Shown here piece after piece: positions 1 to 64,000 of a stretch of DNA of 64,000 bases; positions within the stretch are counted from its first letter, which is position 1; every line of letters starts with the position of its first letter. This DNA comes from Veillonellaceae bacterium DNF00626 (GTDB lineage Bacteria > Bacillota > Negativicutes > Veillonellales > Dialisteraceae). The notes under the pieces were generated by a model. The model worked only from the letters and a program-made list of their open reading frames with translations, searched no databases and was not told the origin of the DNA. The DNA lies in assembly GCA_001553355.1 (NCBI GenBank), contig KQ960828.1, forward strand, positions 5,668-69,667, given 5' to 3'. A program made the position numbers and the translations under genes.

Positions 1-2646
1 TCTGTTTCAAAGACTATTACCGTAGGGGGTAAGAAATATAATGTGCCTGAATCGAATCAATTAAAAGATATTACATGGAAAGATGATGGACAAGGACAAT
101 ACGAGTACACGCCGGAACAGGAGACACCACCGGAAGATTTTACAACGAAAACGGAATTTACTGAATCTATCACCGGTGATAAGGCGACGGATGTGATTTA
201 TGAAAAAGCCGGTATTTTGAAAGAGCCCGGGAAATATGAACTGAATCGTGATATTAAGATTAAAACGGATGGTAGCGCAGGTATTTATCATTTGAGTAAT
301 TCTGCCATAAGCATAAGCGGCCCAGAGAATATGCTTTCTATTGAGGACATGTATAAGAATGGTACTGATAATGATAATGGAATGGTTTATGGAGTTTCTT
401 TGGATGACGAAGGGGAGATTGATATTAAGGTTAAGAAACTTAATGTTTCCGCAGATAGTACATCAAATTATGCTAATTTGACGTTTGGAATTGCTTCGGG
501 TATTTTAGGACATTCAGTAAAAGGAAATATTTCAATTACGGGTGATGTAGATGTCAAGGTTCATGGAAATAATGTAGTGGCCGGTGTATATGCTGTGGAA
601 AAGCATAGTGTAACTATTAGTGGTAATCTTTTTATGGTAGGAGATACGGCAGATACTTGGGGCGTAGACAATACGAGTGTTTTTTATGGAAACTTCAGTC
701 ATTATCAGACGAATGGTATCTATGCAGGCTTTAATAGCGGTAAGGTACATATAAATGGTGATGTAAATATGGCTGTTAAAGGGACCGGTATGCAAGCGAA
801 TGCTAATTCGGAAATCACTGTTACCGGTGGTGGTACCGTGCGGATTGCTAAGGACATGAATGCTGATCAGTATGCTTTGGAAGCAGAAGCGGGTGTGGTA
901 AGTTTCCATTATGCCAAAGCAGGAGAAACCTTATCTGAAAAGGATGTGACAGTAGAAGGGAATATCGGTGTTTTGAATAAGAGTTCCGGACTTTCACCGA
1001 ATGAGGATAATGCGGCTACTGACATATATTTAGGACTTAATACGGCAAATTCTAAATGGACCGGTGTTGCCTTTAATCAGTTTAATGAACAAGGAAAAGA
1101 TGGCGGTAAAATTCATCTTTATTTAGGCAATGGAGCTACGTGGAATCATGAAAAAGTCGGTATGACTCATAGTGATTATAAAAATAGCCATATTTATGAA
1201 CTTATAGGTGATGATAAAGGTGGTGTTATTAACCAAAACGATGCAAGTGATATCATCATTGATAAAATGAGTGGTAAGTATACGGTATTTATGGCACATC
1301 AAAACAAAGGTCTTACGAAAGATGACTACAAAGTAGGAAATGTATACGTGAAAGATGCTAATAGTGGTGCTGAAGTAACCATGATTACCGATACAAGTGG
1401 AAATATTGATATGACGAAAGAGGAAGAAGTTTATCAGGTACTTGATACATTAGCCGGTAAACTCTTCTATCAGGCCGGCAATACAAATTTGACGGGGAAA
1501 GTGGCTATTGCCGAAGGATTGACAACAGCATCTGCAGTAAAAGAAATGGGAAATATTTCCTTTAATAAAGCAAAACAGGGACAGGGAAGTGTGGTAAGAG
1601 ATAGTATTAAGCCAAAGATACCGACACCGCAACCCGGACCACAACCCGGACCGCAACCCGGACCGCAACCGCCGACATCGGAAGATAAACCGGTAGAAAC
1701 GCTTATGATGAATGGCGGGAAGAATGCGATGGCATTGGCAGCTACTATTTGGATTTCCAATAATAATGATTTGCAGCGTCGCATGGGAGATATTCGTTTG
1801 AGTCAATCGAAAAATGGTCTCTGGGCACGGTATTTAGGCGGTAAGAATGTATGGAATCCGACTCAGACGAATATTGATCAGCAATATAATAATATTCAAA
1901 TAGGTTATGATACGAAAGTTAATGGATGGACTGTCGGAGGTGCATTTGATTATGGCACATCCAATGATAAGTATTTCATCAAGGATATTTATAAATTGGC
2001 AGATGCGTCAGGTGATGGTAAAGAAAAGCAATATACTTTCGCACTGTATGGGTCCAGACAATTTGAGGATGGACAATATGTAGATATCATCTTTAAAGGT
2101 GCGAAGGTAAATAGTCAGTATGCTTTGAATTATTTGGGTAAACAGATGAAAGGGGATTATAACGTTAATGGTGTGTCTATCAGCGGTGAATATGGTAAGA
2201 GAATCTCTGATGGAAATACATATATTGAGCCATCTATCGAATTTACAGCAGGGCATTTAAGTGCTGCGGATTATAAGGCATCCAGTACTTTCAAGAATAG
2301 AGGAATTGAAAATGCAAATATGACTATTCATCAAGATGCTTTCAATACTCTTCGCGGAAGATTGGGCTTAGCTGCAGGTTATCAGACGGAAAAGAGTAAT
2401 GCTTTTGTGAAACTTTCATTGAATAAGGAATTTGGAGGAGATATCAAAGCAACTTTCCGTGCTGATGGAGATATAAAAAATAATCCTACGACACTTAGTT
2501 TGAAGGATACGTGGCTTGATGTAGAAGTAGGTGGAAGTTATCTCATGGATAAAGATACTTATCTTTATGCTAATCTTACAAAGAGCTTTAGTGCTATTCT
2601 AAAGACTGAATGGAGATTGGATGCAGGCATTCGTCTGGCATTCTAA
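1..2646 (+). CDS. Autotransporter, C-terminal part (5' end outside the window)
   Basis: The reading frame is open from base 1, so the true start lies upstream; 881 codons are visible. The first ~540 codons form a repetitive, Gly/Asn/Asp-rich, beta-strand-like passenger with no recognisable catalytic motif. A Pro-Gly-Gln linker follows at codons ~541-560. Codons ~600-881 look like an autotransporter beta-barrel: alternating aromatic and polar strands, GYDTKVNGWTVGGAFDYG, and a final strand ending in Phe (DAGIRLAF). The family is secreted across the inner membrane, inserts its barrel in the outer membrane and displays the passenger, often as an adhesin. The passenger function here is unknown. 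The gene ends just before a bidirectional terminator. Confidence 0.85.
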   Translation, partial: SVSKTITVGGKKYNVPESNQLKDITWKDDGQGQYEYTPEQETPPEDFTTKTEFTESITGDKATDVIYEKAGILKEPGKYELNRDIKIKTDGSAGIYHLSNSAISISGPENMLSIEDMYKNGTDNDNGMVYGVSLDDEGEIDIKVKKLNVSADSTSNYANLTFGIASGILGHSVKGNISITGDVDVKVHGNNVVAGVYAVEKHSVTISGNLFMVGDTADTWGVDNTSVFYGNFSHYQTNGIYAGFNSGKVHINGDVNMAVKGTGMQANANSEITVTGGGTVRIAKDMNADQYALEAEAGVVSFHYAKAGETLSEKDVTVEGNIGVLNKSSGLSPNEDNAATDIYLGLNTANSKWTGVAFNQFNEQGKDGGKIHLYLGNGATWNHEKVGMTHSDYKNSHIYELIGDDKGGVINQNDASDIIIDKMSGKYTVFMAHQNKGLTKDDYKVGNVYVKDANSGAEVTMITDTSGNIDMTKEEEVYQVLDTLAGKLFYQAGNTNLTGKVAIAEGLTTASAVKEMGNISFNKAKQGQGSVVRDSIKPKIPTPQPGPQPGPQPGPQPPTSEDKPVETLMMNGGKNAMALAATIWISNNNDLQRRMGDIRLSQSKNGLWARYLGGKNVWNPTQTNIDQQYNNIQIGYDTKVNGWTVGGAFDYGTSNDKYFIKDIYKLADASGDGKEKQYTFALYGSRQFEDGQYVDIIFKGAKVNSQYALNYLGKQMKGDYNVNGVSISGEYGKRISDGNTYIEPSIEFTAGHLSAADYKASSTFKNRGIENANMTIHQDAFNTLRGRLGLAAGYQTEKSNAFVKLSLNKEFGGDIKATFRADGDIKNNPTTLSLKDTWLDVEVGGSYLMDKDTYLYANLTKSFSAILKTEWRLDAGIRLAF
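1630..1665 (+). repeat. Three 12-bp tandem repeats coding the PGPQ linker
   Basis: Three near-identical copies of CAACCCGGACCG/A lie head to tail, followed by a partial copy. They encode (Gln-Pro-Gly-Pro)n between passenger and barrel. The copies are almost identical at the DNA level, so length variation by slippage in 12-bp (four-codon, in-frame) steps is plausible. Confidence 0.85.
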
Positions 2647-2710
2647 AAAAGTATGAAAAATTAAGAGGGAGGACATCTCAATGAGGGATGTTCTTCTTTT
2701 ATGTATGTAT

Positions 2711-2746
2711 AAACCCCCGAAGACCATTCGTAGTCTTCGGGGGTTT
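2711..2746. terminator. Bidirectional intrinsic terminator
   Basis: A perfect 14-bp stem (AAACCCCCGAAGAC and its complement) encloses an 8-nt loop, with A/T tracts on both sides. It lies between the convergent autotransporter and aldolase genes and can serve both. Confidence 0.85.
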
Positions 2747-2785
2747 TCTCATTCTTATTTATTTTTGCGGTGATTTTTTCACTTA

Positions 2786-3718
2786 TTAAATACTATTTGC
2801 ACAACCTAATGCAGTGTCTATTTTGTGTATGACCATTTGTTTTACTGCTTCTCTGGCAGGCTTTAGATATTCGCGGGGATCAAAATTCTCCGGATGTGTC
2901 ATGAGGCTTTCACGGATAGCAGCGGTCATGGCAAGACGAATGTCGGTGTCAATATTAATTTTACATACTGCCATGGTGGCTGCTTTTCTTAGCATATCCT
3001 CAGGTACTCCTTTGGCCCCAATGACTTTACCACCAAATTCATTACATTTTTGTACATATTTTTGGATAACAGTGGATGCTCCATGAAGTACGATGGGATA
3101 GTTTGGTAGAAGTTTTCCTACTTTTTCTAATCGTTCATAATCTAAGTAGGGATCACCACTGTATTTGTATGCACCGTGGCTGGTGCCGATGGCGATGGCA
3201 AGGGAGTCACAGCCGGTGAGGGCTACAAATTCTGCAGCTTCTTCAGGGTCGGTGAAGATGGCATCTTTTGCGTCTACACTTACCATGTCTTCTACACCTG
3301 CTAAGCGACCTAATTCAGCTTCAACTACAACTCCGTGAGCGTGGGCATATTCTACTACTTGTTTTGTGATTTTTACATTTTCGTCAAATGAATATTTTGA
3401 GCCGTCGAACATGACGGAGGTGAATCCGCCGTCAATGCATTCTTTGCATACCTGGAATCCTGATCCGTGATCTAAATGGAGTGTTACGGGGATTTCCGGG
3501 TATTGTTCAATGGCGGTTTTAACCAGACTGACGATATATTCTTGCCCGGCATATTTTCTTGCACCTTCAGAGGCTTGTAAGATGACCGGGCATTGTTTTT
3601 CTCGAGCACCTTCCATAATTCCTTGAATGATTTCCATATTGTTTACGTTAAATGCGCCTATGGCATAGTGACCGGCATAGGCTTTTTCAAACATTTTTTT
3701 TGTTCCTGTAAGGGCCAT
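2786..3718 (-). CDS. fba: Class II fructose-bisphosphate aldolase
   Basis: Reversible cleavage of fructose-1,6-bisphosphate to dihydroxyacetone phosphate and glyceraldehyde-3-phosphate in cytosolic glycolysis and gluconeogenesis. The 310-aa protein matches the Zn-dependent class II family. Metal and phosphate sites are recognisable in LHLDHG, VEAELGRLAG, AIGTSHGAYK and VLHGAS. The length is typical for the short class IIA/B form. The start is supported by AAGGAAGG upstream. The gene stands alone between two plus-strand genes. A close relative such as tagatose-bisphosphate aldolase cannot be excluded, but the lone housekeeping context favours FBP aldolase. Confidence 0.93.
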   Translation of the reverse strand: MALTGTKKMFEKAYAGHYAIGAFNVNNMEIIQGIMEGAREKQCPVILQASEGARKYAGQEYIVSLVKTAIEQYPEIPVTLHLDHGSGFQVCKECIDGGFTSVMFDGSKYSFDENVKITKQVVEYAHAHGVVVEAELGRLAGVEDMVSVDAKDAIFTDPEEAAEFVALTGCDSLAIAIGTSHGAYKYSGDPYLDYERLEKVGKLLPNYPIVLHGASTVIQKYVQKCNEFGGKVIGAKGVPEDMLRKAATMAVCKINIDTDIRLAMTAAIRESLMTHPENFDPREYLKPAREAVKQMVIHKIDTALGCANSI

Positions 3719-3873
3719 ATGTATTCCTTCCTTTCTTTTTTTACATAGGAAGTGGATAAAGAAGTATCTATTCCTTGTTTATATTTGTATTATACTTGAG
3801 AAAATATAATATTTCCATAGGAAAAAATGATTTGGGTATGGGATATAAATTTTTGGATTGAAAAATATCTATA

Positions 3874-3901
3874 TTAAGTATGCAAAAGATGGTATACTTA
3901 A
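3874..3901 (+). promoter_or_regulatory. Inverted repeat and -10 element upstream of yajQ-cbi
   Basis: TTAAGTAT (3874-3881) and ATACTTAA (3894-3901) form a perfect 8-bp inverted repeat with a 12-nt spacer. The right arm overlaps a -10-like TATACT at 3893-3898; no good -35 is visible. The arrangement suits an operator for the yajQ-cbiDETFGHJC transcript. The regulator is unknown. Confidence 0.4.
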
Positions 3902-3974
3902 GATAAATGACGGATGAGCTTTTTGGAATAAATATTGATTTAAATTTTTATTTTTATGGATGAGGAGAGTTATT

Positions 3975-4466
3975 ATGGCAAAGGATTATTCTTTTGATGT
4001 GGTTTGTCGTACGGATTTACAGGAAGCGATGAATGCTGTGAATCAAGCGGCAAAGGAAATAGGAACGCGTTATGATTTCAAAGGGAGTAAGAGTTCTGTT
4101 TCTCTTGATGGGGCAGTGATTACTTTGGTGGGGGATGATGATTTTAAGCTTCGCCTGGTTCGTGAAATTGTAAATGGAAAGTTGGTGAAGCGCGGTATTT
4201 CTTTGAAGAATATTGAGGAGAAGAAGAAGGAGGCTGCTGCCGGTGGTACGGTGCGTCAGCTTTTGGAATTAAAGAATGGTATTCCGTCTGAGCTTGCAAA
4301 GGATATTGTTAAGAGGGTGAAGGCATCAAAGATTAAGGTGTCGGCAAAAATTAATGGTGATGAGCTTCGTGTGAGCGGTAAGGATAAGGATGATTTGCAG
4401 GCATGCATTGCTTTCCTGCGAAAAGAAGAGTTACCTTGTGAATTGCAGTTTGTAAATTATAGGTAG
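3975..4466 (+). CDS. yajQ: YajQ family nucleotide-binding protein
   Basis: The 163-aa product has the YajQ/UPF0234 opening MAKDYSFDVV followed by NQAAKEIGTRYDFKGSKSSV. Members are two-ferredoxin-fold proteins that bind nucleotides; a c-di-GMP effector role is known for some homologues and is only inferred here. An in-frame ATG lies at 3960, but the ATG at 3975 is correctly spaced from AGGAG and gives the usual family length. cbiD follows after only 12 nt, so yajQ appears to be the first gene of the cobalamin operon, which is an odd pairing. Confidence 0.9.
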   Translation: MAKDYSFDVVCRTDLQEAMNAVNQAAKEIGTRYDFKGSKSSVSLDGAVITLVGDDDFKLRLVREIVNGKLVKRGISLKNIEEKKKEAAAGGTVRQLLELKNGIPSELAKDIVKRVKASKIKVSAKINGDELRVSGKDKDDLQACIAFLRKEELPCELQFVNYR

Positions 4467-4478
4467 GGATGAGGTTGT

Positions 4479-5594
4479 ATGAAGGCTGAAGAAATGATAG
4501 GCAAGGAGCTTCGTGAGGGGTTTACTACCGGTGCGACGGCAACGGCGGCTATGAAGGCGGCTGTGCTTGCTATTCATGGTGAGTTTCCGAAACGTGTGAC
4601 GGTGCTTTCGCCGCAACGTACGGAACTTAGGCTTCCGGTGAAGGAGGCATCGGCTAAGGGAAATATAGGTACTGCCACCGTGTTAAAAGATGGTGGGGAT
4701 GATCTGGATTGTACTCATGGTACACCGATTATTGTTACTGTGGAGTTGACGGACACGCCGGGGATGGAGCTTCGTGCCGGTAAAGGGGTAGGTACGGTGA
4801 CGAAACCCGGGCTTCAGGTGCAAGTGGGGCGTCCGGCAATTAATCCGGGGCCGCAAATCATGCTTCGTTATGTGTATGAAGAGTTGGTGGCACCGGATCA
4901 TGGCTGTATTGTGACGATTAGTATTCCTAAAGGCGAGGAGTTGGCAAAGCAGACTTTGAATCCTACGTTGGGCGTAGTAGGTGGTATTTCTGTTTTGGGC
5001 ACGACGGGCATTGTAAAGCCGATGAGTGAGGATGCTTATAAGCGTTCACTTACACCGCAAGTGTCTGTGGTGTGGTCTGCCGGTATTCGTACAGCTGTTT
5101 TATGTCCGGGGCGTATTGGCGAACGGGCGGCAGCTATCATGGGTATACCGAAGGAATCTATCATTGAGACGAGTAATTATATCGGGTATATGATGGAGCA
5201 GTGTGTGGCAAAAGGATTTACGAAGATGCTTCTTATCGGGCATATGGGGAAGTTGGTGAAAGTGGCGTCCGGAAGTTTTCATACGTATAATCGAAATAGT
5301 GATGGCCGTATGGAAACGATGGGTGTTTATGCAGCCATGAATGGAGCGCCTGCTGATGTGGTGAAGGAAATCATGGCATGTAATACGACGGATGGCGCAG
5401 CTATGGTAGTGGAGCGTGAAGGGCTTAATATGATTTATCAGCAAATGGCGGAAAGAGCGCAGGTACGTTGTGAACGGTATATTTTTGGTAAGTCTCGAAT
5501 GGGTGTGATTTTTGCCGGAATGGATGGTTCTATTCAAGCTATCAGTACACGGGCAAAGGAAATATTAGAAGAGGAAAAATGGAACATACATTGA
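4479..5594 (+). CDS. cbiD: Cobalt-precorrin-5B (C1)-methyltransferase CbiD
   Basis: SAM-dependent C1 methylation of the corrin ring in the anaerobic (early cobalt insertion) B12 route. The 371-aa length is usual for CbiD. The N-terminus carries the family hallmark REGFTTGATATAAMKAA (from residue ~9), and the Gly-rich stretch KGVGTVTKPGLQVQVGRPAINPGP is split over residues ~106-130. Its 3' end overlaps cbiE by 16 nt, indicating translational coupling. It is the first cbi gene of a block in which nearly all genes overlap. Confidence 0.95.
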   Translation: MKAEEMIGKELREGFTTGATATAAMKAAVLAIHGEFPKRVTVLSPQRTELRLPVKEASAKGNIGTATVLKDGGDDLDCTHGTPIIVTVELTDTPGMELRAGKGVGTVTKPGLQVQVGRPAINPGPQIMLRYVYEELVAPDHGCIVTISIPKGEELAKQTLNPTLGVVGGISVLGTTGIVKPMSEDAYKRSLTPQVSVVWSAGIRTAVLCPGRIGERAAAIMGIPKESIIETSNYIGYMMEQCVAKGFTKMLLIGHMGKLVKVASGSFHTYNRNSDGRMETMGVYAAMNGAPADVVKEIMACNTTDGAAMVVEREGLNMIYQQMAERAQVRCERYIFGKSRMGVIFAGMDGSIQAISTRAKEILEEEKWNIH

Positions 5595-6205
5595 TTGTAG
5601 CCGGTATTGGACCCGGCGATAGGGATTATATTTTGCCAAAGGCACTTCAGACGATTGAGTCGGCTCATTATTTAGTGGGTGGTCATCGTGCACTTTCTGA
5701 TTATGCAAAGGAGTCACAGGAAACGTATCCGGTGACGGGAAAATTATCAGAGCTTGCTGAATGGTTGGAAAAGGCATTAATGCATGACGATGTGGTAGTC
5801 ATGGTTAGTGGTGATCCGGGGTACTATAGTTTGCTTCCTTGGCTGAAGAAGCGTTTTTCATCAGTGAAGATAGAGGTAATTCCCGGTATTTCGTCTATAC
5901 AAGCGGCTTTTTCGCTTTTAACGGAACCGTGGCAGGGTGCGTCGTGGCTTTCTTTTCATGGACGGATGCCGGATGATAAGGATTTAATTTATGGCAAGGG
6001 ACGAAAGTTGGCGTTTCTTACAGATTATGAGCATAATCCGGCGTATATTGCATTGTACTTGATGGAAAGGGGGTGGCCGAAGGAAACAGAAGCGGCGGCA
6101 TGTGAGCATATTTCTTATGAAAATCAAGCGGTAAGACGTAGTACATTAGAAGATATTTCCCATTTAGATGGGTTTGGTGAATCAGTGATGGTGGTGATTG
6201 GATGA
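5579..6205 (+). CDS. cbiE: Cobalt-precorrin-7 (C5)-methyltransferase CbiE
   Basis: Methylates C5 of the corrin ring; with CbiT it does the work of the single fused CobL of the aerobic pathway. The 208-aa protein has the tetrapyrrole methylase fold: GIGPGDRDYILPKAL near residue 8 (SAM/tetrapyrrole loop) and MVSGDPGYYSLLPWL near residue 79. It begins inside cbiD and its stop overlaps the cbiT start by 4 nt. Here CbiE and CbiT are separate genes, as in most anaerobic pathways. Confidence 0.93.
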   Translation: MEHTLIVAGIGPGDRDYILPKALQTIESAHYLVGGHRALSDYAKESQETYPVTGKLSELAEWLEKALMHDDVVVMVSGDPGYYSLLPWLKKRFSSVKIEVIPGISSIQAAFSLLTEPWQGASWLSFHGRMPDDKDLIYGKGRKLAFLTDYEHNPAYIALYLMERGWPKETEAAACEHISYENQAVRRSTLEDISHLDGFGESVMVVIG

Positions 6206-6783
6206 AGCAGGTTTTAGGAATTTCAGATGATGAGTTTATTCGTGGCAAGGTGCCTATGACGAAGGCAGAAATACGTGCTATGGTGATGGTGAAGGCACAG
6301 ATTGATGAAACGGATGTGGTGGCAGATATAGGAGCCGGTACAGGGTCTATTACTATTGAGGCGGCACGTTGTGCGTATCGTGGAGAAGTGTATGCCATTG
6401 AACGAAATCCTGAGGGGATTGATTTAATAAAGCAGAATGCAGAGAAATTTGGTTGTAAAAATATTCATCTCATCAGTGGCGTAGCACCGGATGCTATGGG
6501 GGAACTTCCAAAATTAGATGTGATTATTATCGGTGGTACCAGCGGAAATATGCACGAAATATTAAATCGCGCAACAGATTTATTGAAGCCCGGCGGTCGT
6601 ATGGTTTTAACTTCGGTAACGGCAGAAACGACGGGAGAAATTGTGAAAGAGTTTAAGGATAGACCTTTTGAAGTAGAAGGTTTTCAAATACAGATTAACC
6701 GATTACGGAAATTAGGTCGTTATCATTTATTTAATCCTATTAGTCCGGTATTTATTTTTACAGCATATATGAAGGAGGCATAG
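6202..6783 (+). CDS. cbiT: Cobalt-precorrin-6B (C15)-methyltransferase (decarboxylating) CbiT
   Basis: Methylates C15 and decarboxylates the ring C acetate side chain. The 193-aa protein is a class I Rossmann methyltransferase: the SAM motif ADIGAGTGSITIEAA lies near residue 40, VYAIERNPEG follows as the ribose-binding strand, and IIIGGTSGNM is the motif IV region. The length is typical of free-standing CbiT. It overlaps cbiE by 4 nt and ends 3 nt before cbiF. Confidence 0.93.
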   Translation: MKQVLGISDDEFIRGKVPMTKAEIRAMVMVKAQIDETDVVADIGAGTGSITIEAARCAYRGEVYAIERNPEGIDLIKQNAEKFGCKNIHLISGVAPDAMGELPKLDVIIIGGTSGNMHEILNRATDLLKPGGRMVLTSVTAETTGEIVKEFKDRPFEVEGFQIQINRLRKLGRYHLFNPISPVFIFTAYMKEA

Positions 6784-6786
6784 CGG

Positions 6787-7563
6787 ATGGCAAAAATTTA
6801 TTTTATCGGTGCCGGGCCCGGAGATCCGGAGTTGATTACTATTAAAGGTCAGCGTCTTATTGGTGAGGCTGATGTGGTTATTTATGCCGGTTCTTTGGTT
6901 AATCCGGAAATATTAAAGTATGCACGGAAAGATGCTGCTATTTATAATAGTGCCATGATGAATTTGGATGAAGTTCTTCAGGTAGAGCTTGAGACATTGA
7001 AGAAGGGGCAAGTAGTAGCTCGTGTGCATACGGGAGATCCGGCTATTTATGGAGCTATTCAAGAACAGATGGATGGGCTTCGGAAAGCAGGAATCAAAGA
7101 TGAAGTGATGGAAGTTATTCCCGGGGTAAGTTCATTTTTAGCGACAGCGGCAGCGTTAAAGCAGGAATATACGCTTCCAAATGTTTCGCAAACGATTATT
7201 GTCACACGTATGGAAGGTCGTACACCTATGCCGGCTAAGGAAAAACTCTATATGCTTGCACAGCATCAAGCGACTATGTGTATTTTCCTTTCTGTTCAAG
7301 GCATTGATGTAGTGATGTCGCAGTTGAAAGAGGGAGGCTATCCCGGAGACACACCGGTGGCAATTGTTGTACGGGCTACATGGCCGGATCAAAGAATTAT
7401 TCGAGGAACTATTGATACGATTGCTGAAATTATTCATAAAGAAGGGGTAGTACGACAAGCTATGATTGTGGTAAGTCATGTACTTAATTCTGATTATGAA
7501 TTGTCTAAGCTTTATGATAGTCAATTCACCACCATGTTCCGTGATGGAACGGATAAGAAATGA
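6787..7563 (+). CDS. cbiF: Cobalt-precorrin-4 (C11)-methyltransferase CbiF
   Basis: Adds the C11 methyl group. The 258-aa tetrapyrrole methylase has GAGPGDPELITIKG near residue 7, VIYAGSLVNPEIL (typical of CbiF/CobM), VHTGDPAIYGAIQEQM near residue 83 and VIPGVSSFLATAAAL near residue 113. These signatures separate it from CbiE and CbiH. The stop overlaps the cbiG start (ATGA), so translation is probably coupled. Confidence 0.95.
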   Translation: MAKIYFIGAGPGDPELITIKGQRLIGEADVVIYAGSLVNPEILKYARKDAAIYNSAMMNLDEVLQVELETLKKGQVVARVHTGDPAIYGAIQEQMDGLRKAGIKDEVMEVIPGVSSFLATAAALKQEYTLPNVSQTIIVTRMEGRTPMPAKEKLYMLAQHQATMCIFLSVQGIDVVMSQLKEGGYPGDTPVAIVVRATWPDQRIIRGTIDTIAEIIHKEGVVRQAMIVVSHVLNSDYELSKLYDSQFTTMFRDGTDKK

Positions 7564-8621
7564 AATATGCAGTTATTTCGGTATCAAAAGAAGGCGCACA
7601 ATTAGGCGCTAAGGTACGGAGAGCCTTAGGCGGAAATGGCACTTTATATGAACGGTATGGTTCGGAAAGTGGTGAGGATGCTATATATTTCAATCGTACG
7701 GTGGCACTGACGGCAGATATATTTTCTCAGTACGATAGAATTTTGTATATTATGGCGACAGGAATTGTTATTCGTGCCATTGCGCCACATGTGGTCAGTA
7801 AAGCCAGTGATCCTGCCATTGTTTGTATGGATGAGTGCGGCATGCATTGTATTTCTTTGTTATCCGGTCATTTAGGCGGAGCGAATCAATGGACGAGAGT
7901 TATTGCAGAAGCTATTGGTGCGGACCCGGTTATTACGACTGCTACTGATGTTCATAAGCGCCATGCACCGGATGATGTGGCGCGGGAATTGATGATGCGC
8001 GTAGAGCCTTTGGGTGCTTTGAAGCCGGTGAATAGCGTTATTGCTGCCGGGGGTGCTTGTCCTTGGTTTCTTGATAAAACTATGGATGGGGCAGAGGAAA
8101 TAGAAAATATTTTGAGGGCAAAGGAAATCTCCGTAGAAGATGTAGAAAATATATCTAAAGAGAATTATGAGGCTTGCGTGATTATTTCTGAAAGAAATAT
8201 ACGAAGCAAAAAGCCATTTGTGTGGCTTCGGCCTAAAAATGTGTATGTAGGGATAGGTTGTAAGCGTGGTACGGCAGAAGAGTTAATTAAAGATGCTTTT
8301 TACCGGGCATTGGAAACAGCAGGTGTTCATATTTATCAGGTGGCATCATTGGCAAGTGTGGATCTTAAAGCCGATGAAAAAGGTTTGCTTGATTTTGCAC
8401 AGCATATGAATGTACCTATTCATTTTTATAAGTCAGAGGAATTAAAGCGGATATCTGAAGTGGAACCTATGGAAATATCCGCATTTGTAGAAAAAACGAT
8501 AGGAGTGGGAAACGTATGTCAAACAGCAGCATTGAAGGAATCGAAACAAGGGAAAATTGTTCTTGCGAAAACCAGATACAAGAGTGTCACGGTAGCCATT
8601 GCCAAGGGATTGTCCGTGTAG
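7560..8621 (+). CDS. cbiG: Cobalt-precorrin-5A hydrolase CbiG
   Basis: Opens the delta-lactone of cobalt-precorrin-5A and releases acetaldehyde, the step that lets the anaerobic route contract the ring without oxygen. The 353-aa protein has the three expected parts: an N-terminal region with SGHLGGANQWTRVIA (~residue 102), a variable middle, and a CobE-like C-terminal domain starting near VYVGIGCKRGTAEELI (~residue 228). Its last 106 nt are also the start of cbiH in another frame, and the CbiG end (VTVAIAKGLSV) matches the family, so this is a true dual-coding overlap. Confidence 0.93.
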   Translation: MKYAVISVSKEGAQLGAKVRRALGGNGTLYERYGSESGEDAIYFNRTVALTADIFSQYDRILYIMATGIVIRAIAPHVVSKASDPAIVCMDECGMHCISLLSGHLGGANQWTRVIAEAIGADPVITTATDVHKRHAPDDVARELMMRVEPLGALKPVNSVIAAGGACPWFLDKTMDGAEEIENILRAKEISVEDVENISKENYEACVIISERNIRSKKPFVWLRPKNVYVGIGCKRGTAEELIKDAFYRALETAGVHIYQVASLASVDLKADEKGLLDFAQHMNVPIHFYKSEELKRISEVEPMEISAFVEKTIGVGNVCQTAALKESKQGKIVLAKTRYKSVTVAIAKGLSV

Positions 8622-9340
8622 TAGGGATTGGACCGGGTCATCAAATGGAGATGACGGAAAAGGCAATTAAAGCTATTAAAGAAAGTGAAATTATTGTCGG
8701 ATACAATACCTATATTTCTATTATTCGTGATATGATTCAAGATAAGGAAATAGTGGGAAATGGTATGCGACAAGAAGTGGATCGTTGTCAGAAAGCGGTG
8801 GATTTAGCAGTAGAAGGTCATGATGTAGCTGTTATTTCTTCAGGCGATCCCGGAGTATACGGTATGGCCGGATTAGTAATGGAATTGATTCAGAAGGTGC
8901 CGGTGGAAAAACGGCCGAAATGTGAAATTATTCCGGGATTGACAGCAGCTAATACGGCAGCAGCGGCATTAGGTTCACCTTTGATGCATGATTATGCCGT
9001 TATTAGTTTAAGTGATCTCATGACTCCCTGGGAACTAATTAAGAAAAGAGCAAAATTAGCAGCAGAAGGGGATTTTGTTATTGCTATTTATAATCCGAAG
9101 AGTCGCGGTAGAGCCACATATTTAGATCAAATTCGTGATATTGTTCTTCAGTATAGAAAACCGGATACACCGGTAGGTATTGTGCGTAAAGCCGGTCGTC
9201 CGGGGATGAATTGGACTGTAAGTACTTTAGAAAAGTTACCGGAAGAAGAGGTAGACATGCAATCTACGGTAATTATAGGAAATAGTAATACTTATATCGC
9301 GGATGGTCACATTATCACACCAAGGGGGTATAAGTTGTGA
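8516..9340 (+). CDS. cbiH: Cobalt-factor III (C17)-methyltransferase CbiH with Cys-rich N-terminal extension
   Basis: C17 methylation and ring contraction. The tetrapyrrole methylase core starts near residue 34 (VVGIGPGHQMEMTEKA) and includes ISSGDPGVYGMAG and PGLTAANTAAAALG. Ahead of the core are ~32 extra residues with Cys15, Cys17, His25, Cys24, His28 and Cys29 (pattern CxC-x6-C-x4-C). The only in-frame start that reaches the core is the ATG at 8516, preceded by AGGAG 10-12 nt upstream; there is no later ATG, GTG or TTG before the core. Some CbiH homologues carry a 4Fe-4S centre in an added segment, so a metal site is possible here by inference. Confidence 0.92.
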   Translation: MSNSSIEGIETRENCSCENQIQECHGSHCQGIVRVVGIGPGHQMEMTEKAIKAIKESEIIVGYNTYISIIRDMIQDKEIVGNGMRQEVDRCQKAVDLAVEGHDVAVISSGDPGVYGMAGLVMELIQKVPVEKRPKCEIIPGLTAANTAAAALGSPLMHDYAVISLSDLMTPWELIKKRAKLAAEGDFVIAIYNPKSRGRATYLDQIRDIVLQYRKPDTPVGIVRKAGRPGMNWTVSTLEKLPEEEVDMQSTVIIGNSNTYIADGHIITPRGYKL

Positions 9341-10155
9341 TCTGGATCATATCAGGGACTCAGGATGGACGAGAAATTGGTGCAGAATTAGCTGATCGGG
9401 AAATGAAAAAACCGGAAACGGAGCGCCGTGAAATAATGATGACTGTCGTGAGTCAATATGGTAAAGTACTTGCAGCTCATAAAGGTCTTCACATCGAGGT
9501 GGGACGTTTTAAAGAAGAAGATATGGTGCGAGTAATTAAAGAAAAAGGTGTCACACTTATTTTAGATGCCAGCCATCCTTATGCGGCTATTGTTTCAGAA
9601 ACAGCGTTGAGTGCTTGTAAAGAAACAGGTATTGATTATGTGCGATATGAAAGAGCAGAAACGCCACTTCCGGATTATGAGAAAATATATCATGCCAAAG
9701 ATGAATTTGAAGCGGCAGAATTGGCAGGGAAATTAGGAAATAGTATATTACTTACAACCGGTTCAAAGACATTAGCTACTTTTGTTCATGCAAAAGCTCT
9801 TCAAAATAAAGAATTATGGGCTCGTGTGCTTCCTGTATCTTCGGTACTCCAAATGTGTGAAGATTTAGGATTGAGAGCGAAAAATATATTAGCTATCCAA
9901 GGACCTTTTTCCTACGAAATGAATGTAGCGATGATTCGAGATTATCATGCAGATGTAATGGTGACGAAAAATGGAGGTCTTGTTGGTGGTAGTGATACGA
10001 AATTAAAAGCAGCGATGGATGAAGGTATTTCTATTATTGTTATTGATCGACCCAAGGCAGGACTTACCGGTGTGCCTATATTTTACACACCTAAAGATGT
10101 ATTAAATTATATGGAGGAACATTATGGATTTTATCAAGAACCCAAGAGCTATTGA
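9337..10155 (+). CDS. cbiJ: Cobalt-precorrin-6A reductase CbiJ
   Basis: NAD(P)H-dependent reduction of cobalt-precorrin-6A. The 272-aa protein opens with IWIISGTQDGREI, a dinucleotide-binding start, and has LILDASHPYAAIVSETAL near residue 68 and YVRYERAETPLP, all typical of the CbiJ/CobK family. It starts with GTG overlapping the cbiH stop (GTGA). Its 3' end overlaps cbiC by 32 nt. Confidence 0.92.
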   Translation: MIWIISGTQDGREIGAELADREMKKPETERREIMMTVVSQYGKVLAAHKGLHIEVGRFKEEDMVRVIKEKGVTLILDASHPYAAIVSETALSACKETGIDYVRYERAETPLPDYEKIYHAKDEFEAAELAGKLGNSILLTTGSKTLATFVHAKALQNKELWARVLPVSSVLQMCEDLGLRAKNILAIQGPFSYEMNVAMIRDYHADVMVTKNGGLVGGSDTKLKAAMDEGISIIVIDRPKAGLTGVPIFYTPKDVLNYMEEHYGFYQEPKSY

Positions 10156-10783
10156 AGAAAAGAGTATGGATTTAATCAATCCATTTATTGATGATATTGA
10201 TTTAACACCGGAAGAAGTAACTGTTTATTCTCGAATGATTCATGCGTCAGGCGATGTGGATTACGGTCATTTAATTAGAACTAGTTCGAATGCAGTAGAA
10301 GAAGGAATTCAGGCACTGGCTAAAGGTTGCAATATTTATAGTGATGTGAATATGGTGAAAGCAGGGATTAATAAAAATGCTTTATCTACTTTAGGCGGTG
10401 AAGTATTTTGTCGTGTATCTGATCCGGAAATTGCAAAAATTGCGAAAGAAAAAAATATTGCCAGATCAATGGCAGCGATGAATTCTTTTGGGACTGATTT
10501 AAATGGTGCTATTATTGGTGTAGGTAATGCTCCTACCGCTTTGTATGAAGCTATTCGAATGGTAGAAGAAGATGGTATTAAACCGGCACTGATTATCGGA
10601 ATTCCTGTGGGATTTGTAGGTGCAGCAGATTCTAAAGAAGAATTGATTAGACGTGCGCCTTGTCCGTATATTACCGTACGAGGAACGAAAGGCGGCAGCT
10701 CCATTGTGGCATCTGTGGTGAATGCTTTGATGTATAATTTAGTACATCGCGATCAAATGCTTTATGTACAAGGGAAAAAATAA
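10124..10783 (+). CDS. cbiC: Cobalt-precorrin-8 methylmutase CbiC
   Basis: Moves the C11 methyl group to C12 to give cobyrinate. The 219-aa protein contains RMIHASGDVDYGHLI, with the expected catalytic His at residue 40, plus AMNSFGTDLNGAIIGVGNAPTAL and the C-terminal glycine-rich GTKGGSSIVASVVNAL, split across residues ~85-205. A strong GGAGG lies upstream of the ATG inside cbiJ. It is the last gene of the block. cbiA, cbiB, cbiP, cbiL and the nucleotide-loop genes are not in this window. Confidence 0.94.
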   Translation: MDFIKNPRAIEEKSMDLINPFIDDIDLTPEEVTVYSRMIHASGDVDYGHLIRTSSNAVEEGIQALAKGCNIYSDVNMVKAGINKNALSTLGGEVFCRVSDPEIAKIAKEKNIARSMAAMNSFGTDLNGAIIGVGNAPTALYEAIRMVEEDGIKPALIIGIPVGFVGAADSKEELIRRAPCPYITVRGTKGGSSIVASVVNALMYNLVHRDQMLYVQGKK

Positions 10784-10801
10784 TTATAGGTAAACATTAT
10801 C

Positions 10802-10829
10802 TTGACAGAGAGGATAGAAGTAATAGAAT
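10802..10829 (+). promoter_or_regulatory. Promoter of the FecCD/BtuCD-type transporter
   Basis: TTGACA (10802-10807), 16-nt spacer, TAGAAT (10824-10829). It lies between cbiC and the permease and gives the importer its own transcription start. No cobalamin riboswitch is visible in the ~55-nt leader. Confidence 0.6.
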
Positions 10830-10884
10830 GAGAGTAAATTGATTTTATTACTTTTATTTTTATGAAAGCTAAGGAGAGGATATA

Positions 10885-11886
10885 GTGAATCAGGAAAATA
10901 TGACAGGGAAGAGTAAACTATTTCGTTCTGTCATGCTTTTTGTCTTTTTTGCATTTACTGCTGCAGCAATGATAGGTAGTTTACTTTTTGGGTCGGCGGA
11001 TATTTCTTTTGATACTATTATGAGAACGCTTTTAGGGCATGTAGAAACAACTGATGAAATGGTGATTTGGAATATACGTTTTCCCAGAAATATTGTAGGT
11101 GCTTTAGTAGGAGCTAATTTAGCTGTTTCCGGTGCTATTTTGCAGGCAGTCATGAAGAACCCTTTGGCTGACCCGGGCATTGTGGGTGTATCCAGTGGTG
11201 CCGGTTTAGCAGGCGTGATAATGTTGATTTTTCTCCCGGAAGCCACGCTTCTTTTGACACCGGTAGCATTTATCGGAGCCATGATAGCCGCTGCTGCAGT
11301 ATATTCTCTTGCATGGAAAAATGGTATTCGTCCATCACGAATCATTTTAGCCGGGGTGGCAGTAAGTGCTTTTTTAGGAAGTGGTATTTCAGCGCTTTTG
11401 GTTTTTTATTCAGATAAAGTGCAAGGGGCTTTACTTTGGATGGTTGGTGGTCTTTCTGCACGGAGTTGGCCGCAGGTAGAATCATTATTCCCCTATACCA
11501 TTTTGGGATTGGCTTTTGCTATTGCCGGATGCAAAGCATTGACCATTCTTAGCTTAGGTGATGAAACCGCAAGAGGCTTAGGCGTTCCGGTAGAAAAAGT
11601 ACGATTTTCTATGACTGCCGTAGCAGCTCTTTTGGCGGCCGGGTCGGTGAGTATTGCCGGATTGATTGGATTTGTAGGATTGGTCGTACCTCATATTGTT
11701 CGTCTAATTATAGGTACTGATTATAAATATGTTATTCCCGGTTCAGCCGTTTTGGGGGCCGGTGTATTGGTCTTTTGTGATACTTTAGGACGCGTTGTGT
11801 TTTCTCCTATTGAAATACCGGCCGGTATTATTATGTCCTTTTTAGGCGCACCGTTCTTCCTGTATTTATTAAGGAGGAGCAGCTGA
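10885..11886 (+). CDS. ABC transporter permease, FecCD/BtuC family
   Basis: Inner-membrane permease of a type II importer for siderophores, haem or corrinoids. The 333-aa protein is strongly hydrophobic with about nine or ten membrane segments. It has the family motifs NPLADPGIVGVSSGAGLAG (residues ~92-110) and SIAGLIGFVGLVVPHIVRLI near residue 258. The start is GTG with AAGGAGAGG just upstream. It overlaps the ATPase gene by one nucleotide. Its position directly after cbiC and opposite cbiK suggests a corrinoid, cobalt-chelate or haem substrate, but sequence alone does not decide. Confidence 0.88.
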   Translation: MNQENMTGKSKLFRSVMLFVFFAFTAAAMIGSLLFGSADISFDTIMRTLLGHVETTDEMVIWNIRFPRNIVGALVGANLAVSGAILQAVMKNPLADPGIVGVSSGAGLAGVIMLIFLPEATLLLTPVAFIGAMIAAAAVYSLAWKNGIRPSRIILAGVAVSAFLGSGISALLVFYSDKVQGALLWMVGGLSARSWPQVESLFPYTILGLAFAIAGCKALTILSLGDETARGLGVPVEKVRFSMTAVAALLAAGSVSIAGLIGFVGLVVPHIVRLIIGTDYKYVIPGSAVLGAGVLVFCDTLGRVVFSPIEIPAGIIMSFLGAPFFLYLLRRSS

Positions 11887-12692
11887 TGAAAAATGTAGCG
11901 ATTGAAATTAAGGATGTTCGTGTCACTTTTGGTAAGCATGAAGTTCTGAAAGGGATAACGGCACAAATCGAGCAAGGTAGTATGGTGACTTTTTTAGGAC
12001 GTAACGGTTGCGGTAAGTCTACATTATTAAAAGTTGTGACGGCTAATTTGAAACCTGATAACGGACATATTGAAATCACCGGACGAGCATTAAAGAGTTT
12101 CAAGACAAATGAAATGGCACAGGAAGTGGCATTTTTACCGCAAGTACATGAAATACCACGGGATATGACAGCAGAAGAGTTGGTGGCTTGCGGACGCTAT
12201 CCTTATCAACATTGGTGGTCCGGTGTATCTACTCATGATAGGGAAGTAATCCATGAAGTTATGGAAAAAACTAATACATTACATTTAAAAGATAGATTAG
12301 CAGTAAGTCTCTCCGGCGGAGAACGACAGAGAGTTTGGATTGCTATGGCATTGGCGCAAGAACCGAAGATTTTGCTTCTTGATGAACCGACAACATACTT
12401 AGATATTTGTCATCAATTGGAAGTATTGGAGTTAGTATCGAGTTTAAATCAAAAAGAAAATCTTACAGTGGTTATGGTTTTGCATGATATTAACCAGGCT
12501 ATACGATATTCATCGGAAATATTTGTCTTAGAAGATGGGATTATTAAACGTCATGGTGCGCCATTGGATGTATTAAATTCGGAGGCAGTCGCAGACATAT
12601 TTGAAGTGGATGCAGATGTGGAAGTGCGAAAAGGAAAACCAAGTATTATTATCAACGGACTTATGACAAGAAATAATGAAAATAAGGTCTAA
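11886..12692 (+). CDS. ABC transporter ATPase, FecE/BtuD family
   Basis: Energises the adjacent permease. The 268-aa ATPase has Walker A GRNGCGKST near residue 38, a Q-loop region (FLPQVHEIP), signature SLSGGERQRVWIAMALAQ near residue 143 and Walker B ILLLDEPTTYLD near residue 164, followed by VMVLHDINQAIRYS with the switch His. The FecE-like layout is clear. It is coupled to the permease gene by a TGATG overlap. A long hairpin follows. Confidence 0.9.
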   Translation: MKNVAIEIKDVRVTFGKHEVLKGITAQIEQGSMVTFLGRNGCGKSTLLKVVTANLKPDNGHIEITGRALKSFKTNEMAQEVAFLPQVHEIPRDMTAEELVACGRYPYQHWWSGVSTHDREVIHEVMEKTNTLHLKDRLAVSLSGGERQRVWIAMALAQEPKILLLDEPTTYLDICHQLEVLELVSSLNQKENLTVVMVLHDINQAIRYSSEIFVLEDGIIKRHGAPLDVLNSEAVADIFEVDADVEVRKGKPSIIINGLMTRNNENKV

Positions 12693-12704
12693 AATGATAT
12701 TTTT

Positions 12705-12758
12705 CTCACAAAAAAGGAAGCATGTACCTTAAAAAGTGCATGCTTCCTTTTTTGTGAG
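12705..12758. terminator. Long 23-bp hairpin between convergent genes
   Basis: Arms 12705-12727 and 12736-12758 pair over 23 bp with one G-U pair; the loop is CTTAAAAA. There is no free U-tract after the stem on either strand, because the A6/T6 tracts sit inside the arms. It lies between the ABC ATPase gene and the minus-strand binding-protein gene and probably terminates both. Confidence 0.75.
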
Positions 12759-12851
12759 CCTTATTGAGAACTCTGAAATAAAATGTTAAAAGTCATCAAT
12801 CATAGGAAAATTAAATGTCCGGTTTCGCGGATTTTTATACGGGTACAGTCC

Positions 12852-13790
12852 CTATTTCTTGTAGGCTAAATCTAATAGCTTATTCAATGCATCAGGTGTA
12901 TGTACGCCGGGGTTCATGAGAAAGAGATTCATGGGGAGGTAATATACGCGCCCATTTTTCACAGCGTTTATATTTTTCCATGCAGGATTATTTCTCATTT
13001 GCTCATCCATTTTTTTGTTTACTTCATCCATATTTTCAGGCTTTGACATAGTAACGACGAATATAATTTCCGGATCGTCGGCAGATAATTGTTCCAGAGA
13101 ATAGGGAACGGTTTTTAAGCTAAAGTCTATATCTTTATGATCGGAAATGACATTATGCATTTTGAGAAGTTCTGTCATAGAAGCACAAATAGATCGGGGT
13201 GTTTCTGCTGTAACAGATTTACCGGTGGCACGGAGCACAATGACTTTAGCCGGTTTATATTGCTCCCCACGCTTAATTGCAGCATCAATTCCGTCTTGAT
13301 ATATTTTGATTACTTTAGATGCTTGATCTTCTGTTCCGTATATTTTTCCTAAAAATTCCATCAAAGGAACATTGTCATTGATACCATCATAATTGATAAG
13401 GAGATAAGAAAGCTTATTGCTTTGTAATAGAGATTCCAATTTTCCGTTTTGTTTCTTTTCCCCTAAAATAAAATCCGGTTGTAAACCGATAAGCGTTTCT
13501 ACATTAATGTGTGCTACTTGCCCGATAATTGGAAGCGATTTGGCCTCTTCCGGAATGTCACTGGAAGTCGCCGGGCGTCCGATAGATGTTCCACCAACAG
13601 CATATGCCATATTTAAAAGCGGAGCAGAAAGAGTCAGAACTTTTTTGGGAGGTGCTTTTAATGTGATACTTTGATCTTCGTAAGTATAAGTCAGATTATT
13701 CTTTTCATCTGTTTGTTTACCGCCGTATGAGCAGGATGCGAGTGAAAAGCAGAGGGCTAAACCGATAAGGGCTAAACCGATTTTTTTCAT
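12852..13790 (-). CDS. ABC substrate-binding lipoprotein, BtuF/FecB type
   Basis: Captures the ligand outside the inner membrane for the FecCD-type permease. The 312-aa protein has a lipoprotein signal peptide with lipobox LASC and acceptor Cys20, then the periplasmic-binding fold with KVLTLSAPLLNMAYAVGG and NVETLIGLQPDFILG. An in-frame ATG exists farther upstream at 13868, but the ATG at 13790 follows AAAGGAGG and begins a normal signal peptide. It lies downstream of cbiK on the same strand and opposite the permease-ATPase pair, with which it probably works. Confidence 0.87.
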   Translation of the reverse strand: MKKIGLALIGLALCFSLASCSYGGKQTDEKNNLTYTYEDQSITLKAPPKKVLTLSAPLLNMAYAVGGTSIGRPATSSDIPEEAKSLPIIGQVAHINVETLIGLQPDFILGEKKQNGKLESLLQSNKLSYLLINYDGINDNVPLMEFLGKIYGTEDQASKVIKIYQDGIDAAIKRGEQYKPAKVIVLRATGKSVTAETPRSICASMTELLKMHNVISDHKDIDFSLKTVPYSLEQLSADDPEIIFVVTMSKPENMDEVNKKMDEQMRNNPAWKNINAVKNGRVYYLPMNLFLMNPGVHTPDALNKLLDLAYKK

Positions 13791-13821
13791 GAAAAACCTC
13801 CTTTGAGAATGTGATAAAAGA

Positions 13822-13847
13822 AAACTCCTGTCGGATGACAGGAGTTT
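13822..13847 (-). terminator. Terminator or attenuator between cbiK and the binding-protein gene
   Basis: A perfect 11-bp stem (AAACTCCTGTC and its complement) with a 4-nt loop is followed on the minus strand by TTTTCTTTT. It would end most transcripts after cbiK, or lower expression of the downstream lipoprotein relative to cbiK. Confidence 0.75.
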
Positions 13848-13895
13848 AGCTTTATCTAAAGACATCATCGCTTTAGACTATTTATCACGATTTGA

Positions 13896-14885
13896 TTATT
13901 TTGCAAAAGCGTCGACAGCTTCATTGGCACGTTCTACATACAGAGCACGGATATTGGAGTTTTCACCAAGACCATGGATGTAAGTTGATACCTTGAATCC
14001 TTCTCTTTGAAGAATGCTCTTGTGACTATCTTCTTCATCGCCTGCCATATCGTTATTTGCATGATCGCCGGCAACCATCATAATCGGCATAAGGGTAACG
14101 TGTTTAACACCGTTGGCATGAAGCTTGGGGATAACGTCTTCTAAGTTTGGACGACCTTCAACGGAGTATACGAATACGTTTTTCATGCCTAATTCAGCAA
14201 TACGGTCTTGAATGACAGAGTAGTAAGCATTGCCCGGATGGGGTGTACCATGAGCCATAATAAGAGTTGCATCATCTTTACCCATTTTCGGGAACTGAGA
14301 ACTTAATGCTTTGAGGAAATCAACTACCTGATCCGGTTCGCCTTCAGTGCCCTGATAGTACATGAGCGGGGTAGCTAATGTAATTTGTTTAAATCTGTCT
14401 TTTTGCATCTTTGTTACAATGGAATCGTAACTGTATTCCATGCCGGGGATAACATCAAGGGATACAACAGCAATACGTGTATAACCTTCAGCTTTCAATT
14501 TATCAAAAGCTTCTTCCGGAGTTAATTTTTTAATTCCTTCTTTAGCTAAAACACGATCGATAATGATATGTGATGTGTAAGCTTCAAATACAGGAATATT
14601 CGGATGAGCTTTCTGAATGTCTGCTTCTACTGCATTGATGGTCTTGTTACGGGTATCTGTAAATGTAGTACCGAATGTCATAACAAGAATGGCATCTTTG
14701 TTTGGTGCATTTTTCATGGCAGGATTGACATGACTCCAAACACCTACTTTAGAAGCTTCCATAAGAGCCGGGGTAACATCTTTTACTTCAGGGTTGAGTT
14801 CATAAGCGTTAGCAATCATACCGGCGCCTAACATGCACATGGTAGCTAAAGATGCAGATAACATGATTTTCATACTTTTTTTCAT
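13896..14885 (-). CDS. cbiK: Exported anaerobic cobaltochelatase CbiK
   Basis: Inserts Co2+ into sirohydrochlorin, the entry step of the anaerobic B12 route. The 329-aa protein matches the CbiK chelatase family: VMTFGTTFTDTRNKTI, FEAYTSHII, the metal-site His in LIMAHGTPHPGN, and MMVAGDHANNDMAG. Unlike the cytosolic enzyme it starts with a clear signal peptide (MKKSMKIML, hydrophobic core, ANA cleavage site near residue 27). Periplasmic CbiK forms are known in Desulfovibrio. AAGGAG precedes the ATG. The neighbouring importer genes suggest a role in metal or tetrapyrrole handling outside the cytoplasm. Confidence 0.9.
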   Translation of the reverse strand: MKKSMKIMLSASLATMCMLGAGMIANAYELNPEVKDVTPALMEASKVGVWSHVNPAMKNAPNKDAILVMTFGTTFTDTRNKTINAVEADIQKAHPNIPVFEAYTSHIIIDRVLAKEGIKKLTPEEAFDKLKAEGYTRIAVVSLDVIPGMEYSYDSIVTKMQKDRFKQITLATPLMYYQGTEGEPDQVVDFLKALSSQFPKMGKDDATLIMAHGTPHPGNAYYSVIQDRIAELGMKNVFVYSVEGRPNLEDVIPKLHANGVKHVTLMPIMMVAGDHANNDMAGDEEDSHKSILQREGFKVSTYIHGLGENSNIRALYVERANEAVDAFAK

Positions 14886-14935
14886 GAGGTATCACTCCTT
14901 AACAAAATATTTTTTGATTAAATGGGAAGCATGTA

Positions 14936-14961
14936 AATTGATCAGTTCCTCGGGATCAATT
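14936..14961 (-). promoter_or_regulatory. Inverted repeat in the cbiK leader
   Basis: AATTGATC (14936-14943) and GATCAATT (14954-14961) flank a 10-nt spacer. The element lies downstream of the cbiK promoter, within the untranslated leader. It could be a repressor operator (metal or corrinoid control) or an mRNA hairpin. It does not resemble the cobalamin riboswitch. Confidence 0.4.
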
Positions 14962-14991
14962 TTTTGATGCTGTATTTAATCTAACATCTAT

Positions 14992-15020
14992 ATAATAATT
15001 GAAAATACGATATTCGTCAA
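14992..15020 (-). promoter_or_regulatory. Promoter of cbiK
   Basis: On the minus strand: TTGACG (15015-15020), 17-nt spacer, TATTAT (14992-14997). This gives a leader of roughly 100 nt. The rest of the divergent region 14886-15270 holds the mreB promoter and otherwise only AT-rich sequence in which I see no gene. Confidence 0.7.
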
Positions 15021-15205
15021 TATGGAAAGAATCACTTAATTAATAATGTGTAAGTATAGGCACGTATAAAACAATGATAGATTTTTTCTATATATATTGT
15101 TTCAATAAATTAATATCAAAAGTTGATGACGAATGATAAAAGAAATGTAGGAAGAGAAGATTTTTATTTTTTGAATTTTATACTTTTTCAATATAGGAAA
15201 AGATA

Positions 15206-15234
15206 TAAACAGGGAATTTTTTCTATGGTACAAT
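15206..15234 (+). promoter_or_regulatory. Promoter of the mre operon (extended -10)
   Basis: TAAACA (15206-15211), 17-nt spacer, TACAAT (15229-15234), with an extended TGG before the -10. It is the only good promoter upstream of the mreB-mreC-mreD-mrdA-minD-rodA run. Confidence 0.6.
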
Positions 15235-15270
15235 ATAAAAGCATAATGATTATTGGGAGAGTCAAAATTT

Positions 15271-16308
15271 ATGAATAGGTTTTCGCGTATAGGAAATCGA
15301 TTGGGTATTGATATCGGTTCGTCACAGGTGAGAATTTATACCGGTGAAAAAATAATTTTGGAAGAGGCCAGCTGTGCAGCAGTAGATAATGTAAATGGTA
15401 TGGTATTAGGTTATGGAACAGATGCTTTAGTTCGTAGTCATTCATACCGAGAACGTTGTCATTTGGAGTGGGCTGTGCACAATGGTGTGATGTCAGATTA
15501 TAATATAACAAAAGGTATGCTTCGATATTTTATTAATAAAGCTGTTCGTCATGCGGTGAGTCGTCCTCACGTGATGGCGTCGGTGTCGTGCGAGTTGAGT
15601 TCTGTGGTTCGTCATGCATTGGTAGATGCCTTAATGCATGGGGGCGCACAGAAAGTGTCGCTTATTTCATCGCCTGCGGCAGCGGCTATCGGGGGCGGAG
15701 TTGTTCTTGATTTGCCCGAAGCTGTTTTGTCGGTAGTTATTGGCAGAGATGTGACTGATGTCGGTATTTATTGCTGCGGCGGTAAAGTTTATGAAAAAAG
15801 TGTAGCTTTTGGTGGACATAATATTGATGAAGAAATATATCGTTTTTTGCAGGAAGATTATAATATTTTGGTAGGAATGGAACAGGCGGAACGGTTGAAG
15901 CGGGAATGGATTTCCGTAGTACATACAGGTGAAAATCGCACTTTTACTGTACGTGGTCGGCGTATGTCCGATGGAGTGGAAATTATTATCGAATTGGCAG
16001 AGCATCATTTACTTCCGCTGATGCAACGTATTTTATTACCTGTTAGTCGTTTGATTAAAAATGTGTTACAAAAGGCAACTCCGGAAATTGCTGAAGATCT
16101 CATGAAAAATGGTATGGTACTTTCCGGTGGTACGGCTCGGTTGCCTGGATTGTCTGATTGGATTTCTGCGCAAATTGGTATTCCGGTTTTTGTATCTGAT
16201 AAACCGGATTGTGTAGTAGCGAAGGGATGCTATTTAGCTCTTTCTCATATAAGGGAATTACCTTTACTTGTAGAAGCAGGAGAGAAATATTATGGAGGTA
16301 TATCATGA
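15271..16308 (+). CDS. mreB: MreB-like actin homologue (divergent)
   Basis: Cytoskeletal ATPase that guides lateral wall synthesis. The ~345-aa protein has the actin-fold phosphate loop GIDIGSSQVRIY near residue 11 and the adenosine motif VLSGGTARLPGLSDWI near residue 287. Both depart clearly from canonical MreB (usually GIDLGTANT), so this may be an MreB paralogue. The identity is set by the next genes, mreC, mreD, PBP2 and rodA. A TTG at 15253 would add six residues; the ATG at 15271 with GGGAGAG upstream is preferred. The stop overlaps mreC by 4 nt. Confidence 0.85.
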   Translation: MNRFSRIGNRLGIDIGSSQVRIYTGEKIILEEASCAAVDNVNGMVLGYGTDALVRSHSYRERCHLEWAVHNGVMSDYNITKGMLRYFINKAVRHAVSRPHVMASVSCELSSVVRHALVDALMHGGAQKVSLISSPAAAAIGGGVVLDLPEAVLSVVIGRDVTDVGIYCCGGKVYEKSVAFGGHNIDEEIYRFLQEDYNILVGMEQAERLKREWISVVHTGENRTFTVRGRRMSDGVEIIIELAEHHLLPLMQRILLPVSRLIKNVLQKATPEIAEDLMKNGMVLSGGTARLPGLSDWISAQIGIPVFVSDKPDCVVAKGCYLALSHIRELPLLVEAGEKYYGGIS

Positions 16309-17222
16309 TTTTTTTTGGTAGAAGAAAAATATTTCTCACTATTCTTGTTTTTACTTTAATGGCTGCCGGTGGTTGGTTTTGGCGTCATAGGGAATCAGCT
16401 CCGTTTATCTCGCAGCCGTTATCCATTACAGCCATGCCTTTTGAATATAGCGTGAGTAGGGTGGCGTTTTTGGGGAAAACCGGTATTGATATGATAGATC
16501 AAGCTATTTCTAATTGGGCGGAGCTTGATTCACTGAGAAAAGAAAATGCCGGGCTTCGTGTAGAGCAATCAAGATATAGTGAAATATTAGCGGAAAATAT
16601 TCGCCTGCGAAAATTACTGAATTTTCAGGAAGGGTATAAACAATTTCATTTACTTGGTTCGTCAGTAATTTCTCGTGATTATGGCACATGGACAAATACA
16701 ATGATGATTGATCGCGGTCAGGATAGTGGAATAAAGAAATATATGCCTGTTATTGTGCCGGAAGGATTGGTAGGGTTTGTTAGTGAGGTTTATGCCAATA
16801 CATCAAGAGTACAGTTGCTTTGTGATCCTCGTACAACCGTAGGTGGTTTGGTGCAACGTCCTTCATCACGAGTGGTATCTATGGTATCCGGAAACGCTGA
16901 GCATCCCGGTAGTTTAGCTTTTGTAAATGTATCCAGAGAAGCAGATATTATCAAAGGTGATTTAATTATTACTTCAGGTTATGGCGGTGTATATCCCAAA
17001 GGATTGATTATTGGAACTATCAAACAAGTATCTGATGATGCTAATCGAGTTACTTTGGATGCAGAGATAGAACCGGCTGCAGATTTTGGACATTTGGAAG
17101 AAGTATTTGTTATTACTGATTCCATACAAAAGACAATTCCCGAAGATATTCGTGGGAAGATGCCGGTAAAAGAGCGACCGATGAGTCCGAATATAAAGCA
17201 AACGGAGGCTCATCATGGATAG
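16305..17222 (+). CDS. mreC: Rod shape-determining protein MreC
   Basis: Bitopic envelope protein that links MreB/MreD to PBP2 and the elongation machinery. The ~305-aa protein has a single N-terminal membrane anchor (residues ~10-27), a coiled-coil segment (~65-100: LDSLRKENAGLRVEQSRY) and the beta-rich periplasmic domain with VVPEGLVGFVSEVYANTSRV. The frame is open farther upstream inside mreB, but the ATG at 16305 overlaps the mreB stop and begins the normal protein. It overlaps mreD by 8 nt. Confidence 0.92.
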   Translation: MIFFGRRKIFLTILVFTLMAAGGWFWRHRESAPFISQPLSITAMPFEYSVSRVAFLGKTGIDMIDQAISNWAELDSLRKENAGLRVEQSRYSEILAENIRLRKLLNFQEGYKQFHLLGSSVISRDYGTWTNTMMIDRGQDSGIKKYMPVIVPEGLVGFVSEVYANTSRVQLLCDPRTTVGGLVQRPSSRVVSMVSGNAEHPGSLAFVNVSREADIIKGDLIITSGYGGVYPKGLIIGTIKQVSDDANRVTLDAEIEPAADFGHLEEVFVITDSIQKTIPEDIRGKMPVKERPMSPNIKQTEAHHG

Positions 17223-17706
17223 GTATCTTTTGATTTCTTTGAGTTTTATTTTATTATTACTTCAAAGTTCGATATTCCCTTTCCTTTTTGGCGGCGTACA
17301 TCAGCCTGATATTTGGTTGGTATCTGTGATTATTGTTTCTATGATTTTTCCCTTGCGTACGGCTTTTTCATTAGCAGTCATTGGGGGATTTTTGCAAGAT
17401 TTAGTGATCTCTAATTTTTTTGGATTACATTTATTTCCTTATATAGTCATTGCCTATTTAGTAGCCAAATGGGGGAAAGCTCGTTATAATCGATATTGGT
17501 ACATTTCGGTTCTGGCAGTAATGTTTGGATCGATGGTGTATATCATCTTGTCGGGAATTATTTTGGCCACCGGTGGAGTAATTGTGAAATTTTGGACATA
17601 TCCTTTGTATATGGGTATTCCTTTTGTGTTGTATAATACTTTATTTTCTGTTTTTTTCCATTATGTATTATGGAGTCTTAAAGTGGAAAGGGAATCTCGT
17701 TGGTAA
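17215..17706 (+). CDS. mreD: Rod shape-determining protein MreD
   Basis: Small integral membrane partner of MreC and PBP2. The 163-aa protein is almost wholly hydrophobic with about five membrane segments and the family-like QPDIWLVSVIIVSM and LGLAVIGGFLQDL-type regions. It is flanked on both sides by overlapping genes of the elongation operon. Recognition rests on size, hydrophobicity and position more than on a sharp motif. Confidence 0.88.
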   Translation: MDRYLLISLSFILLLLQSSIFPFLFGGVHQPDIWLVSVIIVSMIFPLRTAFSLAVIGGFLQDLVISNFFGLHLFPYIVIAYLVAKWGKARYNRYWYISVLAVMFGSMVYIILSGIILATGGVIVKFWTYPLYMGIPFVLYNTLFSVFFHYVLWSLKVERESRW

Positions 17707-19571
17707 TGAAGAAACATGTTCCTGAAATGTTGGAAGGGTTGTTGAAGAATAAAGAAGAATCACGGTATGCCGGGATGATTTATGCTGCCATTATTTTGTT
17801 GATTCTTTTATGTTTGCGCTTATTCTTTATGCAAGTGATTGAGGGAACTTATTATAAACAAAAAGCTGATGGTAATCGTATGAGGACATTACCTGTTTTA
17901 GCACCTCGTGGAATTATGTATGACCGTAATGGGGTACTTTTAGTTGGATCCAGATCTTCTTATAGTGTGACTTTACCGGTTGATAGGAAGGGAAATAATT
18001 TGCCGGATGAAGAATTATCACGATTAGCAACGTTGCTTAATGTATCTGAGGCAACGTTACGACAGAGGATTGAGGAGAATAAATCAAATTTTGGCGCTAT
18101 TTATTTAGCGCGTGATGTGAGTCTTTCTATTGCCACAGAAATAGAAGAGAAAAAAGGAGACTTTCCCGGCATTGAAGTAGAAGTTCATCCTGTTCGAGTT
18201 TATCCTTATGGAGATGCAGGGGCACAAATGTTAGGATATGTGGGAGAGGCCGGGCCTGATGATCGTGATGAAAACGGGGAGCCTTATACTACAAGTACGC
18301 TTATTGGTCGGGCAGGTATTGAAAATAAATATAATAAGTATTTGGAAGGGAAAAATGGAACTCGGATGATTGAAGTGAATGCTTCCGGGCAACCGGTAAA
18401 TTATGCCGGTGGTACTTCAATTACACCGGGAAATAATATACGTCTTACGATTGATGCATCATTGCAAAAAGCTACATGTGATGCTATAAAGAAACAATTG
18501 GGAGTGCTTCACAAGATGGGAATTTTCCCCACCGGGGCATCCGCAGTGGCTCTTGACCCTTATAGCGGTGCGGTTTTGGCTATGGTAAGCTGGCCTAGTT
18601 TTGATCCCAATCAATTTAGTAGAGGAATTACCGATAAAGAGTGGAATCAAATCATTAATAATCAAAATCATCCGTTACAAAATAGAAATATTTCTTCTAT
18701 GTATCCGCCGGGTTCTACGTTTAAGCCTATTACAGGGGCAGCTGCATTAGAAGCAAAGGTAGTGACTCCGGAAGAAAAAATATTTGATAACGGGAAACAT
18801 TGGATAATTGATAAAAGAAATTCTGAAGGCGAAGCTTTTGGATGGATTAATTTTTATGATGCGATGGCGAAGTCTGATAATGTTTATTTTTATGAAATAG
18901 GTCGCCGCTTAGGTATTGATCGTTTGTCACAAATGTCACGAGATTTTGGATTGGGTTCGGTGACCGGGATAGATTTGTTTGATGAAGCGGAAGGGAATGT
19001 GGCGAGTGAGAAGTATAAGCGAAAAGTTTTTAATCAAGATTGGTATTTAGGTGAAACTTTTGATGCGGCTATTGGGCAAAGTTTTACGTTGGTAACACCA
19101 CTTCAAATGGCAGTGGTTTATTCAGCCATTGCTAATGGAGGGTTTCGGTATAAACCTTATGTTGTGAGTCGTATTGATAATCTTGATGGTACGCCAAAGA
19201 AAATATTTACACCGCAAAAAATAGGGACGTTACCTTTATCGAGAGCAACGCTTACGGTAGTGCAAAAGTCTCTTTGGGGTGTTATGCAAGAAGGGGGTAC
19301 AGGCAGTAGCCTTTTTGAAACATATCCTATAGCATTGGCAGGAAAATCAGGGACAGCAGAAACAAATGGACTTGATAACGGGTGGTTTATTGCTTATGGC
19401 CCATTTGATAAGCCGGAGATTGTTATTGCTTGTATGTTTGAACATGCGGGATTTGGCGCTAATTCAGCGGCTCCGGTGGTAAAGTCTATGTTGGATGCGT
19501 ATTTTCATTATGGAGAATATGCACTGTCGAAGAATTCGATAGATAAGCAAATGAAGAAAGAGGTACATTAA
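17706..19571 (+). CDS. mrdA: Penicillin-binding protein 2 (elongation transpeptidase)
   Basis: Cross-links peptidoglycan during elongation, working with RodA. The ~621-aa class B PBP has an N-terminal membrane anchor (~22-40), a dimerisation/pedestal domain (RGIMYDRNGVLL), and the transpeptidase domain with SxxK at PPGSTFKP (Ser337), SDN at AKSDNVYFYEIG, and KSGT at GKSGTAET (Lys547). A TTG at 17700 is also in frame; the ATG at 17706 overlaps the mreD stop by one base. minD follows with no gap. Confidence 0.95.
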   Translation: MKKHVPEMLEGLLKNKEESRYAGMIYAAIILLILLCLRLFFMQVIEGTYYKQKADGNRMRTLPVLAPRGIMYDRNGVLLVGSRSSYSVTLPVDRKGNNLPDEELSRLATLLNVSEATLRQRIEENKSNFGAIYLARDVSLSIATEIEEKKGDFPGIEVEVHPVRVYPYGDAGAQMLGYVGEAGPDDRDENGEPYTTSTLIGRAGIENKYNKYLEGKNGTRMIEVNASGQPVNYAGGTSITPGNNIRLTIDASLQKATCDAIKKQLGVLHKMGIFPTGASAVALDPYSGAVLAMVSWPSFDPNQFSRGITDKEWNQIINNQNHPLQNRNISSMYPPGSTFKPITGAAALEAKVVTPEEKIFDNGKHWIIDKRNSEGEAFGWINFYDAMAKSDNVYFYEIGRRLGIDRLSQMSRDFGLGSVTGIDLFDEAEGNVASEKYKRKVFNQDWYLGETFDAAIGQSFTLVTPLQMAVVYSAIANGGFRYKPYVVSRIDNLDGTPKKIFTPQKIGTLPLSRATLTVVQKSLWGVMQEGGTGSSLFETYPIALAGKSGTAETNGLDNGWFIAYGPFDKPEIVIACMFEHAGFGANSAAPVVKSMLDAYFHYGEYALSKNSIDKQMKKEVH

Positions 19572-20429
19572 ATGGCACGTATTATTTCTATTCTTTCCGG
19601 AAAGGGCGGGGTAGGAAAGACTTTTACGACAGCTTCACTTGGAATAACTTTAGCTCGTTCGGGTTTGAAAGTGCTTCTTATCGATGCGGATATGGGACTT
19701 AGAAATCTTGATTTGATATTGGGGCTTGAAAATGATTGCTTCTATCATATTGTAGATTTGGCGGAAGGCCGTTGTTCAGCGAAAGATGCTATTTTAAGGG
19801 TGGAAGAAAATCTTGATTTTTTAGCAGCATCACAAAAAGATACATGGAATCATATTTTCCCTGCTGCTATTGAAACGGTGTTGGAAGATGTGGAAGATGA
19901 TTATGATTTCATTCTCATTGATTGTCCTGCCGGAATAGGAGAAGGCATTCATTTTGCTCTTACTATGGCAGATATATCTTTAGTGGTAGAAGCTCCGTCG
20001 TGGGCATCTAAACGAAATGCAGAAAAGGTGATTTCGGTTTTACCAAAGAAGATGATATATTATCGTTTGCTCAATCAATTTGATGAAACAGATTTGAGTA
20101 CGTTATCTTTTGATGAAGCTATGGAGAGCATTGATTCAGATATGTTGGCAGGGGTAGTTCCTTATGTGAAACAAACGGGGAAAGCAGCGCTACAAGGGGA
20201 ATTAGTGCAAGATGATCCTAAGCATGTCATTTGGGAGGCCTTTCGGTTTGTGGCGAATACAATATGTAAAGGGAAAGAATATCCTTTGGCTAAGTGGAAA
20301 ACTTTGCTGCATGCCGGAGCAGAAGAAAATAAAATTTTTGAGAAAAAGAGTAGTTATAAAGAATATAATCGTCCGCGTCTTGATTGGGATCCCCGGCGTA
20401 TGGCATATAAATGGCGTGGTAGGAGATAG
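19572..20429 (+). CDS. minD: MinD-like septum-site ATPase
   Basis: Deviant-Walker P-loop ATPase of the MinD/ParA family; MinD places MinC on the membrane to block polar division. The 285-aa protein shows SGKGGVGKTFTTASLG at residue 8, DADMGLRNLDLILGLEN, EGRCSAKDAI and IDCPAGIGEG, all MinD-like. No minC or minE is adjacent. The C-terminus (RPRLDWDPRRMAYKWRGRR) is basic and not the usual amphipathic MinD membrane helix. It sits between mrdA and rodA, so a role in elongation rather than division siting is also possible. Confidence 0.82.
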   Translation: MARIISILSGKGGVGKTFTTASLGITLARSGLKVLLIDADMGLRNLDLILGLENDCFYHIVDLAEGRCSAKDAILRVEENLDFLAASQKDTWNHIFPAAIETVLEDVEDDYDFILIDCPAGIGEGIHFALTMADISLVVEAPSWASKRNAEKVISVLPKKMIYYRLLNQFDETDLSTLSFDEAMESIDSDMLAGVVPYVKQTGKAALQGELVQDDPKHVIWEAFRFVANTICKGKEYPLAKWKTLLHAGAEENKIFEKKSSYKEYNRPRLDWDPRRMAYKWRGRR

Positions 20430-20431
20430 TT

Positions 20432-21547
20432 ATGGATTTGATACGTTATTGGCGTAAATTAGATAGTACGATTTTATTTACGGTGACAGGATTAGCTTTA
20501 ATTTCTTTGATGATCATCGGTAGTGCCACTCATGCAAATATTCCTGAATATCCGGGGAGATATGATTTTATTCTAAAGCAAGGGATATTTCTTATTGGCG
20601 GAATTATCTTAGCCGGGTGGTCACTTAAGTATGATTATCGTAAGTTGTATAAATGGGCGCCGGCTTTGTTTATACTTAATGCAGTTTTATTGCTTTTGGT
20701 AAAGTTTGCAGGTAGTAGTGTTATGGGGGCTCAGCGTTGGATCCAATTGGGGCCATTTACTCTTCAGCCGTCGGAATTTGCTAAATTGTTTATGATTATT
20801 TGTTTAGCACGACTTTTATCGACGCGAAAGAAAGAGTATACTACATGGAAATCTCTTTTGCCTGTGGCTATTTTGATGGCATTACCTACGGCGTTGATTT
20901 TTATTCAACCGGATTTGGGGACGAGCTTAGTTTTTGCCGCTATTACTTTTGGGATGCTGTATATTTCAGGTTTGAATTTAAAACTGGTGAAACAAGCGTT
21001 TATCGGATTAATCATTATATTTCCGGTGATATGGTTTTTTGTCCTACATGAGTATCAAAAGATGCGACTTCGAATTTTATTCGATCCCGGTGTGGATCCC
21101 TATGGATTTGGCTATCATGTTATCCAGTCAAAAATTTCCATCGGGAGCGGGGGATTTATTGGACAAGGTCTTTTTGTGGGCACGCAGAGTCAATTAGACT
21201 TTTTGCCGGAAAATCATACCGATTTTATTTTTTCCGTTATCGGTGAAGAATTGGGATTTGTCGGAGCTATTTTTGTCATCTTCCTTTATTTCCTTTTGCT
21301 TTATCGGACTTTGATTATTTCAAAATCTTCAGGGGATTCCTTTGGAAGTTTGCTTGCTTGTGGTATATTTTCTATGTGGCTTTTCCAAGTTTTTATTAAT
21401 ATCGGAATGACGTTAGGCATTATGCCGGTAACAGGAATTCCGTTGCCATTTATGAGTTATGGCGGGAGTGCGCTTTTGATGAATTTACTCTGCGTTGGTA
21501 TTTTGATAAATATTTATATGCGGCGTAAGAAATTGATGTTTGATTAG
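20432..21547 (+). CDS. rodA: RodA peptidoglycan glycosyltransferase
   Basis: SEDS-family polymerase that extends glycan strands from lipid II with PBP2. The 371-aa protein has about ten membrane segments and SEDS signatures: LQPSEFAKLFMIICLARLLS near residue 110, FDPGVDPYGFGYHVIQSKISIGSGG split over residues ~210-240, LPENHTDFIFSVIGEELGF near 258, and GIPLPFMSYGGSALL near the C-terminus. The pairing with mrdA favours RodA over FtsW. GGAG lies just before the ATG in the minD tail. Confidence 0.93.
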   Translation: MDLIRYWRKLDSTILFTVTGLALISLMIIGSATHANIPEYPGRYDFILKQGIFLIGGIILAGWSLKYDYRKLYKWAPALFILNAVLLLLVKFAGSSVMGAQRWIQLGPFTLQPSEFAKLFMIICLARLLSTRKKEYTTWKSLLPVAILMALPTALIFIQPDLGTSLVFAAITFGMLYISGLNLKLVKQAFIGLIIIFPVIWFFVLHEYQKMRLRILFDPGVDPYGFGYHVIQSKISIGSGGFIGQGLFVGTQSQLDFLPENHTDFIFSVIGEELGFVGAIFVIFLYFLLLYRTLIISKSSGDSFGSLLACGIFSMWLFQVFINIGMTLGIMPVTGIPLPFMSYGGSALLMNLLCVGILINIYMRRKKLMFD

Positions 21548-21556
21548 GAGTATAAA

Positions 21557-23452
21557 ATGAATCAAGTGTATGTCGATCCGGTGTGGCTGATGCATATTCA
21601 AAAACCTGCCCGATATATCGGAGGGGAATGGAATAGTATTGTCAAAGATCATGACACGGTAGATGTGAAAGTGGCATTGGCCTTTCCGGATGTTTATGAA
21701 GTGGCAATGAGCCATTTGGGATTAAAAATTATTTACAGCGTAATTAATAGAAGAAACGATGCGTTGGCAGAACGGGTATATGCACCGTGGATTGATATGG
21801 AAAAAATGATGAGGGAGAAACATATCCCCCTTTTTTCGTTAGAAAATAAATGCCCTGTTCGCGATTTTGACGTGTTAGGATTTACTTTACCTTATGAAAT
21901 GAGTTATACGAATGTGCTGAATATGCTTGATTTGGCCGGTATTCCTGTATTCTCAAAAGATCGAGGTGATGAGGATCCTATTGTTGCCTGTGGTGGGCCT
22001 TGTGTATATAATGCGGAACCCATGTGCGATTTTATTGATCTTTTTTTTATCGGAGAATCAGAAGAAGCCATTGAAGAGATGGTAGATATAATTAAGCAGT
22101 GGAAAGCAGAAGGGAAACCGGGTGGTAAGGAGGAAGAACTTCGACGCTTAGCACAAATAGAAGGTTGTTATGTACCTGCTTTTTATGAGGCTTCATACTA
22201 TGAAGATGGAACTTTTCGATCAATTAAACCTTTGCGTAAAGATGTGCAATTTCCGGTGAAAAAACGTGTGATTCATAACGTGGATAAAGTGGCGGTAGAT
22301 GATATGCCTATCTTGCCGCATATTGAAATTGTGCATGATAGAGCGGTTCTTGAGATGTTTCGCGGTTGCAGTCGGGGCTGTCGCTTTTGTCAGGCCGGAA
22401 TGATTTATCGACCGGTTAGAGAAAAAAAGGAAAGCCATTTACAAGAATTAGCGGAGCGATTGATTCAGAATACGGGGTATAATGAAATATCTTTAATGTC
22501 TTTGTCATCTGCTGATTATTCACGTTTGCCGGAACTGGTGGATCATTTAATGGATAAGTTCCAAAATCGTAGAGTGAGTGTCAGCCTACCTTCTTTGCGT
22601 GTGGATAGTTTTTCTATTGATATTGCTAAGAAAGTGCAGCAAGTCAGAAAAAGTGGTTTGACATTGGCTCCGGAAGCCGGAACACAGCGTATGCGAGATG
22701 TGATTAATAAGGGCATTACAGAAGAAAATATTATGGAAGCTTGTAGTAATGCTTTTAAGAATGGATGGAGTAAGGTGAAATTATATTTCATGTTGGGCCT
22801 TCCGACCGAGACTGATGAAGATTTAGCCGGTATTGTAGATTTGGCAATGAGAATAAAAAATCTGTATCATGATATAAGGGGACGTTATGATTGTCGTATT
22901 ACGGTGAGTGTATCCAGTTTTGTGCCGAAGCCCTTTACTCCGTTTCAATGGATGCCCCAGTGTACGGTGGCAGAAGTAGAACGAAAGCAACAATATTTGA
23001 AAAAATTATTTACTGATCGACATATTCGTTATGTTTATCATGATGCTAAAACCGGATATTTAGAAGCAGTTTTAGCACGTGGTGATAGAAAAATAGGACA
23101 AGTCATTTATACGGCATGGAAAAAAGGGTGTATTTATGATGGTTGGACGGAATTCTTTCAATATGATAGATGGATGGAAGCTTTTGAAGAATGTCATGTA
23201 AATCCTGATTTGTATGCAAATAGAGATCGGGACGAATACGAAGCAGAACCGTGGGATCATATTGATTGCGGAGTTACTAAAGATTTTTTGCGAAAAGAAT
23301 GGAGAATGGCACAAAGGGGAGTTCACACGTTTGATTGTCGTAGGAAGCCTTGCAATGGTTGTGCTGTTTGTCCGGCATTGGATGTAAAGCTTATTGATTA
23401 TGAGGAGGAAAATACTCATGAAAAAACTGTTTTTGTCTATAAGCAAAGGTGA
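21557..23452 (+). CDS. Radical SAM protein, TIGR03960 family
   Basis: A 631-aa B12-binding-type radical SAM protein of unknown substrate. The N-terminal ~250 residues resemble a degenerate cobalamin-binding Rossmann region (VALAFPDVYEVAMSHLGLKI). The radical SAM cluster CSRGCRFC has Cys271, Cys275 and Cys278 and sits in EMFRGCSRGCRFCQAGMIYRP. A Cys-rich tail (CRRKPCNGCAVCP) lies near residue 600. The gene overlaps the DUF2344 gene by 35 nt; the two nearly always occur together ahead of RNase G in clostridia, which hints at an RNA or ribosome modification. Confidence 0.88.
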   Translation: MNQVYVDPVWLMHIQKPARYIGGEWNSIVKDHDTVDVKVALAFPDVYEVAMSHLGLKIIYSVINRRNDALAERVYAPWIDMEKMMREKHIPLFSLENKCPVRDFDVLGFTLPYEMSYTNVLNMLDLAGIPVFSKDRGDEDPIVACGGPCVYNAEPMCDFIDLFFIGESEEAIEEMVDIIKQWKAEGKPGGKEEELRRLAQIEGCYVPAFYEASYYEDGTFRSIKPLRKDVQFPVKKRVIHNVDKVAVDDMPILPHIEIVHDRAVLEMFRGCSRGCRFCQAGMIYRPVREKKESHLQELAERLIQNTGYNEISLMSLSSADYSRLPELVDHLMDKFQNRRVSVSLPSLRVDSFSIDIAKKVQQVRKSGLTLAPEAGTQRMRDVINKGITEENIMEACSNAFKNGWSKVKLYFMLGLPTETDEDLAGIVDLAMRIKNLYHDIRGRYDCRITVSVSSFVPKPFTPFQWMPQCTVAEVERKQQYLKKLFTDRHIRYVYHDAKTGYLEAVLARGDRKIGQVIYTAWKKGCIYDGWTEFFQYDRWMEAFEECHVNPDLYANRDRDEYEAEPWDHIDCGVTKDFLRKEWRMAQRGVHTFDCRRKPCNGCAVCPALDVKLIDYEEENTHEKTVFVYKQR

Positions 23453-24125
23453 GCCTCTTCGTTTTTTAGGGCATCTTGATTTGTTAAGGACGATGGAACG
23501 TGCAGTTATTCGTTCGGGAGTACCGGTAGCTTTTTCTGAAGGGTTTAATCCTCATATGAAAATAGCTTTTGATGCAGCGTTGGCAGTAGGCGTTACAGCA
23601 GAGCCTTTGTATATGGAAATGAAATTAGAAAAAGATATGACGCCTGATGAAGTAAAAGAAAAATTAACACCGCAATTACCCAAGGGCATTATTATTTATG
23701 ATATTAAAGACGCTGAAGACAGCATCGGAAATTTAGTCACTTTTCTTACGGAAGATGTTTATGAAATGGAAGGCCCTGTGACGGATAATGGAGAGATAGA
23801 TAACGTACAAGAAAATATAGAGAAATTTAATGATTTGGACACATTCATTTATCAAAGGGTTACGCCAAAGAAAGTTCGAGAAATGGATGTAAAGCCTATG
23901 ATTATACAACCGATGAAAGTTCGTATAGAAGGAAATCGCGCCTATCTGACATTTTCACTTATTCGGTCGCAGTCCGGTACGGTGCAGCCGAAAGATATAT
24001 GGAAACTTTTGGCAGAATCTTTTCATATGCCGTGGACAGTGGGAGAGTTTATTTGTTCTCGTACCGGAGCTTATCGTTTGGAAGGGAATACTCGAATAAC
24101 ACCATTTACCAAAATAGAAAAATGA
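23418..24125 (+). CDS. TIGR03936 / DUF2344 radical SAM-associated protein
   Basis: The 235-aa protein begins KKLFLSISKGEPLRFLGHLDLLRTMERAVIRSG (residues 2-34) and continues with PVAFSEGFNPHMKIAFDAALAVGV, diagnostic of the family that partners TIGR03960 proteins. Its biochemical role is not established. Three in-frame start codons lie upstream, but the ATG at 23418 has GAGGAGG at a good distance. The tight overlap with the preceding radical SAM gene supports complex formation or a shared pathway. Confidence 0.88.
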   Translation: MKKLFLSISKGEPLRFLGHLDLLRTMERAVIRSGVPVAFSEGFNPHMKIAFDAALAVGVTAEPLYMEMKLEKDMTPDEVKEKLTPQLPKGIIIYDIKDAEDSIGNLVTFLTEDVYEMEGPVTDNGEIDNVQENIEKFNDLDTFIYQRVTPKKVREMDVKPMIIQPMKVRIEGNRAYLTFSLIRSQSGTVQPKDIWKLLAESFHMPWTVGEFICSRTGAYRLEGNTRITPFTKIEK

Positions 24126-24146
24126 GCGGTAATAAAGGAGATTAAT

Positions 24147-25562
24147 ATGAAACGAATTTGTTTATCCGTCGAACGAGATGAAAGCATTTTAGCCGTTATG
24201 AATAATGGGCAGTTAGAAGAATTATTAATAGAAAATGCTTTGGAAGAAGATTTGGTGGGGCGAATTTATAAAGGTGTAGTAAAAAATTTATTGCCTTCAG
24301 TGAATGGTATTTTTATTGATATAGGTATTGGGCAAAATGCGTTTCTTCGTACAAAAGATCTTTTACCGGGGGAAGCTATGCCCACCGAAGGAAGCACCAT
24401 GTTGGTGCAAGTGGTGAAAGAAGGTACTGCACTAAAAGGGCCTTTGGTAACCGCACAAATTAATTTATCCGGTACGTATGCAGTAGCAGTAGCAGGGCAA
24501 CCGTATATCGGTGTATCTAAAAAAATACAGGATGAAAAAATAAGAAATACTTTACGACAAACGGCAGAGAAATATACCAAATCTTGCTTTGGGTTGATTA
24601 TAAGAACAGCAGCAGAAAAAGTAGAAAGTAAAATATTTGAAAAAGATATCGAACAGTTAGCCCACGATTGGAATATATTACAAAATCGTTATGGTGTAGA
24701 AAAAGCGCCGGCATTACTATGGAGAGATAGTGACTTAGTAGTAAAAGCTCTTCGTTATTTCGCAAATAGTGATACGGATGTAGTATTGACTAATGATAAA
24801 AAAACTTATGATCGACTTTGTTTACTCAATGAAGATGGAATTTTTATCAAAGCAGAACAAATACAATTAATGCAAGAAGGTTCTTTATTAAAAATAGAGC
24901 ATATAGAAGAGCAAATACAACAACTACTGGAAAGAAGAGTTGAGTTAAAGTCCGGGGGCTTTATTGTTATAGATTATACCGAAGCACTTACGGTGATTGA
25001 TGTTAATTCCGGAGGTTTTCAAGGGCGTGGAATTCCTCATGAAGAATTAGCTTATTTGATTAATAAAGAAGCGACTAAAGAAATAGCAAGACAAATAAAA
25101 CTGCGGAGTATAGGCGGTATGATTCTTATAGATTTTATTGACATGAAAGGACGTAGGCAAAAAGAAAAATTACTGCAAATATTGAGGGAAGAAGCGAAAA
25201 AAGATCGAGAAAAAGTTGTGGTATGTGGAATCACGGATTTAGGCTTAGTTGAAATGACAAGAAAACGTACCGGTCGGAAATTAGAGAATTTTTATTATGA
25301 TGTTTGTCCTTTATGCGACGGAACAGGGCGTAGTTATTCTCCGAAAGCGGTTTTACGAAATATATATAGAGAACTTCGTTATCTACAAAAGCGAGGATTG
25401 TCTGATAATGTGGAAATTTCTTGTCATCCTGATGTGGCAGCTATTTTGCGTAAAAAAGAAGAACAAAAATATTTATCTCAAATTTGTACAAAGAATGTTA
25501 TCATAAAAGAAAATAATCAAGTACATCGAGATGTTTATAGTATTTTGACTGCAGACGAATGA
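24147..25562 (+). CDS. rng: Ribonuclease G/E family endoribonuclease
   Basis: Cleaves single-stranded A/U-rich RNA in rRNA maturation and mRNA decay. The 471-aa protein is RNase G-like, without the long RNase E scaffold tail. It has an S1 domain at ~35-120 (GRIYKGVVKNLLPSVNGIFIDIG), a DNase I-like catalytic core with Asp285 (DVNSGGFQG) and Asp329 (IDFIDMKG), and a Zn-link CPLCDGTG near residue 387. It follows the DUF2344 gene after 21 nt, the standard clostridial order, and precedes a thioredoxin-like gene by 10 nt. Confidence 0.94.
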   Translation: MKRICLSVERDESILAVMNNGQLEELLIENALEEDLVGRIYKGVVKNLLPSVNGIFIDIGIGQNAFLRTKDLLPGEAMPTEGSTMLVQVVKEGTALKGPLVTAQINLSGTYAVAVAGQPYIGVSKKIQDEKIRNTLRQTAEKYTKSCFGLIIRTAAEKVESKIFEKDIEQLAHDWNILQNRYGVEKAPALLWRDSDLVVKALRYFANSDTDVVLTNDKKTYDRLCLLNEDGIFIKAEQIQLMQEGSLLKIEHIEEQIQQLLERRVELKSGGFIVIDYTEALTVIDVNSGGFQGRGIPHEELAYLINKEATKEIARQIKLRSIGGMILIDFIDMKGRRQKEKLLQILREEAKKDREKVVVCGITDLGLVEMTRKRTGRKLENFYYDVCPLCDGTGRSYSPKAVLRNIYRELRYLQKRGLSDNVEISCHPDVAAILRKKEEQKYLSQICTKNVIIKENNQVHRDVYSILTADE

Positions 25563-25572
25563 GGAGGAGCAT

Positions 25573-25905
25573 ATGAGAGAAATTCATAGCATTGAAGAGT
25601 TTAAGAAAGAAATATTAGAGCGTGATGGACTATCTTTGGTAGATTTTAAGACAGATTGGTGTCGCCATTGTAAATTGATGCAACCTTTAGTGGATGCAAA
25701 GGAAGCGGAAACGGGAAATCACATTTTTTTTGCTACTGTCGATATAGAAAAGGTAAAGGGCTTGTCCGGTACATTTCAACTTATAGGAACGCCTACCTTT
25801 ATTGCATTCAAAAATGGTAAGGAAATAGGCCGCATTGTGGGATATAATCAAGAAAGCACTTTTGAAAAAGAATGGAAAGAAATATTTGAAAAAGAAGAAA
25901 ATTAA
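25573..25905 (+). CDS. Thioredoxin-like protein with CRHC active site
   Basis: Likely cytosolic dithiol/disulfide exchange. The 110-aa protein has one thioredoxin domain, active site DWCRHCK (Cys30, Cys33) in place of WCGPC, and the cis-Pro loop IGTPTFIAF. There is no signal peptide. The basic dipeptide Arg-His between the cysteines should raise the redox potential relative to thioredoxin, an inference from related variants. It is the last gene of the radical SAM/rng run, 10 nt after rng. Confidence 0.85.
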   Translation: MREIHSIEEFKKEILERDGLSLVDFKTDWCRHCKLMQPLVDAKEAETGNHIFFATVDIEKVKGLSGTFQLIGTPTFIAFKNGKEIGRIVGYNQESTFEKEWKEIFEKEEN

Positions 25906-25951
25906 TTTAGCAGTGAAAATGAAGTTTTTGGAAATGAATCTTGATGAAAAT

Positions 25952-25980
25952 TTGCAATATTTTTAATTTTCCTGTATAAT
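25952..25980 (+). promoter_or_regulatory. Promoter of rpsF-ssb-rpsR
   Basis: TTGCAA (25952-25957), 17-nt spacer, TATAAT (25975-25980). A close match to the housekeeping consensus, giving a leader of about 65 nt. Confidence 0.75.
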
Positions 25981-26010
25981 ATAACAGCTTGTTAGTAAGC
26001 AACTTCTTTG

Positions 26011-26038
26011 CCCATGGAGTACATGGGACATAAGTCCG
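26011..26038 (+). promoter_or_regulatory. Candidate S6:S18 ribosomal-protein leader
   Basis: CCCATG (26011-26016) and CATGGG (26022-26027) form a hairpin, followed by GGAC-ATAA-GTCC and a CCG just before the Shine-Dalgarno sequence. Bacterial rpsF leaders often carry an S6:S18-binding element with a conserved CCG, so autoregulation is plausible. I could not confirm the exact consensus by eye. Confidence 0.35.
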
Positions 26039-26054
26039 AAAAGGAGGCGATTTT

Positions 26055-26339
26055 GTGAAAAAGTATGAAGTAATGTTCATCGTGAATGTTGCAAACGAAG
26101 AAGTGATTCAGTCTGCTGTGAAACTGATTCAGGATACGATTGTTCGTATTGGGGGAACGGTTTCTAAGGTTGATGAATGGGGCAAACGTCATTTGGCCTA
26201 TGAAGTTAAGCATCAGAGTGAAGGCTACTATGTAGTCGTTGATTTTGAAGCAGAACCATCGCAGATTGCGGAACTTGACCGTATTATCAAGATTCATGAA
26301 GAAATTATCCGTCATATCATTGTAAAACAGGATGACTGA
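26055..26339 (+). CDS. rpsF: 30S ribosomal protein S6
   Basis: Primary component of the 30S platform, binding S18. The 94-aa protein starts MKKYEVMFIV and has VDEWGKRHLAYEVKHQSEGYY near residue 39 and the family end DRIIKIHEEIIRHIIVK. Length and order (rpsF-ssb-rpsR) are standard. The start is GTG with AAGGAGG upstream. Confidence 0.97.
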   Translation: MKKYEVMFIVNVANEEVIQSAVKLIQDTIVRIGGTVSKVDEWGKRHLAYEVKHQSEGYYVVVDFEAEPSQIAELDRIIKIHEEIIRHIIVKQDD

Positions 26340-26356
26340 GAAATGAGGTAATGTCT

Positions 26357-26800
26357 ATGAATTCAGTACAGTTAATTGGTAATCTCGCAAGAGATCCTCA
26401 ACTTCGTGCGACGAAAACAGGTCGTGCGGTAGCATCTTTTACTGTTGCGGTGAATCGTAGCTATACGACACCTCAAGGTGAACAAAAAGAATTGACCGAT
26501 TGGATTAATGTAGTGGCTTGGGGTAATTTAGCTGAAGCCGTAGGTAGTCAATTGAAAAAAGGTTCACGGGTATTTGTTGAAGGACGTTATTCTACCAGAT
26601 CGTATGATACATCAGACGGACAGAAAAGATATGTAACGGAAGTGACTGCAAATATAGTAGCTCTTCCTTTAGGTGCAGGTATGCATGCATCTGCTGCACC
26701 TGCGGTACAACCTTTTGCAGGCAGTGAAACCAATGGTCAGCAGAAGAGTGATTTTAATCAGTTTGGAGATTCTCATAATGATGAGGAAATTCCGTTCTGA
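26357..26800 (+). CDS. ssb: Single-stranded DNA-binding protein
   Basis: Protects single-stranded DNA and recruits partners through its tail. The 147-aa protein has the OB fold at 1-105 ([41 protein letters not shown]) and a Gln/Ala-rich linker ending in the acidic tip DEEIPF. An ATG at 26351 is too close to GAGG; 26357 has normal spacing. It lies between rpsF and rpsR. Confidence 0.96.
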
Positions 26801-26820
26801 TTGCTTATGTTGGAGGAAAA

Positions 26821-27054
26821 ATGATTAAAAGAGATAGAATGAGAAGACCAAGAAGAAAAGTTTGCCAAAATTGTGTCGATCATGTAGAAAAAGTTGATTA
26901 TAAAGATATTGCTACATTGCGTCACTTTATTTCTGAAAGAGGCAAAATTCTTCCTCGTCGTGTAAGTGGAACTTGTGCAAAGCATCAGCGTAAAATTAAT
27001 TTGGCTATTAAGAGAGCAAGAGCTATCGCTTTACTTCCTTTTAGTGCCGATTAA
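26821..27054 (+). CDS. rpsR: 30S ribosomal protein S18
   Basis: Small-subunit protein paired with S6. The 77-aa basic protein contains [20 protein letters not shown] near residue 15, [19 protein letters not shown] near residue 40 and the ending [11 protein letters not shown]. The Cys positions suggest the Zn-binding form. A terminator follows directly. Confidence 0.97.
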
Positions 27055-27056
27055 AT

Positions 27057-27082
27057 AAAAAGCCCTTGATAGGGCTTTTTTT
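27057..27082 (+). terminator. Terminator of rpsF-ssb-rpsR
   Basis: AAAAAGCCCT and AGGGCTTTTT pair around a TGAT loop and run into a T7 tract. Confidence 0.85.
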
Positions 27083-27152
27083 ATTGCACTGAAAAAGGAA
27101 ATATTTATCAGAAAAGATAAAATAATTAAAAATAAAAAGGCGTAAAATTATT

Positions 27153-27181
27153 TTGTCAATTCGATGATTAATGGTTATAAT
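27153..27181 (+). promoter_or_regulatory. Promoter of yraN-comM-dprA-topA-trmFO
   Basis: TTGTCA (27153-27158), 17-nt spacer, TATAAT (27176-27181). It heads five closely spaced genes. Confidence 0.75.
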
Positions 27182-27208
27182 AAAATTAATGTATCACGAG
27201 GAGGACTT

Positions 27209-27565
27209 ATGAGCACTACAGGATTTGGGCGAAGTGGAGAAGATTATGCTCTTGATTATTTAGAGAAAAAAGGGATGTCATTGTTAGCTCGTAATGTTCG
27301 ATCTTCTCATGGAGAAATAGATTTAATTGTGAAAGATGGACGTATTATCGTCTTTGTAGAAGTGAAAGCCAGAAGAAATAGACGATATGGAGAGCCTATC
27401 GAAGCGGTAACAATTTATAAGCAACAGCATATTAAATATACGGCTCGAATATTTCTTTATAACCATCATCTAACAGAAGCCTCCATTCGTTATGATGTGG
27501 TAGAAGTGATGATGATACCTGATAGAACGATACAAATTCGTCATGTAAAAGATGCTTTTCGTTGA
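27209..27565 (+). CDS. yraN: YraN/UPF0102 family nuclease-like protein
   Basis: The 118-aa protein has the Holliday-junction-resolvase-like fold of UPF0102: GRSGEDYALDYLEKKG, HGEIDLIVKDGRIIVFVEVKAR (the E-IDLI and EVK catalytic-type positions). Its cellular role is not established. Upstream in-frame codons begin at 27164, but the ATG at 27209 follows GAGGAGG and gives the usual length. comM follows after 21 nt. Confidence 0.92.
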   Translation: MSTTGFGRSGEDYALDYLEKKGMSLLARNVRSSHGEIDLIVKDGRIIVFVEVKARRNRRYGEPIEAVTIYKQQHIKYTARIFLYNHHLTEASIRYDVVEVMMIPDRTIQIRHVKDAFR

Positions 27566-27586
27566 AGAATAGCAGGAGGTAAATTC

Positions 27587-29101
27587 ATGTTTGCACAAGT
27601 GTTCGGTTCATGCACATTTGGTTTGAATGGTTATGTAATTACCGTGGAAGTAGATATTCATAGAGGGGCACCGGATTTTGATATTGTAGGACTTCCGGCT
27701 GTGTCGGTTAAAGAATCCAAGGAACGTGTTCATGCAGCTATTCGTAATTCAGGATATGCTCTTCCGGTGGATAAAATAACAGTAAATTTGGCACCGGCAG
27801 ATTTGAAGAAAGATGGTTCCGGATTAGATTTGCCCATCGCTATTGGATTATTGACATCTGCAGGCGTAATTCCACAGGAAGCGGTAGATAAGTTTATGTT
27901 CATTGGAGAATTATCGCTTCAAGGAGAGATACGGCCTGTGCCGGGGATATTATCCATGGTGTTATCAGGGAAAGAAGCAGGTATTCATACTTTTTTCATG
28001 AGTCCTGATGTGGCAGGAGAGGCTCTTTTGTGTGATGATGTAACCGTTTATGCACCTAAAACATTGGGGGAATTGGTAGAATATTTATTGGGACATGAAT
28101 CAATGACGCCGGCGGTACGACGTGAAACACCGCCGACGACTATTAACGATGTGGATTTTGCTGAAGTACAAGGGCAGATTATGGCAAAGCGGGCCATGGA
28201 AATAGCAGCTGCCGGGGCGCATAATGTATTGATGACAGGTCCTCCCGGATCGGGGAAAACGATGTTGGCGCGTCGTATCACTACTATATTGCCACCTATG
28301 ACCAGAGAAGAAGCGTTGGAAGTAACAAAGATTTATTCTGTAGCCGGGCTTTTTAAGGCGGAAGATATTATACGTGAACGCCCATTTAGAAGTCCGCATC
28401 ATACTATTTCTATGGCAGGACTTATTGGCGGCGGTACGATTCCACGCCCCGGTGAAGTGACTTTATCTCATCGAGGAGTTTTATTTCTTGATGAATTGCC
28501 GGAATTTCCTCGGGCTGTATTAGAAGTATTACGGCAACCTTTAGAGGATAGAGAAGTTCATATTTCCAGAGTAAATGCCTCTTTCGTGTATCCTTCAGAT
28601 TTTATTTTAATTACTGCGATGAATCCTTGCCCTTGTGGGTATTTAGGAGATCCGCAACATGCTTGTACTTGCAGTGATGGAGAAATTCGTAGTTATAGTC
28701 GGAAAATTTCAGGGCCGTTGTTAGATAGAATTGATTTGTATGTATCTGTCATGAGACCCAAATATAGTGAATTGACGGCAGTAGTAAAAGGAGAACCGTC
28801 GGTAGATATAGCGAAACGAGTGGCGGAGGCTCGAGCTGTACAGTCTGAACGATTAGCTACTTGGCATATGCAGAGTAATGCACAAATGGGACACAAACAA
28901 TTGAGAGAAACTTGCCAGCTGGATAAAGAAGGTTCGGAACTTCTTCGGGAAGTATTTGAAAAACTTCATTTATCAGCACGAAGTTATGATCGTATTATTA
29001 AAGTGTCCAGGACCATTGCTGATTTAAATGGATCGGTAAATATTCAGCCTGAACATGTAGCAGAAGCTTTAAGTTATAGAAATATGATACAGCGGAGGTA
29101 G
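27587..29101 (+). CDS. comM: YifB/ComM family AAA+ ATPase
   Basis: The Mg-chelatase-like ATPase family; ComM of naturally transformable bacteria is a branch-migration helicase acting on donor DNA. The 504-aa protein has an N-terminal Lon-like domain (PDFDIVGLPAVSVKESKERV), Walker A GPPGSGKTML at residue 218, Walker B VLFLDELPEF, and a Cys-rich insert NPCPCGYLGDPQHACTC. It sits next to dprA, another transformation gene, so natural competence is suggested but not shown. Confidence 0.92.
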   Translation: MFAQVFGSCTFGLNGYVITVEVDIHRGAPDFDIVGLPAVSVKESKERVHAAIRNSGYALPVDKITVNLAPADLKKDGSGLDLPIAIGLLTSAGVIPQEAVDKFMFIGELSLQGEIRPVPGILSMVLSGKEAGIHTFFMSPDVAGEALLCDDVTVYAPKTLGELVEYLLGHESMTPAVRRETPPTTINDVDFAEVQGQIMAKRAMEIAAAGAHNVLMTGPPGSGKTMLARRITTILPPMTREEALEVTKIYSVAGLFKAEDIIRERPFRSPHHTISMAGLIGGGTIPRPGEVTLSHRGVLFLDELPEFPRAVLEVLRQPLEDREVHISRVNASFVYPSDFILITAMNPCPCGYLGDPQHACTCSDGEIRSYSRKISGPLLDRIDLYVSVMRPKYSELTAVVKGEPSVDIAKRVAEARAVQSERLATWHMQSNAQMGHKQLRETCQLDKEGSELLREVFEKLHLSARSYDRIIKVSRTIADLNGSVNIQPEHVAEALSYRNMIQRR

Positions 29102-29103
29102 GG

Positions 29104-30192
29104 ATGAATATCTATGCAGCAGCTATCGCCGGAGCTCCTTTTATAGGGGCAAAAAATATTCGAAATTTAATAGAAGCTTTTCATACAGCCAAGGACGTAT
29201 GGCTTGCGTCAGACGATATGATTAGAGACTCGCATCTTCTTAAACCGAAAGCGGAAGATGCATTTTTGAGTTATAGAAAAGAAATATCGGTGGAGCAATT
29301 AGAAGAAAAAATGTATCAGCAGGAGATTCGTTGTTGCACTTGGGAAGATGGGGAATATCCATCTTTGTTAAGGAACACAGTTAATCCACCGGCTGTTTTA
29401 TTTTATAAAGGAGTGCCACCCGTAGCAGAAAAGACGATTGCTATCGTAGGATCGCGAAAGGCCACGGCTTATGGTGTACAAACGGCAGAACGGCTATCAG
29501 CAGGATTGGCAGAAAATGATGTGGTCGTTGTATCCGGTGGCGCACGGGGGATTGATAGTGCTGCACATAGTGGGGCTCTTCAAATCGGAGCGCCTACTAT
29601 CGTTGTTCTGGCATGTGGTGTGGATAGGGTATATCCACAGGAAAATAGAAATTTATTCCAGAAAATTATTGACACCGGTGGTACTATTATTTCAGAATAT
29701 CTTCCGGGGACTCCTCCCTTAGGCAGGCAATTTCCTGCACGAAATAGAATTATTGCCGGAATGAGTTCTGCTACCGTAGTGGTAGAGGCGGCGGAACGCA
29801 GTGGAGCACTTATCACATCAGATTTTGCGTTAGAAGAAGGAAGAGATGTTTTTTCTGTACCGGGAAATATTTGGCAAGAAACATCTAAAGGGACGAATCA
29901 ATTAATTAGGAGTGGTGCTATTTGTTGTACGTCTTACGAAGATATTTTATCTGAATATAACTGGGGTGAAATAATAAAAGAAGTACCGGATAAAACAATT
30001 CAACAGTTGACATTAGAAGAGGAAGTGTTGTATCGTTTTTGCTGTATAGGGAATGAAGTGAGTACAGAAGATATACTTATACAATCCGGCATGTCTGTAG
30101 CGAAAGTAACCGGTATATTGCTTCAATTACAACTGAAAGGTGTTATTAAGGAAGTAGGAACAGGACGTTTTATCATTACCGGGAAAATGTAA
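29104..30192 (+). CDS. dprA: DNA-processing protein DprA
   Basis: Loads RecA on incoming single-stranded DNA during transformation. The 362-aa protein has the Rossmann core: TIAIVGSRKATAYGVQTAE near residue 113, SGGARGIDSAAHSGAL, ACGVDRVYPQEN, and PARNRIIAGMSSATVVVEA with RSGALITSDFALEEGRDVFSVPG, each split segments of the DprA signature. A winged-helix-like C-terminal domain follows. It starts 2 nt after comM. Confidence 0.94.
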   Translation: MNIYAAAIAGAPFIGAKNIRNLIEAFHTAKDVWLASDDMIRDSHLLKPKAEDAFLSYRKEISVEQLEEKMYQQEIRCCTWEDGEYPSLLRNTVNPPAVLFYKGVPPVAEKTIAIVGSRKATAYGVQTAERLSAGLAENDVVVVSGGARGIDSAAHSGALQIGAPTIVVLACGVDRVYPQENRNLFQKIIDTGGTIISEYLPGTPPLGRQFPARNRIIAGMSSATVVVEAAERSGALITSDFALEEGRDVFSVPGNIWQETSKGTNQLIRSGAICCTSYEDILSEYNWGEIIKEVPDKTIQQLTLEEEVLYRFCCIGNEVSTEDILIQSGMSVAKVTGILLQLQLKGVIKEVGTGRFIITGKM

Positions 30193-30219
30193 AGTTAATA
30201 AAATATGGGGGACAGTAGC

Positions 30220-32541
30220 GTGGCAATTACAAAAACTATTACCATTGGAACAAATAAATCAAAGGCAAGACGTATTAGAGAACCGATATTTAAACGAAAG
30301 GTAAATCCCAAGGGAAAATGTTTGGTGGTCGTAGAATCACCGGCAAAAGCTAAAACCATAGAGCGTATTTTAGGAACTGAATATAAAGTTATGGCATCTA
30401 TGGGACACTTACGAGATTTACCTAAGAAAACATTAGGGGTAGAAATTGATAATGGATTTAAACCTGAGTATGTTAATTCTGCAGATAGAGCAGATGTGAT
30501 AAAAAATTTGCAGAAAGAGGCAAATAAATCAAGTCGTGTTTTATTAGCAACGGACCCTGACCGTGAAGGGGAGGCTATTTCTTGGCATTTATCAAAACTT
30601 CTTGATGTGAATCCTCATGATAAAGTGCGTATTGCTTTTCACGAAATAACACCACCTGCTATTAAAGCAGCTGTAACAGAGCCTAATTCTATTGATTTGA
30701 ATCGTGTAAATGCACAGCAGGCAAGACGAGTATTGGATCGTTTAGTGGGATATAAACTTTCTCCTTGGTTATGGAAATTAGTTTATCGCGGTTTATCGGC
30801 AGGACGTGTACAATCAGTGGCTACTCGCCTCATTTGTGAAAGAGAGGAAGAAATACAAGCCTTTAAGCCGGTAGAATATTGGACAATAGAAGGACTTTTT
30901 GAAACAGCGAAAAAAGAAAAATTTACTGCTAAATTATCATTGATTGATCAAAAAGAAGCAGTTATTCATAATCAAGAAGAATCAGATAATATTATTTCCG
31001 ATTTACTTCATAAGCCGGCGAATATAGTTTCTGTAACAAAAACAAAAAAGCAGCGTAAAGCAAAACCACCGTATACTACATCAACATTACAACAAGATGC
31101 AGTCAATCGGTTGGGATATGGAGCAAAGAAAGTTATGATGATTGCTCAAATGCTTTATGAAGGAATAGAAATACCGGGGCATGGACATGTGGGTATTATT
31201 ACATATATGCGTACAGACTCTACCCGTATTTCAGAAGAAATGATTAAGCAAGTCAGACCCTATATTCAAAGTGTATATGGGGAAGAATATTTGCCGGCAA
31301 AACCGAATATATATGCTAAAGGGAAAGATTCACAGGATGCGCATGAAGCTATCAGACCTACAAGTTTAGAATTTCCACCTGATGCATTGGCTTCTGTGCT
31401 TACGCGAGATCAGTTGCGTTTATATACTCTTATTTGGAATCGTTTTATTGCCAGTCAAATGACTCCACAAATCACGCAAGCGACTAATGCTGTTTTGGAA
31501 AGTGGGAAATATACGTTGCGAGCTGTAGGGTCTACCGTACTTTTTAATGGCTTTACGATTATGCAACCGTCACGAGAAAAGAAAAGTGAAAATGAATCGG
31601 TTATTTTACCGGAACTACATAAAAATGATGTGGTGAAAAATAAAAAGGCTACGGGAGAGCAACATTTTACAGCACCACCACCGAGATATACAGAAGCCAG
31701 TCTGATTAAAACCTTGGAAGAAAAAGGTATTGGGAGACCATCTACTTATGCACCTATTTTAGACACTATACAGAATCGGCATTATGTAGAAAAAGAGAAA
31801 AAACAATTTATTCCTACAGAAATCGGATTTAAAGTAACGAATCTCTTAAAAGAGTATTTTGAGGGAATTATCAATGTGGGATTTACCGCCGAATTAGAAA
31901 CATGGTTAGATAAAATTGCTGACGGAAAGGCATCATATAGTAACGTTATGCAAGGATTCTGGGATGTTTTTGAAAAAGAGCTAAATCATGCGAATGCAGA
32001 AGCAATGAAAGCGAAAAAAGAGAATACAGAAGTATCTGATGTTATTTGCGAAAAGTGCGGAGCCAATCTTATTGTTAAAATTGGGAAATATGGGAAATAT
32101 TTAGCATGTCCTAATTATCCTACCTGCAAAAATATTAAATCCTATCAGACTGAAACGGGCGAAGAAGAAAAATCAGAAATTACTTGTGAAAAATGTAAAA
32201 CTTTTATGGTTTATCGCCAAGGACCGTATGGTAGATATCTGAAGTGCCCTGAATGTGGTGAAAATAAAGCTATTGTTATAGATACAGGAATTACTTGTCC
32301 TACTTGTCAAAAGGGTAGTTTAATAAGAAGAAGGTCTAAAAGAGGTCGTTATTTTTATGGATGTAATCGCTATCCGGAATGTCATATGGCACTTTGGGAT
32401 GAACCGGTTAACCAATTTTGTTCTACTTGCGGCTCCATTATGGTAAAACGTACTTATAAATCGCAGGGTGAAAAAGTTTTCTGCTCTAATATGGAGTGTC
32501 CTACTCGTCCTAAAAGAAAAGTAAAAGGGAATAAAGAATAA
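30220..32541 (+). CDS. topA: DNA topoisomerase I
   Basis: Relaxes negative supercoils by single-strand passage. The 773-aa protein has the Toprim domain ([31 protein letters not shown]), the active-site Tyr in [14 protein letters not shown], and four Cys4 zinc modules at the C-terminus (beginning CEKCGAN, CEKCKTF, CPTCQKG, CSTCGSI). An ATG at 30205 is in frame but has no ribosome-binding site; the GTG at 30220 has GGGGGAC at good spacing. It is followed by trmFO after 2 nt. Confidence 0.95.
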
Positions 32542-32543
32542 AT

Positions 32544-33875
32544 ATGAAAATAACGGCAAAAGATATTATAGTGGTAGGGGCCGGTTTAGCAGGAAGTGAA
32601 GCTGCATGGCAATTGGCGCAAATGGGTATACCCGTTACTCTAATAGAAATGAGACCGACAAAGATGACGCCTGCACATCATAGTGAATATTTCGGAGAAT
32701 TAGTTTGTAGTAATTCTCTTCGTGCGGCTGCATTGACAAATGCAGTGGGCCTCTTAAAAGAAGAAATGCGTAAATTGGATTCGATTATCATACATTGTGC
32801 CGATAATCATGCCGTGCCTGCCGGGGGCGCATTGGCTGTTGATCGAAAAGGTTATGCTGCAGCTGTAACGGAAAAAATAAAAACACATCCATTAATTACT
32901 GTGGTAAAAAAAGAAATCACAGAAATTCCTAATGACCCGATTGTTATCATAGCGACGGGGCCATTGACGGAAGGCAAATTAGCTAATGATATAGAAAAAT
33001 TTTGCCATGGGAAAGGACTTTATTTTTATGATGCGGCAGCGCCGATTATTCTAAAAGAATCTTTAGATATGAGTGTAATATATCGTATGTCACGATATAA
33101 CAAAGGGGAAGCAGCTTATCTTAACTGTCCGATGAACGAAGAAGAATATAAAAAATTTTATGAGGCATTGAAAACAGCGGAAACTGCAGAAGTGCATGGT
33201 TTTGAGAATGGGAATGTCTTTGAAGGTTGTATGCCGGTGGAAGTAATGGCAGATCGTGGAGAAGATACTTTACGCTTTGGGCCTATGAAACCGGTGGGGC
33301 TACCGGATCCACGTACAGGGAAGGAGCCTTATGCAGTAGTTCAGCTCCGACAGGATAATGAAGATGATACCATGTATAATATAGTAGGTTTTCAAACACA
33401 TCTAAAATGGGGAGAGCAAAAAAGAGTATTTCAATTAATACCCGGCTTAGAGAAGGCAGAATTTATTCGTTATGGGGTTATGCATAGAAATACATATATT
33501 GATTCACCGCACCTTTTAAATGCGACAATGGAAACCAGGACAAGAGAGGGACTGTTTTTTGCCGGGCAGATGACCGGCGTGGAAGGATATGTCGAGTCGG
33601 CAGCTTCAGGAATAGTAGCCGCTTATTCAGCTGCAGCAAGGTTTTTGGGTAAAGAACCGCAGAGCTTTCCGAAAGAAACAGAAATTGGCGCTCTTTGTCA
33701 TTATGTGTCACATTTTAATGGGAAAAATTTTCAGCCAATGAATGCGAATTTTGGATTAGTTCCGCTTTTGGAAACAAGAGTACCGAAGAAAGAAAAAAAT
33801 AAAAAATTGGCAGAAAGGGCATTGAAGCAACTGCAACAATTTTATACGAGCTATTTATCTTTGTTTCATGGATAA
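32544..33875 (+). CDS. trmFO: TrmFO, folate/FAD tRNA (m5U54) methyltransferase
   Basis: Methylates U54 of tRNA using methylene-tetrahydrofolate and FADH2. The 443-aa protein has the FAD loop [16 protein letters not shown] at residue 10, the Cys motif [13 protein letters not shown] near residue 51, and the family segments [15 protein letters not shown] and [16 protein letters not shown]. The topA-trmFO order is conserved in Firmicutes. A terminator lies 21 nt downstream. Confidence 0.95.
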
Positions 33876-33896
33876 AATTATAGATATATTTTTATT

Positions 33897-33925
33897 AGGA
33901 ATTCGCGATGGTGAATTCCTTTTTA
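33897..33925 (+). terminator. Terminator after trmFO
   Basis: AGGAATTC and GAATTCCT pair around GCGATGGT and are followed by T5. Confidence 0.8.
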
Positions 33926-33998
33926 TAAGGGGAAAATATGCAATATAGAAAGTAGAAAATATATGTTATTCAAATGTTAATAGAAAAAATATAAAAGG

Positions 33999-34027
33999 TT
34001 GACGAATGTGCCATGAAAAATTATAAT
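33999..34027 (+). promoter_or_regulatory. Promoter of birA-bioY
   Basis: TTGACG (33999-34004), 17-nt spacer, TATAAT (34022-34027). I looked for a BirA operator palindrome nearby and did not find a convincing one. Confidence 0.75.
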
Positions 34028-34061
34028 AAAGACAATTTAAAGGTCGTTAGGGGGATAGAAC

Positions 34062-35051
34062 ATGCGAAATGAAATTTTGGAATATTTTCGTAAAGCAAAT
34101 GGCGGGTATGTATCGGGAGAGCAAATTTCAAAAGATCTGAAAGTGTCACGCACAGCGATTTGGAAGCATATCAATGTGCTAAAAGAACGAGGATATATTT
34201 TTGAATCCAGCACGAGAAAAGGATATCGTTTAATTTATGCTCCTGATTTGCTTACACCTTTGGAAATTGAAAGTGTACTTCATACAGAATTATTAGGACG
34301 GCATATAGTATATTACGAAAGTACAACGTCTACTAATGAAGAAGCGAAAAAAATAGCGATGCAAGGGGCTGAAGAAGGTACTATTGTTGTAGCGGAAGAA
34401 CAAGTCACCGGACATGGTCGATTGAGTAGAAGTTTTTATACTCCTTTTGCAAAAGGTATTTGGTTTTCTGTTATTTTGCGTCCGAAATTTTTCCCTATGG
34501 AAGCGTCGAAATGTACGCTTATGGCGGCGGTAGGCGTGTGTCGAGGAATTCATAGATTAGGGCTTCCGGCAGCAGGTATTAAATGGCCTAATGACATTTT
34601 AGTGAATGGAAAGAAAATGGTGGGAATGCTTTCCGAAATGTCATCTTCTATGGAAAAAATTGACTATATTATTTTGGGGATAGGTATTAATACGGGGATT
34701 AAAGAAAATGAATTTCCGGAAGAATTTAGAGAAACAGCGACATCTTTCTTGAATGAAGGGATTAATGTGTCAAGAAAAAATCTCTTAGCAGCTGTATTGG
34801 CAGAGTTAGAAGCTGAATATAAATTGGCACAAACAGAAGGATTTGAACGAGTGCTGGAGGATTGGAGAAAATTATCTATCACATTGGGTAAGGAAGTGAG
34901 GGTGATTTACTCCAATGAAAATTATATAGGCAAAGCAGTCGATATAGATAAAGATGGTTGTCTTTTAGTTGAAACAAAAGAGGGAATACAGCGAGTATTA
35001 GCCGGCGACGTATCTATTCGTCCGGTTGATGCACCTATTCCGCAAAGATAA
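34062..35051 (+). CDS. birA: BirA bifunctional biotin ligase/repressor
   Basis: Makes biotinyl-AMP and transfers biotin to carboxylases; with its N-terminal domain it can repress biotin genes. The 329-aa protein has a winged helix at ~1-60 (SGEQISKDLKVSRTAIWKHI), the ligase core with GHGRLSRSFYTPFAKGIWFS, GIKWPNDILVNGKKMVGML and a C-terminal SH3-like domain. The ATP/biotin loop reads GHGRLSR rather than the usual GRGRRGR. bioY follows after 18 nt, so the pair handles biotin uptake and use. Confidence 0.93.
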   Translation: MRNEILEYFRKANGGYVSGEQISKDLKVSRTAIWKHINVLKERGYIFESSTRKGYRLIYAPDLLTPLEIESVLHTELLGRHIVYYESTTSTNEEAKKIAMQGAEEGTIVVAEEQVTGHGRLSRSFYTPFAKGIWFSVILRPKFFPMEASKCTLMAAVGVCRGIHRLGLPAAGIKWPNDILVNGKKMVGMLSEMSSSMEKIDYIILGIGINTGIKENEFPEEFRETATSFLNEGINVSRKNLLAAVLAELEAEYKLAQTEGFERVLEDWRKLSITLGKEVRVIYSNENYIGKAVDIDKDGCLLVETKEGIQRVLAGDVSIRPVDAPIPQR

Positions 35052-35069
35052 GAAAGGAAGTTTTTTTCA

Positions 35070-35642
35070 ATGTCTAACACGAATCTTCATCATATGGTAG
35101 GAGCGGCTTTATTAGCTGCTATTATGGCGGTTTTATCTCAATTTGCTTTTCCGATAGGTCCGGTACCTATTACATTACAGACTTTTGTTTGTGCATTAGC
35201 CGGAGGGGTTTTAGGATGGCGATGGGGGACGATCGCTATAGCGATATGGCTTTTATTAGGAGCTATCGGTATACCGATTTTAACAGCAGGTAAAGCAGGT
35301 TTTGGCATTTTCGCCAGTCCTGTAGGTGGATACTACTTAGGCTTTTTAGTTATGGCAGCGTTTTCCGGTATTTGTGTAGCAGAAAAAGGAAAATATGTCA
35401 GACAAATTTCGCTGGCTTTGGCAGGTCTTATTGCTTGTTATGTTTTGGGAACTCTTTGGTTCATGGCATATTTTTATTTCGGCTTGCATAAGTCCATGCC
35501 TCTTTGGCAGGCATTGACGCTAACTGTATTTCCATTTGTTATATTTGACGTTATTAAAATTGTTTTAGGCGTTTTATGCGGAACACAGATACGTCATGCA
35601 TTGCAAAATGCCGGGTACTTTTTGTCAGAAAATAAAAAATAA
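35070..35642 (+). CDS. bioY: Biotin transporter BioY (S component)
   Basis: Membrane substrate-binding subunit of an ECF biotin importer. The 190-aa protein has about six membrane segments and BioY motifs: PIGPVPITLQTFVCALAGGVLGWRWG (split by strands near residues 28-53), GKAGFGIFASPVGGYYLGF near residue 72. No ECF ATPase or T component is adjacent; BioY may use a shared module or work alone. It is coupled to birA. Confidence 0.93.
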   Translation: MSNTNLHHMVGAALLAAIMAVLSQFAFPIGPVPITLQTFVCALAGGVLGWRWGTIAIAIWLLLGAIGIPILTAGKAGFGIFASPVGGYYLGFLVMAAFSGICVAEKGKYVRQISLALAGLIACYVLGTLWFMAYFYFGLHKSMPLWQALTLTVFPFVIFDVIKIVLGVLCGTQIRHALQNAGYFLSENKK

Positions 35643-35650
35643 TATTTGAT

Positions 35651-35715
35651 AAAGAAACAGTTAATTAGTTTCAGCGAAATAGTTTAGCAATGAAATTAAA
35701 ACTGTTTCTTTTTTT
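35651..35715 (+). terminator. Terminator after bioY
   Basis: AAAGAAACAGTT (35651-35662) pairs with AACTGTTTCTTT (35700-35711), with a smaller inner TTTCA/TGAAA stem, followed by further T residues. Confidence 0.75.
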
Positions 35716-35719
35716 ATGC

Positions 35720-35748
35720 TTGACAGAATGAGAACTATATTGCATGAT
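35720..35748 (+). promoter_or_regulatory. Possible promoter of coaX
   Basis: A perfect TTGACA -35 (35720-35725) with a poor -10 (CATGAT) 17 nt later. Nearby TATTC-AATTT-GAATA (35756-35770) is a perfect inverted repeat in the leader. A weak -10 beside a perfect -35 would fit activator dependence. Confidence 0.4.
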
Positions 35749-35787
35749 ACACATGTATTCAATTTGAATAGGTAGAGGAGTTAAAAA

Positions 35788-36567
35788 ATGTTACTTGCTT
35801 TCGATGTAGGAAATACGAATATTGTTTGTGGTATTTATGACGGAAAAGAATTAATTAAGCACTGGCGCTTGACGACTAATGTTCTTCAAACGGCTGATGG
35901 GTATGCCGGCGTCATAGGAACTTTATTTCATTTAAATGGAATTGATTTTTCTGACATTGAAGATGTTATTATTTCTACGGTAGTACCACCGATTATTCCT
36001 ATATTAGAAAGCTTATCCAAAAGATATTTTCATGTTACTCCGATTTTAGTGGGGCCGGGAATTAAAACCGGTCTGAATATTCTTTATGATAATCCCAGAG
36101 AATTAGGGGCAGATCGTATTGTCAATGCAGTAGCTGCTATTGCGGAATATAACTGTCCTTTGATTGTGATTGATATGGGAACGGCTACGACGTTTTGTGT
36201 TATTGATGAAAAAGGGAATTATTTAGGCGGTGCCGTAGCACCGGGAATTGGTATTTCTATGGAGGCGTTATTTCAACGTGCGTCCAAATTACCGCGGATT
36301 GAACTATTGAAAACAAAGTCGGTTATTTGTAAAAATACCGTATCAGCTATGCAGGCAGGTATTTATTATGGCTTTGTAGGACAAATTGATGAAATTGTAA
36401 AACGTATTAAAGCGGAAATGAAGAGAGAGGACATTAAAGTTATTGCAACCGGTGGGTTGGCGGCTTTGTTGTCTAAAGAGTCAAAAACCATTGATGTGGT
36501 GGATGCTATGCTGACACTGAAAGGACTTTTGATTCTTTATGAAAAAAATAAAAATGAAAAGCGATAG
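35788..36567 (+). CDS. coaX: Type III pantothenate kinase
   Basis: First step of coenzyme A synthesis: ATP-dependent phosphorylation of pantothenate, insensitive to CoA feedback in this type. The 259-aa protein has the ASKHA-fold phosphate loop DVGNTNIVCGIYDG at residue 5, GPGIKTGLNILYDNPRELGADRIVNAV (split near residues 91-117) and IDMGTATTFCVID near residue 129. In Firmicutes coaX often lies near birA, as here. Confidence 0.95.
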   Translation: MLLAFDVGNTNIVCGIYDGKELIKHWRLTTNVLQTADGYAGVIGTLFHLNGIDFSDIEDVIISTVVPPIIPILESLSKRYFHVTPILVGPGIKTGLNILYDNPRELGADRIVNAVAAIAEYNCPLIVIDMGTATTFCVIDEKGNYLGGAVAPGIGISMEALFQRASKLPRIELLKTKSVICKNTVSAMQAGIYYGFVGQIDEIVKRIKAEMKREDIKVIATGGLAALLSKESKTIDVVDAMLTLKGLLILYEKNKNEKR

Positions 36568-36691
36568 TCGTAGAGTTTGTTTATAAATGGTACTGTTGAA
36601 TTTTTATTATTTTTCGGAATGGCTTTGGGAAGTATTTCAGAGTTATTAGTTATTTTGAAGGTTCATTTTGTTTTGTGTAGGAAGAATGGGC

Positions 36692-36720
36692 TTGAAAATT
36701 ATTGGGCAAAACGGTATAAT
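36692..36720 (+). promoter_or_regulatory. Promoter of tRNA-Glu
   Basis: TTGAAA (36692-36697), 17-nt spacer, TATAAT (36715-36720), ending 11 nt before the tRNA. The preceding 36568-36690 shows no gene. Confidence 0.8.
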
Positions 36721-36731
36721 AATTTGCACAT

Positions 36732-36807
36732 GGCCGGTTAGTCAAACGGTTAAGACGCTGCGTTCTCAGCGCAGAGAGTATGGGTTCGAATCCCATACCG
36801 GTCACCA
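36732..36807 (+). tRNA. tRNA-Glu (anticodon CTC)
   Basis: A full cloverleaf can be drawn: acceptor GGCCGGT/ACCGGTC, a 3-bp D stem GTC/GAC, anticodon stem CTGCG/CGCAG with loop TTCTCAG, T arm ATGGG-TTCGAAT-CCCAT, discriminator A and encoded CCA. The anticodon CTC (36765-36767) reads GAG. It is a single-gene transcript with its own promoter and terminator. Confidence 0.96.
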
Positions 36808-36840
36808 AAAGTTCTATCTAATTGCAGGTAGAACTTTTTT
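36807..36840 (+). terminator. Terminator of tRNA-Glu
   Basis: AAAAGTTCTAT and GTAGAACTTTT pair (one G-U) and run into a T6 tract. Confidence 0.8.
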
Positions 36841-36908
36841 ATTGATTCTTTTATAGTTGATAAAGTGTTATAATTTGAAAAAGAGTTTAACAGGAGAGGA
36901 AATTATTT

Positions 36909-37853
36909 ATGAATAATAAAAAGTGGATATGGATCGGTATGGTGGTATTATTCATTATGGCTCTAATGGTAGGTATATTATCTGACGTAAAAAAAGGTGA
37001 TAACGCTATCCGTGGCGGTACTGATTATGTAGCAGTAATTCGTATTGACGGAGCTATTGTGGGTGGACCTCGAAATGATGTCCTTTTTGGTGCATCAGGG
37101 ATGACTACAAGTGAGCAGATAATGTATGAAATGGAAAAAGCACGAAAGGATAGTCGGGCGAAAGCTGTATTGATTCGTATTAATAGTCCCGGTGGTTCGA
37201 CCGGTGCTACACAAGAAATTGCTGAAGAGATGGATAAAATCAAATCAGCCGGGAAGCCGATTATTATATCCATGGGTGATACTTGCGCTTCTGCCGGATA
37301 TTGGATTGCCAGCAAGGGTGATTATATCTTTGCGAACCCTGCGACATTGACCGGAAGTATTGGGGTTTATATGGAATATACGAATGTGGAAGAATTGATG
37401 AATAAGTTGGGTATTCATTCGGAAAAAATTAAGAGCGGTGAGCATAAAGACATCATGTCTATGTATCGTCCGATGACGCCGGAAGAAAATCAAATGATTC
37501 AACAAATGGTTGATGATATTTATGCTCAATTTGTTAGTACGGTAGCTGATGGACGGCAAATGGATATTGAGAAAGTAAAAAAAATAGCAGATGGTCGGAT
37601 TTTAACAGGGAAACAAGCTATGGACTTGGGCCTTGTAGATGCTATGGGTAATTATTATGATGCATTAAGTTATGCCGGTGGTCGTGCAGGTTTGGATGGT
37701 GAAACTATACCGACAAAGAAATATACATCCGGATCTTCGCTTCGTGAAATTTTTTATAGTGAGACAGAACGGATGGTTCAAGTATTCTCAAAGGAAATGG
37801 TTACACAGATGGTCAATTCGTTGGACGCTAAAGAAAAAGTAGTTATTCGATGA
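36909..37853 (+). CDS. sppA: Signal peptide peptidase SppA
   Basis: Membrane-anchored serine protease that degrades cleaved signal peptides. The 314-aa short form has one N-terminal membrane segment (~7-24), NSPGGSTGATQEIAEEM near residue 95, the nucleophile Ser in DTCASAGYWIAS, PATLTGSIGVYMEY, and the general-base Lys region EKIKSGEHKDIMS. A TATAAT lies at 36869-36874. It overlaps the next gene region (stop TGA at 37851-37853 near GAGGAG). Confidence 0.93.
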   Translation: MNNKKWIWIGMVVLFIMALMVGILSDVKKGDNAIRGGTDYVAVIRIDGAIVGGPRNDVLFGASGMTTSEQIMYEMEKARKDSRAKAVLIRINSPGGSTGATQEIAEEMDKIKSAGKPIIISMGDTCASAGYWIASKGDYIFANPATLTGSIGVYMEYTNVEELMNKLGIHSEKIKSGEHKDIMSMYRPMTPEENQMIQQMVDDIYAQFVSTVADGRQMDIEKVKKIADGRILTGKQAMDLGLVDAMGNYYDALSYAGGRAGLDGETIPTKKYTSGSSLREIFYSETERMVQVFSKEMVTQMVNSLDAKEKVVIR

Positions 37854-37864
37854 GGAGATTTATG

Positions 37865-38452
37865 ATGAGTGAAATAACAGATTATATTTATCGCATCCTT
37901 GTGCATCCGGCAGAAGCTTTACGAGATGTAACGAAAATGGAAAAAATGAAAGTGGGAGGAATGATTTGGCTTTTTGTTATCGTACTGATGACTCTTTCCT
38001 CATTTAAATTTGATTCCGGATGGCTTATTGGTTTTGCCGTGATGGTTATTTTAAGTGGTTTAGGTATATTGTTACATAGTGCAGTTATTGATTATATTTC
38101 CGGATTTTTTGGAGGTAGAGGTACAGCTAAAGGGATTACAACAGGTTTCTTATGTGCTTATGTACCGTATGCCTTTATCGTGTTCTTCATGTTACTTAAA
38201 GAAATGGGACTTGAAGTAGTGAGCGGTATTCTGGTTATATTTGTTGTCATATGGAATTTTATTTTAGAAGTAGTGGCTGTTCGTGAAAATTATGAATTTA
38301 CGACAACGAAAGCATTTTTTATTAGTCTTTCACCGGTTATTATTTTCATAGGGCTTGTTTTCGCATTATTTTTAATAGCGATAATTGCGGTAGTTGCCGG
38401 ATTTTCAGAAGCAACTCCTGTGTTGGAAAATGTGATAAATTCCCCTTTATAA
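37865..38452 (+). CDS. Yip1-like integral membrane protein
   Basis: The ~195-aa protein has five or six membrane segments and the Yip1/DUF1282-like opening RILVHPAEALRDVTKME (compare 'P...L..l'), followed by a Gly-rich STAV-type loop GFFGGRGTAKGITTGFLCAY, typical of Yip1-domain proteins. Function in bacteria is unclear. In-frame ATGs at 37850, 37862 and 37865; the last has the best spacing from GAGGAG. It follows sppA directly and may be cotranscribed. Confidence 0.72.
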   Translation: MSEITDYIYRILVHPAEALRDVTKMEKMKVGGMIWLFVIVLMTLSSFKFDSGWLIGFAVMVILSGLGILLHSAVIDYISGFFGGRGTAKGITTGFLCAYVPYAFIVFFMLLKEMGLEVVSGILVIFVVIWNFILEVVAVRENYEFTTTKAFFISLSPVIIFIGLVFALFLIAIIAVVAGFSEATPVLENVINSPL

Positions 38453-38491
38453 GATGTGTATTTTTTGTATGTGATGATATTTCAACTGTGG

Positions 38492-38497
38492 TATAAT
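38492..38497 (+). promoter_or_regulatory. -10 element of glmS
   Basis: TATAAT in GGTATAATAA, with no good -35. The leader is only ~60 nt, too short for a glmS ribozyme, and none is recognisable. Confidence 0.5.
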
Positions 38498-38562
38498 AAC
38501 GAAGCGTTATAAATTTTGAATATGGATTATAATAAATCCAAAAATGTATAGGAGGAAGGAAT

Positions 38563-40389
38563 ATGTGCGGTATAGTAGGCTATGTAGGAGATGGAAAAGC
38601 ATCTGATTTCCTTATAGAAGGTCTTCGCCGTTTAGAATATAGAGGCTATGACTCATCAGGTATTGCGGTTTTTGAAAATGGAAAAATTGAAATAAAAAAG
38701 AAACAAGGTAGACTCATTAATTTAGAAAACTTGATAAAGGAAATGCCGGTATCAGGACATATCGGAATTGGACATACAAGGTGGGCAACTCACGGCAAAC
38801 CGTCGGATATTAATGCTCATCCCCATGGAGATAGTCATAATCGTTTTGTGGTAGTTCATAACGGAATTATTGAAAACTACATGGAACTAAAGAAAAAATT
38901 GATACAAAAGGGGCATACTTTCAAATCTGAAACAGATACGGAAGTAGTAGCTCATTTAGCAGAAGACTTAGATGATGGTGATTTTTTATCTACTATAAAG
39001 AAAGTATTATCGGTGATAGATGGATCTTATTCTTTAGTATTCATGGATGCAGAACAACCGGATACTTTAATTTGTACCAAAAAAGATAATCCGTTAATTA
39101 TCGGTTTAGGGGAAAAGGAAAATTTTATTGCGTCTGATATTCCGGCAGTTATTAATTACACACGACGTATTTATATACTCAATGATGGAGAAATAGCTGT
39201 TGTAAAAAAAGATAGTGTTCACGTATATGATGCCGACGGACTTCCTGTTTCCAAAAAAGTGCAGGAAATTACGTGGTCCGCAGAGGCTGCGGAGAAAAAT
39301 GGTTATCCTCATTTTATGATGAAAGAAATATATGAACAGCCGAAAGCTATTTATGATACGATTCATATCCATCTGACAAAAGACGGGGAAGTAAAATTTG
39401 ATAATTTGAATTGGACAAAGAATAGTTTGGAGTCTATTGATAATATTTTAATTACAGCTTGTGGAACAGCTTATCATGCCGGATTAGTGGCAAAGCATTA
39501 TATTGAACAATTTACGAAAATACCGGTACAGGTTGAAATCGCATCGGAATATCGGTATAGCAAACCATTAACTACGGCACGGACTCTTTGCATTGTTGTC
39601 AGTCAGTCAGGTGAAACGATTGATACTTTAGCAGCATTGAAAGAGGCAAAACGTTTAGGAGCACAGAGTATTGCTATTACAAATTCTATTGGATCCTCCA
39701 TTGCCAGAGAATCTGATGCAGCTATTTACACTTTGGCAGGGCCTGAAATTGCTGTGGCTTCTACTAAGGCTTATACTACACAATTGGTTATTTTGCTTCT
39801 TTTGTCACTTTATATGGGTCAATTGAAAGAAACTATTTCTAAAGAATTAGTACATCATATGGTGGAAGAATTTAAAGTTTTACCAAAACAGATAGAAAAG
39901 GTATTGACAGAAAACAAGCATATGGAAAAAGTCGCACAGCGATTTATTCAAGCAGAAGATATCTTTTATTTGGGACGTTCCATTGATTATGCTATTGCCA
40001 TGGAAGGGGCACTGAAATTAAAAGAGATATCTTATATTCATGCCGAAGCTTATGCAGCAGGAGAATTGAAACATGGGACTTTGGCTTTGATTACTCCGGA
40101 TACACCGATTATTGCAGTAGCAACTCAAGAAGAGGTTATGGCTAAAATGTATAGCAATATTGAAGAGGTGCGTGCTAGAGGTGCAGAGGTGTTGGGTATT
40201 GGATATGATGATGATGCAGAATTAGAAAAATATACGACAGAAATAGTAAAAATACCGCGTGTTGATGAATTTATATCGCCAATTTTATCGGTTATTCCCA
40301 TGCAACTGTTGGCATATTATACGGGGATAAAAAAAGGAAACGATGTGGATAAACCGAGAAATTTAGCAAAATCAGTTACCGTGGAATAG
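38563..40389 (+). CDS. glmS: Glucosamine-6-phosphate synthase
   Basis: Makes glucosamine-6-phosphate from fructose-6-phosphate and glutamine, feeding peptidoglycan and lipid A. The 608-aa protein has the N-terminal amidotransferase with nucleophile Cys2 (MCGIVGYVGDG), GHTRWATHGKPSDINAHPH near residue 72, and two SIS domains (ILITACGTAYHAGLVAK; FYLGRSIDYAIAMEGALKLKEI, split near residue 475), ending KSVTVE. glmU lies about 2.5 kb downstream. Confidence 0.96.
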   Translation: MCGIVGYVGDGKASDFLIEGLRRLEYRGYDSSGIAVFENGKIEIKKKQGRLINLENLIKEMPVSGHIGIGHTRWATHGKPSDINAHPHGDSHNRFVVVHNGIIENYMELKKKLIQKGHTFKSETDTEVVAHLAEDLDDGDFLSTIKKVLSVIDGSYSLVFMDAEQPDTLICTKKDNPLIIGLGEKENFIASDIPAVINYTRRIYILNDGEIAVVKKDSVHVYDADGLPVSKKVQEITWSAEAAEKNGYPHFMMKEIYEQPKAIYDTIHIHLTKDGEVKFDNLNWTKNSLESIDNILITACGTAYHAGLVAKHYIEQFTKIPVQVEIASEYRYSKPLTTARTLCIVVSQSGETIDTLAALKEAKRLGAQSIAITNSIGSSIARESDAAIYTLAGPEIAVASTKAYTTQLVILLLLSLYMGQLKETISKELVHHMVEEFKVLPKQIEKVLTENKHMEKVAQRFIQAEDIFYLGRSIDYAIAMEGALKLKEISYIHAEAYAAGELKHGTLALITPDTPIIAVATQEEVMAKMYSNIEEVRARGAEVLGIGYDDDAELEKYTTEIVKIPRVDEFISPILSVIPMQLLAYYTGIKKGNDVDKPRNLAKSVTVE

Positions 40390-40405
40390 AGGAGGCATTA
40401 TTAAA

Positions 40406-41401
40406 ATGGAGATTATTTTTTCAGGTATTCAACCTAGTGGGTCATTGACTTTAGGGAATTATTTAGGCGCATTAAAAAATTTTATTCCTTTTCAAGATAC
40501 CGCAGAATGTTATTATTGCATTGTTAATCAGCATGCTATTACGATGCCTCAACCATCGAATTTACTTCATGAAAGAACACGTAATTTGGCAGCTTTGTAT
40601 ATAGCGGCCGGACTTGATCCGAAAAAGGCAACCATTTTCGTACAGTCGGAAGTACCGGAACATGCTCTTCTGGGCTGGATGATGATTTGTAGTGCTTATG
40701 TAGGCGAAATGGAGCGTATGACACAATACAAATCAAAAGCTCAAAAAGCGGAAAAGAAAGAAGGTTTTATTCCCTTAGGTTTATTAACTTATCCACCGCT
40801 TATGGCTGCTGATATTTTACTTTACCAAGCTACATTAGTGCCTGTAGGAGAGGATCAAACGCAACATATGGAAATCACCAGAGATTTAGCGGAACGATTT
40901 AATCGTAAGTATGGAGAAGTATTTACATTGCCGAAGATGTGGTCTCCTGAGGGTGGCGCTAGGGTGATGAGTTTACAAGAACCTACATCAAAAATGAGTA
41001 AATCTGATGATAATGAGTGGGCAACCATTCATATGCTTGATACAGCAGATGTGATTGTGAAAAAAATTAAAAGAGCGGTGACTGATTCATTGGGGCATGT
41101 GCATTATGATAAAGAAAATCAACCGGGAGTATCTAATTTAATGAGTATTCATGCAGCTATTTCAGGGAAAACATTTGAAGAAATAGAAAAAATGTATGAA
41201 GGACAGGGGTATGGAGTATTTAAGAAAGATGTAGCAGATTTAGTGGTAGAAGAGATGACACCTGTTTTACAACGGTATGAAGAATTAACAGGCAGCCCGG
41301 AATTAGATGAAATTCTTGATGAAGGGGCAGCTAAAGCTCATGAAAAAGCGAAAGTTACTTATGATAAAGCTATTCATGCGATGGGTCTGTATAGAAAATA
41401 A
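40406..41401 (+). CDS. trpS: Tryptophanyl-tRNA synthetase
   Basis: Charges tRNA-Trp. The 331-aa class I enzyme has the HIGH-like SGIQPSGSLTLGNYLGAL at residue 6, LLTYPPLMAADILLYQ near residue 130, GEDQTQHMEITRDLAERFN, and the KMSKS loop SKMSKSDDNEW near residue 196. The length is standard. It starts 16 nt after glmS; no T-box leader is present. Confidence 0.96.
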   Translation: MEIIFSGIQPSGSLTLGNYLGALKNFIPFQDTAECYYCIVNQHAITMPQPSNLLHERTRNLAALYIAAGLDPKKATIFVQSEVPEHALLGWMMICSAYVGEMERMTQYKSKAQKAEKKEGFIPLGLLTYPPLMAADILLYQATLVPVGEDQTQHMEITRDLAERFNRKYGEVFTLPKMWSPEGGARVMSLQEPTSKMSKSDDNEWATIHMLDTADVIVKKIKRAVTDSLGHVHYDKENQPGVSNLMSIHAAISGKTFEEIEKMYEGQGYGVFKKDVADLVVEEMTPVLQRYEELTGSPELDEILDEGAAKAHEKAKVTYDKAIHAMGLYRK

Positions 41402-41414
41402 AATAGATATGAAC

Positions 41415-41457
41415 AAAAACGCTTTCAGGGAGGTATAGCCTACTGAAGGCGTTTTTT
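41415..41457 (+). terminator. Terminator after trpS
   Basis: AAAAACGCTTTCAG pairs with CTGAAGGCGTTTTT (one G-U) across a 14-nt loop and ends in T6. Confidence 0.8.
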
Positions 41458-41465
41458 ATAGAATT

Positions 41466-41495
41466 TTTACAGAATATAATCAAACATGATAAAAT
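41466..41495 (+). promoter_or_regulatory. Promoter of the 3D-domain wall protein gene
   Basis: TTTACA (41466-41471), 18-nt spacer, TAAAAT (41490-41495). Confidence 0.5.
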
Positions 41496-41521
41496 AGGGA
41501 TATTCATAAGGGGGATATTTT

Positions 41522-42775
41522 GTGAAAAAGATTATTTTATTTTTTGAAGTTATATTATTTTGTTTCTTGCTCAGCGGATGGAGTTCAGCAGAAATATTGC
41601 AGTACGGAATGAGCGGGGAAGCTGTATCAGCATTGCAAAATGATTTAGTTGACGCCGGTTATTTGGCACGTACCGTAGATGGAGAATATGGGTCTACGAC
41701 AGTGAAAGCTGTATCTGAATTTCAAAAGGATAAGGGCTTACGAATTACCGGAAAAGTTGATGAAGAAACAAAACGTGAATTGCGGGACGCTGTGGGTAAG
41801 GGGTATCGTGTAGGCGGCGGTATTATTTATGCTAAAGGAAATCGCGGCGCAGTAATTGGTTCACTGCAAAAAAAGCTTAATAAATTAGGATATTTAAGTG
41901 GAAGTATAGATGGTGTTTATGGAACTGATACTGTGCAAGCGGTGAAAAAATTGCAAAAGAAGTATAATATACCTTTATCCGGCGCGGTAGATGAAGCCAC
42001 ATGGGAAGTTTTATCTAATACAGAAGAAAAGAAAAAGGTTGGAACCGCTCCTATATATGCGAAGGGAGATCGAGGCAAGAATATCGAATGGCTTCAAAAG
42101 AAATTGAAAATGATAGAGTATTTGGATGGGGAAATTGATGGAATTTATGGTGAAGATACAGCAAGAGCAGTGAAAAGTTTTCAAGTAGATGAGGGATTAT
42201 CTGATACCGGGGCGGTAGATAAAGAAACGCTTGATAGATTAAATGAGAAATACGAAATAGTAAGTAAAAATAGGATTGTTAAACCGGGAGAACGAGGAAA
42301 GCGAGTCATACGATTACAAAATAGACTATTTCTTCATGGATATCATCCGGGAAGTTCCGATGGCATTTATGGGGCAGGTACGGAATTGGCTATAAAAAGG
42401 TTACAAATAAAAGAAAATCTAAAGCAAACAGGTATAGCTGATTCTGAAGTATTGGATTATTTAGAAAATCCTCCTTTCTTTACCGGGAAATATAAAAAGG
42501 TATTTCATATGAGGGCTACTGCATATACTCCATATGATGGCGGTAATGTAGGACGAACGGCATTGGGCAATTATGCAGGTAAAGGACATGCTGCTGTTGA
42601 TCCGGAAATGATTCCCTTAGGAAGTATTGTGTATATAGAAGGGTATGGTTATGCTATTTGTGATGATATTGGCGGAGCTATAAAGGGGAATATTATTGAT
42701 GTAGGTGTAGATACTATGGCAGAAGCTTATGAATGGGGTACACGTGATAATGTGAAAGTTTATTTAGTATCATAA
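41522..42775 (+). CDS. Exported peptidoglycan-binding protein with 3D domain
   Basis: Probable cell-wall lytic enzyme. The 417-aa protein has a signal peptide (residues 1-24), four successive PG_binding_1 modules (~25-85, ~100-158, ~175-232, ~248-305; each with a GxYGxxT-A motif such as DGVYGTDTVQAV), then a C-terminal 3D domain with HMRATAYTPYDGG, AVDPEMIPLGSIVYI and GGAIKGNIIDV carrying the conserved Asp residues. 3D domains share the MltA/RpfB-Sps fold. The start is GTG. It stands alone between two terminators. Confidence 0.88.
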   Translation: MKKIILFFEVILFCFLLSGWSSAEILQYGMSGEAVSALQNDLVDAGYLARTVDGEYGSTTVKAVSEFQKDKGLRITGKVDEETKRELRDAVGKGYRVGGGIIYAKGNRGAVIGSLQKKLNKLGYLSGSIDGVYGTDTVQAVKKLQKKYNIPLSGAVDEATWEVLSNTEEKKKVGTAPIYAKGDRGKNIEWLQKKLKMIEYLDGEIDGIYGEDTARAVKSFQVDEGLSDTGAVDKETLDRLNEKYEIVSKNRIVKPGERGKRVIRLQNRLFLHGYHPGSSDGIYGAGTELAIKRLQIKENLKQTGIADSEVLDYLENPPFFTGKYKKVFHMRATAYTPYDGGNVGRTALGNYAGKGHAAVDPEMIPLGSIVYIEGYGYAICDDIGGAIKGNIIDVGVDTMAEAYEWGTRDNVKVYLVS

Positions 42776-42778
42776 AAC

Positions 42779-42820
42779 GAAAAGAGTGATGAATGTCGTA
42801 TGCGGCACATCACTCTTTTC
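42779..42820 (+). terminator. Terminator after the 3D-domain gene
   Basis: GAAAAGAGTGATG pairs perfectly with CATCACTCTTTTC over 13 bp, with an inner TGTCG/CGGCA stem. The 3' side ends TTTTCTT. Confidence 0.8.
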
Positions 42821-42849
42821 TTGCGACGAATAAAAGGTTTTGTTACAAT
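42821..42849 (+). promoter_or_regulatory. Promoter of glmU
   Basis: TTGCGA (42821-42826), 17-nt spacer, TACAAT (42844-42849). It begins immediately after the preceding terminator. Confidence 0.65.
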
Positions 42850-42885
42850 GTGTAAGTAAATGTGTGAAAAATATAAGGAGGTCGC

Positions 42886-44265
42886 ATGGAAAATTTGACA
42901 GCAGTCATTTTAGCTGCCGGTCAGGGAACACGCATGAAATCAGAATTACCGAAAGTACTTCATAAAGTATGCGGCATACCGATGGTTAAACAAGTTATTC
43001 ATGTAGTGAAAAAAGCCGGTTATGAAAATCAAATTGTAATTACCGGATTTAAGGAAGAATTAGTTCGGCAAGAATTAGATAAAGAAAAAGTTACTTTTGT
43101 GCATCAAGAGGAACAACTTGGTACAGCTCATGCCATTAGCCAGGCGATAAAAGAAATAGAAAAGTATAGTGCCGGATATGTATTGGTGATTTGTGGAGAT
43201 ACCCCTCTTCTCAGAAGTGAAACTTTAGAAAAACTTACCAATGTCTGTCGAGAAAATAATGCATCAGCGACTGTGTTAACAGCGATGATGGACAATCCTT
43301 TTGGTTATGGTCGAATTATTCGCGATGGCAAAGGACAAATGAAACGTATTGTTGAACAAAAAGATGGAACAATGGAAGAATTGGCTATTCATGAAATTAA
43401 TACCGGTACTTATGTATTTAGCGCGGAAGATTTGTTAAGAACATTACCGAAAGTAAATAATAATAACGCACAGCAAGAATATTATCTTACTGATGTTTTT
43501 GGTTTATTAATACAAGAAGGGAAAAAGGTTATTCCTGTACCGGCGGATGATAGTGAAGAAACCATGGGGGTTAATTCACGAATACAACTTGCACAGGCAG
43601 AGAAAATACTTCGTGTTCGGAAATTAGAAGAATTAATGGCTGCCGGGGTTACAATAATTAATCCTGATCATACGTACATAGAGCAAGACGTGAAAGTCGG
43701 GCAAGACACGGTCTTATATCCCGGTACTATATTACAAGGACAGACTGAAGTAGGTAAAAATTGTATTCTTGGACCTGACACACAACTCCAAAATGTATGT
43801 TGTGGAGATAATAATACGTTAAATCGTGTATATGCTCATGATTGTATAATAGGAAATGATAACAATATTGGGCCTTTTGTTCATTTACGTCCTGATACAC
43901 ATATTCATGATGATGTAAAAATAGGAAATTTTGTAGAAATAAAAAATTCCAATATAGATGATAAGACGAAATTGCCTCATTTAATTTATTGCGGTGATTC
44001 TGATGTAGGAAAACAAGTCAATTTTGGTTGCGGCACGATTACGGTTAATTTTGATGGAAAAAATAAACATCGTTGTCGCATTGATGATCATGCGTTTATT
44101 GGTTGTAATACGAATTTAGTTGCACCGGTGCATGTGGGTAAGCGAGCTTTTACTGCTGCGGGTTCTACTATTACAAAAGATGTACCGGAAAAAGCGTTGG
44201 CTATAGGACGGACAAAACAGATAAATAGAGAAAATTGGGTAAAAAAAGATACCTATAAAGATTGA
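42886..44265 (+). CDS. glmU: GlmU, bifunctional GlcN-1-P acetyltransferase / UDP-GlcNAc pyrophosphorylase
   Basis: Last two steps to UDP-GlcNAc. The 459-aa protein has the N-terminal uridyltransferase with LAAGQGTRMKSELPKVLH at residue 10 and GDTPLL near residue 105, and a C-terminal left-handed beta-helix acetyltransferase (hexapeptide repeats from ~255; GPFVHLRPDTHI, KIGNFVEIKNS, HLIYCGDSDVG, FGCGTITVNFDG). The glmU-prs-pth order is standard in Firmicutes. Confidence 0.96.
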   Translation: MENLTAVILAAGQGTRMKSELPKVLHKVCGIPMVKQVIHVVKKAGYENQIVITGFKEELVRQELDKEKVTFVHQEEQLGTAHAISQAIKEIEKYSAGYVLVICGDTPLLRSETLEKLTNVCRENNASATVLTAMMDNPFGYGRIIRDGKGQMKRIVEQKDGTMEELAIHEINTGTYVFSAEDLLRTLPKVNNNNAQQEYYLTDVFGLLIQEGKKVIPVPADDSEETMGVNSRIQLAQAEKILRVRKLEELMAAGVTIINPDHTYIEQDVKVGQDTVLYPGTILQGQTEVGKNCILGPDTQLQNVCCGDNNTLNRVYAHDCIIGNDNNIGPFVHLRPDTHIHDDVKIGNFVEIKNSNIDDKTKLPHLIYCGDSDVGKQVNFGCGTITVNFDGKNKHRCRIDDHAFIGCNTNLVAPVHVGKRAFTAAGSTITKDVPEKALAIGRTKQINRENWVKKDTYKD

Positions 44266-44275
44266 TTGCGAGAAT

Positions 44276-44304
44276 TTGTTTAAATTTTATATTTTAGGTA
44301 TGAT
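44276..44304 (+). promoter_or_regulatory. Possible promoter of prs-pth
   Basis: TTGTTT (44276-44281), 17-nt spacer, TATGAT (44299-44304), in the 136-nt gap after glmU. No terminator is seen after glmU, so read-through is also likely. Confidence 0.45.
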
Positions 44305-44401
44305 TTATTCCTCTTACGGTATATAATTAAAATATGTAATATGTAATTGTTTTACAACAGATTTCTGATATTCCGGAAGAATAGAAAAGGAGCATATTGA
44401 C

Positions 44402-45364
44402 ATGGATATGGAAGGTACATCAAGGTTGAAGATTTTTACCGGCACGGCTCATGAAGCATTGGCCAAAGAAATTTCAGATTATATCGGAGTTCCTTTGGGG
44501 AAATCACTTTGCGGACGATTTAATAATGGAGAAATACAAGTAATGATTAACGAAAGCGTCCGCGGAAAGGATTGTTTTATTATTCAGCCGACCGGAGCAC
44601 CGGTAAATGATAATTTAATGGAAATGCTGATTATGGTTGATGCTCTTAAAAGAGCGTCTGCTCGTCATATTACCGTAGTGGTTCCTTATTATGGATATGC
44701 CAGGCAAGATCGTAAAACAAGAGGAAGAGAACCGATTAGTGCAAAGTTGGTGGCAGACCTACTTTCGACTGCCGGAGTGACACGAGTGGTCACAATGGAT
44801 TTGCATGCCGGACAAATTCAAGGATTTTTTAATGTACCTGTTGACCATTTAGCGTCAGCTGCTCTTTTGGCAGAATACGTAAAATCTAAAAATTTAGAAA
44901 ATTTGACCATAGTGTCGCCGGATTTAGGTGGGGTAAATCGTGCGCGTGATTTAGCAGATCGTGTGGGAGCACCTATTGCCATTATTGAAAAACGTAGACC
45001 TGAACCGGGTGTAGCAAAAGTAATGAATATTATTGGTAATGTAGAAGGACGGAATTGTTTTATTGTAGATGATATCGTTGATACGGCAGGATCACTTTGC
45101 GAAGGGGCCAAGGCTTTAGAAGAATTTGGAGCTTTGGGAGTCTATGCAGCAGTTTGTCATCCGGTGCTTACCGATCCGGCGGCAGAACGAATTGAGAAGT
45201 CAAATTTGAAAGAAATTGTTGTAACAAATTCCCTACCTATTGAACAGGAAAAGAAAGAAAAACTACAAGATAAAATTAAAGTGTTATCTGTGGCACCGCT
45301 TTTAGGGGAAGCCATTCTTCGTATTTTCCATGATGTGTCAGTAAGTGCGCTTTTTGACAAATGA
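44402..45364 (+). CDS. prs: Ribose-phosphate pyrophosphokinase
   Basis: Makes PRPP from ribose-5-phosphate and ATP for nucleotide, His, Trp and NAD synthesis. The 320-aa protein has FNNGEIQVMINESVRGKD, VVPYYGYARQDRKTRGREPI near residue 98, MDLHAGQIQGFF near 131 and the PRPP loop FIVDDIVDTAGSLCEGAKAL near residue 220. The stop overlaps the pth start (ATGA). Confidence 0.96.
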   Translation: MDMEGTSRLKIFTGTAHEALAKEISDYIGVPLGKSLCGRFNNGEIQVMINESVRGKDCFIIQPTGAPVNDNLMEMLIMVDALKRASARHITVVVPYYGYARQDRKTRGREPISAKLVADLLSTAGVTRVVTMDLHAGQIQGFFNVPVDHLASAALLAEYVKSKNLENLTIVSPDLGGVNRARDLADRVGAPIAIIEKRRPEPGVAKVMNIIGNVEGRNCFIVDDIVDTAGSLCEGAKALEEFGALGVYAAVCHPVLTDPAAERIEKSNLKEIVVTNSLPIEQEKKEKLQDKIKVLSVAPLLGEAILRIFHDVSVSALFDK

Positions 45365-45936
45365 AACTGATTGTAGGATTAGGAAATCCCGGGGAAGAAT
45401 ATGAACATACCCGGCATAATATGGGATTTGATGTCATTGATGAATTGGCAAGGCGTTGGAATGTAACGCAATGGAAAACTGACTTAAAAGCGAAAATAGG
45501 GATGGTTATATTTCACGGTGAAAAAATTTTATTGGTAAAACCATTGACTTATATGAATAGTAGCGGTGAAGCGGTAGGGGCTATTGCAAGTTATTATAAA
45601 ATTGACATATCCGATATTTATGTTATTTGCGATGATTTAGATTTGCCACCGGGAAAGATTCGTATACGTAAGAAAGGTTCTGCCGGAGGACATAATGGAC
45701 TAAAATCTGTTATTGCGCATTTGAATACAGAAGAATTTCAGCGTTTTCGAATCGGCGTAGGACATCCTCATGATGGGCATACGGTGATTCAGCATGTTTT
45801 GCAACGACCATACGGCGATGAAATAGAAAAAATTGAAGAAGCAAAAAAGCATACAGCAGATGCCATTGAATGTGCGTTGGAATATTCTGTTGATAAAGCA
45901 ATGAATCTCTTTAATTTGAAGAAAGAAAAGAAATAA
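45361..45936 (+). CDS. pth: Peptidyl-tRNA hydrolase
   Basis: Releases peptides from prematurely dropped peptidyl-tRNA. The 191-aa protein begins LIVGLGNPGEEYEHTRHNMGFDVID with the catalytic His at residue 20, and has LLVKPLTYMNSSGEAV, DDLDLPPGKIRIRKKGSAGGHNGL in two parts, and FRIGVGHP. It overlaps prs by 4 nt and ends before a terminator. Confidence 0.96.
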   Translation: MKLIVGLGNPGEEYEHTRHNMGFDVIDELARRWNVTQWKTDLKAKIGMVIFHGEKILLVKPLTYMNSSGEAVGAIASYYKIDISDIYVICDDLDLPPGKIRIRKKGSAGGHNGLKSVIAHLNTEEFQRFRIGVGHPHDGHTVIQHVLQRPYGDEIEKIEEAKKHTADAIECALEYSVDKAMNLFNLKKEKK

Positions 45937-45942
45937 TCAAAG

Positions 45943-45987
45943 ATTGACGGTAAAAGGCTTTATACGCTACACCGTCAATTTTTTTAT
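45943..45987 (+). terminator. Terminator after pth
   Basis: ATTGACGGT and ACCGTCAAT pair over 9 bp around a 19-nt loop, followed by T7. Confidence 0.75.
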
Positions 45988-46070
45988 TTTCCTTTTTTGT
46001 AGAGCGGTATGGTAAAATAAAATATATAAACATGTAAACATAAAAATGTGCAAACATAAAGGTGATTCAT

Positions 46071-46736
46071 ATGCAAGGGAAACTTATCGTTTTAGAAGGA
46101 ATTGATGGAAGCGGAAAAGCTACACAATCAGAGTTTTTGGAAAAGAAATTAATGCAAGAAGGAAAAGATGTGATGCATATTTCCTTTCCTGATTATGAAA
46201 GTCCATCATCTTCATTGGTCAAAATGTATTTAAACGGTGAATTTGGAAAAGAGCCGCAAGATGTGAATCCCTATGCGGCATCTCTTTTTTATGCGGTAGA
46301 TCGATTTGCGTCATACCGAGTGAAATGGAAATCTTTTTACGAAAAAGGTGGTATTGTCATTGCTGATCGATACACGACAAGTAATATGGTGCATCAGATG
46401 ACTAAGTATGAGAATCATGAAGAGAGATTAAAATTTTTGACATGGTTGGAAGAAACGGAATACCATAAATTAGAATTACCTCGACCGGATGAAGTTATTC
46501 TGCTCGATATGCCGCTTTCAGTTTCTGAAGCATTAGTGAAAGAACGGGCTGCAGCCGGCGGATCTATGGATATTCATGAACAACATATAGATTATTTGAG
46601 ATCTTGTTATGCAGCTTATCATTTGTTATGTGAATATTATGGATGGAAGCGTGTGACTTGCACGATAGAAAATAAGTTGAGAAATGCTGAAGATATTGCA
46701 TGTGATGTATTTCATATAGTAAAACACATTTTATGA
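46071..46736 (+). CDS. tmk: Thymidylate kinase
   Basis: Phosphorylates dTMP to dTDP. The 221-aa protein has a P-loop GIDGSGKATQSEFLEKKL in which Ala replaces the usual Thr after Lys, then SFPDYESPSSSLVKMYLNGEFG, YAVDRFASY and IADRYTTSNMVHQ. These segments belong to a recognisable clostridial Tmk subfamily that shares the GKAT loop. A GTG at 46062 is in frame, but the ATG at 46071 follows AAAGGTGA. It has no close functional partner here. Confidence 0.88.
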   Translation: MQGKLIVLEGIDGSGKATQSEFLEKKLMQEGKDVMHISFPDYESPSSSLVKMYLNGEFGKEPQDVNPYAASLFYAVDRFASYRVKWKSFYEKGGIVIADRYTTSNMVHQMTKYENHEERLKFLTWLEETEYHKLELPRPDEVILLDMPLSVSEALVKERAAAGGSMDIHEQHIDYLRSCYAAYHLLCEYYGWKRVTCTIENKLRNAEDIACDVFHIVKHIL

Positions 46737-46766
46737 TGAGTATTTAGCATAAAAGAGGGCTTTTGA

Positions 46767-46794
46767 TTGACTTTGATAGTTATTATGCTATAAT
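46767..46794 (+). promoter_or_regulatory. Promoter of the rib operon
   Basis: TTGACT (46767-46772), 16-nt spacer, TATAAT (46789-46794), placing the transcript start just ahead of the FMN aptamer. Confidence 0.75.
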
Positions 46795-46806
46795 AATGTT
46801 GTTAAA

Positions 46807-46918
46807 GTTCTTCAGGGCAGGGTGTAATTCCCGACCGGTGGTAAATTGTAAGCCCACGAGCCGTAAGGTTGATTTGGTGAAATTCCAAAGCCGACAGTAG
46901 AGTCTGGATGAAAGAAGA
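46807..46918 (+). ncRNA. FMN riboswitch (RFN element)
   Basis: The aptamer is unmistakable: AGGGCAGGGTGTAATTCCC, GACCGGTGGTAA, AAGCCCACGAGCC, GATTTGGTGAAATTCCAAA, GCCGACAGTAGAGTCTGGATG and a closing P1 (TCTTC with GAAGA). It senses FMN and turns off the downstream riboflavin operon. The expression platform follows at 46919-46968. Confidence 0.97.
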
Positions 46919-46944
46919 CAACAATTTTTATGTGTTGTAAATTT

Positions 46945-46968
46945 ACCTCCCTGGAACGGGAGGTTTTT
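46945..46968 (+). promoter_or_regulatory. FMN riboswitch expression platform hairpin
   Basis: ACCTCCC (46945-46951) pairs with GGGAGGT (46958-46964), followed by T5 and the ribD ATG. The right arm is also the ribD Shine-Dalgarno sequence, so the same hairpin can block ribosome binding and act as a terminator. An ACAACA/TGTTGT stem lies between aptamer and hairpin. Confidence 0.8.
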
Positions 46969-48069
46969 ATGCGTATGGATGATGATAAGCGGTTTATGAT
47001 GCGAGCATTGGATTTGGCTCGTCAAGGACAGGGGCATACCAGACCAAATCCTATGGTAGGGGCTGTCATCGTGAAGAATGGAAAAGTGATAGGAGAAGGA
47101 TTTCATGAAATATTTGGCGGACCACATGCTGAAGTAAATGCTTTTAATAATTGTAGTGAATCATCTAAAAATGCCACTTTATATGTAACTTTAGAGCCTT
47201 GTTGTCATTTTGGGAAAACGCCTCCTTGTACAGATTTGATTATTTCTAAAGGTATTGAACGGGTCGTTATAGCAATGACAGATCCGAATCCATTGGTATC
47301 CGGTAAGGGGATACAGAAACTTCGAGAGGCCGGTATATCCGTGACAACCGGAGTAATGGAATCGGATGCTGCGAGTATAAATGAAGTATTTATCAAATTT
47401 ATTACGGAGAAAAAACCTTTTGTTTTATACAAAGCTGCCATGTCGTTGGATGGAAAAACCGCTTGTCCTTCCGGGGAGTCGCAATGGATTTCTTCGGGGG
47501 AATCTCGAAGGGAGAGTCATACTCTTCGTGGAATGTATAAGGGAATTATGGTAGGTGCAGGTACTGTTATAAAGGATGATCCGCTTTTAACAGCACGAAC
47601 GGAAGGTTTTGATGATCCTGTACGTATTATTGTAGATGGAAATTTATCTGCACCGTTGTCTGCAAAAGTGTTTCAAAATAAAGGAGATGTTATCATTTTG
47701 ACTACATCTTCAGGGAATCCGGAAAAGTTAGAAAAATTGCAAAATTTAGGAATGGATGTGATTGTAGCAGATAGTGATGTGCCCGGGGTGGTAGATTTAG
47801 AAATGGCCATGACAGGATTGGTATTAAAAGGAATTGACAGCATTCTTTTAGAAGGTGGTGCCGAGACTGCAGCATCTGCCTTTAAAGCCGGTATTGTAGA
47901 TAAGGTGAGGGTTTACGTAGCACCTATGATTATTGGTGGTGAAAAAGCACCGGGCCTTATAGGGGGAGAAGGAGCAAAAACATTGCAAAGTGCTACAAAG
48001 CTTTATGATATTCAGATGAAATGTTGCGATGTAGATATGGTCATTGAAGGGTATGTGAAAAAGACATAA
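46969..48069 (+). CDS. ribD: RibD, riboflavin deaminase/reductase
   Basis: Deaminates and then reduces the pyrimidine intermediate of riboflavin synthesis. The ~366-aa protein has the N-terminal Zn deaminase (RPNPMVGAVIV, GGPHAEVNAF, LEPCCHFGKTPPCTDLI) and a C-terminal reductase (ALYKAAMSLDGKTA-type VLYKAAMSLDGKTACPSGES, LEGGAETAASAF). The frame is open from 46930, but the ATG at 46969 follows GGGAGG. First gene of ribD-ribE-ribBA-ribH. Confidence 0.95.
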   Translation: MRMDDDKRFMMRALDLARQGQGHTRPNPMVGAVIVKNGKVIGEGFHEIFGGPHAEVNAFNNCSESSKNATLYVTLEPCCHFGKTPPCTDLIISKGIERVVIAMTDPNPLVSGKGIQKLREAGISVTTGVMESDAASINEVFIKFITEKKPFVLYKAAMSLDGKTACPSGESQWISSGESRRESHTLRGMYKGIMVGAGTVIKDDPLLTARTEGFDDPVRIIVDGNLSAPLSAKVFQNKGDVIILTTSSGNPEKLEKLQNLGMDVIVADSDVPGVVDLEMAMTGLVLKGIDSILLEGGAETAASAFKAGIVDKVRVYVAPMIIGGEKAPGLIGGEGAKTLQSATKLYDIQMKCCDVDMVIEGYVKKT

Positions 48070-48150
48070 AAAAGGAAACCTCGATAGAAAATATCAGAGA
48101 AGTTTCAAATAATTATGCACCGTATGAATGGAAAGAGAAGGATGAGTGAT

Positions 48151-48804
48151 ATGTTTACCGGAATTGTAGAAGAAATCGGAACGATTAAGACTATACAAAA
48201 ATATGGACATTCGTCTCGGTTATGTATCAGTTGTCATTATGCATTAGAAAATACAAAAATAGGGGATAGTATTGCGGTGAATGGCGCATGTCTTACTGTT
48301 ACAAGTATTGATAATGATTGTTTTTGTGCTGATGTGACAAGCGAAACTATGAAACGGACTGCTTTTTCGCTTTTTCGTTCGGGTACAAAAGTGAATTTAG
48401 AAAGAGCACTAACGCTGTCTGCTCGTCTGGGCGGTCATATTGTATTAGGACATGTTGATGGAGTTGGAGAGATAATTTCAAGAAAAAAAGAAGAGAATGC
48501 AGTTATTATTTCTTTTCAAACTAATCAAAAATATAAGAAATATTTGGTAGAGAAAGGTTCTGTTGCTATTGATGGAGTGAGTCTTACTATTGCAGAGAAA
48601 AAAGAAAATATATTTACTATTGCACTTATTCCACATACCGGAAAGGAAACGATATTGCTTAATAAAAATGTGGGGGATGTAGTGAATATAGAATATGATT
48701 ATATAGGGAAATATATAGAGCAATTGATGAATAAATCTACTGAATCATCATTAACGATGGAAGATTTAGAAAAATATAATTTAGGAGGACATTATGGAGT
48801 GTAA
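48151..48804 (+). CDS. ribE: Riboflavin synthase alpha chain
   Basis: Dismutates two lumazines to riboflavin. The ~217-aa protein begins [15 protein letters not shown] and carries two repeated barrels ([15 protein letters not shown], and [15 protein letters not shown]), the family layout. In-frame starts at 48115 and 48142 are less well spaced from GAGAAGG. The end overlaps ribBA by 11 nt. Confidence 0.94.
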
Positions 48805-50005
48805 ATTTGATTCGATTGAAGAAGTTATTGAAGAAATTAAAAAAGGGCATATCGTAATTATGCAGGATCCGGAAACTCGAGAGAACGAAGGAGATTATAT
48901 TTGTGCAGCAGAATTTGCTACGCCTGAGAATGTGAATCGCATGGCATCAGAAGCACGAGGGATTATTTGTATGCCTATGGCTTCGGAATATTGTGATGCT
49001 CTGTATTTATCGCCTATGATTCGTCATAATACTGATTCAAATCAGACAGCATTTATGACATCTATTGATTATAAAGACTCAGGTACCGGAGTATCTGCAG
49101 AGGCTCGTTCGATGACTGCATTAGAAGCTATTAAAGAGCATGTGAATCCGGCGGATTTCAAACGACCGGGACATATGTTTCCTTTGAAAGCAAAACCTTG
49201 GGGGGTTTTGGAACGTACAGGGCATACAGAAGCCACGGTAGATTTGGCACGATTGGCAGGTCTTAAACCGGTGGGTCTTTGTTGCGAAGTGATGAATACG
49301 GATGGATCGATGTCTCGAAGAGAAAGTTTATTCCATTTAGCAAAAGAAAAAGGTCTTAAAATCGGGAGTATTTTAGATTTGGTGGAATATAGAAAGAAAC
49401 ATGAAAAGTTGATTGAGCGAGTGACAGAAGCACGATTGCCGACAAAATACGGAGAATTCAAAATTTTTGGTTATGTTAATCTTATCAATCATGAACATCA
49501 TATAGCTTTAACGATGGGTGATGTATCTGATGGTGAGCCGGTGCTTTGTCGTATTCATTCAGAATGTCTTACCGGTGATTGTTTTGGATCACTTCGCTGT
49601 GATTGTGGAGCGCAATTGGATACCGCACTTCGGAAAATTGCTAAGGAAGGGCGAGGCGTTATTGTGTATTTGCGTCAAGAAGGACGAGGTATCGGATTGA
49701 TTAATAAACTCAAAGCTTATGCTCTTCAAGATGAGGGTTATGATACCGTGGAAGCTAATTTGAAATTGGGTTTTGCGGCAGATTTACGAGAATATATGAC
49801 AGGGGCACAAATTTTGAAAGATTTGAAAGCTGATCGCATTCGTATTTTAACAAATAATCCTCAAAAAATTGGGGATGTAAGTGAATATGGTATTACTATT
49901 GAAGAGAGATTGCCATTGGAGATTACACCTACTGAAGAAGATGCCTTTTATTTGCAAACAAAAAAGGATAAATTAGGTCATATACTTCATATAAGTGAAA
50001 AATAA
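48794..50005 (+). CDS. ribBA: RibBA, DHBP synthase / GTP cyclohydrolase II fusion
   Basis: Supplies both riboflavin precursors. The 403-aa protein has an N-terminal 3,4-dihydroxy-2-butanone-4-phosphate synthase (~1-200; [31 protein letters not shown]) and a C-terminal GTP cyclohydrolase II (~201-403; [21 protein letters not shown] with three Zn Cys, [21 protein letters not shown] split in two). The fused form is common in Firmicutes. ribH follows after 11 nt. Confidence 0.96.
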
Positions 50006-50016
50006 GGAGGAACATC

Positions 50017-50484
50017 ATGAATATTATTTCCGGTCAATATGAAGGCGCAAAGGTAAAAATAGCTGTTGTAGCGTCAAGATTTAATGAAATTATCGTATCT
50101 AAATTGATTGATGGTATGGTAGATGGTTTATCACGGCATGGCGTAGACATGAATCAAGTGGATTTGGCATGGGTACCCGGGGCTTTTGAAATACCGCTTA
50201 TTGCAAAGAAAATGGTAAATAGTCATCGCTATGATGCGGTTATTTGTTTAGGCGCAGTTATTCGAGGAGAAACAGATCATTATGAACATGTAGCAACGGA
50301 AGTGACGAAAGGGATTGCTCAAGTAGCTCTTCAAGCAGAGATTCCGGTTTTGTATGGAGTGCTTACTACTGATACAATAGAACAGGCACTGAATCGTGCG
50401 GGATTAAAATCAGGAAATAAAGGATTTGAATGTGCGATGTCTGCTCTGGAATTGATTTCTCTTACGAAAAAAATAGAAAAATAA
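50017..50484 (+). CDS. ribH: 6,7-dimethyl-8-ribityllumazine synthase
   Basis: Condenses the two precursors into lumazine; forms a large capsid-like shell in many species. The 155-aa protein has [51 protein letters not shown] with the catalytic His, and [15 protein letters not shown]. Last gene of the rib operon, followed by a terminator. Confidence 0.96.
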
Positions 50485-50488
50485 AAAG

Positions 50489-50527
50489 AAAATGACTTGT
50501 AACGGTAAAACGGTGCAAGTCATTTTT
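50489..50527 (+). terminator. Terminator of the rib operon
   Basis: AAAATGACTTG pairs with CAAGTCATTTT over 11 bp, ending in T5. Confidence 0.8.
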
Positions 50528-50586
50528 GCTAAAGAAGTTTTTTACGGGATATGATAAAATGAAAGAAATTATGGAGGAGATGAAAA

Positions 50587-51201
50587 ATGAGTAATAAACA
50601 AGATAAATTTTTTGATTATTTACGTGATTATATGCGAAGTATTTATAAAACTAAAACGTTTATACAGAACGAGACAAATAGACATTTATATGCCGGTGAA
50701 GAGATTGCCATTGTGTATGATTTGAAAAATAAAATCATGACACAACATGCGAAGGGAATTGAGCGTATTTATAAAACTTATAAAGATTCGTTAGATGTGG
50801 AATGGGGCATTCGTCTTGTGGATAGAATGAGACAAATGAGTGATATTTTCATTGAAACAGTAAGATGTTTTTCTGCACTTTCGGACCAAAAGGAGATAGA
50901 GAAAACCAAAATCCTCATTGATTTAATGGGGCAGGCATTAATCGAAATGAAGAAAATTTTCGATTATACAGATAGTATAGAAGAAAATGCTATGAAAATA
51001 GAGGCTCGCATGAGGAAAATAGAGGTTTTTGAAGAACGCGCAAGAATCTTACATCAAGAACGCTTAGAGGAAATATTAGCTCAGAAAGAAAATAGCACCT
51101 CGTCACTGTTGGAATTGAAATTGATAGATAATGCATTGGCTATATTAACTTTATCGGTAGAAATCATGTTTTTATTTCAAAAGGTAGTCGTGAAAGAATA
51201 A
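50587..51201 (+). CDS. All-helical protein of unknown function, possibly PhoU/DUF47-like
   Basis: The 204-aa protein has no signal peptide or strong membrane segment and reads as a long helical bundle. Heptad-like stretches occur at ~75-125 (RLVDRMRQMSDIFIETVRC) and ~135-170 (EARMRKIEVFEERARILHQE). The last segment resembles the helix pattern of PhoU/DUF47 proteins, which dock on phosphate transporters, but no phosphate transporter is nearby and the match is only by eye. GGAGG precedes the ATG. It is transcribed alone between the rib terminator and the folP leader. Confidence 0.6.
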   Translation: MSNKQDKFFDYLRDYMRSIYKTKTFIQNETNRHLYAGEEIAIVYDLKNKIMTQHAKGIERIYKTYKDSLDVEWGIRLVDRMRQMSDIFIETVRCFSALSDQKEIEKTKILIDLMGQALIEMKKIFDYTDSIEENAMKIEARMRKIEVFEERARILHQERLEEILAQKENSTSSLLELKLIDNALAILTLSVEIMFLFQKVVVKE

Positions 51202-51245
51202 TAATTAATGATAATTAAATGGTATCAGTATATCTAAATATTTCA

Positions 51246-51275
51246 TTGGACAAAATGGAATGGATCTTGTATAAT
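51246..51275 (+). promoter_or_regulatory. Promoter of the folP leader
   Basis: TTGGAC (51246-51251), 18-nt spacer, TATAAT (51270-51275). The transcript should start near 51282, about 230 nt before folP. Confidence 0.6.
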
Positions 51276-51281
51276 GTAATC

Positions 51282-51421
51282 ACATGGAGGAAATGCCATG
51301 TCTATGAATAATTTCATAGGGTCGAATTGATGATTATTTCCCTGATTATCAATTTGGTTGCAGGTAGTTCATACTCCTCAATGAATATCTGCACAAAAGG
51401 AGCGGTGATGCCGCTTTTTTT
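51282..51421 (+). ncRNA. Structured leader or small RNA upstream of folP
   Basis: Between a promoter and an intrinsic terminator lie three perfect or near-perfect hairpins: CTATG/CATAG (51302-51319), AATTGAT/ATCAATT (51325-51354), and a 13-bp stem with one bulged G at 51359-51393 whose loop is ACTCCTCA. The terminator (AGCGG/CCGCT plus T7) ends at 51421. Near the 5' end, GGAGG (51286-51290) precedes a possible 10-codon ORF at 51298-51330 (MSMNNFIGSN). It may be an attenuator for folP, or a free RNA with an anti-Shine-Dalgarno loop. I could not match it to a known riboswitch class. Confidence 0.55.
51401..51421 (+). terminator. Terminator within the folP leader
   Basis: AGCGG and CCGCT pair around TGATG and run directly into T7. 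It lies 93 nt before the folP start, so some conditional read-through or a second promoter must feed folP. Confidence 0.8.
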
Positions 51422-51513
51422 GTTTGTCATTTATTGATATGACCGGATAGCAATGGTAAAATATGTGGGAGATAGTTATATAAAAGCTGAACGATAAAGT
51501 GAAGGGGCATAAG

Positions 51514-52350
51514 ATGATTTATACTTGGAAAGATGGAAAACAATTAGAAGTAAAAAGTAAAACGCTTATTATGGGCATACTTAATGTAACTCCGGATTCA
51601 TTTTCTGATGGTGGTACATGGAATACTAAAGAAAATGCTGTTTTGCATACAAAAGATATGATTGCTGATGGAGCGGATGTGATTGATGTAGGAGCTGAAT
51701 CCACACGTCCCGGTTGTGAGATGCTTACGGCAGAAGAAGAAATTGAACGATTAAAAATATTTTTGCCGTCTGTTCTGCCTGTTTCCACTGTACCGGTATC
51801 GGTAGATACATATCATTGGAAAACAGCAGATTATATGCTTAATGCCGGTGCACATATAGTAAACGATGTGTGGGGATTTCAATATGACCGGGGAGAAATG
51901 GCTAAAGTAGCAGCATCTTATGATGTGCCGGTGATTTTGATGCATAATCAATTAACGGAAGAATATAGTAATGATATTATTGAGGATTTGAAATGCTTCT
52001 TGCAAAAGTCTGTGAATATTGCATTGAAAGCAGGAGTGAAAGAAAAAAATATTATCCTCGATCCCGGTATTGGGTTTGCAAAAGATGTAAATCAAAATTT
52101 AGAAATATTACAACGTTTAGATGAGTTGACGAAAGCATTTCCGTATCCGTGGCTATTAGGTGCGAGTCGTAAACGCCTGGTGGGTGCGATTTTGAATGTT
52201 CCGGCAAAAGAAAGAGACATTGGTACGGGAGCGATTCATTTATGGGGCGTCTTGAAAGGTTGTTCCATTTTGCGTGTTCATGACGTAAAAACAGCAACAC
52301 AATTATCAAAAGTATGGGATATATTGAAAAATAATGAACGATTAGGGTGA
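51514..52350 (+). CDS. folP: Dihydropteroate synthase
   Basis: Joins p-aminobenzoate to the pterin pyrophosphate in folate synthesis; the sulfonamide target. The ~278-aa protein has IMGILNVTPDSFSDGG near residue 17, IDVGAESTRPGCE near 55, AHIVNDVWGFQ and ILDPGIGFAKDVNQNLEIL in two parts. A GTG at 51499 is in frame; the ATG at 51514 follows AAGGGG. folB and folK follow. Confidence 0.95.
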   Translation: MIYTWKDGKQLEVKSKTLIMGILNVTPDSFSDGGTWNTKENAVLHTKDMIADGADVIDVGAESTRPGCEMLTAEEEIERLKIFLPSVLPVSTVPVSVDTYHWKTADYMLNAGAHIVNDVWGFQYDRGEMAKVAASYDVPVILMHNQLTEEYSNDIIEDLKCFLQKSVNIALKAGVKEKNIILDPGIGFAKDVNQNLEILQRLDELTKAFPYPWLLGASRKRLVGAILNVPAKERDIGTGAIHLWGVLKGCSILRVHDVKTATQLSKVWDILKNNERLG

Positions 52351-52354
52351 TGTA

Positions 52355-52714
52355 ATGGATACAATTATATTAAAAGGCATGGCATTTTATGCTTATCATG
52401 GGGTGGCAGAAGAGGAACATCATTTAGGACAACGGTTTTATGTAGATGTAATGTTGAAACTTGATTTATCTACGCCGGGGAGAACCGATAATATCCAAGA
52501 TTCCGTGAATTATAGAGATGTGTTTCATGTAGTAAAGGAAATTATGGAAGGGAAACCTTGTTGTTTGCTTGAACATGTAGCATATAAAATAAATGAAGCA
52601 TTATTTCAAGCTTATTCTATGGTACAGGAGGTAACGACAACCGTACATAAACCGGGAGCGCCCATACCCGGTACGTTGGAAGATGTATGTGTAGCATTAC
52701 ATAAAGAACGATGA
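52355..52714 (+). CDS. folB: Dihydroneopterin aldolase
   Basis: Cleaves dihydroneopterin to hydroxymethyl-dihydropterin. The 119-aa protein has GMAFYAYHGVAEEEHHLGQRFYVDV near residue 6 (split), SVNYRDVFHVVKEIM and a final KPGAPIPGTLEDVCVAL, all typical. It lies 4 nt after folP and overlaps folK by 4 nt. Confidence 0.95.
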   Translation: MDTIILKGMAFYAYHGVAEEEHHLGQRFYVDVMLKLDLSTPGRTDNIQDSVNYRDVFHVVKEIMEGKPCCLLEHVAYKINEALFQAYSMVQEVTTTVHKPGAPIPGTLEDVCVALHKER

Positions 52715-53202
52715 AATATATAATTTCTTTAGGGGCTAATATAGGTGATTGTAAGGATACATTGAGGAAATCTCTTAGTGTATTACGAGATAATAAAGAT
52801 TGCTATATCAAAAAACGGTCAGCTATTTATCGTACTCCGCCATGGGGAAAATGTGATCAGCCCGATTTTTTCAATGCTGTTATTGAAGTGGAATGGAAGA
52901 AGACACCGGAAGAATTAATGACCTTTCTTCTTGAAACAGAAAAGAAATTTGGCCGTGTTCGTCGGATTCCTTGGGGACCACGAACTTTGGATTTAGATTT
53001 GATCTACGGTTATAATGTAAAAAGAAATACGGATTTTTTGAAATTACCGCATCCTTTTTTTTGGGATCGGCTTTTTGTGTTGATTCCTTTATCAGATATT
53101 GCGCCGGAATTTACTTATGAAAATAAAAAAATTATTTGCCGTATTAATGAATTAGGGGATTGCACAGGCATTAAAAAGGAAGAAAATTCATGGGAGGATT
53201 AA
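52711..53202 (+). CDS. folK: HPPK, hydroxymethyl-dihydropterin pyrophosphokinase
   Basis: Transfers pyrophosphate to the pterin, giving the FolP substrate. The 163-aa protein has ISLGANIGDCKDTL at residue 4, SAIYRTPPWGKCDQPDFFNAVIEV in two parts, and the signature WGPRTLDLDLIYGYN near residue 90. Its stop overlaps the start region of mfd, so folate and repair genes share a transcript. Confidence 0.95.
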   Translation: MKYIISLGANIGDCKDTLRKSLSVLRDNKDCYIKKRSAIYRTPPWGKCDQPDFFNAVIEVEWKKTPEELMTFLLETEKKFGRVRRIPWGPRTLDLDLIYGYNVKRNTDFLKLPHPFFWDRLFVLIPLSDIAPEFTYENKKIICRINELGDCTGIKKEENSWED

Positions 53203-56200
53203 TGGCGAAAGAAATGTTAGTAGCCGCTAATGTAGAAACTAAATCATCTATGGCGGATGTACCATTTAGGGGAAAAGAAACATCATTCGTTTTTGATGAT
53301 GATAGTGGTGAAAAATTAGTAGCATGGTTGAAAGAACATGAAGAAATAAAAAATACTAAAGAACAGATAAATAAAAAAACACCGGTTATGATTGTTGGTG
53401 CCGGTGATTCACAAAAAGCGCTGATAACTGCTTTGATTGAAAGTGATAATCGACCTATTTTACTGATTGTTCCCGATAATAAAAGCGTCATTCGTTGGAC
53501 TCAGGATTTGCATCTCTTTTTACCTACGAAAGAAATAATGACTTGTCCTGTTGTGGAAGAATCTGATTTTAAAGTGACTTTTTCCGGACAGGAGAGACTT
53601 CGGGATAGGATGCATACTTTGTCAGCTCTCATTCAGAATAAACCGGTCATTGTATTGATGACTGCAGTGGAAGTTGCACAATGTATGATAGGAAAGAAAG
53701 AAATGGGAGAACAGAGTATTTCTTTTCATATGAGTGATGATATCGATAGAGAAAAATTATTGCACCAATTGGTTGACATGGGGTATGAACGGGTATCTCA
53801 AGTGGAACGGAGCGGGCATTTTTCTGTTAGAGGAGATATTATTGATATATTTGCAATTAATGAAGAACATCCGGTGCGAATGGAATTTTTTGGAGATACC
53901 ATAGATAGTTTGCGCCTTTTTGATGAAGATACACAGCGATCTATCGAAAATATTCAGCAATTTTTATTATTTCCTATTCATGTGAAAGGTGATTTAGAGA
54001 CTATTTTTTCCTATTTTTCGCAAGGAATTCTTATTTATGATGAGCCACAGCAAAGTGAAGAAGAGTTGAAGAAATATATGCATGAAGATGTTGAAAATAG
54101 CGATAAAGTCATTTCATGGAAAGAAATCGTGTCTTTAGGGCATAAAATAGGAGAAAATGAAATAATCTATTCTTTGCTAAAGCGCAAAGTAGAGGGATTT
54201 CCGGATCTCACATATGAAAGTTGGAAAGGACGTAGTATTGTTAATTATCAGCGACAAATATCTCTTTTTATGAATGATTTATCCGATTTATTGGAAGATG
54301 GATGGGCTGCAGTATTATATACGCCTCGGCTTTCGGAGCATAGAGAATTATCTGAGTATATAGATGAATATCATATTCCCTTAGGAAGGGATATTCGACC
54401 TGGAAAAATTATCTTACAAAATCAGTTATTATCTCAAGGTTTTGAATTACCTGAATCAAAGGTGATTGTGATTGCTGCCGGTGATGTATTAGGTAAGCAA
54501 AAGGTGATGAAATACAAAACAGGAGCAAAAGGGAAACAAATTCGCTATTTTTCTGATTTACACATAGGTGATTATGTAGTACAAAACGTACATGGTATTG
54601 GGAAATACATCGGGCTTAATACTATTGAATTAGAAGGAATACATCGTGATTATGTGACTATTCAGTATGCCGGTTCAGATAAGTTATATTTGCCGATGGA
54701 GCAAATTGCTACATTGGAGAAATATATCGGTCCGGAAGGGCAAACTCCGGCACTTCATCATATGGGTGGAACGCAATGGGATAAAGTAAGAAATAAAGCA
54801 AAGGCATCTATTGAAGAATTGGCAGAGAAATTACTCGATGTTTATGCGAACCGAGAAATTAGTGAAGGGATAGCCTTTTTGCCGGATACCGAAGAACAAC
54901 GGGCGTTTGAAGAAACTTTTCCGTATGTAGAAACCGATGATCAGTTGGAAGCTATTAATACAGTAAAACGGCTTATGGAACGTCCTATGCCTATGGATAT
55001 GTTGGTTTGCGGTGATGTGGGATTTGGTAAAACGGAAGTGGCCATGCGTGCGGTATTTAAATGTGTTATGAGTGGATATCAAGCTATTGTTTTATGTCCT
55101 ACTACCGTATTATCCAAACAACATCATAAAACATTTTCTGATAGAATGGGGGCCTTTGGTGTTAATGTAGTATTGTTAAATCGGTTTACTACAGCTAAAG
55201 AAAAAAAGGAAATATTAGCAAAAGCAGCTACAGGAGAAGTGGATGTTATTATCGGAACTCATGCGGTTTTGTCGAAACAAATTCCTTGTAAAAAATTAGG
55301 CCTTTTAGTAGTTGATGAAGAGCAGCGTTTTGGCGTTATGCAAAAGGAAAAATGGAAATCATGGTCAAAAGGATTGGATGTATTAACCTTATCTGCTACA
55401 CCAATACCAAGAACATTGCATATGAGTCTTTCGGGAGTTCGTGATATGGTGACTATGATGCAACCTCCTACAAATCGTCATGCGATACAAACTTATGTGA
55501 CGGAATATGATGATATTATCGTTAAAGATGCTATTATGCGAGAAAAAGCCAGAGGTGGGCAAACTTATTTCATTTATAATCGCATAGAAAGTATAGCAGC
55601 GATGGAAACCCATTTACGGAAAATTTTGCCGAAAGATGTAACTATCGCAGTGGCATATGGACGAATGGAAGGGAAAAAATTAGAACGAACAATGATGGAA
55701 TTTTTTGAAGGGGCATATGATGTGTTACTCTGTACCACTTTAGTTGAAAATGGCGTGGATCAACCTAATGCTAATACCCTTCTTGTATATGATGCCGATA
55801 AATTAGGATTGTCTCAAATTTATCAAATGCGTGGTCGTGTAGGACGATCTGAACGAATAGCAAAAGCGTGGTTTTTCTATCGTCGAGGGAAAATATTATC
55901 AGATGTGGCAGAAAAAAGACTTACTACTATTCGAGAGTTTACAGAATTAGGAAGCGGATTCAAAATTGCCATGAGAGATTTGGAAATTCGTGGCGCAGGA
56001 AATTTATTAGGGTCAGCACAGCATGGGAATATTGCCGGAGTAGGATTCGCTACTTATTGCAATATGTTGGAAGATGCTGTATCGTGTCTTCGTGCGAAAA
56101 GAGAACATCGCGAGATACAGGAAAAACTTCCTACTACTACGGTAGAACTTCGTCAAGATGCTTATTTAGATTCCGATTATATTGCTGATGAAGAATCTAA

Positions 56201-56579
56201 AATGGAAATATATCGACGTCTTGCCGTTGTAGGTACAGAAGAAGAATTGAGCGATTTACTCGATGAAGTTATTGATCGATTTGGAACTCCTACATCGCCG
56301 GTTGAAAAATTATTTGCCGGCGCACGCATTCGTATTCGTGCACAACGCCTCGGAATCGGTAGTATTATTGATGAAAGAGAAACGATTCTTATTTCATGGA
56401 TAAATGAACGACCAATGCAGCATTGGAACTTAAATTTGCTGCCGGCGTATTTCATGGACAAACTTCATTTTTTGCCAGGGGTTCCTGCTCGTGTTAGAAT
56501 TAAAAAAGCTGATATCTCAGGAGGCTTGATTAAGTGGATATCGGAATTATTGGAAGAAATAACAAAAGAAATCAATTAG
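53190..56579 (+). CDS. mfd: Transcription-repair coupling factor Mfd
   Basis: Removes RNA polymerase stalled at lesions and recruits UvrA. The 1129-aa protein has the UvrB-like N-terminal region, the RNA polymerase-interacting CarD-like domain (~455-525; DLHIGDYVVQNVHGIGKYIG), the RecG-like translocase with Walker A CGDVGFGKTEVAMRA near residue 610 and DEEQRFG, the TRG region, and the C-terminal UvrA-docking D7 domain. The first ATG (53190) has AGGAAG; an ATG at 53202 overlapping the folK stop is also possible. Confidence 0.95.
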   Translation: MGGLMAKEMLVAANVETKSSMADVPFRGKETSFVFDDDSGEKLVAWLKEHEEIKNTKEQINKKTPVMIVGAGDSQKALITALIESDNRPILLIVPDNKSVIRWTQDLHLFLPTKEIMTCPVVEESDFKVTFSGQERLRDRMHTLSALIQNKPVIVLMTAVEVAQCMIGKKEMGEQSISFHMSDDIDREKLLHQLVDMGYERVSQVERSGHFSVRGDIIDIFAINEEHPVRMEFFGDTIDSLRLFDEDTQRSIENIQQFLLFPIHVKGDLETIFSYFSQGILIYDEPQQSEEELKKYMHEDVENSDKVISWKEIVSLGHKIGENEIIYSLLKRKVEGFPDLTYESWKGRSIVNYQRQISLFMNDLSDLLEDGWAAVLYTPRLSEHRELSEYIDEYHIPLGRDIRPGKIILQNQLLSQGFELPESKVIVIAAGDVLGKQKVMKYKTGAKGKQIRYFSDLHIGDYVVQNVHGIGKYIGLNTIELEGIHRDYVTIQYAGSDKLYLPMEQIATLEKYIGPEGQTPALHHMGGTQWDKVRNKAKASIEELAEKLLDVYANREISEGIAFLPDTEEQRAFEETFPYVETDDQLEAINTVKRLMERPMPMDMLVCGDVGFGKTEVAMRAVFKCVMSGYQAIVLCPTTVLSKQHHKTFSDRMGAFGVNVVLLNRFTTAKEKKEILAKAATGEVDVIIGTHAVLSKQIPCKKLGLLVVDEEQRFGVMQKEKWKSWSKGLDVLTLSATPIPRTLHMSLSGVRDMVTMMQPPTNRHAIQTYVTEYDDIIVKDAIMREKARGGQTYFIYNRIESIAAMETHLRKILPKDVTIAVAYGRMEGKKLERTMMEFFEGAYDVLLCTTLVENGVDQPNANTLLVYDADKLGLSQIYQMRGRVGRSERIAKAWFFYRRGKILSDVAEKRLTTIREFTELGSGFKIAMRDLEIRGAGNLLGSAQHGNIAGVGFATYCNMLEDAVSCLRAKREHREIQEKLPTTTVELRQDAYLDSDYIADEESKMEIYRRLAVVGTEEELSDLLDEVIDRFGTPTSPVEKLFAGARIRIRAQRLGIGSIIDERETILISWINERPMQHWNLNLLPAYFMDKLHFLPGVPARVRIKKADISGGLIKWISELLEEITKEIN

Positions 56580-56588
56580 GAGAAAAAC

Positions 56589-58208
56589 GTGCGTAAAGAT
56601 TCTTTTATTCAAGGAGCACTCATATTAACGGTTGCCGGAATTATTGTTAAATTCATAGGAGCGGTTAGTCGCATTTATTTATCGCGTCTTTTGGGTGGTG
56701 AAGGGATTGGCTTGTATCAAATGGCATATCCCATTTACATGCTATGCTTAGCTGTTTCATCAGCAGGACTTCCCGTGGCAATATCTATTATGGTAGCAGA
56801 AAGAAATGCCGTAAATGATTATCGTGGGGGACAAAAAGTATTTCATATATCTATGGCAGCATTGACACTTACAGGGGTGTTCTTTAGTGCTCTTTTATAT
56901 TTTGGCGCTGAATGGCTTATTCAATCGGGAATTGTTACTGATGAAAGGGCGTATTGGTCGCTTATTGCTTTATCGCCGGCAGTTCTTTGTGCTACTTTGT
57001 TGGCATCGCTTCGGGGCTATTTCCAAGGGCTTCAGATGATGACACCTACCGCTATTTCTCAAATTGTAGAGCAAGTTGTACGTGTGGTAACAATGATTGC
57101 TTTAGCTGTGATTTTATTGCCTTACGGTTTAGCATATGGAGCGGCAGGTGCTACGTTGGGTGCAGCACCGGGGGCACTTTTTGGGATTTTGATACTTATC
57201 GCCTGCTATTTTATGACAAAGAGTTGGCGAAGAGAATTAGCCATAAGACAAAATAACGAAATGAGACCTTTGGGTGTTGGGGCTATTTTGAAACGTTTAA
57301 TGATATTAGCTGTTCCTGTTTCCTTGGCCAATATTATGCTCCCTATTGTATCCGGTATTGATTTATTTATAGTGCCAAGACGATTGGGCGTTGCCGGATT
57401 TTCCGTAGAAGAAGCAACTACACTTTTTGGTTATTTGACAGGTATGGCAACGGCGTTAGTTAATATGCCGACGATTGTAACGGCATCATTGGCTGCCAGT
57501 TTGGTACCGGTTATCTCAGAAGCGGTGGCACAACATAATGGGCATACAATTCTTAAACGTACGGATACAGCTATGCGATTAGCTAATTTGATTACAATTC
57601 CCTCGTTTGTCGGTATGTGTGTTATTGCGACACCTATTTCAGCTATGCTTTATGCAATACCTGATGCGGGACCATGTATTGCCGTTATGAGTTTTGGCGT
57701 ATTCCTTTTAGGTGTGCAGCAAGTATCTACCGGAGTCTTGCAAGGTATGGGGAAAACGGCTATACCTTTTATTAATATGGTTATTAGTGCGGCGGTAAAA
57801 GTTATTTTATCGTGGAATCTTACAGCACTTCCTTCGTGGGGTGTTATTGGAGCCGCGTGGGCCACTAATGCCGATTTTGGTGTAGCGGCACTGTTGAATT
57901 TAATATTTCTTTATAAATATAAAAGGTATATGATGGATATAACACATACCGTAAAACTATTTATTGCTGCCGGAATCATGGGCGTTGTGGTATTGAGTGT
58001 ATACAATGGAATGAGCATTTGGTGTGGAAATACACTTTCGACCATGATTGCTATTTTGGCAGGGGGAATTGTTTATGTGATCGCTATTATACTCGTACGT
58101 GCAGTAATTGGTGATGACGTAAGAACTATTCCTAAAATCGGAATAAAATTAGCGCAGATGATAGATACATTGACCGGGATAAAGAAAAATAAGCGATTTA
58201 ACAGATAA
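56589..58208 (+). CDS. SpoVB/MurJ-type polysaccharide flippase
   Basis: MOP-superfamily lipid-linked saccharide flippase of the inner membrane. The 539-aa protein has about 14 membrane segments, the opening KDSFIQGALILTVAGIIVKFIGAVSRI (residues ~3-30, SpoVB-like) and LLGGEGIGLYQMAYPIY near residue 34. It starts with GTG nine nt after mfd with AGGAG upstream. The mfd-spoVB neighbourhood is clostridial; in a non-sporulating lineage it may flip lipid II or another precursor. Confidence 0.87.
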   Translation: MRKDSFIQGALILTVAGIIVKFIGAVSRIYLSRLLGGEGIGLYQMAYPIYMLCLAVSSAGLPVAISIMVAERNAVNDYRGGQKVFHISMAALTLTGVFFSALLYFGAEWLIQSGIVTDERAYWSLIALSPAVLCATLLASLRGYFQGLQMMTPTAISQIVEQVVRVVTMIALAVILLPYGLAYGAAGATLGAAPGALFGILILIACYFMTKSWRRELAIRQNNEMRPLGVGAILKRLMILAVPVSLANIMLPIVSGIDLFIVPRRLGVAGFSVEEATTLFGYLTGMATALVNMPTIVTASLAASLVPVISEAVAQHNGHTILKRTDTAMRLANLITIPSFVGMCVIATPISAMLYAIPDAGPCIAVMSFGVFLLGVQQVSTGVLQGMGKTAIPFINMVISAAVKVILSWNLTALPSWGVIGAAWATNADFGVAALLNLIFLYKYKRYMMDITHTVKLFIAAGIMGVVVLSVYNGMSIWCGNTLSTMIAILAGGIVYVIAIILVRAVIGDDVRTIPKIGIKLAQMIDTLTGIKKNKRFNR

Positions 58209-58353
58209 GGATATTCACAAGGATTTCTTTTGAGTGGTATTATATGGCTTAGAAAATTTTCTCCTTTAACTAATAAAAATTTTTAATAACAAATGTATGG
58301 ATAAGGGAGAGAATATTAAGCGTGACTCTAAAGAATTTTAAGCTTATTAAATA

Positions 58354-58395
58354 AAAATCCTGACTCAGATTGATGATTGATGGAGTCAGGATTTT
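58354..58395 (+). terminator. Terminator 150 nt after the flippase gene
   Basis: AAAATCCTGACTC pairs perfectly with GAGTCAGGATTTT over 13 bp with a 16-nt loop. A T/A-rich tail follows. Confidence 0.85.
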
Positions 58396-58398
58396 ATT

Positions 58399-58578
58399 AT
58401 ATCCAGAGATAGGGCATTTTATCTAAAGAAAATTGATAAAAAAGTTGTAGATTTCCATGATATGGAATGTTTACAAGATTGCCCATAATATAGGGGTAAA
58501 TGGTGGGTTTATATCAAAAAATGCGGGGATGATTTTCTCGAAATGATTCTTCATCATTGTTTGGAAGTAAAAAAATAA
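58399..58578 (+). pseudogene. Possible decayed ORF fragment
   Basis: One plus-strand frame reads, without a start codon, SRDRAFYLKKIDKKVVDFHD, MECLQDCP, a TAA stop, then YRGKWWVYIKKCGDDFLEML-like residues and a second stop. Composition on both sides of the TAA is protein-like (aromatics and paired Lys, charged helix). I do not recognise the family. It may be the tail of a lost gene, or chance. Confidence 0.25.
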
Positions 58579-58742
58579 TTATATGAATAGTAGTAATTTT
58601 TCAGTGATCAAATACGAAAAATATGATGATAAATATTAGTTGAGTAGGTAAAATTTGAAGGTAAAATGCATTTGTCAATGTGGTGGAAAAGAAAAAAGTT
58701 GCTGAAAATCGCTGAAATTTGGTGAATAATATTTCAAAATGC

Positions 58743-58771
58743 TTGCCAAGTATGCTTTTTACGTGTATAAT
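58743..58771 (+). promoter_or_regulatory. Promoter of the candidate RNA upstream of hup
   Basis: TTGCCA (58743-58748), 17-nt spacer, TATAAT (58766-58771). The predicted start is near 58778. Confidence 0.7.
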
Positions 58772-58777
58772 TCAAAG

Positions 58778-58905
58778 GAAAGTTAGTTCTGTCGGTGTTC
58801 ACGGTCCTATTGATTGTGAATAAGCCCTAAAAGATTCCCGTCTTTATCTTGAAAAAGATAAAGACGGGAAACGATGGGGAAGAAAATGCCGAAGAATTTT
58901 TGTTT
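58778..58905 (+). ncRNA. Candidate structured RNA, 6S-like in layout
   Basis: The 5' end TTCT-g-TCGGTGTT (58787-58799) pairs with AATGCCGAAGAA (58885-58896) in 12 bp with one bulge, and the 3' strand runs into TTTTTGTTT, as a terminator would. Inside is a perfect 16-bp hairpin (58835-58870) closed by a GAAA tetraloop, separated from the closing stem by a large bubble containing TGTTCAC and AAGCCCTAAAAG. The order (closing stem, bubble, apical stem) and the TGTTC/AAGCC-TAAAA words recall 6S RNA, but at ~128 nt it is short for that family. Discrete RNA likely, identity uncertain. Confidence 0.5.
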
Positions 58906-59144
58906 AGGCTTGTCCGTGTCTTGCTAAAACAAGAAATAAATTTGGGATTTTCATTGCATCGGTATAGCTTACGGTGTATGTCCTTTTGCCAAGTAAAACA
59001 GCAGAGCTATTAATGAGTAGTTCATGAAAACTGTAAGAGAAAACTATGGTAGAAGATTTTACATCGACAAGCGAAATCGGAGTAATCAACTCGTCAGAAC
59101 TACAAGGGAATTTCCCATATAGTTATTTAAGGAGGATGTTTGTT

Positions 59145-59444
59145 ATGAACAAGACAGAACTCATCAGCGCAGTAGCGCAAGAAGCAGAAATGACTAAGAA
59201 AGATGCTGAAAAAGCTGTTAAAGCAGTCATTGATGTTATTTCCAAAACTCTTGTTAAAGGAGAAAAGGTTCAGCTTATTGGTTTTGGTACATTTGAAATT
59301 CGTCAGCGTAAAGCTCGCGAAGGTCATAACCCGGCTACTAAGCAGGCTATTAAGATTCCCGCATCTAAGAGTCCGGCTTGGCGTGTATCTAAACAATTGA
59401 AAGAAAAAGTAAATGCTAAAAAAGCTAAAAAAGGCAAGAAATAA
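59145..59444 (+). CDS. hup: HU-family DNA-binding protein
   Basis: Nucleoid protein that bends and wraps DNA. The 99-aa protein has NKTELISAVAQEAEMTKKDA at residue 2, IGFGTFEIRQRKAREGHNPAT near residue 45 and IPASKSPAWRVSKQLKE, followed by a Lys/Ala tail slightly longer than the usual 90 residues. The frame is open upstream from 59046, but AAGGAGG sits just before the ATG at 59145. Standing alone, as is common. Confidence 0.95.
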   Translation: MNKTELISAVAQEAEMTKKDAEKAVKAVIDVISKTLVKGEKVQLIGFGTFEIRQRKAREGHNPATKQAIKIPASKSPAWRVSKQLKEKVNAKKAKKGKK

Positions 59445-59458
59445 TATAAAATAATTGA

Positions 59459-59512
59459 AAAGAGTCGTATCAAAAATGCTGCAATCTAATTTTTGATAGG
59501 GCTCTTTTTTAT
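59459..59512 (+). terminator. Terminator of hup
   Basis: AAAAGAG and TATCAAAAA pair with TTTTTGATA and CTCTTTTTT, separated by a small internal loop, with a loop of 13 nt. Confidence 0.8.
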
Positions 59513-59552
59513 GTGGTTATAAGTATGATTTCTTTTATATTCAATTCGCTTT

Positions 59553-59561
59553 TGCTATAAT
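59553..59561 (+). promoter_or_regulatory. Extended -10 upstream of the first exported protein
   Basis: TGCTATAAT matches an extended -10 (TGn-TATAAT); the -35 (TTTTAT) is poor. It should drive the pair 59587-61108. Confidence 0.55.
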
Positions 59562-59586
59562 ATCAGTAGTTAAAAGGAGAAAACAT

Positions 59587-60366
59587 ATGAAATATTATTT
59601 AAAAGAAATAGGGTTGGCCATGTGTTTGACATGTTTCCCTTTTGCGGTGGGATATGCAGATAAATTGGACATTTCCGGAGGGGACACGATAAATTTAGGA
59701 GAATCGACGGAGCTTTGGGATACCGGTGATTCAGTTTTAGGGAAACTTGCGACAAAAGAAATAGATCAATTGAAAGTTACCGGAGAGTGGAAAAAGATTA
59801 TACAGCAAGTTATTTCTGAAAATATTCAAAAGAATCCAAAAGAAGCGGAACAATTGCTGGAAGATATTATGAAAACTGTACATCTGTATCAAATTCGCTC
59901 CAAGAAAGATAATACCTTTCATCAAGGATTTATTGTTACTTTTTCTTTACCAGGAAAATATGCAGATACTCGTAAGAAATTGTTTATCGATAATGGACTT
60001 GGTGTAAAATTAAAAAAGACAGACAATCCGGTCGGAAAATTTATGAAAGGGAAAGAATTGGTTTTTGCTGAAGGCGGGAAAAATAAAAAAGACGTTTTAC
60101 CACATCAAGTAAAAGTTTATCTACGAAAAGAGAAAAAAGAAGTTATAAAAAATAAAGGGAATGGACATCATTATCAGACGAAAAGTGTACAGATGGGAAT
60201 ACAAAATGATTTTCTATTTTTGCCTCTGTTTGTAGAAACTATTGAATTTCGTGGTGAAAAGAGTCGAGGATATGCAATTCTGATGACGAATCAGGCATCA
60301 GGTAAATATTTTTATCAGCTATTGAAAGAGAGTTTGAAAGGTAATAAAAATGAAGATCATGCGTAA
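59587..60366 (+). CDS. Exported protein of unknown function (A)
   Basis: The 259-aa protein has a signal peptide (hydrophobic ~8-20, cleavage after GYA near residue 23), then a mixed domain with no motif that I recognise. A helical part (~55-105: EWKKIIQQVISENIQKNPKE) is followed by Lys-rich beta-like sequence. The ending LFLPLFVETIEFRGEKSRGY, AILMTNQASGKYFYQLLKES faintly resembles the end of the next protein. AAAAGGAG precedes the ATG. It overlaps gene B by 17 nt, so the two are probably a functional pair in the periplasm. Confidence 0.75.
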   Translation: MKYYLKEIGLAMCLTCFPFAVGYADKLDISGGDTINLGESTELWDTGDSVLGKLATKEIDQLKVTGEWKKIIQQVISENIQKNPKEAEQLLEDIMKTVHLYQIRSKKDNTFHQGFIVTFSLPGKYADTRKKLFIDNGLGVKLKKTDNPVGKFMKGKELVFAEGGKNKKDVLPHQVKVYLRKEKKEVIKNKGNGHHYQTKSVQMGIQNDFLFLPLFVETIEFRGEKSRGYAILMTNQASGKYFYQLLKESLKGNKNEDHA

Positions 60367-61108
60367 TGTGATGATAGGGGCATTGTTGGCACTGTCCATT
60401 GCCATACCGGTAGGAGCAACGCAGAGTGAAACGGAAAAATTGCCGCTTGCCATTTCAGATATCGGGATAAATATTGGAAATGAAGGAATTGTATCTGCTT
60501 ATGTTTCAGCTATTTTTGATTCGGAGACGAAAGGATTCTTGCATGAGATTTCTCTCCCTAAAAATATGCTTTATTTAACACCGGGAAAAGGCCCTAATGA
60601 GAAATTTGGGGAACTATTAGTAAGAAAAAATGGAGTAGTAGCGGCGGCAGGAGTTATTCAATGTCAAGTAAATCCTAATATTCCGGCAGAAGACATAAAG
60701 AATATTTTACAAGATGCTACTTTTAGTGAACCTATTCGTCAGAATCTTTATCAGTTTAATTTGAATTTATTGGGTATTCAGAATGTGATTAATGCTGCTA
60801 TACCCGGGTTTATTGAGAAAAGAAATAAAGAATTGAAAAAAGGGGATATACATTTACCTTATAATTTTGTCAGCACAGATATTTTTGAAGTAGAACAATT
60901 TCATAAAATGCAAGAACGTCCGCGTATTTTCTCTTCTGCTCTTCGCGGGATTGTGACAGTAGATAATTTTGCGATTCCTTTATATTTGCGGTTTTATCTT
61001 ATTGACCATAAAGGACAAAGTCGTTTATTGATTTTGCTTACTATGGATAGCAACTATGATATTATGAAGGAAGCGGGAAACAAAATTGCGAAGTTGGCAA
61101 CGAAATAA
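60350..61108 (+). CDS. Exported protein of unknown function (B)
   Basis: The 252-aa protein starts with a signal peptide (residues ~1-23, cleavage near VGA) and contains a globular domain with many beta-like segments (NIGNEGIVSAYVSAIFDSET). No catalytic motif is visible. The C-terminus NFAIPLYLRFYLIDHKGQSR, LLILLTMDSNYDIMKEAG parallels the end of protein A (LPLF/IPLY, SR, then a hydrophobic strand and LMT/LTM), suggesting distant paralogues. An alternative ATG is at 60359. It is coupled to gene A by overlap. Confidence 0.75.
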   Translation: MKIMRNVMIGALLALSIAIPVGATQSETEKLPLAISDIGINIGNEGIVSAYVSAIFDSETKGFLHEISLPKNMLYLTPGKGPNEKFGELLVRKNGVVAAAGVIQCQVNPNIPAEDIKNILQDATFSEPIRQNLYQFNLNLLGIQNVINAAIPGFIEKRNKELKKGDIHLPYNFVSTDIFEVEQFHKMQERPRIFSSALRGIVTVDNFAIPLYLRFYLIDHKGQSRLLILLTMDSNYDIMKEAGNKIAKLATK

Positions 61109-61148
61109 AATATAGTTAAAAATAGTTTGTTTGATTGTAACTTTTTAA

Positions 61149-61183
61149 GTGTAGCAGTTATTATGGCTGTTACACTATTTTTA
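61149..61183 (+). terminator. Terminator after exported protein B
   Basis: AGTGTAGCAG and CTGTTACACT pair with one mismatch around a 9-nt loop, followed by ATTTTTA. The rest of 61184-61372 shows no gene. Confidence 0.7.
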
Positions 61184-61372
61184 TGAAGGTTTTTGTCTAT
61201 ATTTGGGGATATTGCAGAAATGTAGCATAATAACATCAAACTTGAATAAAGGTAATCGGGGTTTAATCATTTTAGGGTATTCAATAATTCTTGTGTCAAG
61301 ACGAATTAAATAATAATATTTCCCTTTTTCTGTATTTTTCATATAATGGGAAATAGCAGAAAGGAGTCTTTT

Positions 61373-61834
61373 ATGAATCGAGAAGTACGTGTTGGTTTGT
61401 GGAGCATGGGGTTGATTATCTGTGCGGTTATTTTTTCTTATGCTTTTCATCAGTTTTCTTGGGGCGCACCAAAGGTGATTACGTGGCAAGTTCTTTTATC
61501 ATCATCTCAAGGGCTTTCCGGTGGCAGTCCGGTTCGTTATGCCGGGGTGGCTGTGGGAACGGTAAAGTCTGTAGAGTTAGAAAATCATCAAGCGAAAGTG
61601 AAAGTAGAAACAAAAGTAGAGGCGCATATTCCGAAGAATGCTGATGTGTCAGTGGCAAAGGATGGAATCTTAGGAACTTATTATTTGAAAGTTTCCGGTG
61701 GACATGGAGCAAATCTGCAAAATGGTGATGAGATAAAGAGCCTTTCTGATGATAAATGGGAGGCTATGACGGAAAAAGCTAAAAAATTGGTAAAAACGTT
61801 GGAGGAAACCAAAAGTCATGTAAAGGAATGGTAA
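61373..61834 (+). CDS. MlaD-like MCE-domain protein
   Basis: Substrate-binding MCE protein that forms rings for phospholipid traffic between inner and outer membranes. The ~153-aa protein has one N-terminal membrane anchor (~9-27) and a single MCE domain: LSSSQGLSGGSPVRYAGVAV then GTVKSVEL, and DGILGTYYLKVSGG near residue 105. Upstream in-frame codons begin at 61346, but the ATG at 61373 follows AAAGGAG. No MlaE, MlaF, MlaB or MlaC gene is next to it, so it is an orphan here. Confidence 0.85.
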   Translation: MNREVRVGLWSMGLIICAVIFSYAFHQFSWGAPKVITWQVLLSSSQGLSGGSPVRYAGVAVGTVKSVELENHQAKVKVETKVEAHIPKNADVSVAKDGILGTYYLKVSGGHGANLQNGDEIKSLSDDKWEAMTEKAKKLVKTLEETKSHVKEW

Positions 61835-61876
61835 TTAATATTTATTTATAAAGATATGAATTTCTTTTCTTATATA

Positions 61877-61885
61877 TGCTAAAAT
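61877..61885 (+). promoter_or_regulatory. Extended -10 upstream of the McrB-like gene
   Basis: TGC-TAAAAT forms an extended -10; no clear -35. The transcript would start near 61892, at the foot of the first of five hairpins. Confidence 0.5.
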
Positions 61886-61893
61886 ATAAATAT

Positions 61894-61997
61894 CATGAGA
61901 GAGATCTCATGGAGTATTTAGCGGAAGGAAATTCCGTTTGGGAAAATATTTTTCCCGTGAATCGTATGATTCATTTAATGTTTAAGCACAATTGTGC
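61894..61997 (+). repeat. Five consecutive inverted repeats in the McrB-like gene leader
   Basis: In ~104 nt: (1) CATGAGA-GAGA-TCTCATG, 61894-61911; (2) CGGAA-GGAAA-TTCCG, 61922-61936; (3) GGGAAAA-TAT-TTTTCCC, 61940-61956; (4) TGAATC-GTAT-GATTCA, 61958-61973; (5) palindrome GCACAATTGTGC, 61986-61997. All arms are perfect and differ from each other. The group sits between the -10 and the Shine-Dalgarno of the ATPase gene. As RNA it would be a string of stem-loops; repeat 5 could instead be a protein operator. Confidence 0.75.
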
Positions 61998-62025
61998 AGA
62001 TATTTTAACAGAAAAGAGGTAATAT

Positions 62026-64000
62026 ATGTCGTATTTTAATACGTCAGGAAATTGGAGCGATAATTCTCTTTCGTCTCTTCGCTCGTCTGATGGAAAGGTA
62101 CTTGGACGGGTGCGGATGGAGGTCAAGGGATCTACACCGCAAGCAGGGATGAAGGATTATCGTTTTTTTGTCGATCCGGTGTCTTCACTTCCACCATATT
62201 TTTCAGAAAGTTTAAAGTATGGATTTACCGGGTTCATGAGTCGTATAGGGCTTGGTTTTAATGCTTTTGATAATGATGAAGAAGCATTACGTTATTTACA
62301 AAATGAATGGGGAGATTTTTTTGTTACATTCACGCCGGCTATGAGAAATAATAAGTTTTTTGTTTTGGATGATTTGCAAAAAGAAAGTCCGGTGTCTTAT
62401 CCGGAACAAAATGCAGCTTATCTTCCTTTGCCTGCTTTCGGGCAAGTGGGTGCGCCGGTATTTGGTGGTGATATCAATAAGTTTTGTCGTCATATTCTTA
62501 CAGGGAAACCGATCCCCGGTTTGTCAAAGAAGTATTGGAATAGCATGTTTACGCCTCATGCAGTAATTGCATATACGGATAATTTTGATGGTCGTTTAGG
62601 GGATGCAATATTATTTGCACCTTTGGAGGGCAATGCTTTTGATAAAGAAGTAATAAGCGAAGGAGGAGCCTATTTTTCAACAGAAAATAGCGGCCGTATC
62701 GGATATAAAGTGCTTCATTTTTCTGATGATTCCTTAGAGAGTCATGTTGTTCGTTGCCGTCATTCTCCGCTGTGGTTTGTATCTGAGGATAGTTTAGGAG
62801 ATTTGATTTCTGATATTCAGGAATTACCAAATGATGGAGATGTTTTGAGTCTTTATGGCATTAAGTTTGATGAATCAGTTGTGATAGATAATATAGGTCA
62901 TACGGAATCTGATGAAGACAAGGAAAATCTCGAAGGAGTATCTGATGTCTTGGATGATACGCCGGTATTTGAATCATTTGATAATGCAGAAAATATTTTT
63001 CTGGATCGATTGTCTTTGTTGGCAAAAGCAAAGGGGCTTTTATATCATGAAAGGGATTTGTTGAATTTCCATATTTCTGTAAAATCTGCGCGGCTTACTA
63101 TTTTGGCAGGTTTATCGGGGATGGGGAAATCACAGTTAGTTCGTCTGTATGGCGAAGCATTGGGGCTTCCGCCTGAACGAGTGCTTATGGTGCCGGTTCG
63201 TCCTTCCTGGATGGATGACAGTGATATTTTAGGATATGCTGATACGACGCAAATGGTTTATCGTGCCGCTGACACGGGGATTTCAGAGCTCCTTTTGGAT
63301 GCCGAAAAGCATCAAGATAAACTTTACATGATTTGTTTTGATGAAATGAATTTAGCACGGGCAGAGCATTATTTTGCTCAGTTTATTTCTGTCTTGGAAA
63401 AGGAAGGGACGCCACGAATACGCCTGTATAATCCTACCTTGCAAGGGCGTCTTTATAATGGACAAGTTTATCCGGCGGAAATTTCCATAGGGAAAAATGT
63501 GATTTTTGTCGGTACAGTAAATGTTGATGAATCAACATATCATTTTTCTGATAAAATTTTAGATCGTGCTAATGTACTCACTCTTCATCGGGAACGTTTT
63601 TCAGAGTGGAGATGCGGAGAAATTGATAAAGTGCCGGAGATAGAAGAAATATCAGCCTCTGTTTTCGATACTTTCCGTGTATATGGTAATTTAGAGTTGA
63701 CTGATAGAGAACTGGCGTTTTTGGATGATTTGAATCGGGCATTTGAGGAAAGTCATATTCAATGTGGTATCGGTTTCCGCGTAGCAAGGCAGATTGATGC
63801 TTATTTGAAAAATATACCCACAGATTACGATTTTGATCGCGAAGAGGGACTTGATTGTCAGATGGTACAGCGTATACTTACAAAGCTTAGGGGTTCTTCT
63901 CAGCAGTTGCATGCACTTATTCATGTATCAGATCAGGGAGAGGCTGAAGGGAGTTTGTTGCAGGTCTTTGACCGGTATAAGGACTTGTCGGATTTTATAG
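62026..64000 (+). CDS. McrB-like AAA+ ATPase/GTPase (3' end outside the window)
   Basis: The frame is open from the ATG at 62026 (after AAAAGAGG) to the window edge, 658 codons. The N-terminal ~340 residues are an unrecognised, acidic domain. The AAA+ module follows: Walker A GLSGMGKS at residue 362, Walker B MICFDEMNLARAEHYFAQFI near residue 435 and the sensor segment IFVGTVNVDESTYHFSDKIL. The GTVNVDE form in place of MNTxDR is known from McrB relatives that pair with DUF2357/McrC-like nucleases. A restriction-type anti-phage role is inferred; the partner should lie downstream of the window. Confidence 0.85.
   Translation, partial: MSYFNTSGNWSDNSLSSLRSSDGKVLGRVRMEVKGSTPQAGMKDYRFFVDPVSSLPPYFSESLKYGFTGFMSRIGLGFNAFDNDEEALRYLQNEWGDFFVTFTPAMRNNKFFVLDDLQKESPVSYPEQNAAYLPLPAFGQVGAPVFGGDINKFCRHILTGKPIPGLSKKYWNSMFTPHAVIAYTDNFDGRLGDAILFAPLEGNAFDKEVISEGGAYFSTENSGRIGYKVLHFSDDSLESHVVRCRHSPLWFVSEDSLGDLISDIQELPNDGDVLSLYGIKFDESVVIDNIGHTESDEDKENLEGVSDVLDDTPVFESFDNAENIFLDRLSLLAKAKGLLYHERDLLNFHISVKSARLTILAGLSGMGKSQLVRLYGEALGLPPERVLMVPVRPSWMDDSDILGYADTTQMVYRAADTGISELLLDAEKHQDKLYMICFDEMNLARAEHYFAQFISVLEKEGTPRIRLYNPTLQGRLYNGQVYPAEISIGKNVIFVGTVNVDESTYHFSDKILDRANVLTLHRERFSEWRCGEIDKVPEIEEISASVFDTFRVYGNLELTDRELAFLDDLNRAFEESHIQCGIGFRVARQIDAYLKNIPTDYDFDREEGLDCQMVQRILTKLRGSSQQLHALIHVSDQGEAEGSLLQVFDRYKDLSDFI

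Follow-up and report, generated by a model that had tools for sequence, protein, structure and literature searches.

A chain of hairpins lies between an extended -10 promoter element and the start codon of an McrBC-like operon in most members of the Dialisteraceae, despite the lack of DNA similarity between these leaders across species. We favour the explanation that the chain is a fast-evolving structured 5' untranslated leader, which would act in cis on the operon mRNA by protecting it from 5' decay, and we give this proposal about an even chance of being correct. An architecture that persists through sequence turnover makes a tractable example of selection that acts on the shape of an RNA and not on its sequence, and alignment-based RNA family libraries are expected to miss leaders of this kind.

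Layout of the leader

The window, by which we mean the whole stretch of DNA that was analysed, spans 64,000 nt of contig KQ960828.1 (assembly GCA_001553355.1) from Veillonellaceae bacterium DNF00626, a member of the Dialisteraceae, and the leader is located on its + strand (Table 1). A first-pass annotation had described five different perfect hairpins with short loops, GAGA among them, downstream of an extended -10 element. The hairpins proved to be real and correctly placed: four have perfect cores of 5-7 bp, are near-adjacent within 61894-61973 and carry the loops listed in Table 1, whereas the fifth element is a true palindrome that as RNA is a weak fifth hairpin, with a stem of only 4 bp around an AAUU loop. 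Hairpin 2 comprises seven pairs once a G-U and an A-U pair are added to its core, as does hairpin 4 when one outer G-U pair is counted.

Table 1. Features of the leader, the gene that follows it and the palindromes found in two related leaders. Positions are those of the window unless a locus or contig is named.
Feature	Position	Strand	Details
Extended -10, TGC-TAAAAT	61877..61885	+	predicted promoter, from sequence; hexamer at 61880-61885
Hairpin 1, CATGAGA-GAGA-TCTCATG	61894..61911	+	7 bp, loop GAGA; at or adjoining the predicted mRNA 5' end
Hairpin 2, core CGGAA-GGAAA-TTCCG	61920..61938 (core 61922-61936)	+	5 bp, loop GGAAA
Hairpin 3, GGGAAAA-TAT-TTTTCCC	61940..61956	+	7 bp, loop TAT
Hairpin 4, (G)TGAATC-GTAT-GATTCA(T)	61957..61974 (core 61958-61973)	+	6 bp, loop GTAT
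Palindrome GCACAATTGTGC	61986..61997	+	perfect, 12 nt; followed by AGATATTTTAA
A-rich ribosome binding region AGAAAAGAGG	62006..62025	+	mostly unpaired
McrB-like AAA+ gene, NxD type	62026..64000; L020:1693-3729	+	678 aa; stop past the window end
parS-like palindrome TGTTTCACGTGAAACA, L018 (Allisonella)	G001:C39:4750-4765		
parS-like palindrome TGTTTCACGTGAAACA, L007	G002:C1:1168913-1168928		

The extended -10 element is present ahead of the hairpins as first described, and TGnTAAAAT occurs at the same position in four other Dialister leaders. No good -35 element was found upstream of it, and a consensus promoter scan made no call for this promoter. If we assume from the sequence that this -10 element is used, transcription of the operon would be expected to start at approximately 61891-61893.

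In the computed fold, the mean unpaired probability is 0.69 for the ribosome binding region (62006-62025) versus 0.32 for the leader upstream of it. Folding also gave a long closing helix (TAAAATAT/ATATTTTA), but we set it aside: part of the -10 element lies in its 5' arm, which should not be transcribed. The view that neither an intrinsic terminator nor a known riboswitch accounts for the stems was upheld. No terminator-like site with a stem and T-run is present on the + strand of the leader, which speaks against a transcription attenuator; hairpin 3 cannot serve as a terminator because no T-run follows it. Likewise, an Rfam search with E values up to 10 matched the leader to no relevant family, riboswitch or other cis-regulatory element.

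Structure beyond chance expectation

The leader is far more structured than its composition predicts. The 141-nt segment at 61880-62020 folds with an energy of -41.2 kcal/mol, versus -22.2 +/- 3.2 kcal/mol for dinucleotide shuffles (z -5.9), and none of 200 shuffles folded as well as the sense strand. When the 115-nt region was dinucleotide-shuffled 5000 times, at least four non-overlapping perfect hairpins appeared in just 6 of the shuffles. Within the 64-kb window, the leader is the sole place with at least four perfect hairpins in 110 nt, and across 1.14 Mb of this genome the count is reached elsewhere by two tRNA-Ser genes and otherwise by weak AT-rich matches. When the best four of these AT-rich matches were checked, three proved to be within long open frames and the last to fold no better than expected by chance. 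The only non-coding sites elsewhere in the 1.14 Mb that score equally high are tRNA genes. Strong structure is also seen elsewhere in the 250-kb contig, for example in tRNAs, the folP RNA and long single stems, some of them with T-runs.

A scan of 56 extended -10-like sites in the window's genome ranks hairpin 1 first in stability among the +1 hairpins, and the corresponding first hairpin of G007 ranks sixth of 35 such sites. The exact sequence of hairpin 1 occurs a single time in the genome, and a DNA similarity search with the leader against its own genome and the genus revealed neither a further copy nor a cross-species match.

Related leaders and their conserved features

Stems recur in the leaders of this gene, as was seen when the relatives' leaders were folded from the extended -10 element to the start codon with pair span limited to 45. 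Eight of the nine leaders with a recognisable -10 element give shuffle z-scores from -2.2 to -6.3 (G000 -6.3; G003 -5.1; G004 -3.7; G009 -3.6; G005 -3.5; G010 -3.0; G007 -2.5; G008 -2.2), and the ninth (G006, -1.5) is barely above chance. The remaining two leaders score -3.7 (Allisonella, G001) and -0.6 (G002), the latter at chance level. Simple counting of hairpins is non-discriminating for G007, whose genome is rich in chance hairpins. When 76 homologues were tested, strong fold scores were concentrated in the Dialisteraceae; operons from Bacilli and Lachnospiraceae mostly have no such leader, and the array is therefore no required part of the system. The leaders of genus g2 carry a perfect parS-like palindrome (Table 1) in place of the Dialister array. 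Genomes of the family have between zero and five parS-like sites, which are often clustered.

What is retained among these leaders is mostly position and pairing. The first hairpin starts 5, 7, 8, 9 or 10 nt past TAAAAT in all five Dialister leaders compared, and its sequences are unrelated; in three leaders of genus g3 it is farther from the -10 element. In this genus the stems are conserved as the loops gain or lose bases, including by frame-breaking indels, and in one helix a G-U and a G-C pair have traded positions with the pairing intact. The sole element that also retains its sequence is a start-proximal hairpin, UACGAAA/UUUCGUA, common to G003, G005, G006 and G007. Among these four sequences, the changes preserve pairing: one pair shifts from A-U to G-C, the loop-closing pair is either G-U or C-G, and one U-A pair becomes U-G. 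In the two genomes that carry the TACGAAA hairpin exactly, it is found at this locus only. In the window, GCACAATTGTGC and AGATATTTTAA are a possible counterpart of the relatives' hairpin and the ATTTTAA that accompanies it, with uncertain homology. Given the few sequences compared, we regard these conserved features as support and not as proof.

The downstream operon

The 678-aa product of the first gene gives weak but consistent matches to the AAA_5 and McrB profiles, and a full-length structure search recovers AAA+/McrB-like folds. The NxDE signature is present in 40 of 40 aligned homologues, which places the gene in the NxD branch of McrB-like GTPases, where NxD replaces NxxD and is usually followed by E or D (PMC11090510). 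In the protein model, residues 16-280 form a beta-rich N-terminal domain, which a low-confidence linker (284-316) joins to the AAA+ region. The N-terminal domain (window 62026-62865) has no Pfam match yet is modelled confidently (pLDDT 89), and the best matches in a fold search are OB/SSB-like and weak (E at least 0.1).

The gene 3' of the McrB-like gene encodes an McrC-like partner with DUF2357 and PD-(D/E)xK domains (PF09823 and PF04411, both above cut-off), and the two adjoining genes form an McrBC-type pair. A same-strand partner is present in 79 of 80 related loci. An OLD/GajA-like ATPase-TOPRIM gene (L020:5737-7356) lies directly after the pair, downstream of the window, and no homologue of it was found in the other 80 loci.

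Relatives of the ATPase come from Dialister, Allisonella and Veillonellaceae bins, followed by Bacilli, Lachnospiraceae and others. Searches with the ATPase revealed the pair in every one of the 12 Dialisteraceae genomes, whereas just 1 of 50 genomes from the rest of the order has it; the pair is therefore no sporadic defence island in this family. The earlier description of the gene as a toxic defence ATPase is unsupported, given this family-wide occurrence; a defence role would be plausible from the protein family.

Possible functions of the leader

Under the proposal that we favour, transcription would start just after the -10 hexamer, so that the mRNA would begin with hairpin 1. Three more hairpins and the weak fifth would occupy the leader up to approximately 30 nt upstream of the ATG, with the ribosome binding site mostly single-stranded and translation initiation left free. 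Such a chain would offer no entry point to nucleases that depend on the 5' end or are specific for single strands, nor to Rho, and would in this way give the operon a steady expression level. Protection from 5'-end-dependent decay fits the anatomy of the leader, in which a hairpin at the presumed 5' end is followed by little unpaired RNA as far as about -30 and then by an open, purine-rich ribosome site. The ribosome site is more open than the rest of the leader in eight of the nine leaders; its mean unpaired probability is 0.58-0.75 in seven of the nine and 0.33-0.35 in G005 and G006, where it is partly paired. Since stabilisation needs a single 5' hairpin and no chain, the array may have a more specific task. 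Hairpins along the entire leader, and not at its end alone, could also serve to exclude Rho or internal cleavage.

Perfect palindromes fold on either strand, as is evident from the antisense z-score of -6.1 for the window leader, and might be operators or other protein-binding DNA sites instead of RNA stems. The first-pass annotation had entertained a mix of mRNA stems and one DNA operator, namely the last palindrome. However, the palindromes all differ and hence are no repeats of one site, and the first hairpin keeps only its position relative to the -10 element. Furthermore, in all nine leaders the sense strand has the more stable fold of the two, and sense folds are richer in G-U pairs (50 versus 11 across the nine); for this reason mRNA stems are likelier than DNA operators. 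Part of this energy bias must be due to base composition, given that the sense z-score is superior in just six of the nine. The pair-keeping changes described above also favour the stem-loop half of the mixed proposal, and the operator half is unsupported because four Dialister relatives have, as the probable counterpart of the last palindrome, what resembles an RNA hairpin in its G-U pair and compensatory change. We therefore consider DNA sites quite unlikely. That the array is a functionless product of an AT-rich intergenic stretch is highly unlikely: G006 and G002 are indeed near chance, but the shuffle test, the genome background and the recurrence in relatives all argue against it.

A regulatory RNA would be another alternative, in which a trans-acting protein, a small RNA or the McrBC-like complex binds the chain and alters translation or stability of the operon mRNA. 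The recurrence of the array in most relatives, the retained sequence of the start-proximal hairpin, the weak OB/SSB-like matches of the N-terminal domain and the membership of the protein in the NxD branch, for part of which RNA is the predicted target (PMC11090510), are all consistent with this possibility. However, most hairpins share neither sequence nor loop between species, Bacilli and Lachnospiraceae operons have a related N-terminal domain mostly without the array, and in most species of the nine leaders the ribosome site was not seen to be masked by structure. We consider such regulation possible but less likely than the protective role, and the more specific suggestion that the array is an RNA target of a phage or host factor found no support. 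A special version, in which the NxD McrBC-like complex, whose N-terminal domain may be OB-like, recognises its own leader RNA to form an autoregulated pair with a fast-evolving RNA partner in the Dialisteraceae, strikes us as most improbable. It is also very unlikely that the array serves as a leader peptide or attenuation system, in which translation of the short ORF MEYLAEGNSVWENIFPVNRMIHLMFKHNCADILTEKR opens the hairpins or is coupled to the ATPase. This ORF (37 codons, 61909-62022) does cross the array and ends 3 nt before the ATPase ATG, and G005 and G007 have a common ORF end (LIRKxFRTxF-stop). Yet the other relatives have no common peptide, the g3 indels break the frame and spare the stems, and the changes between G005 and G007 near that hairpin fall in the loop or flank and alter amino acids with the stem left intact; attenuation would also call for the terminator that the + strand does not have.

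Relation to known systems

Stem-loops at the 5' terminus are established stabilisers of mRNA, as in the ompA and papA leaders of Escherichia coli and the aprE leader of Bacillus subtilis. Such elements were reportedly described by Emory in 1992, by Bouvet in 1992 and by Hambraeus in 2002, papers that figure in the reference list of PMC3997798. Our protective proposal resembles these leaders in having a stem-loop at the extreme 5' end, which here is predicted, and an open ribosome site downstream. However, the ompA, papA and aprE leaders have one or two stems, whereas the Dialister leader strings together four or more whose sequences turn over between species.

The folP RNA (RF02978) is likewise a cis leader of several consecutive hairpins, but it is a sequence-conserved Rfam family followed by a terminator-like stem and T-run, and the Dialister leader has neither feature. 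A folP RNA is located in the window at 51281-51382, and an FMN riboswitch at 46804-46923.

The operon resembles the NxD-motif McrBC systems, including CoCoNuTs, in its NxD AAA+ protein with a following E and its DUF2357 McrC partner (PMC11090510). CoCoNuTs are defined by long coiled-coil fusions to McrB and by associations with RNA-binding proteins or ribonucleases (PMC11090510), none of which was seen here, where the structure model covered the McrB-like protein. The 2024 census knew of no characterised NxD-motif McrB GTPase, and the words 'untranslated', 'ncRNA' and 'hairpin' are absent from the main text of that work (PMC11090510). A targeted literature search returned nothing on a leader RNA of NxD McrBC-like systems. 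Our findings point to an uncatalogued structured leader on an uncharacterised McrBC branch, and suggest that a genuine control element of the mRNA has so far escaped study.

A separate part of the window also merits mention. The stretch at 58761-58900, just past a TATAAT-like -10 element and upstream of an HU gene, is non-coding and strongly structured. It has no Rfam match at the gathering threshold, shows the most extreme fold residual in 250 kb and is possibly an unrecognised small RNA.
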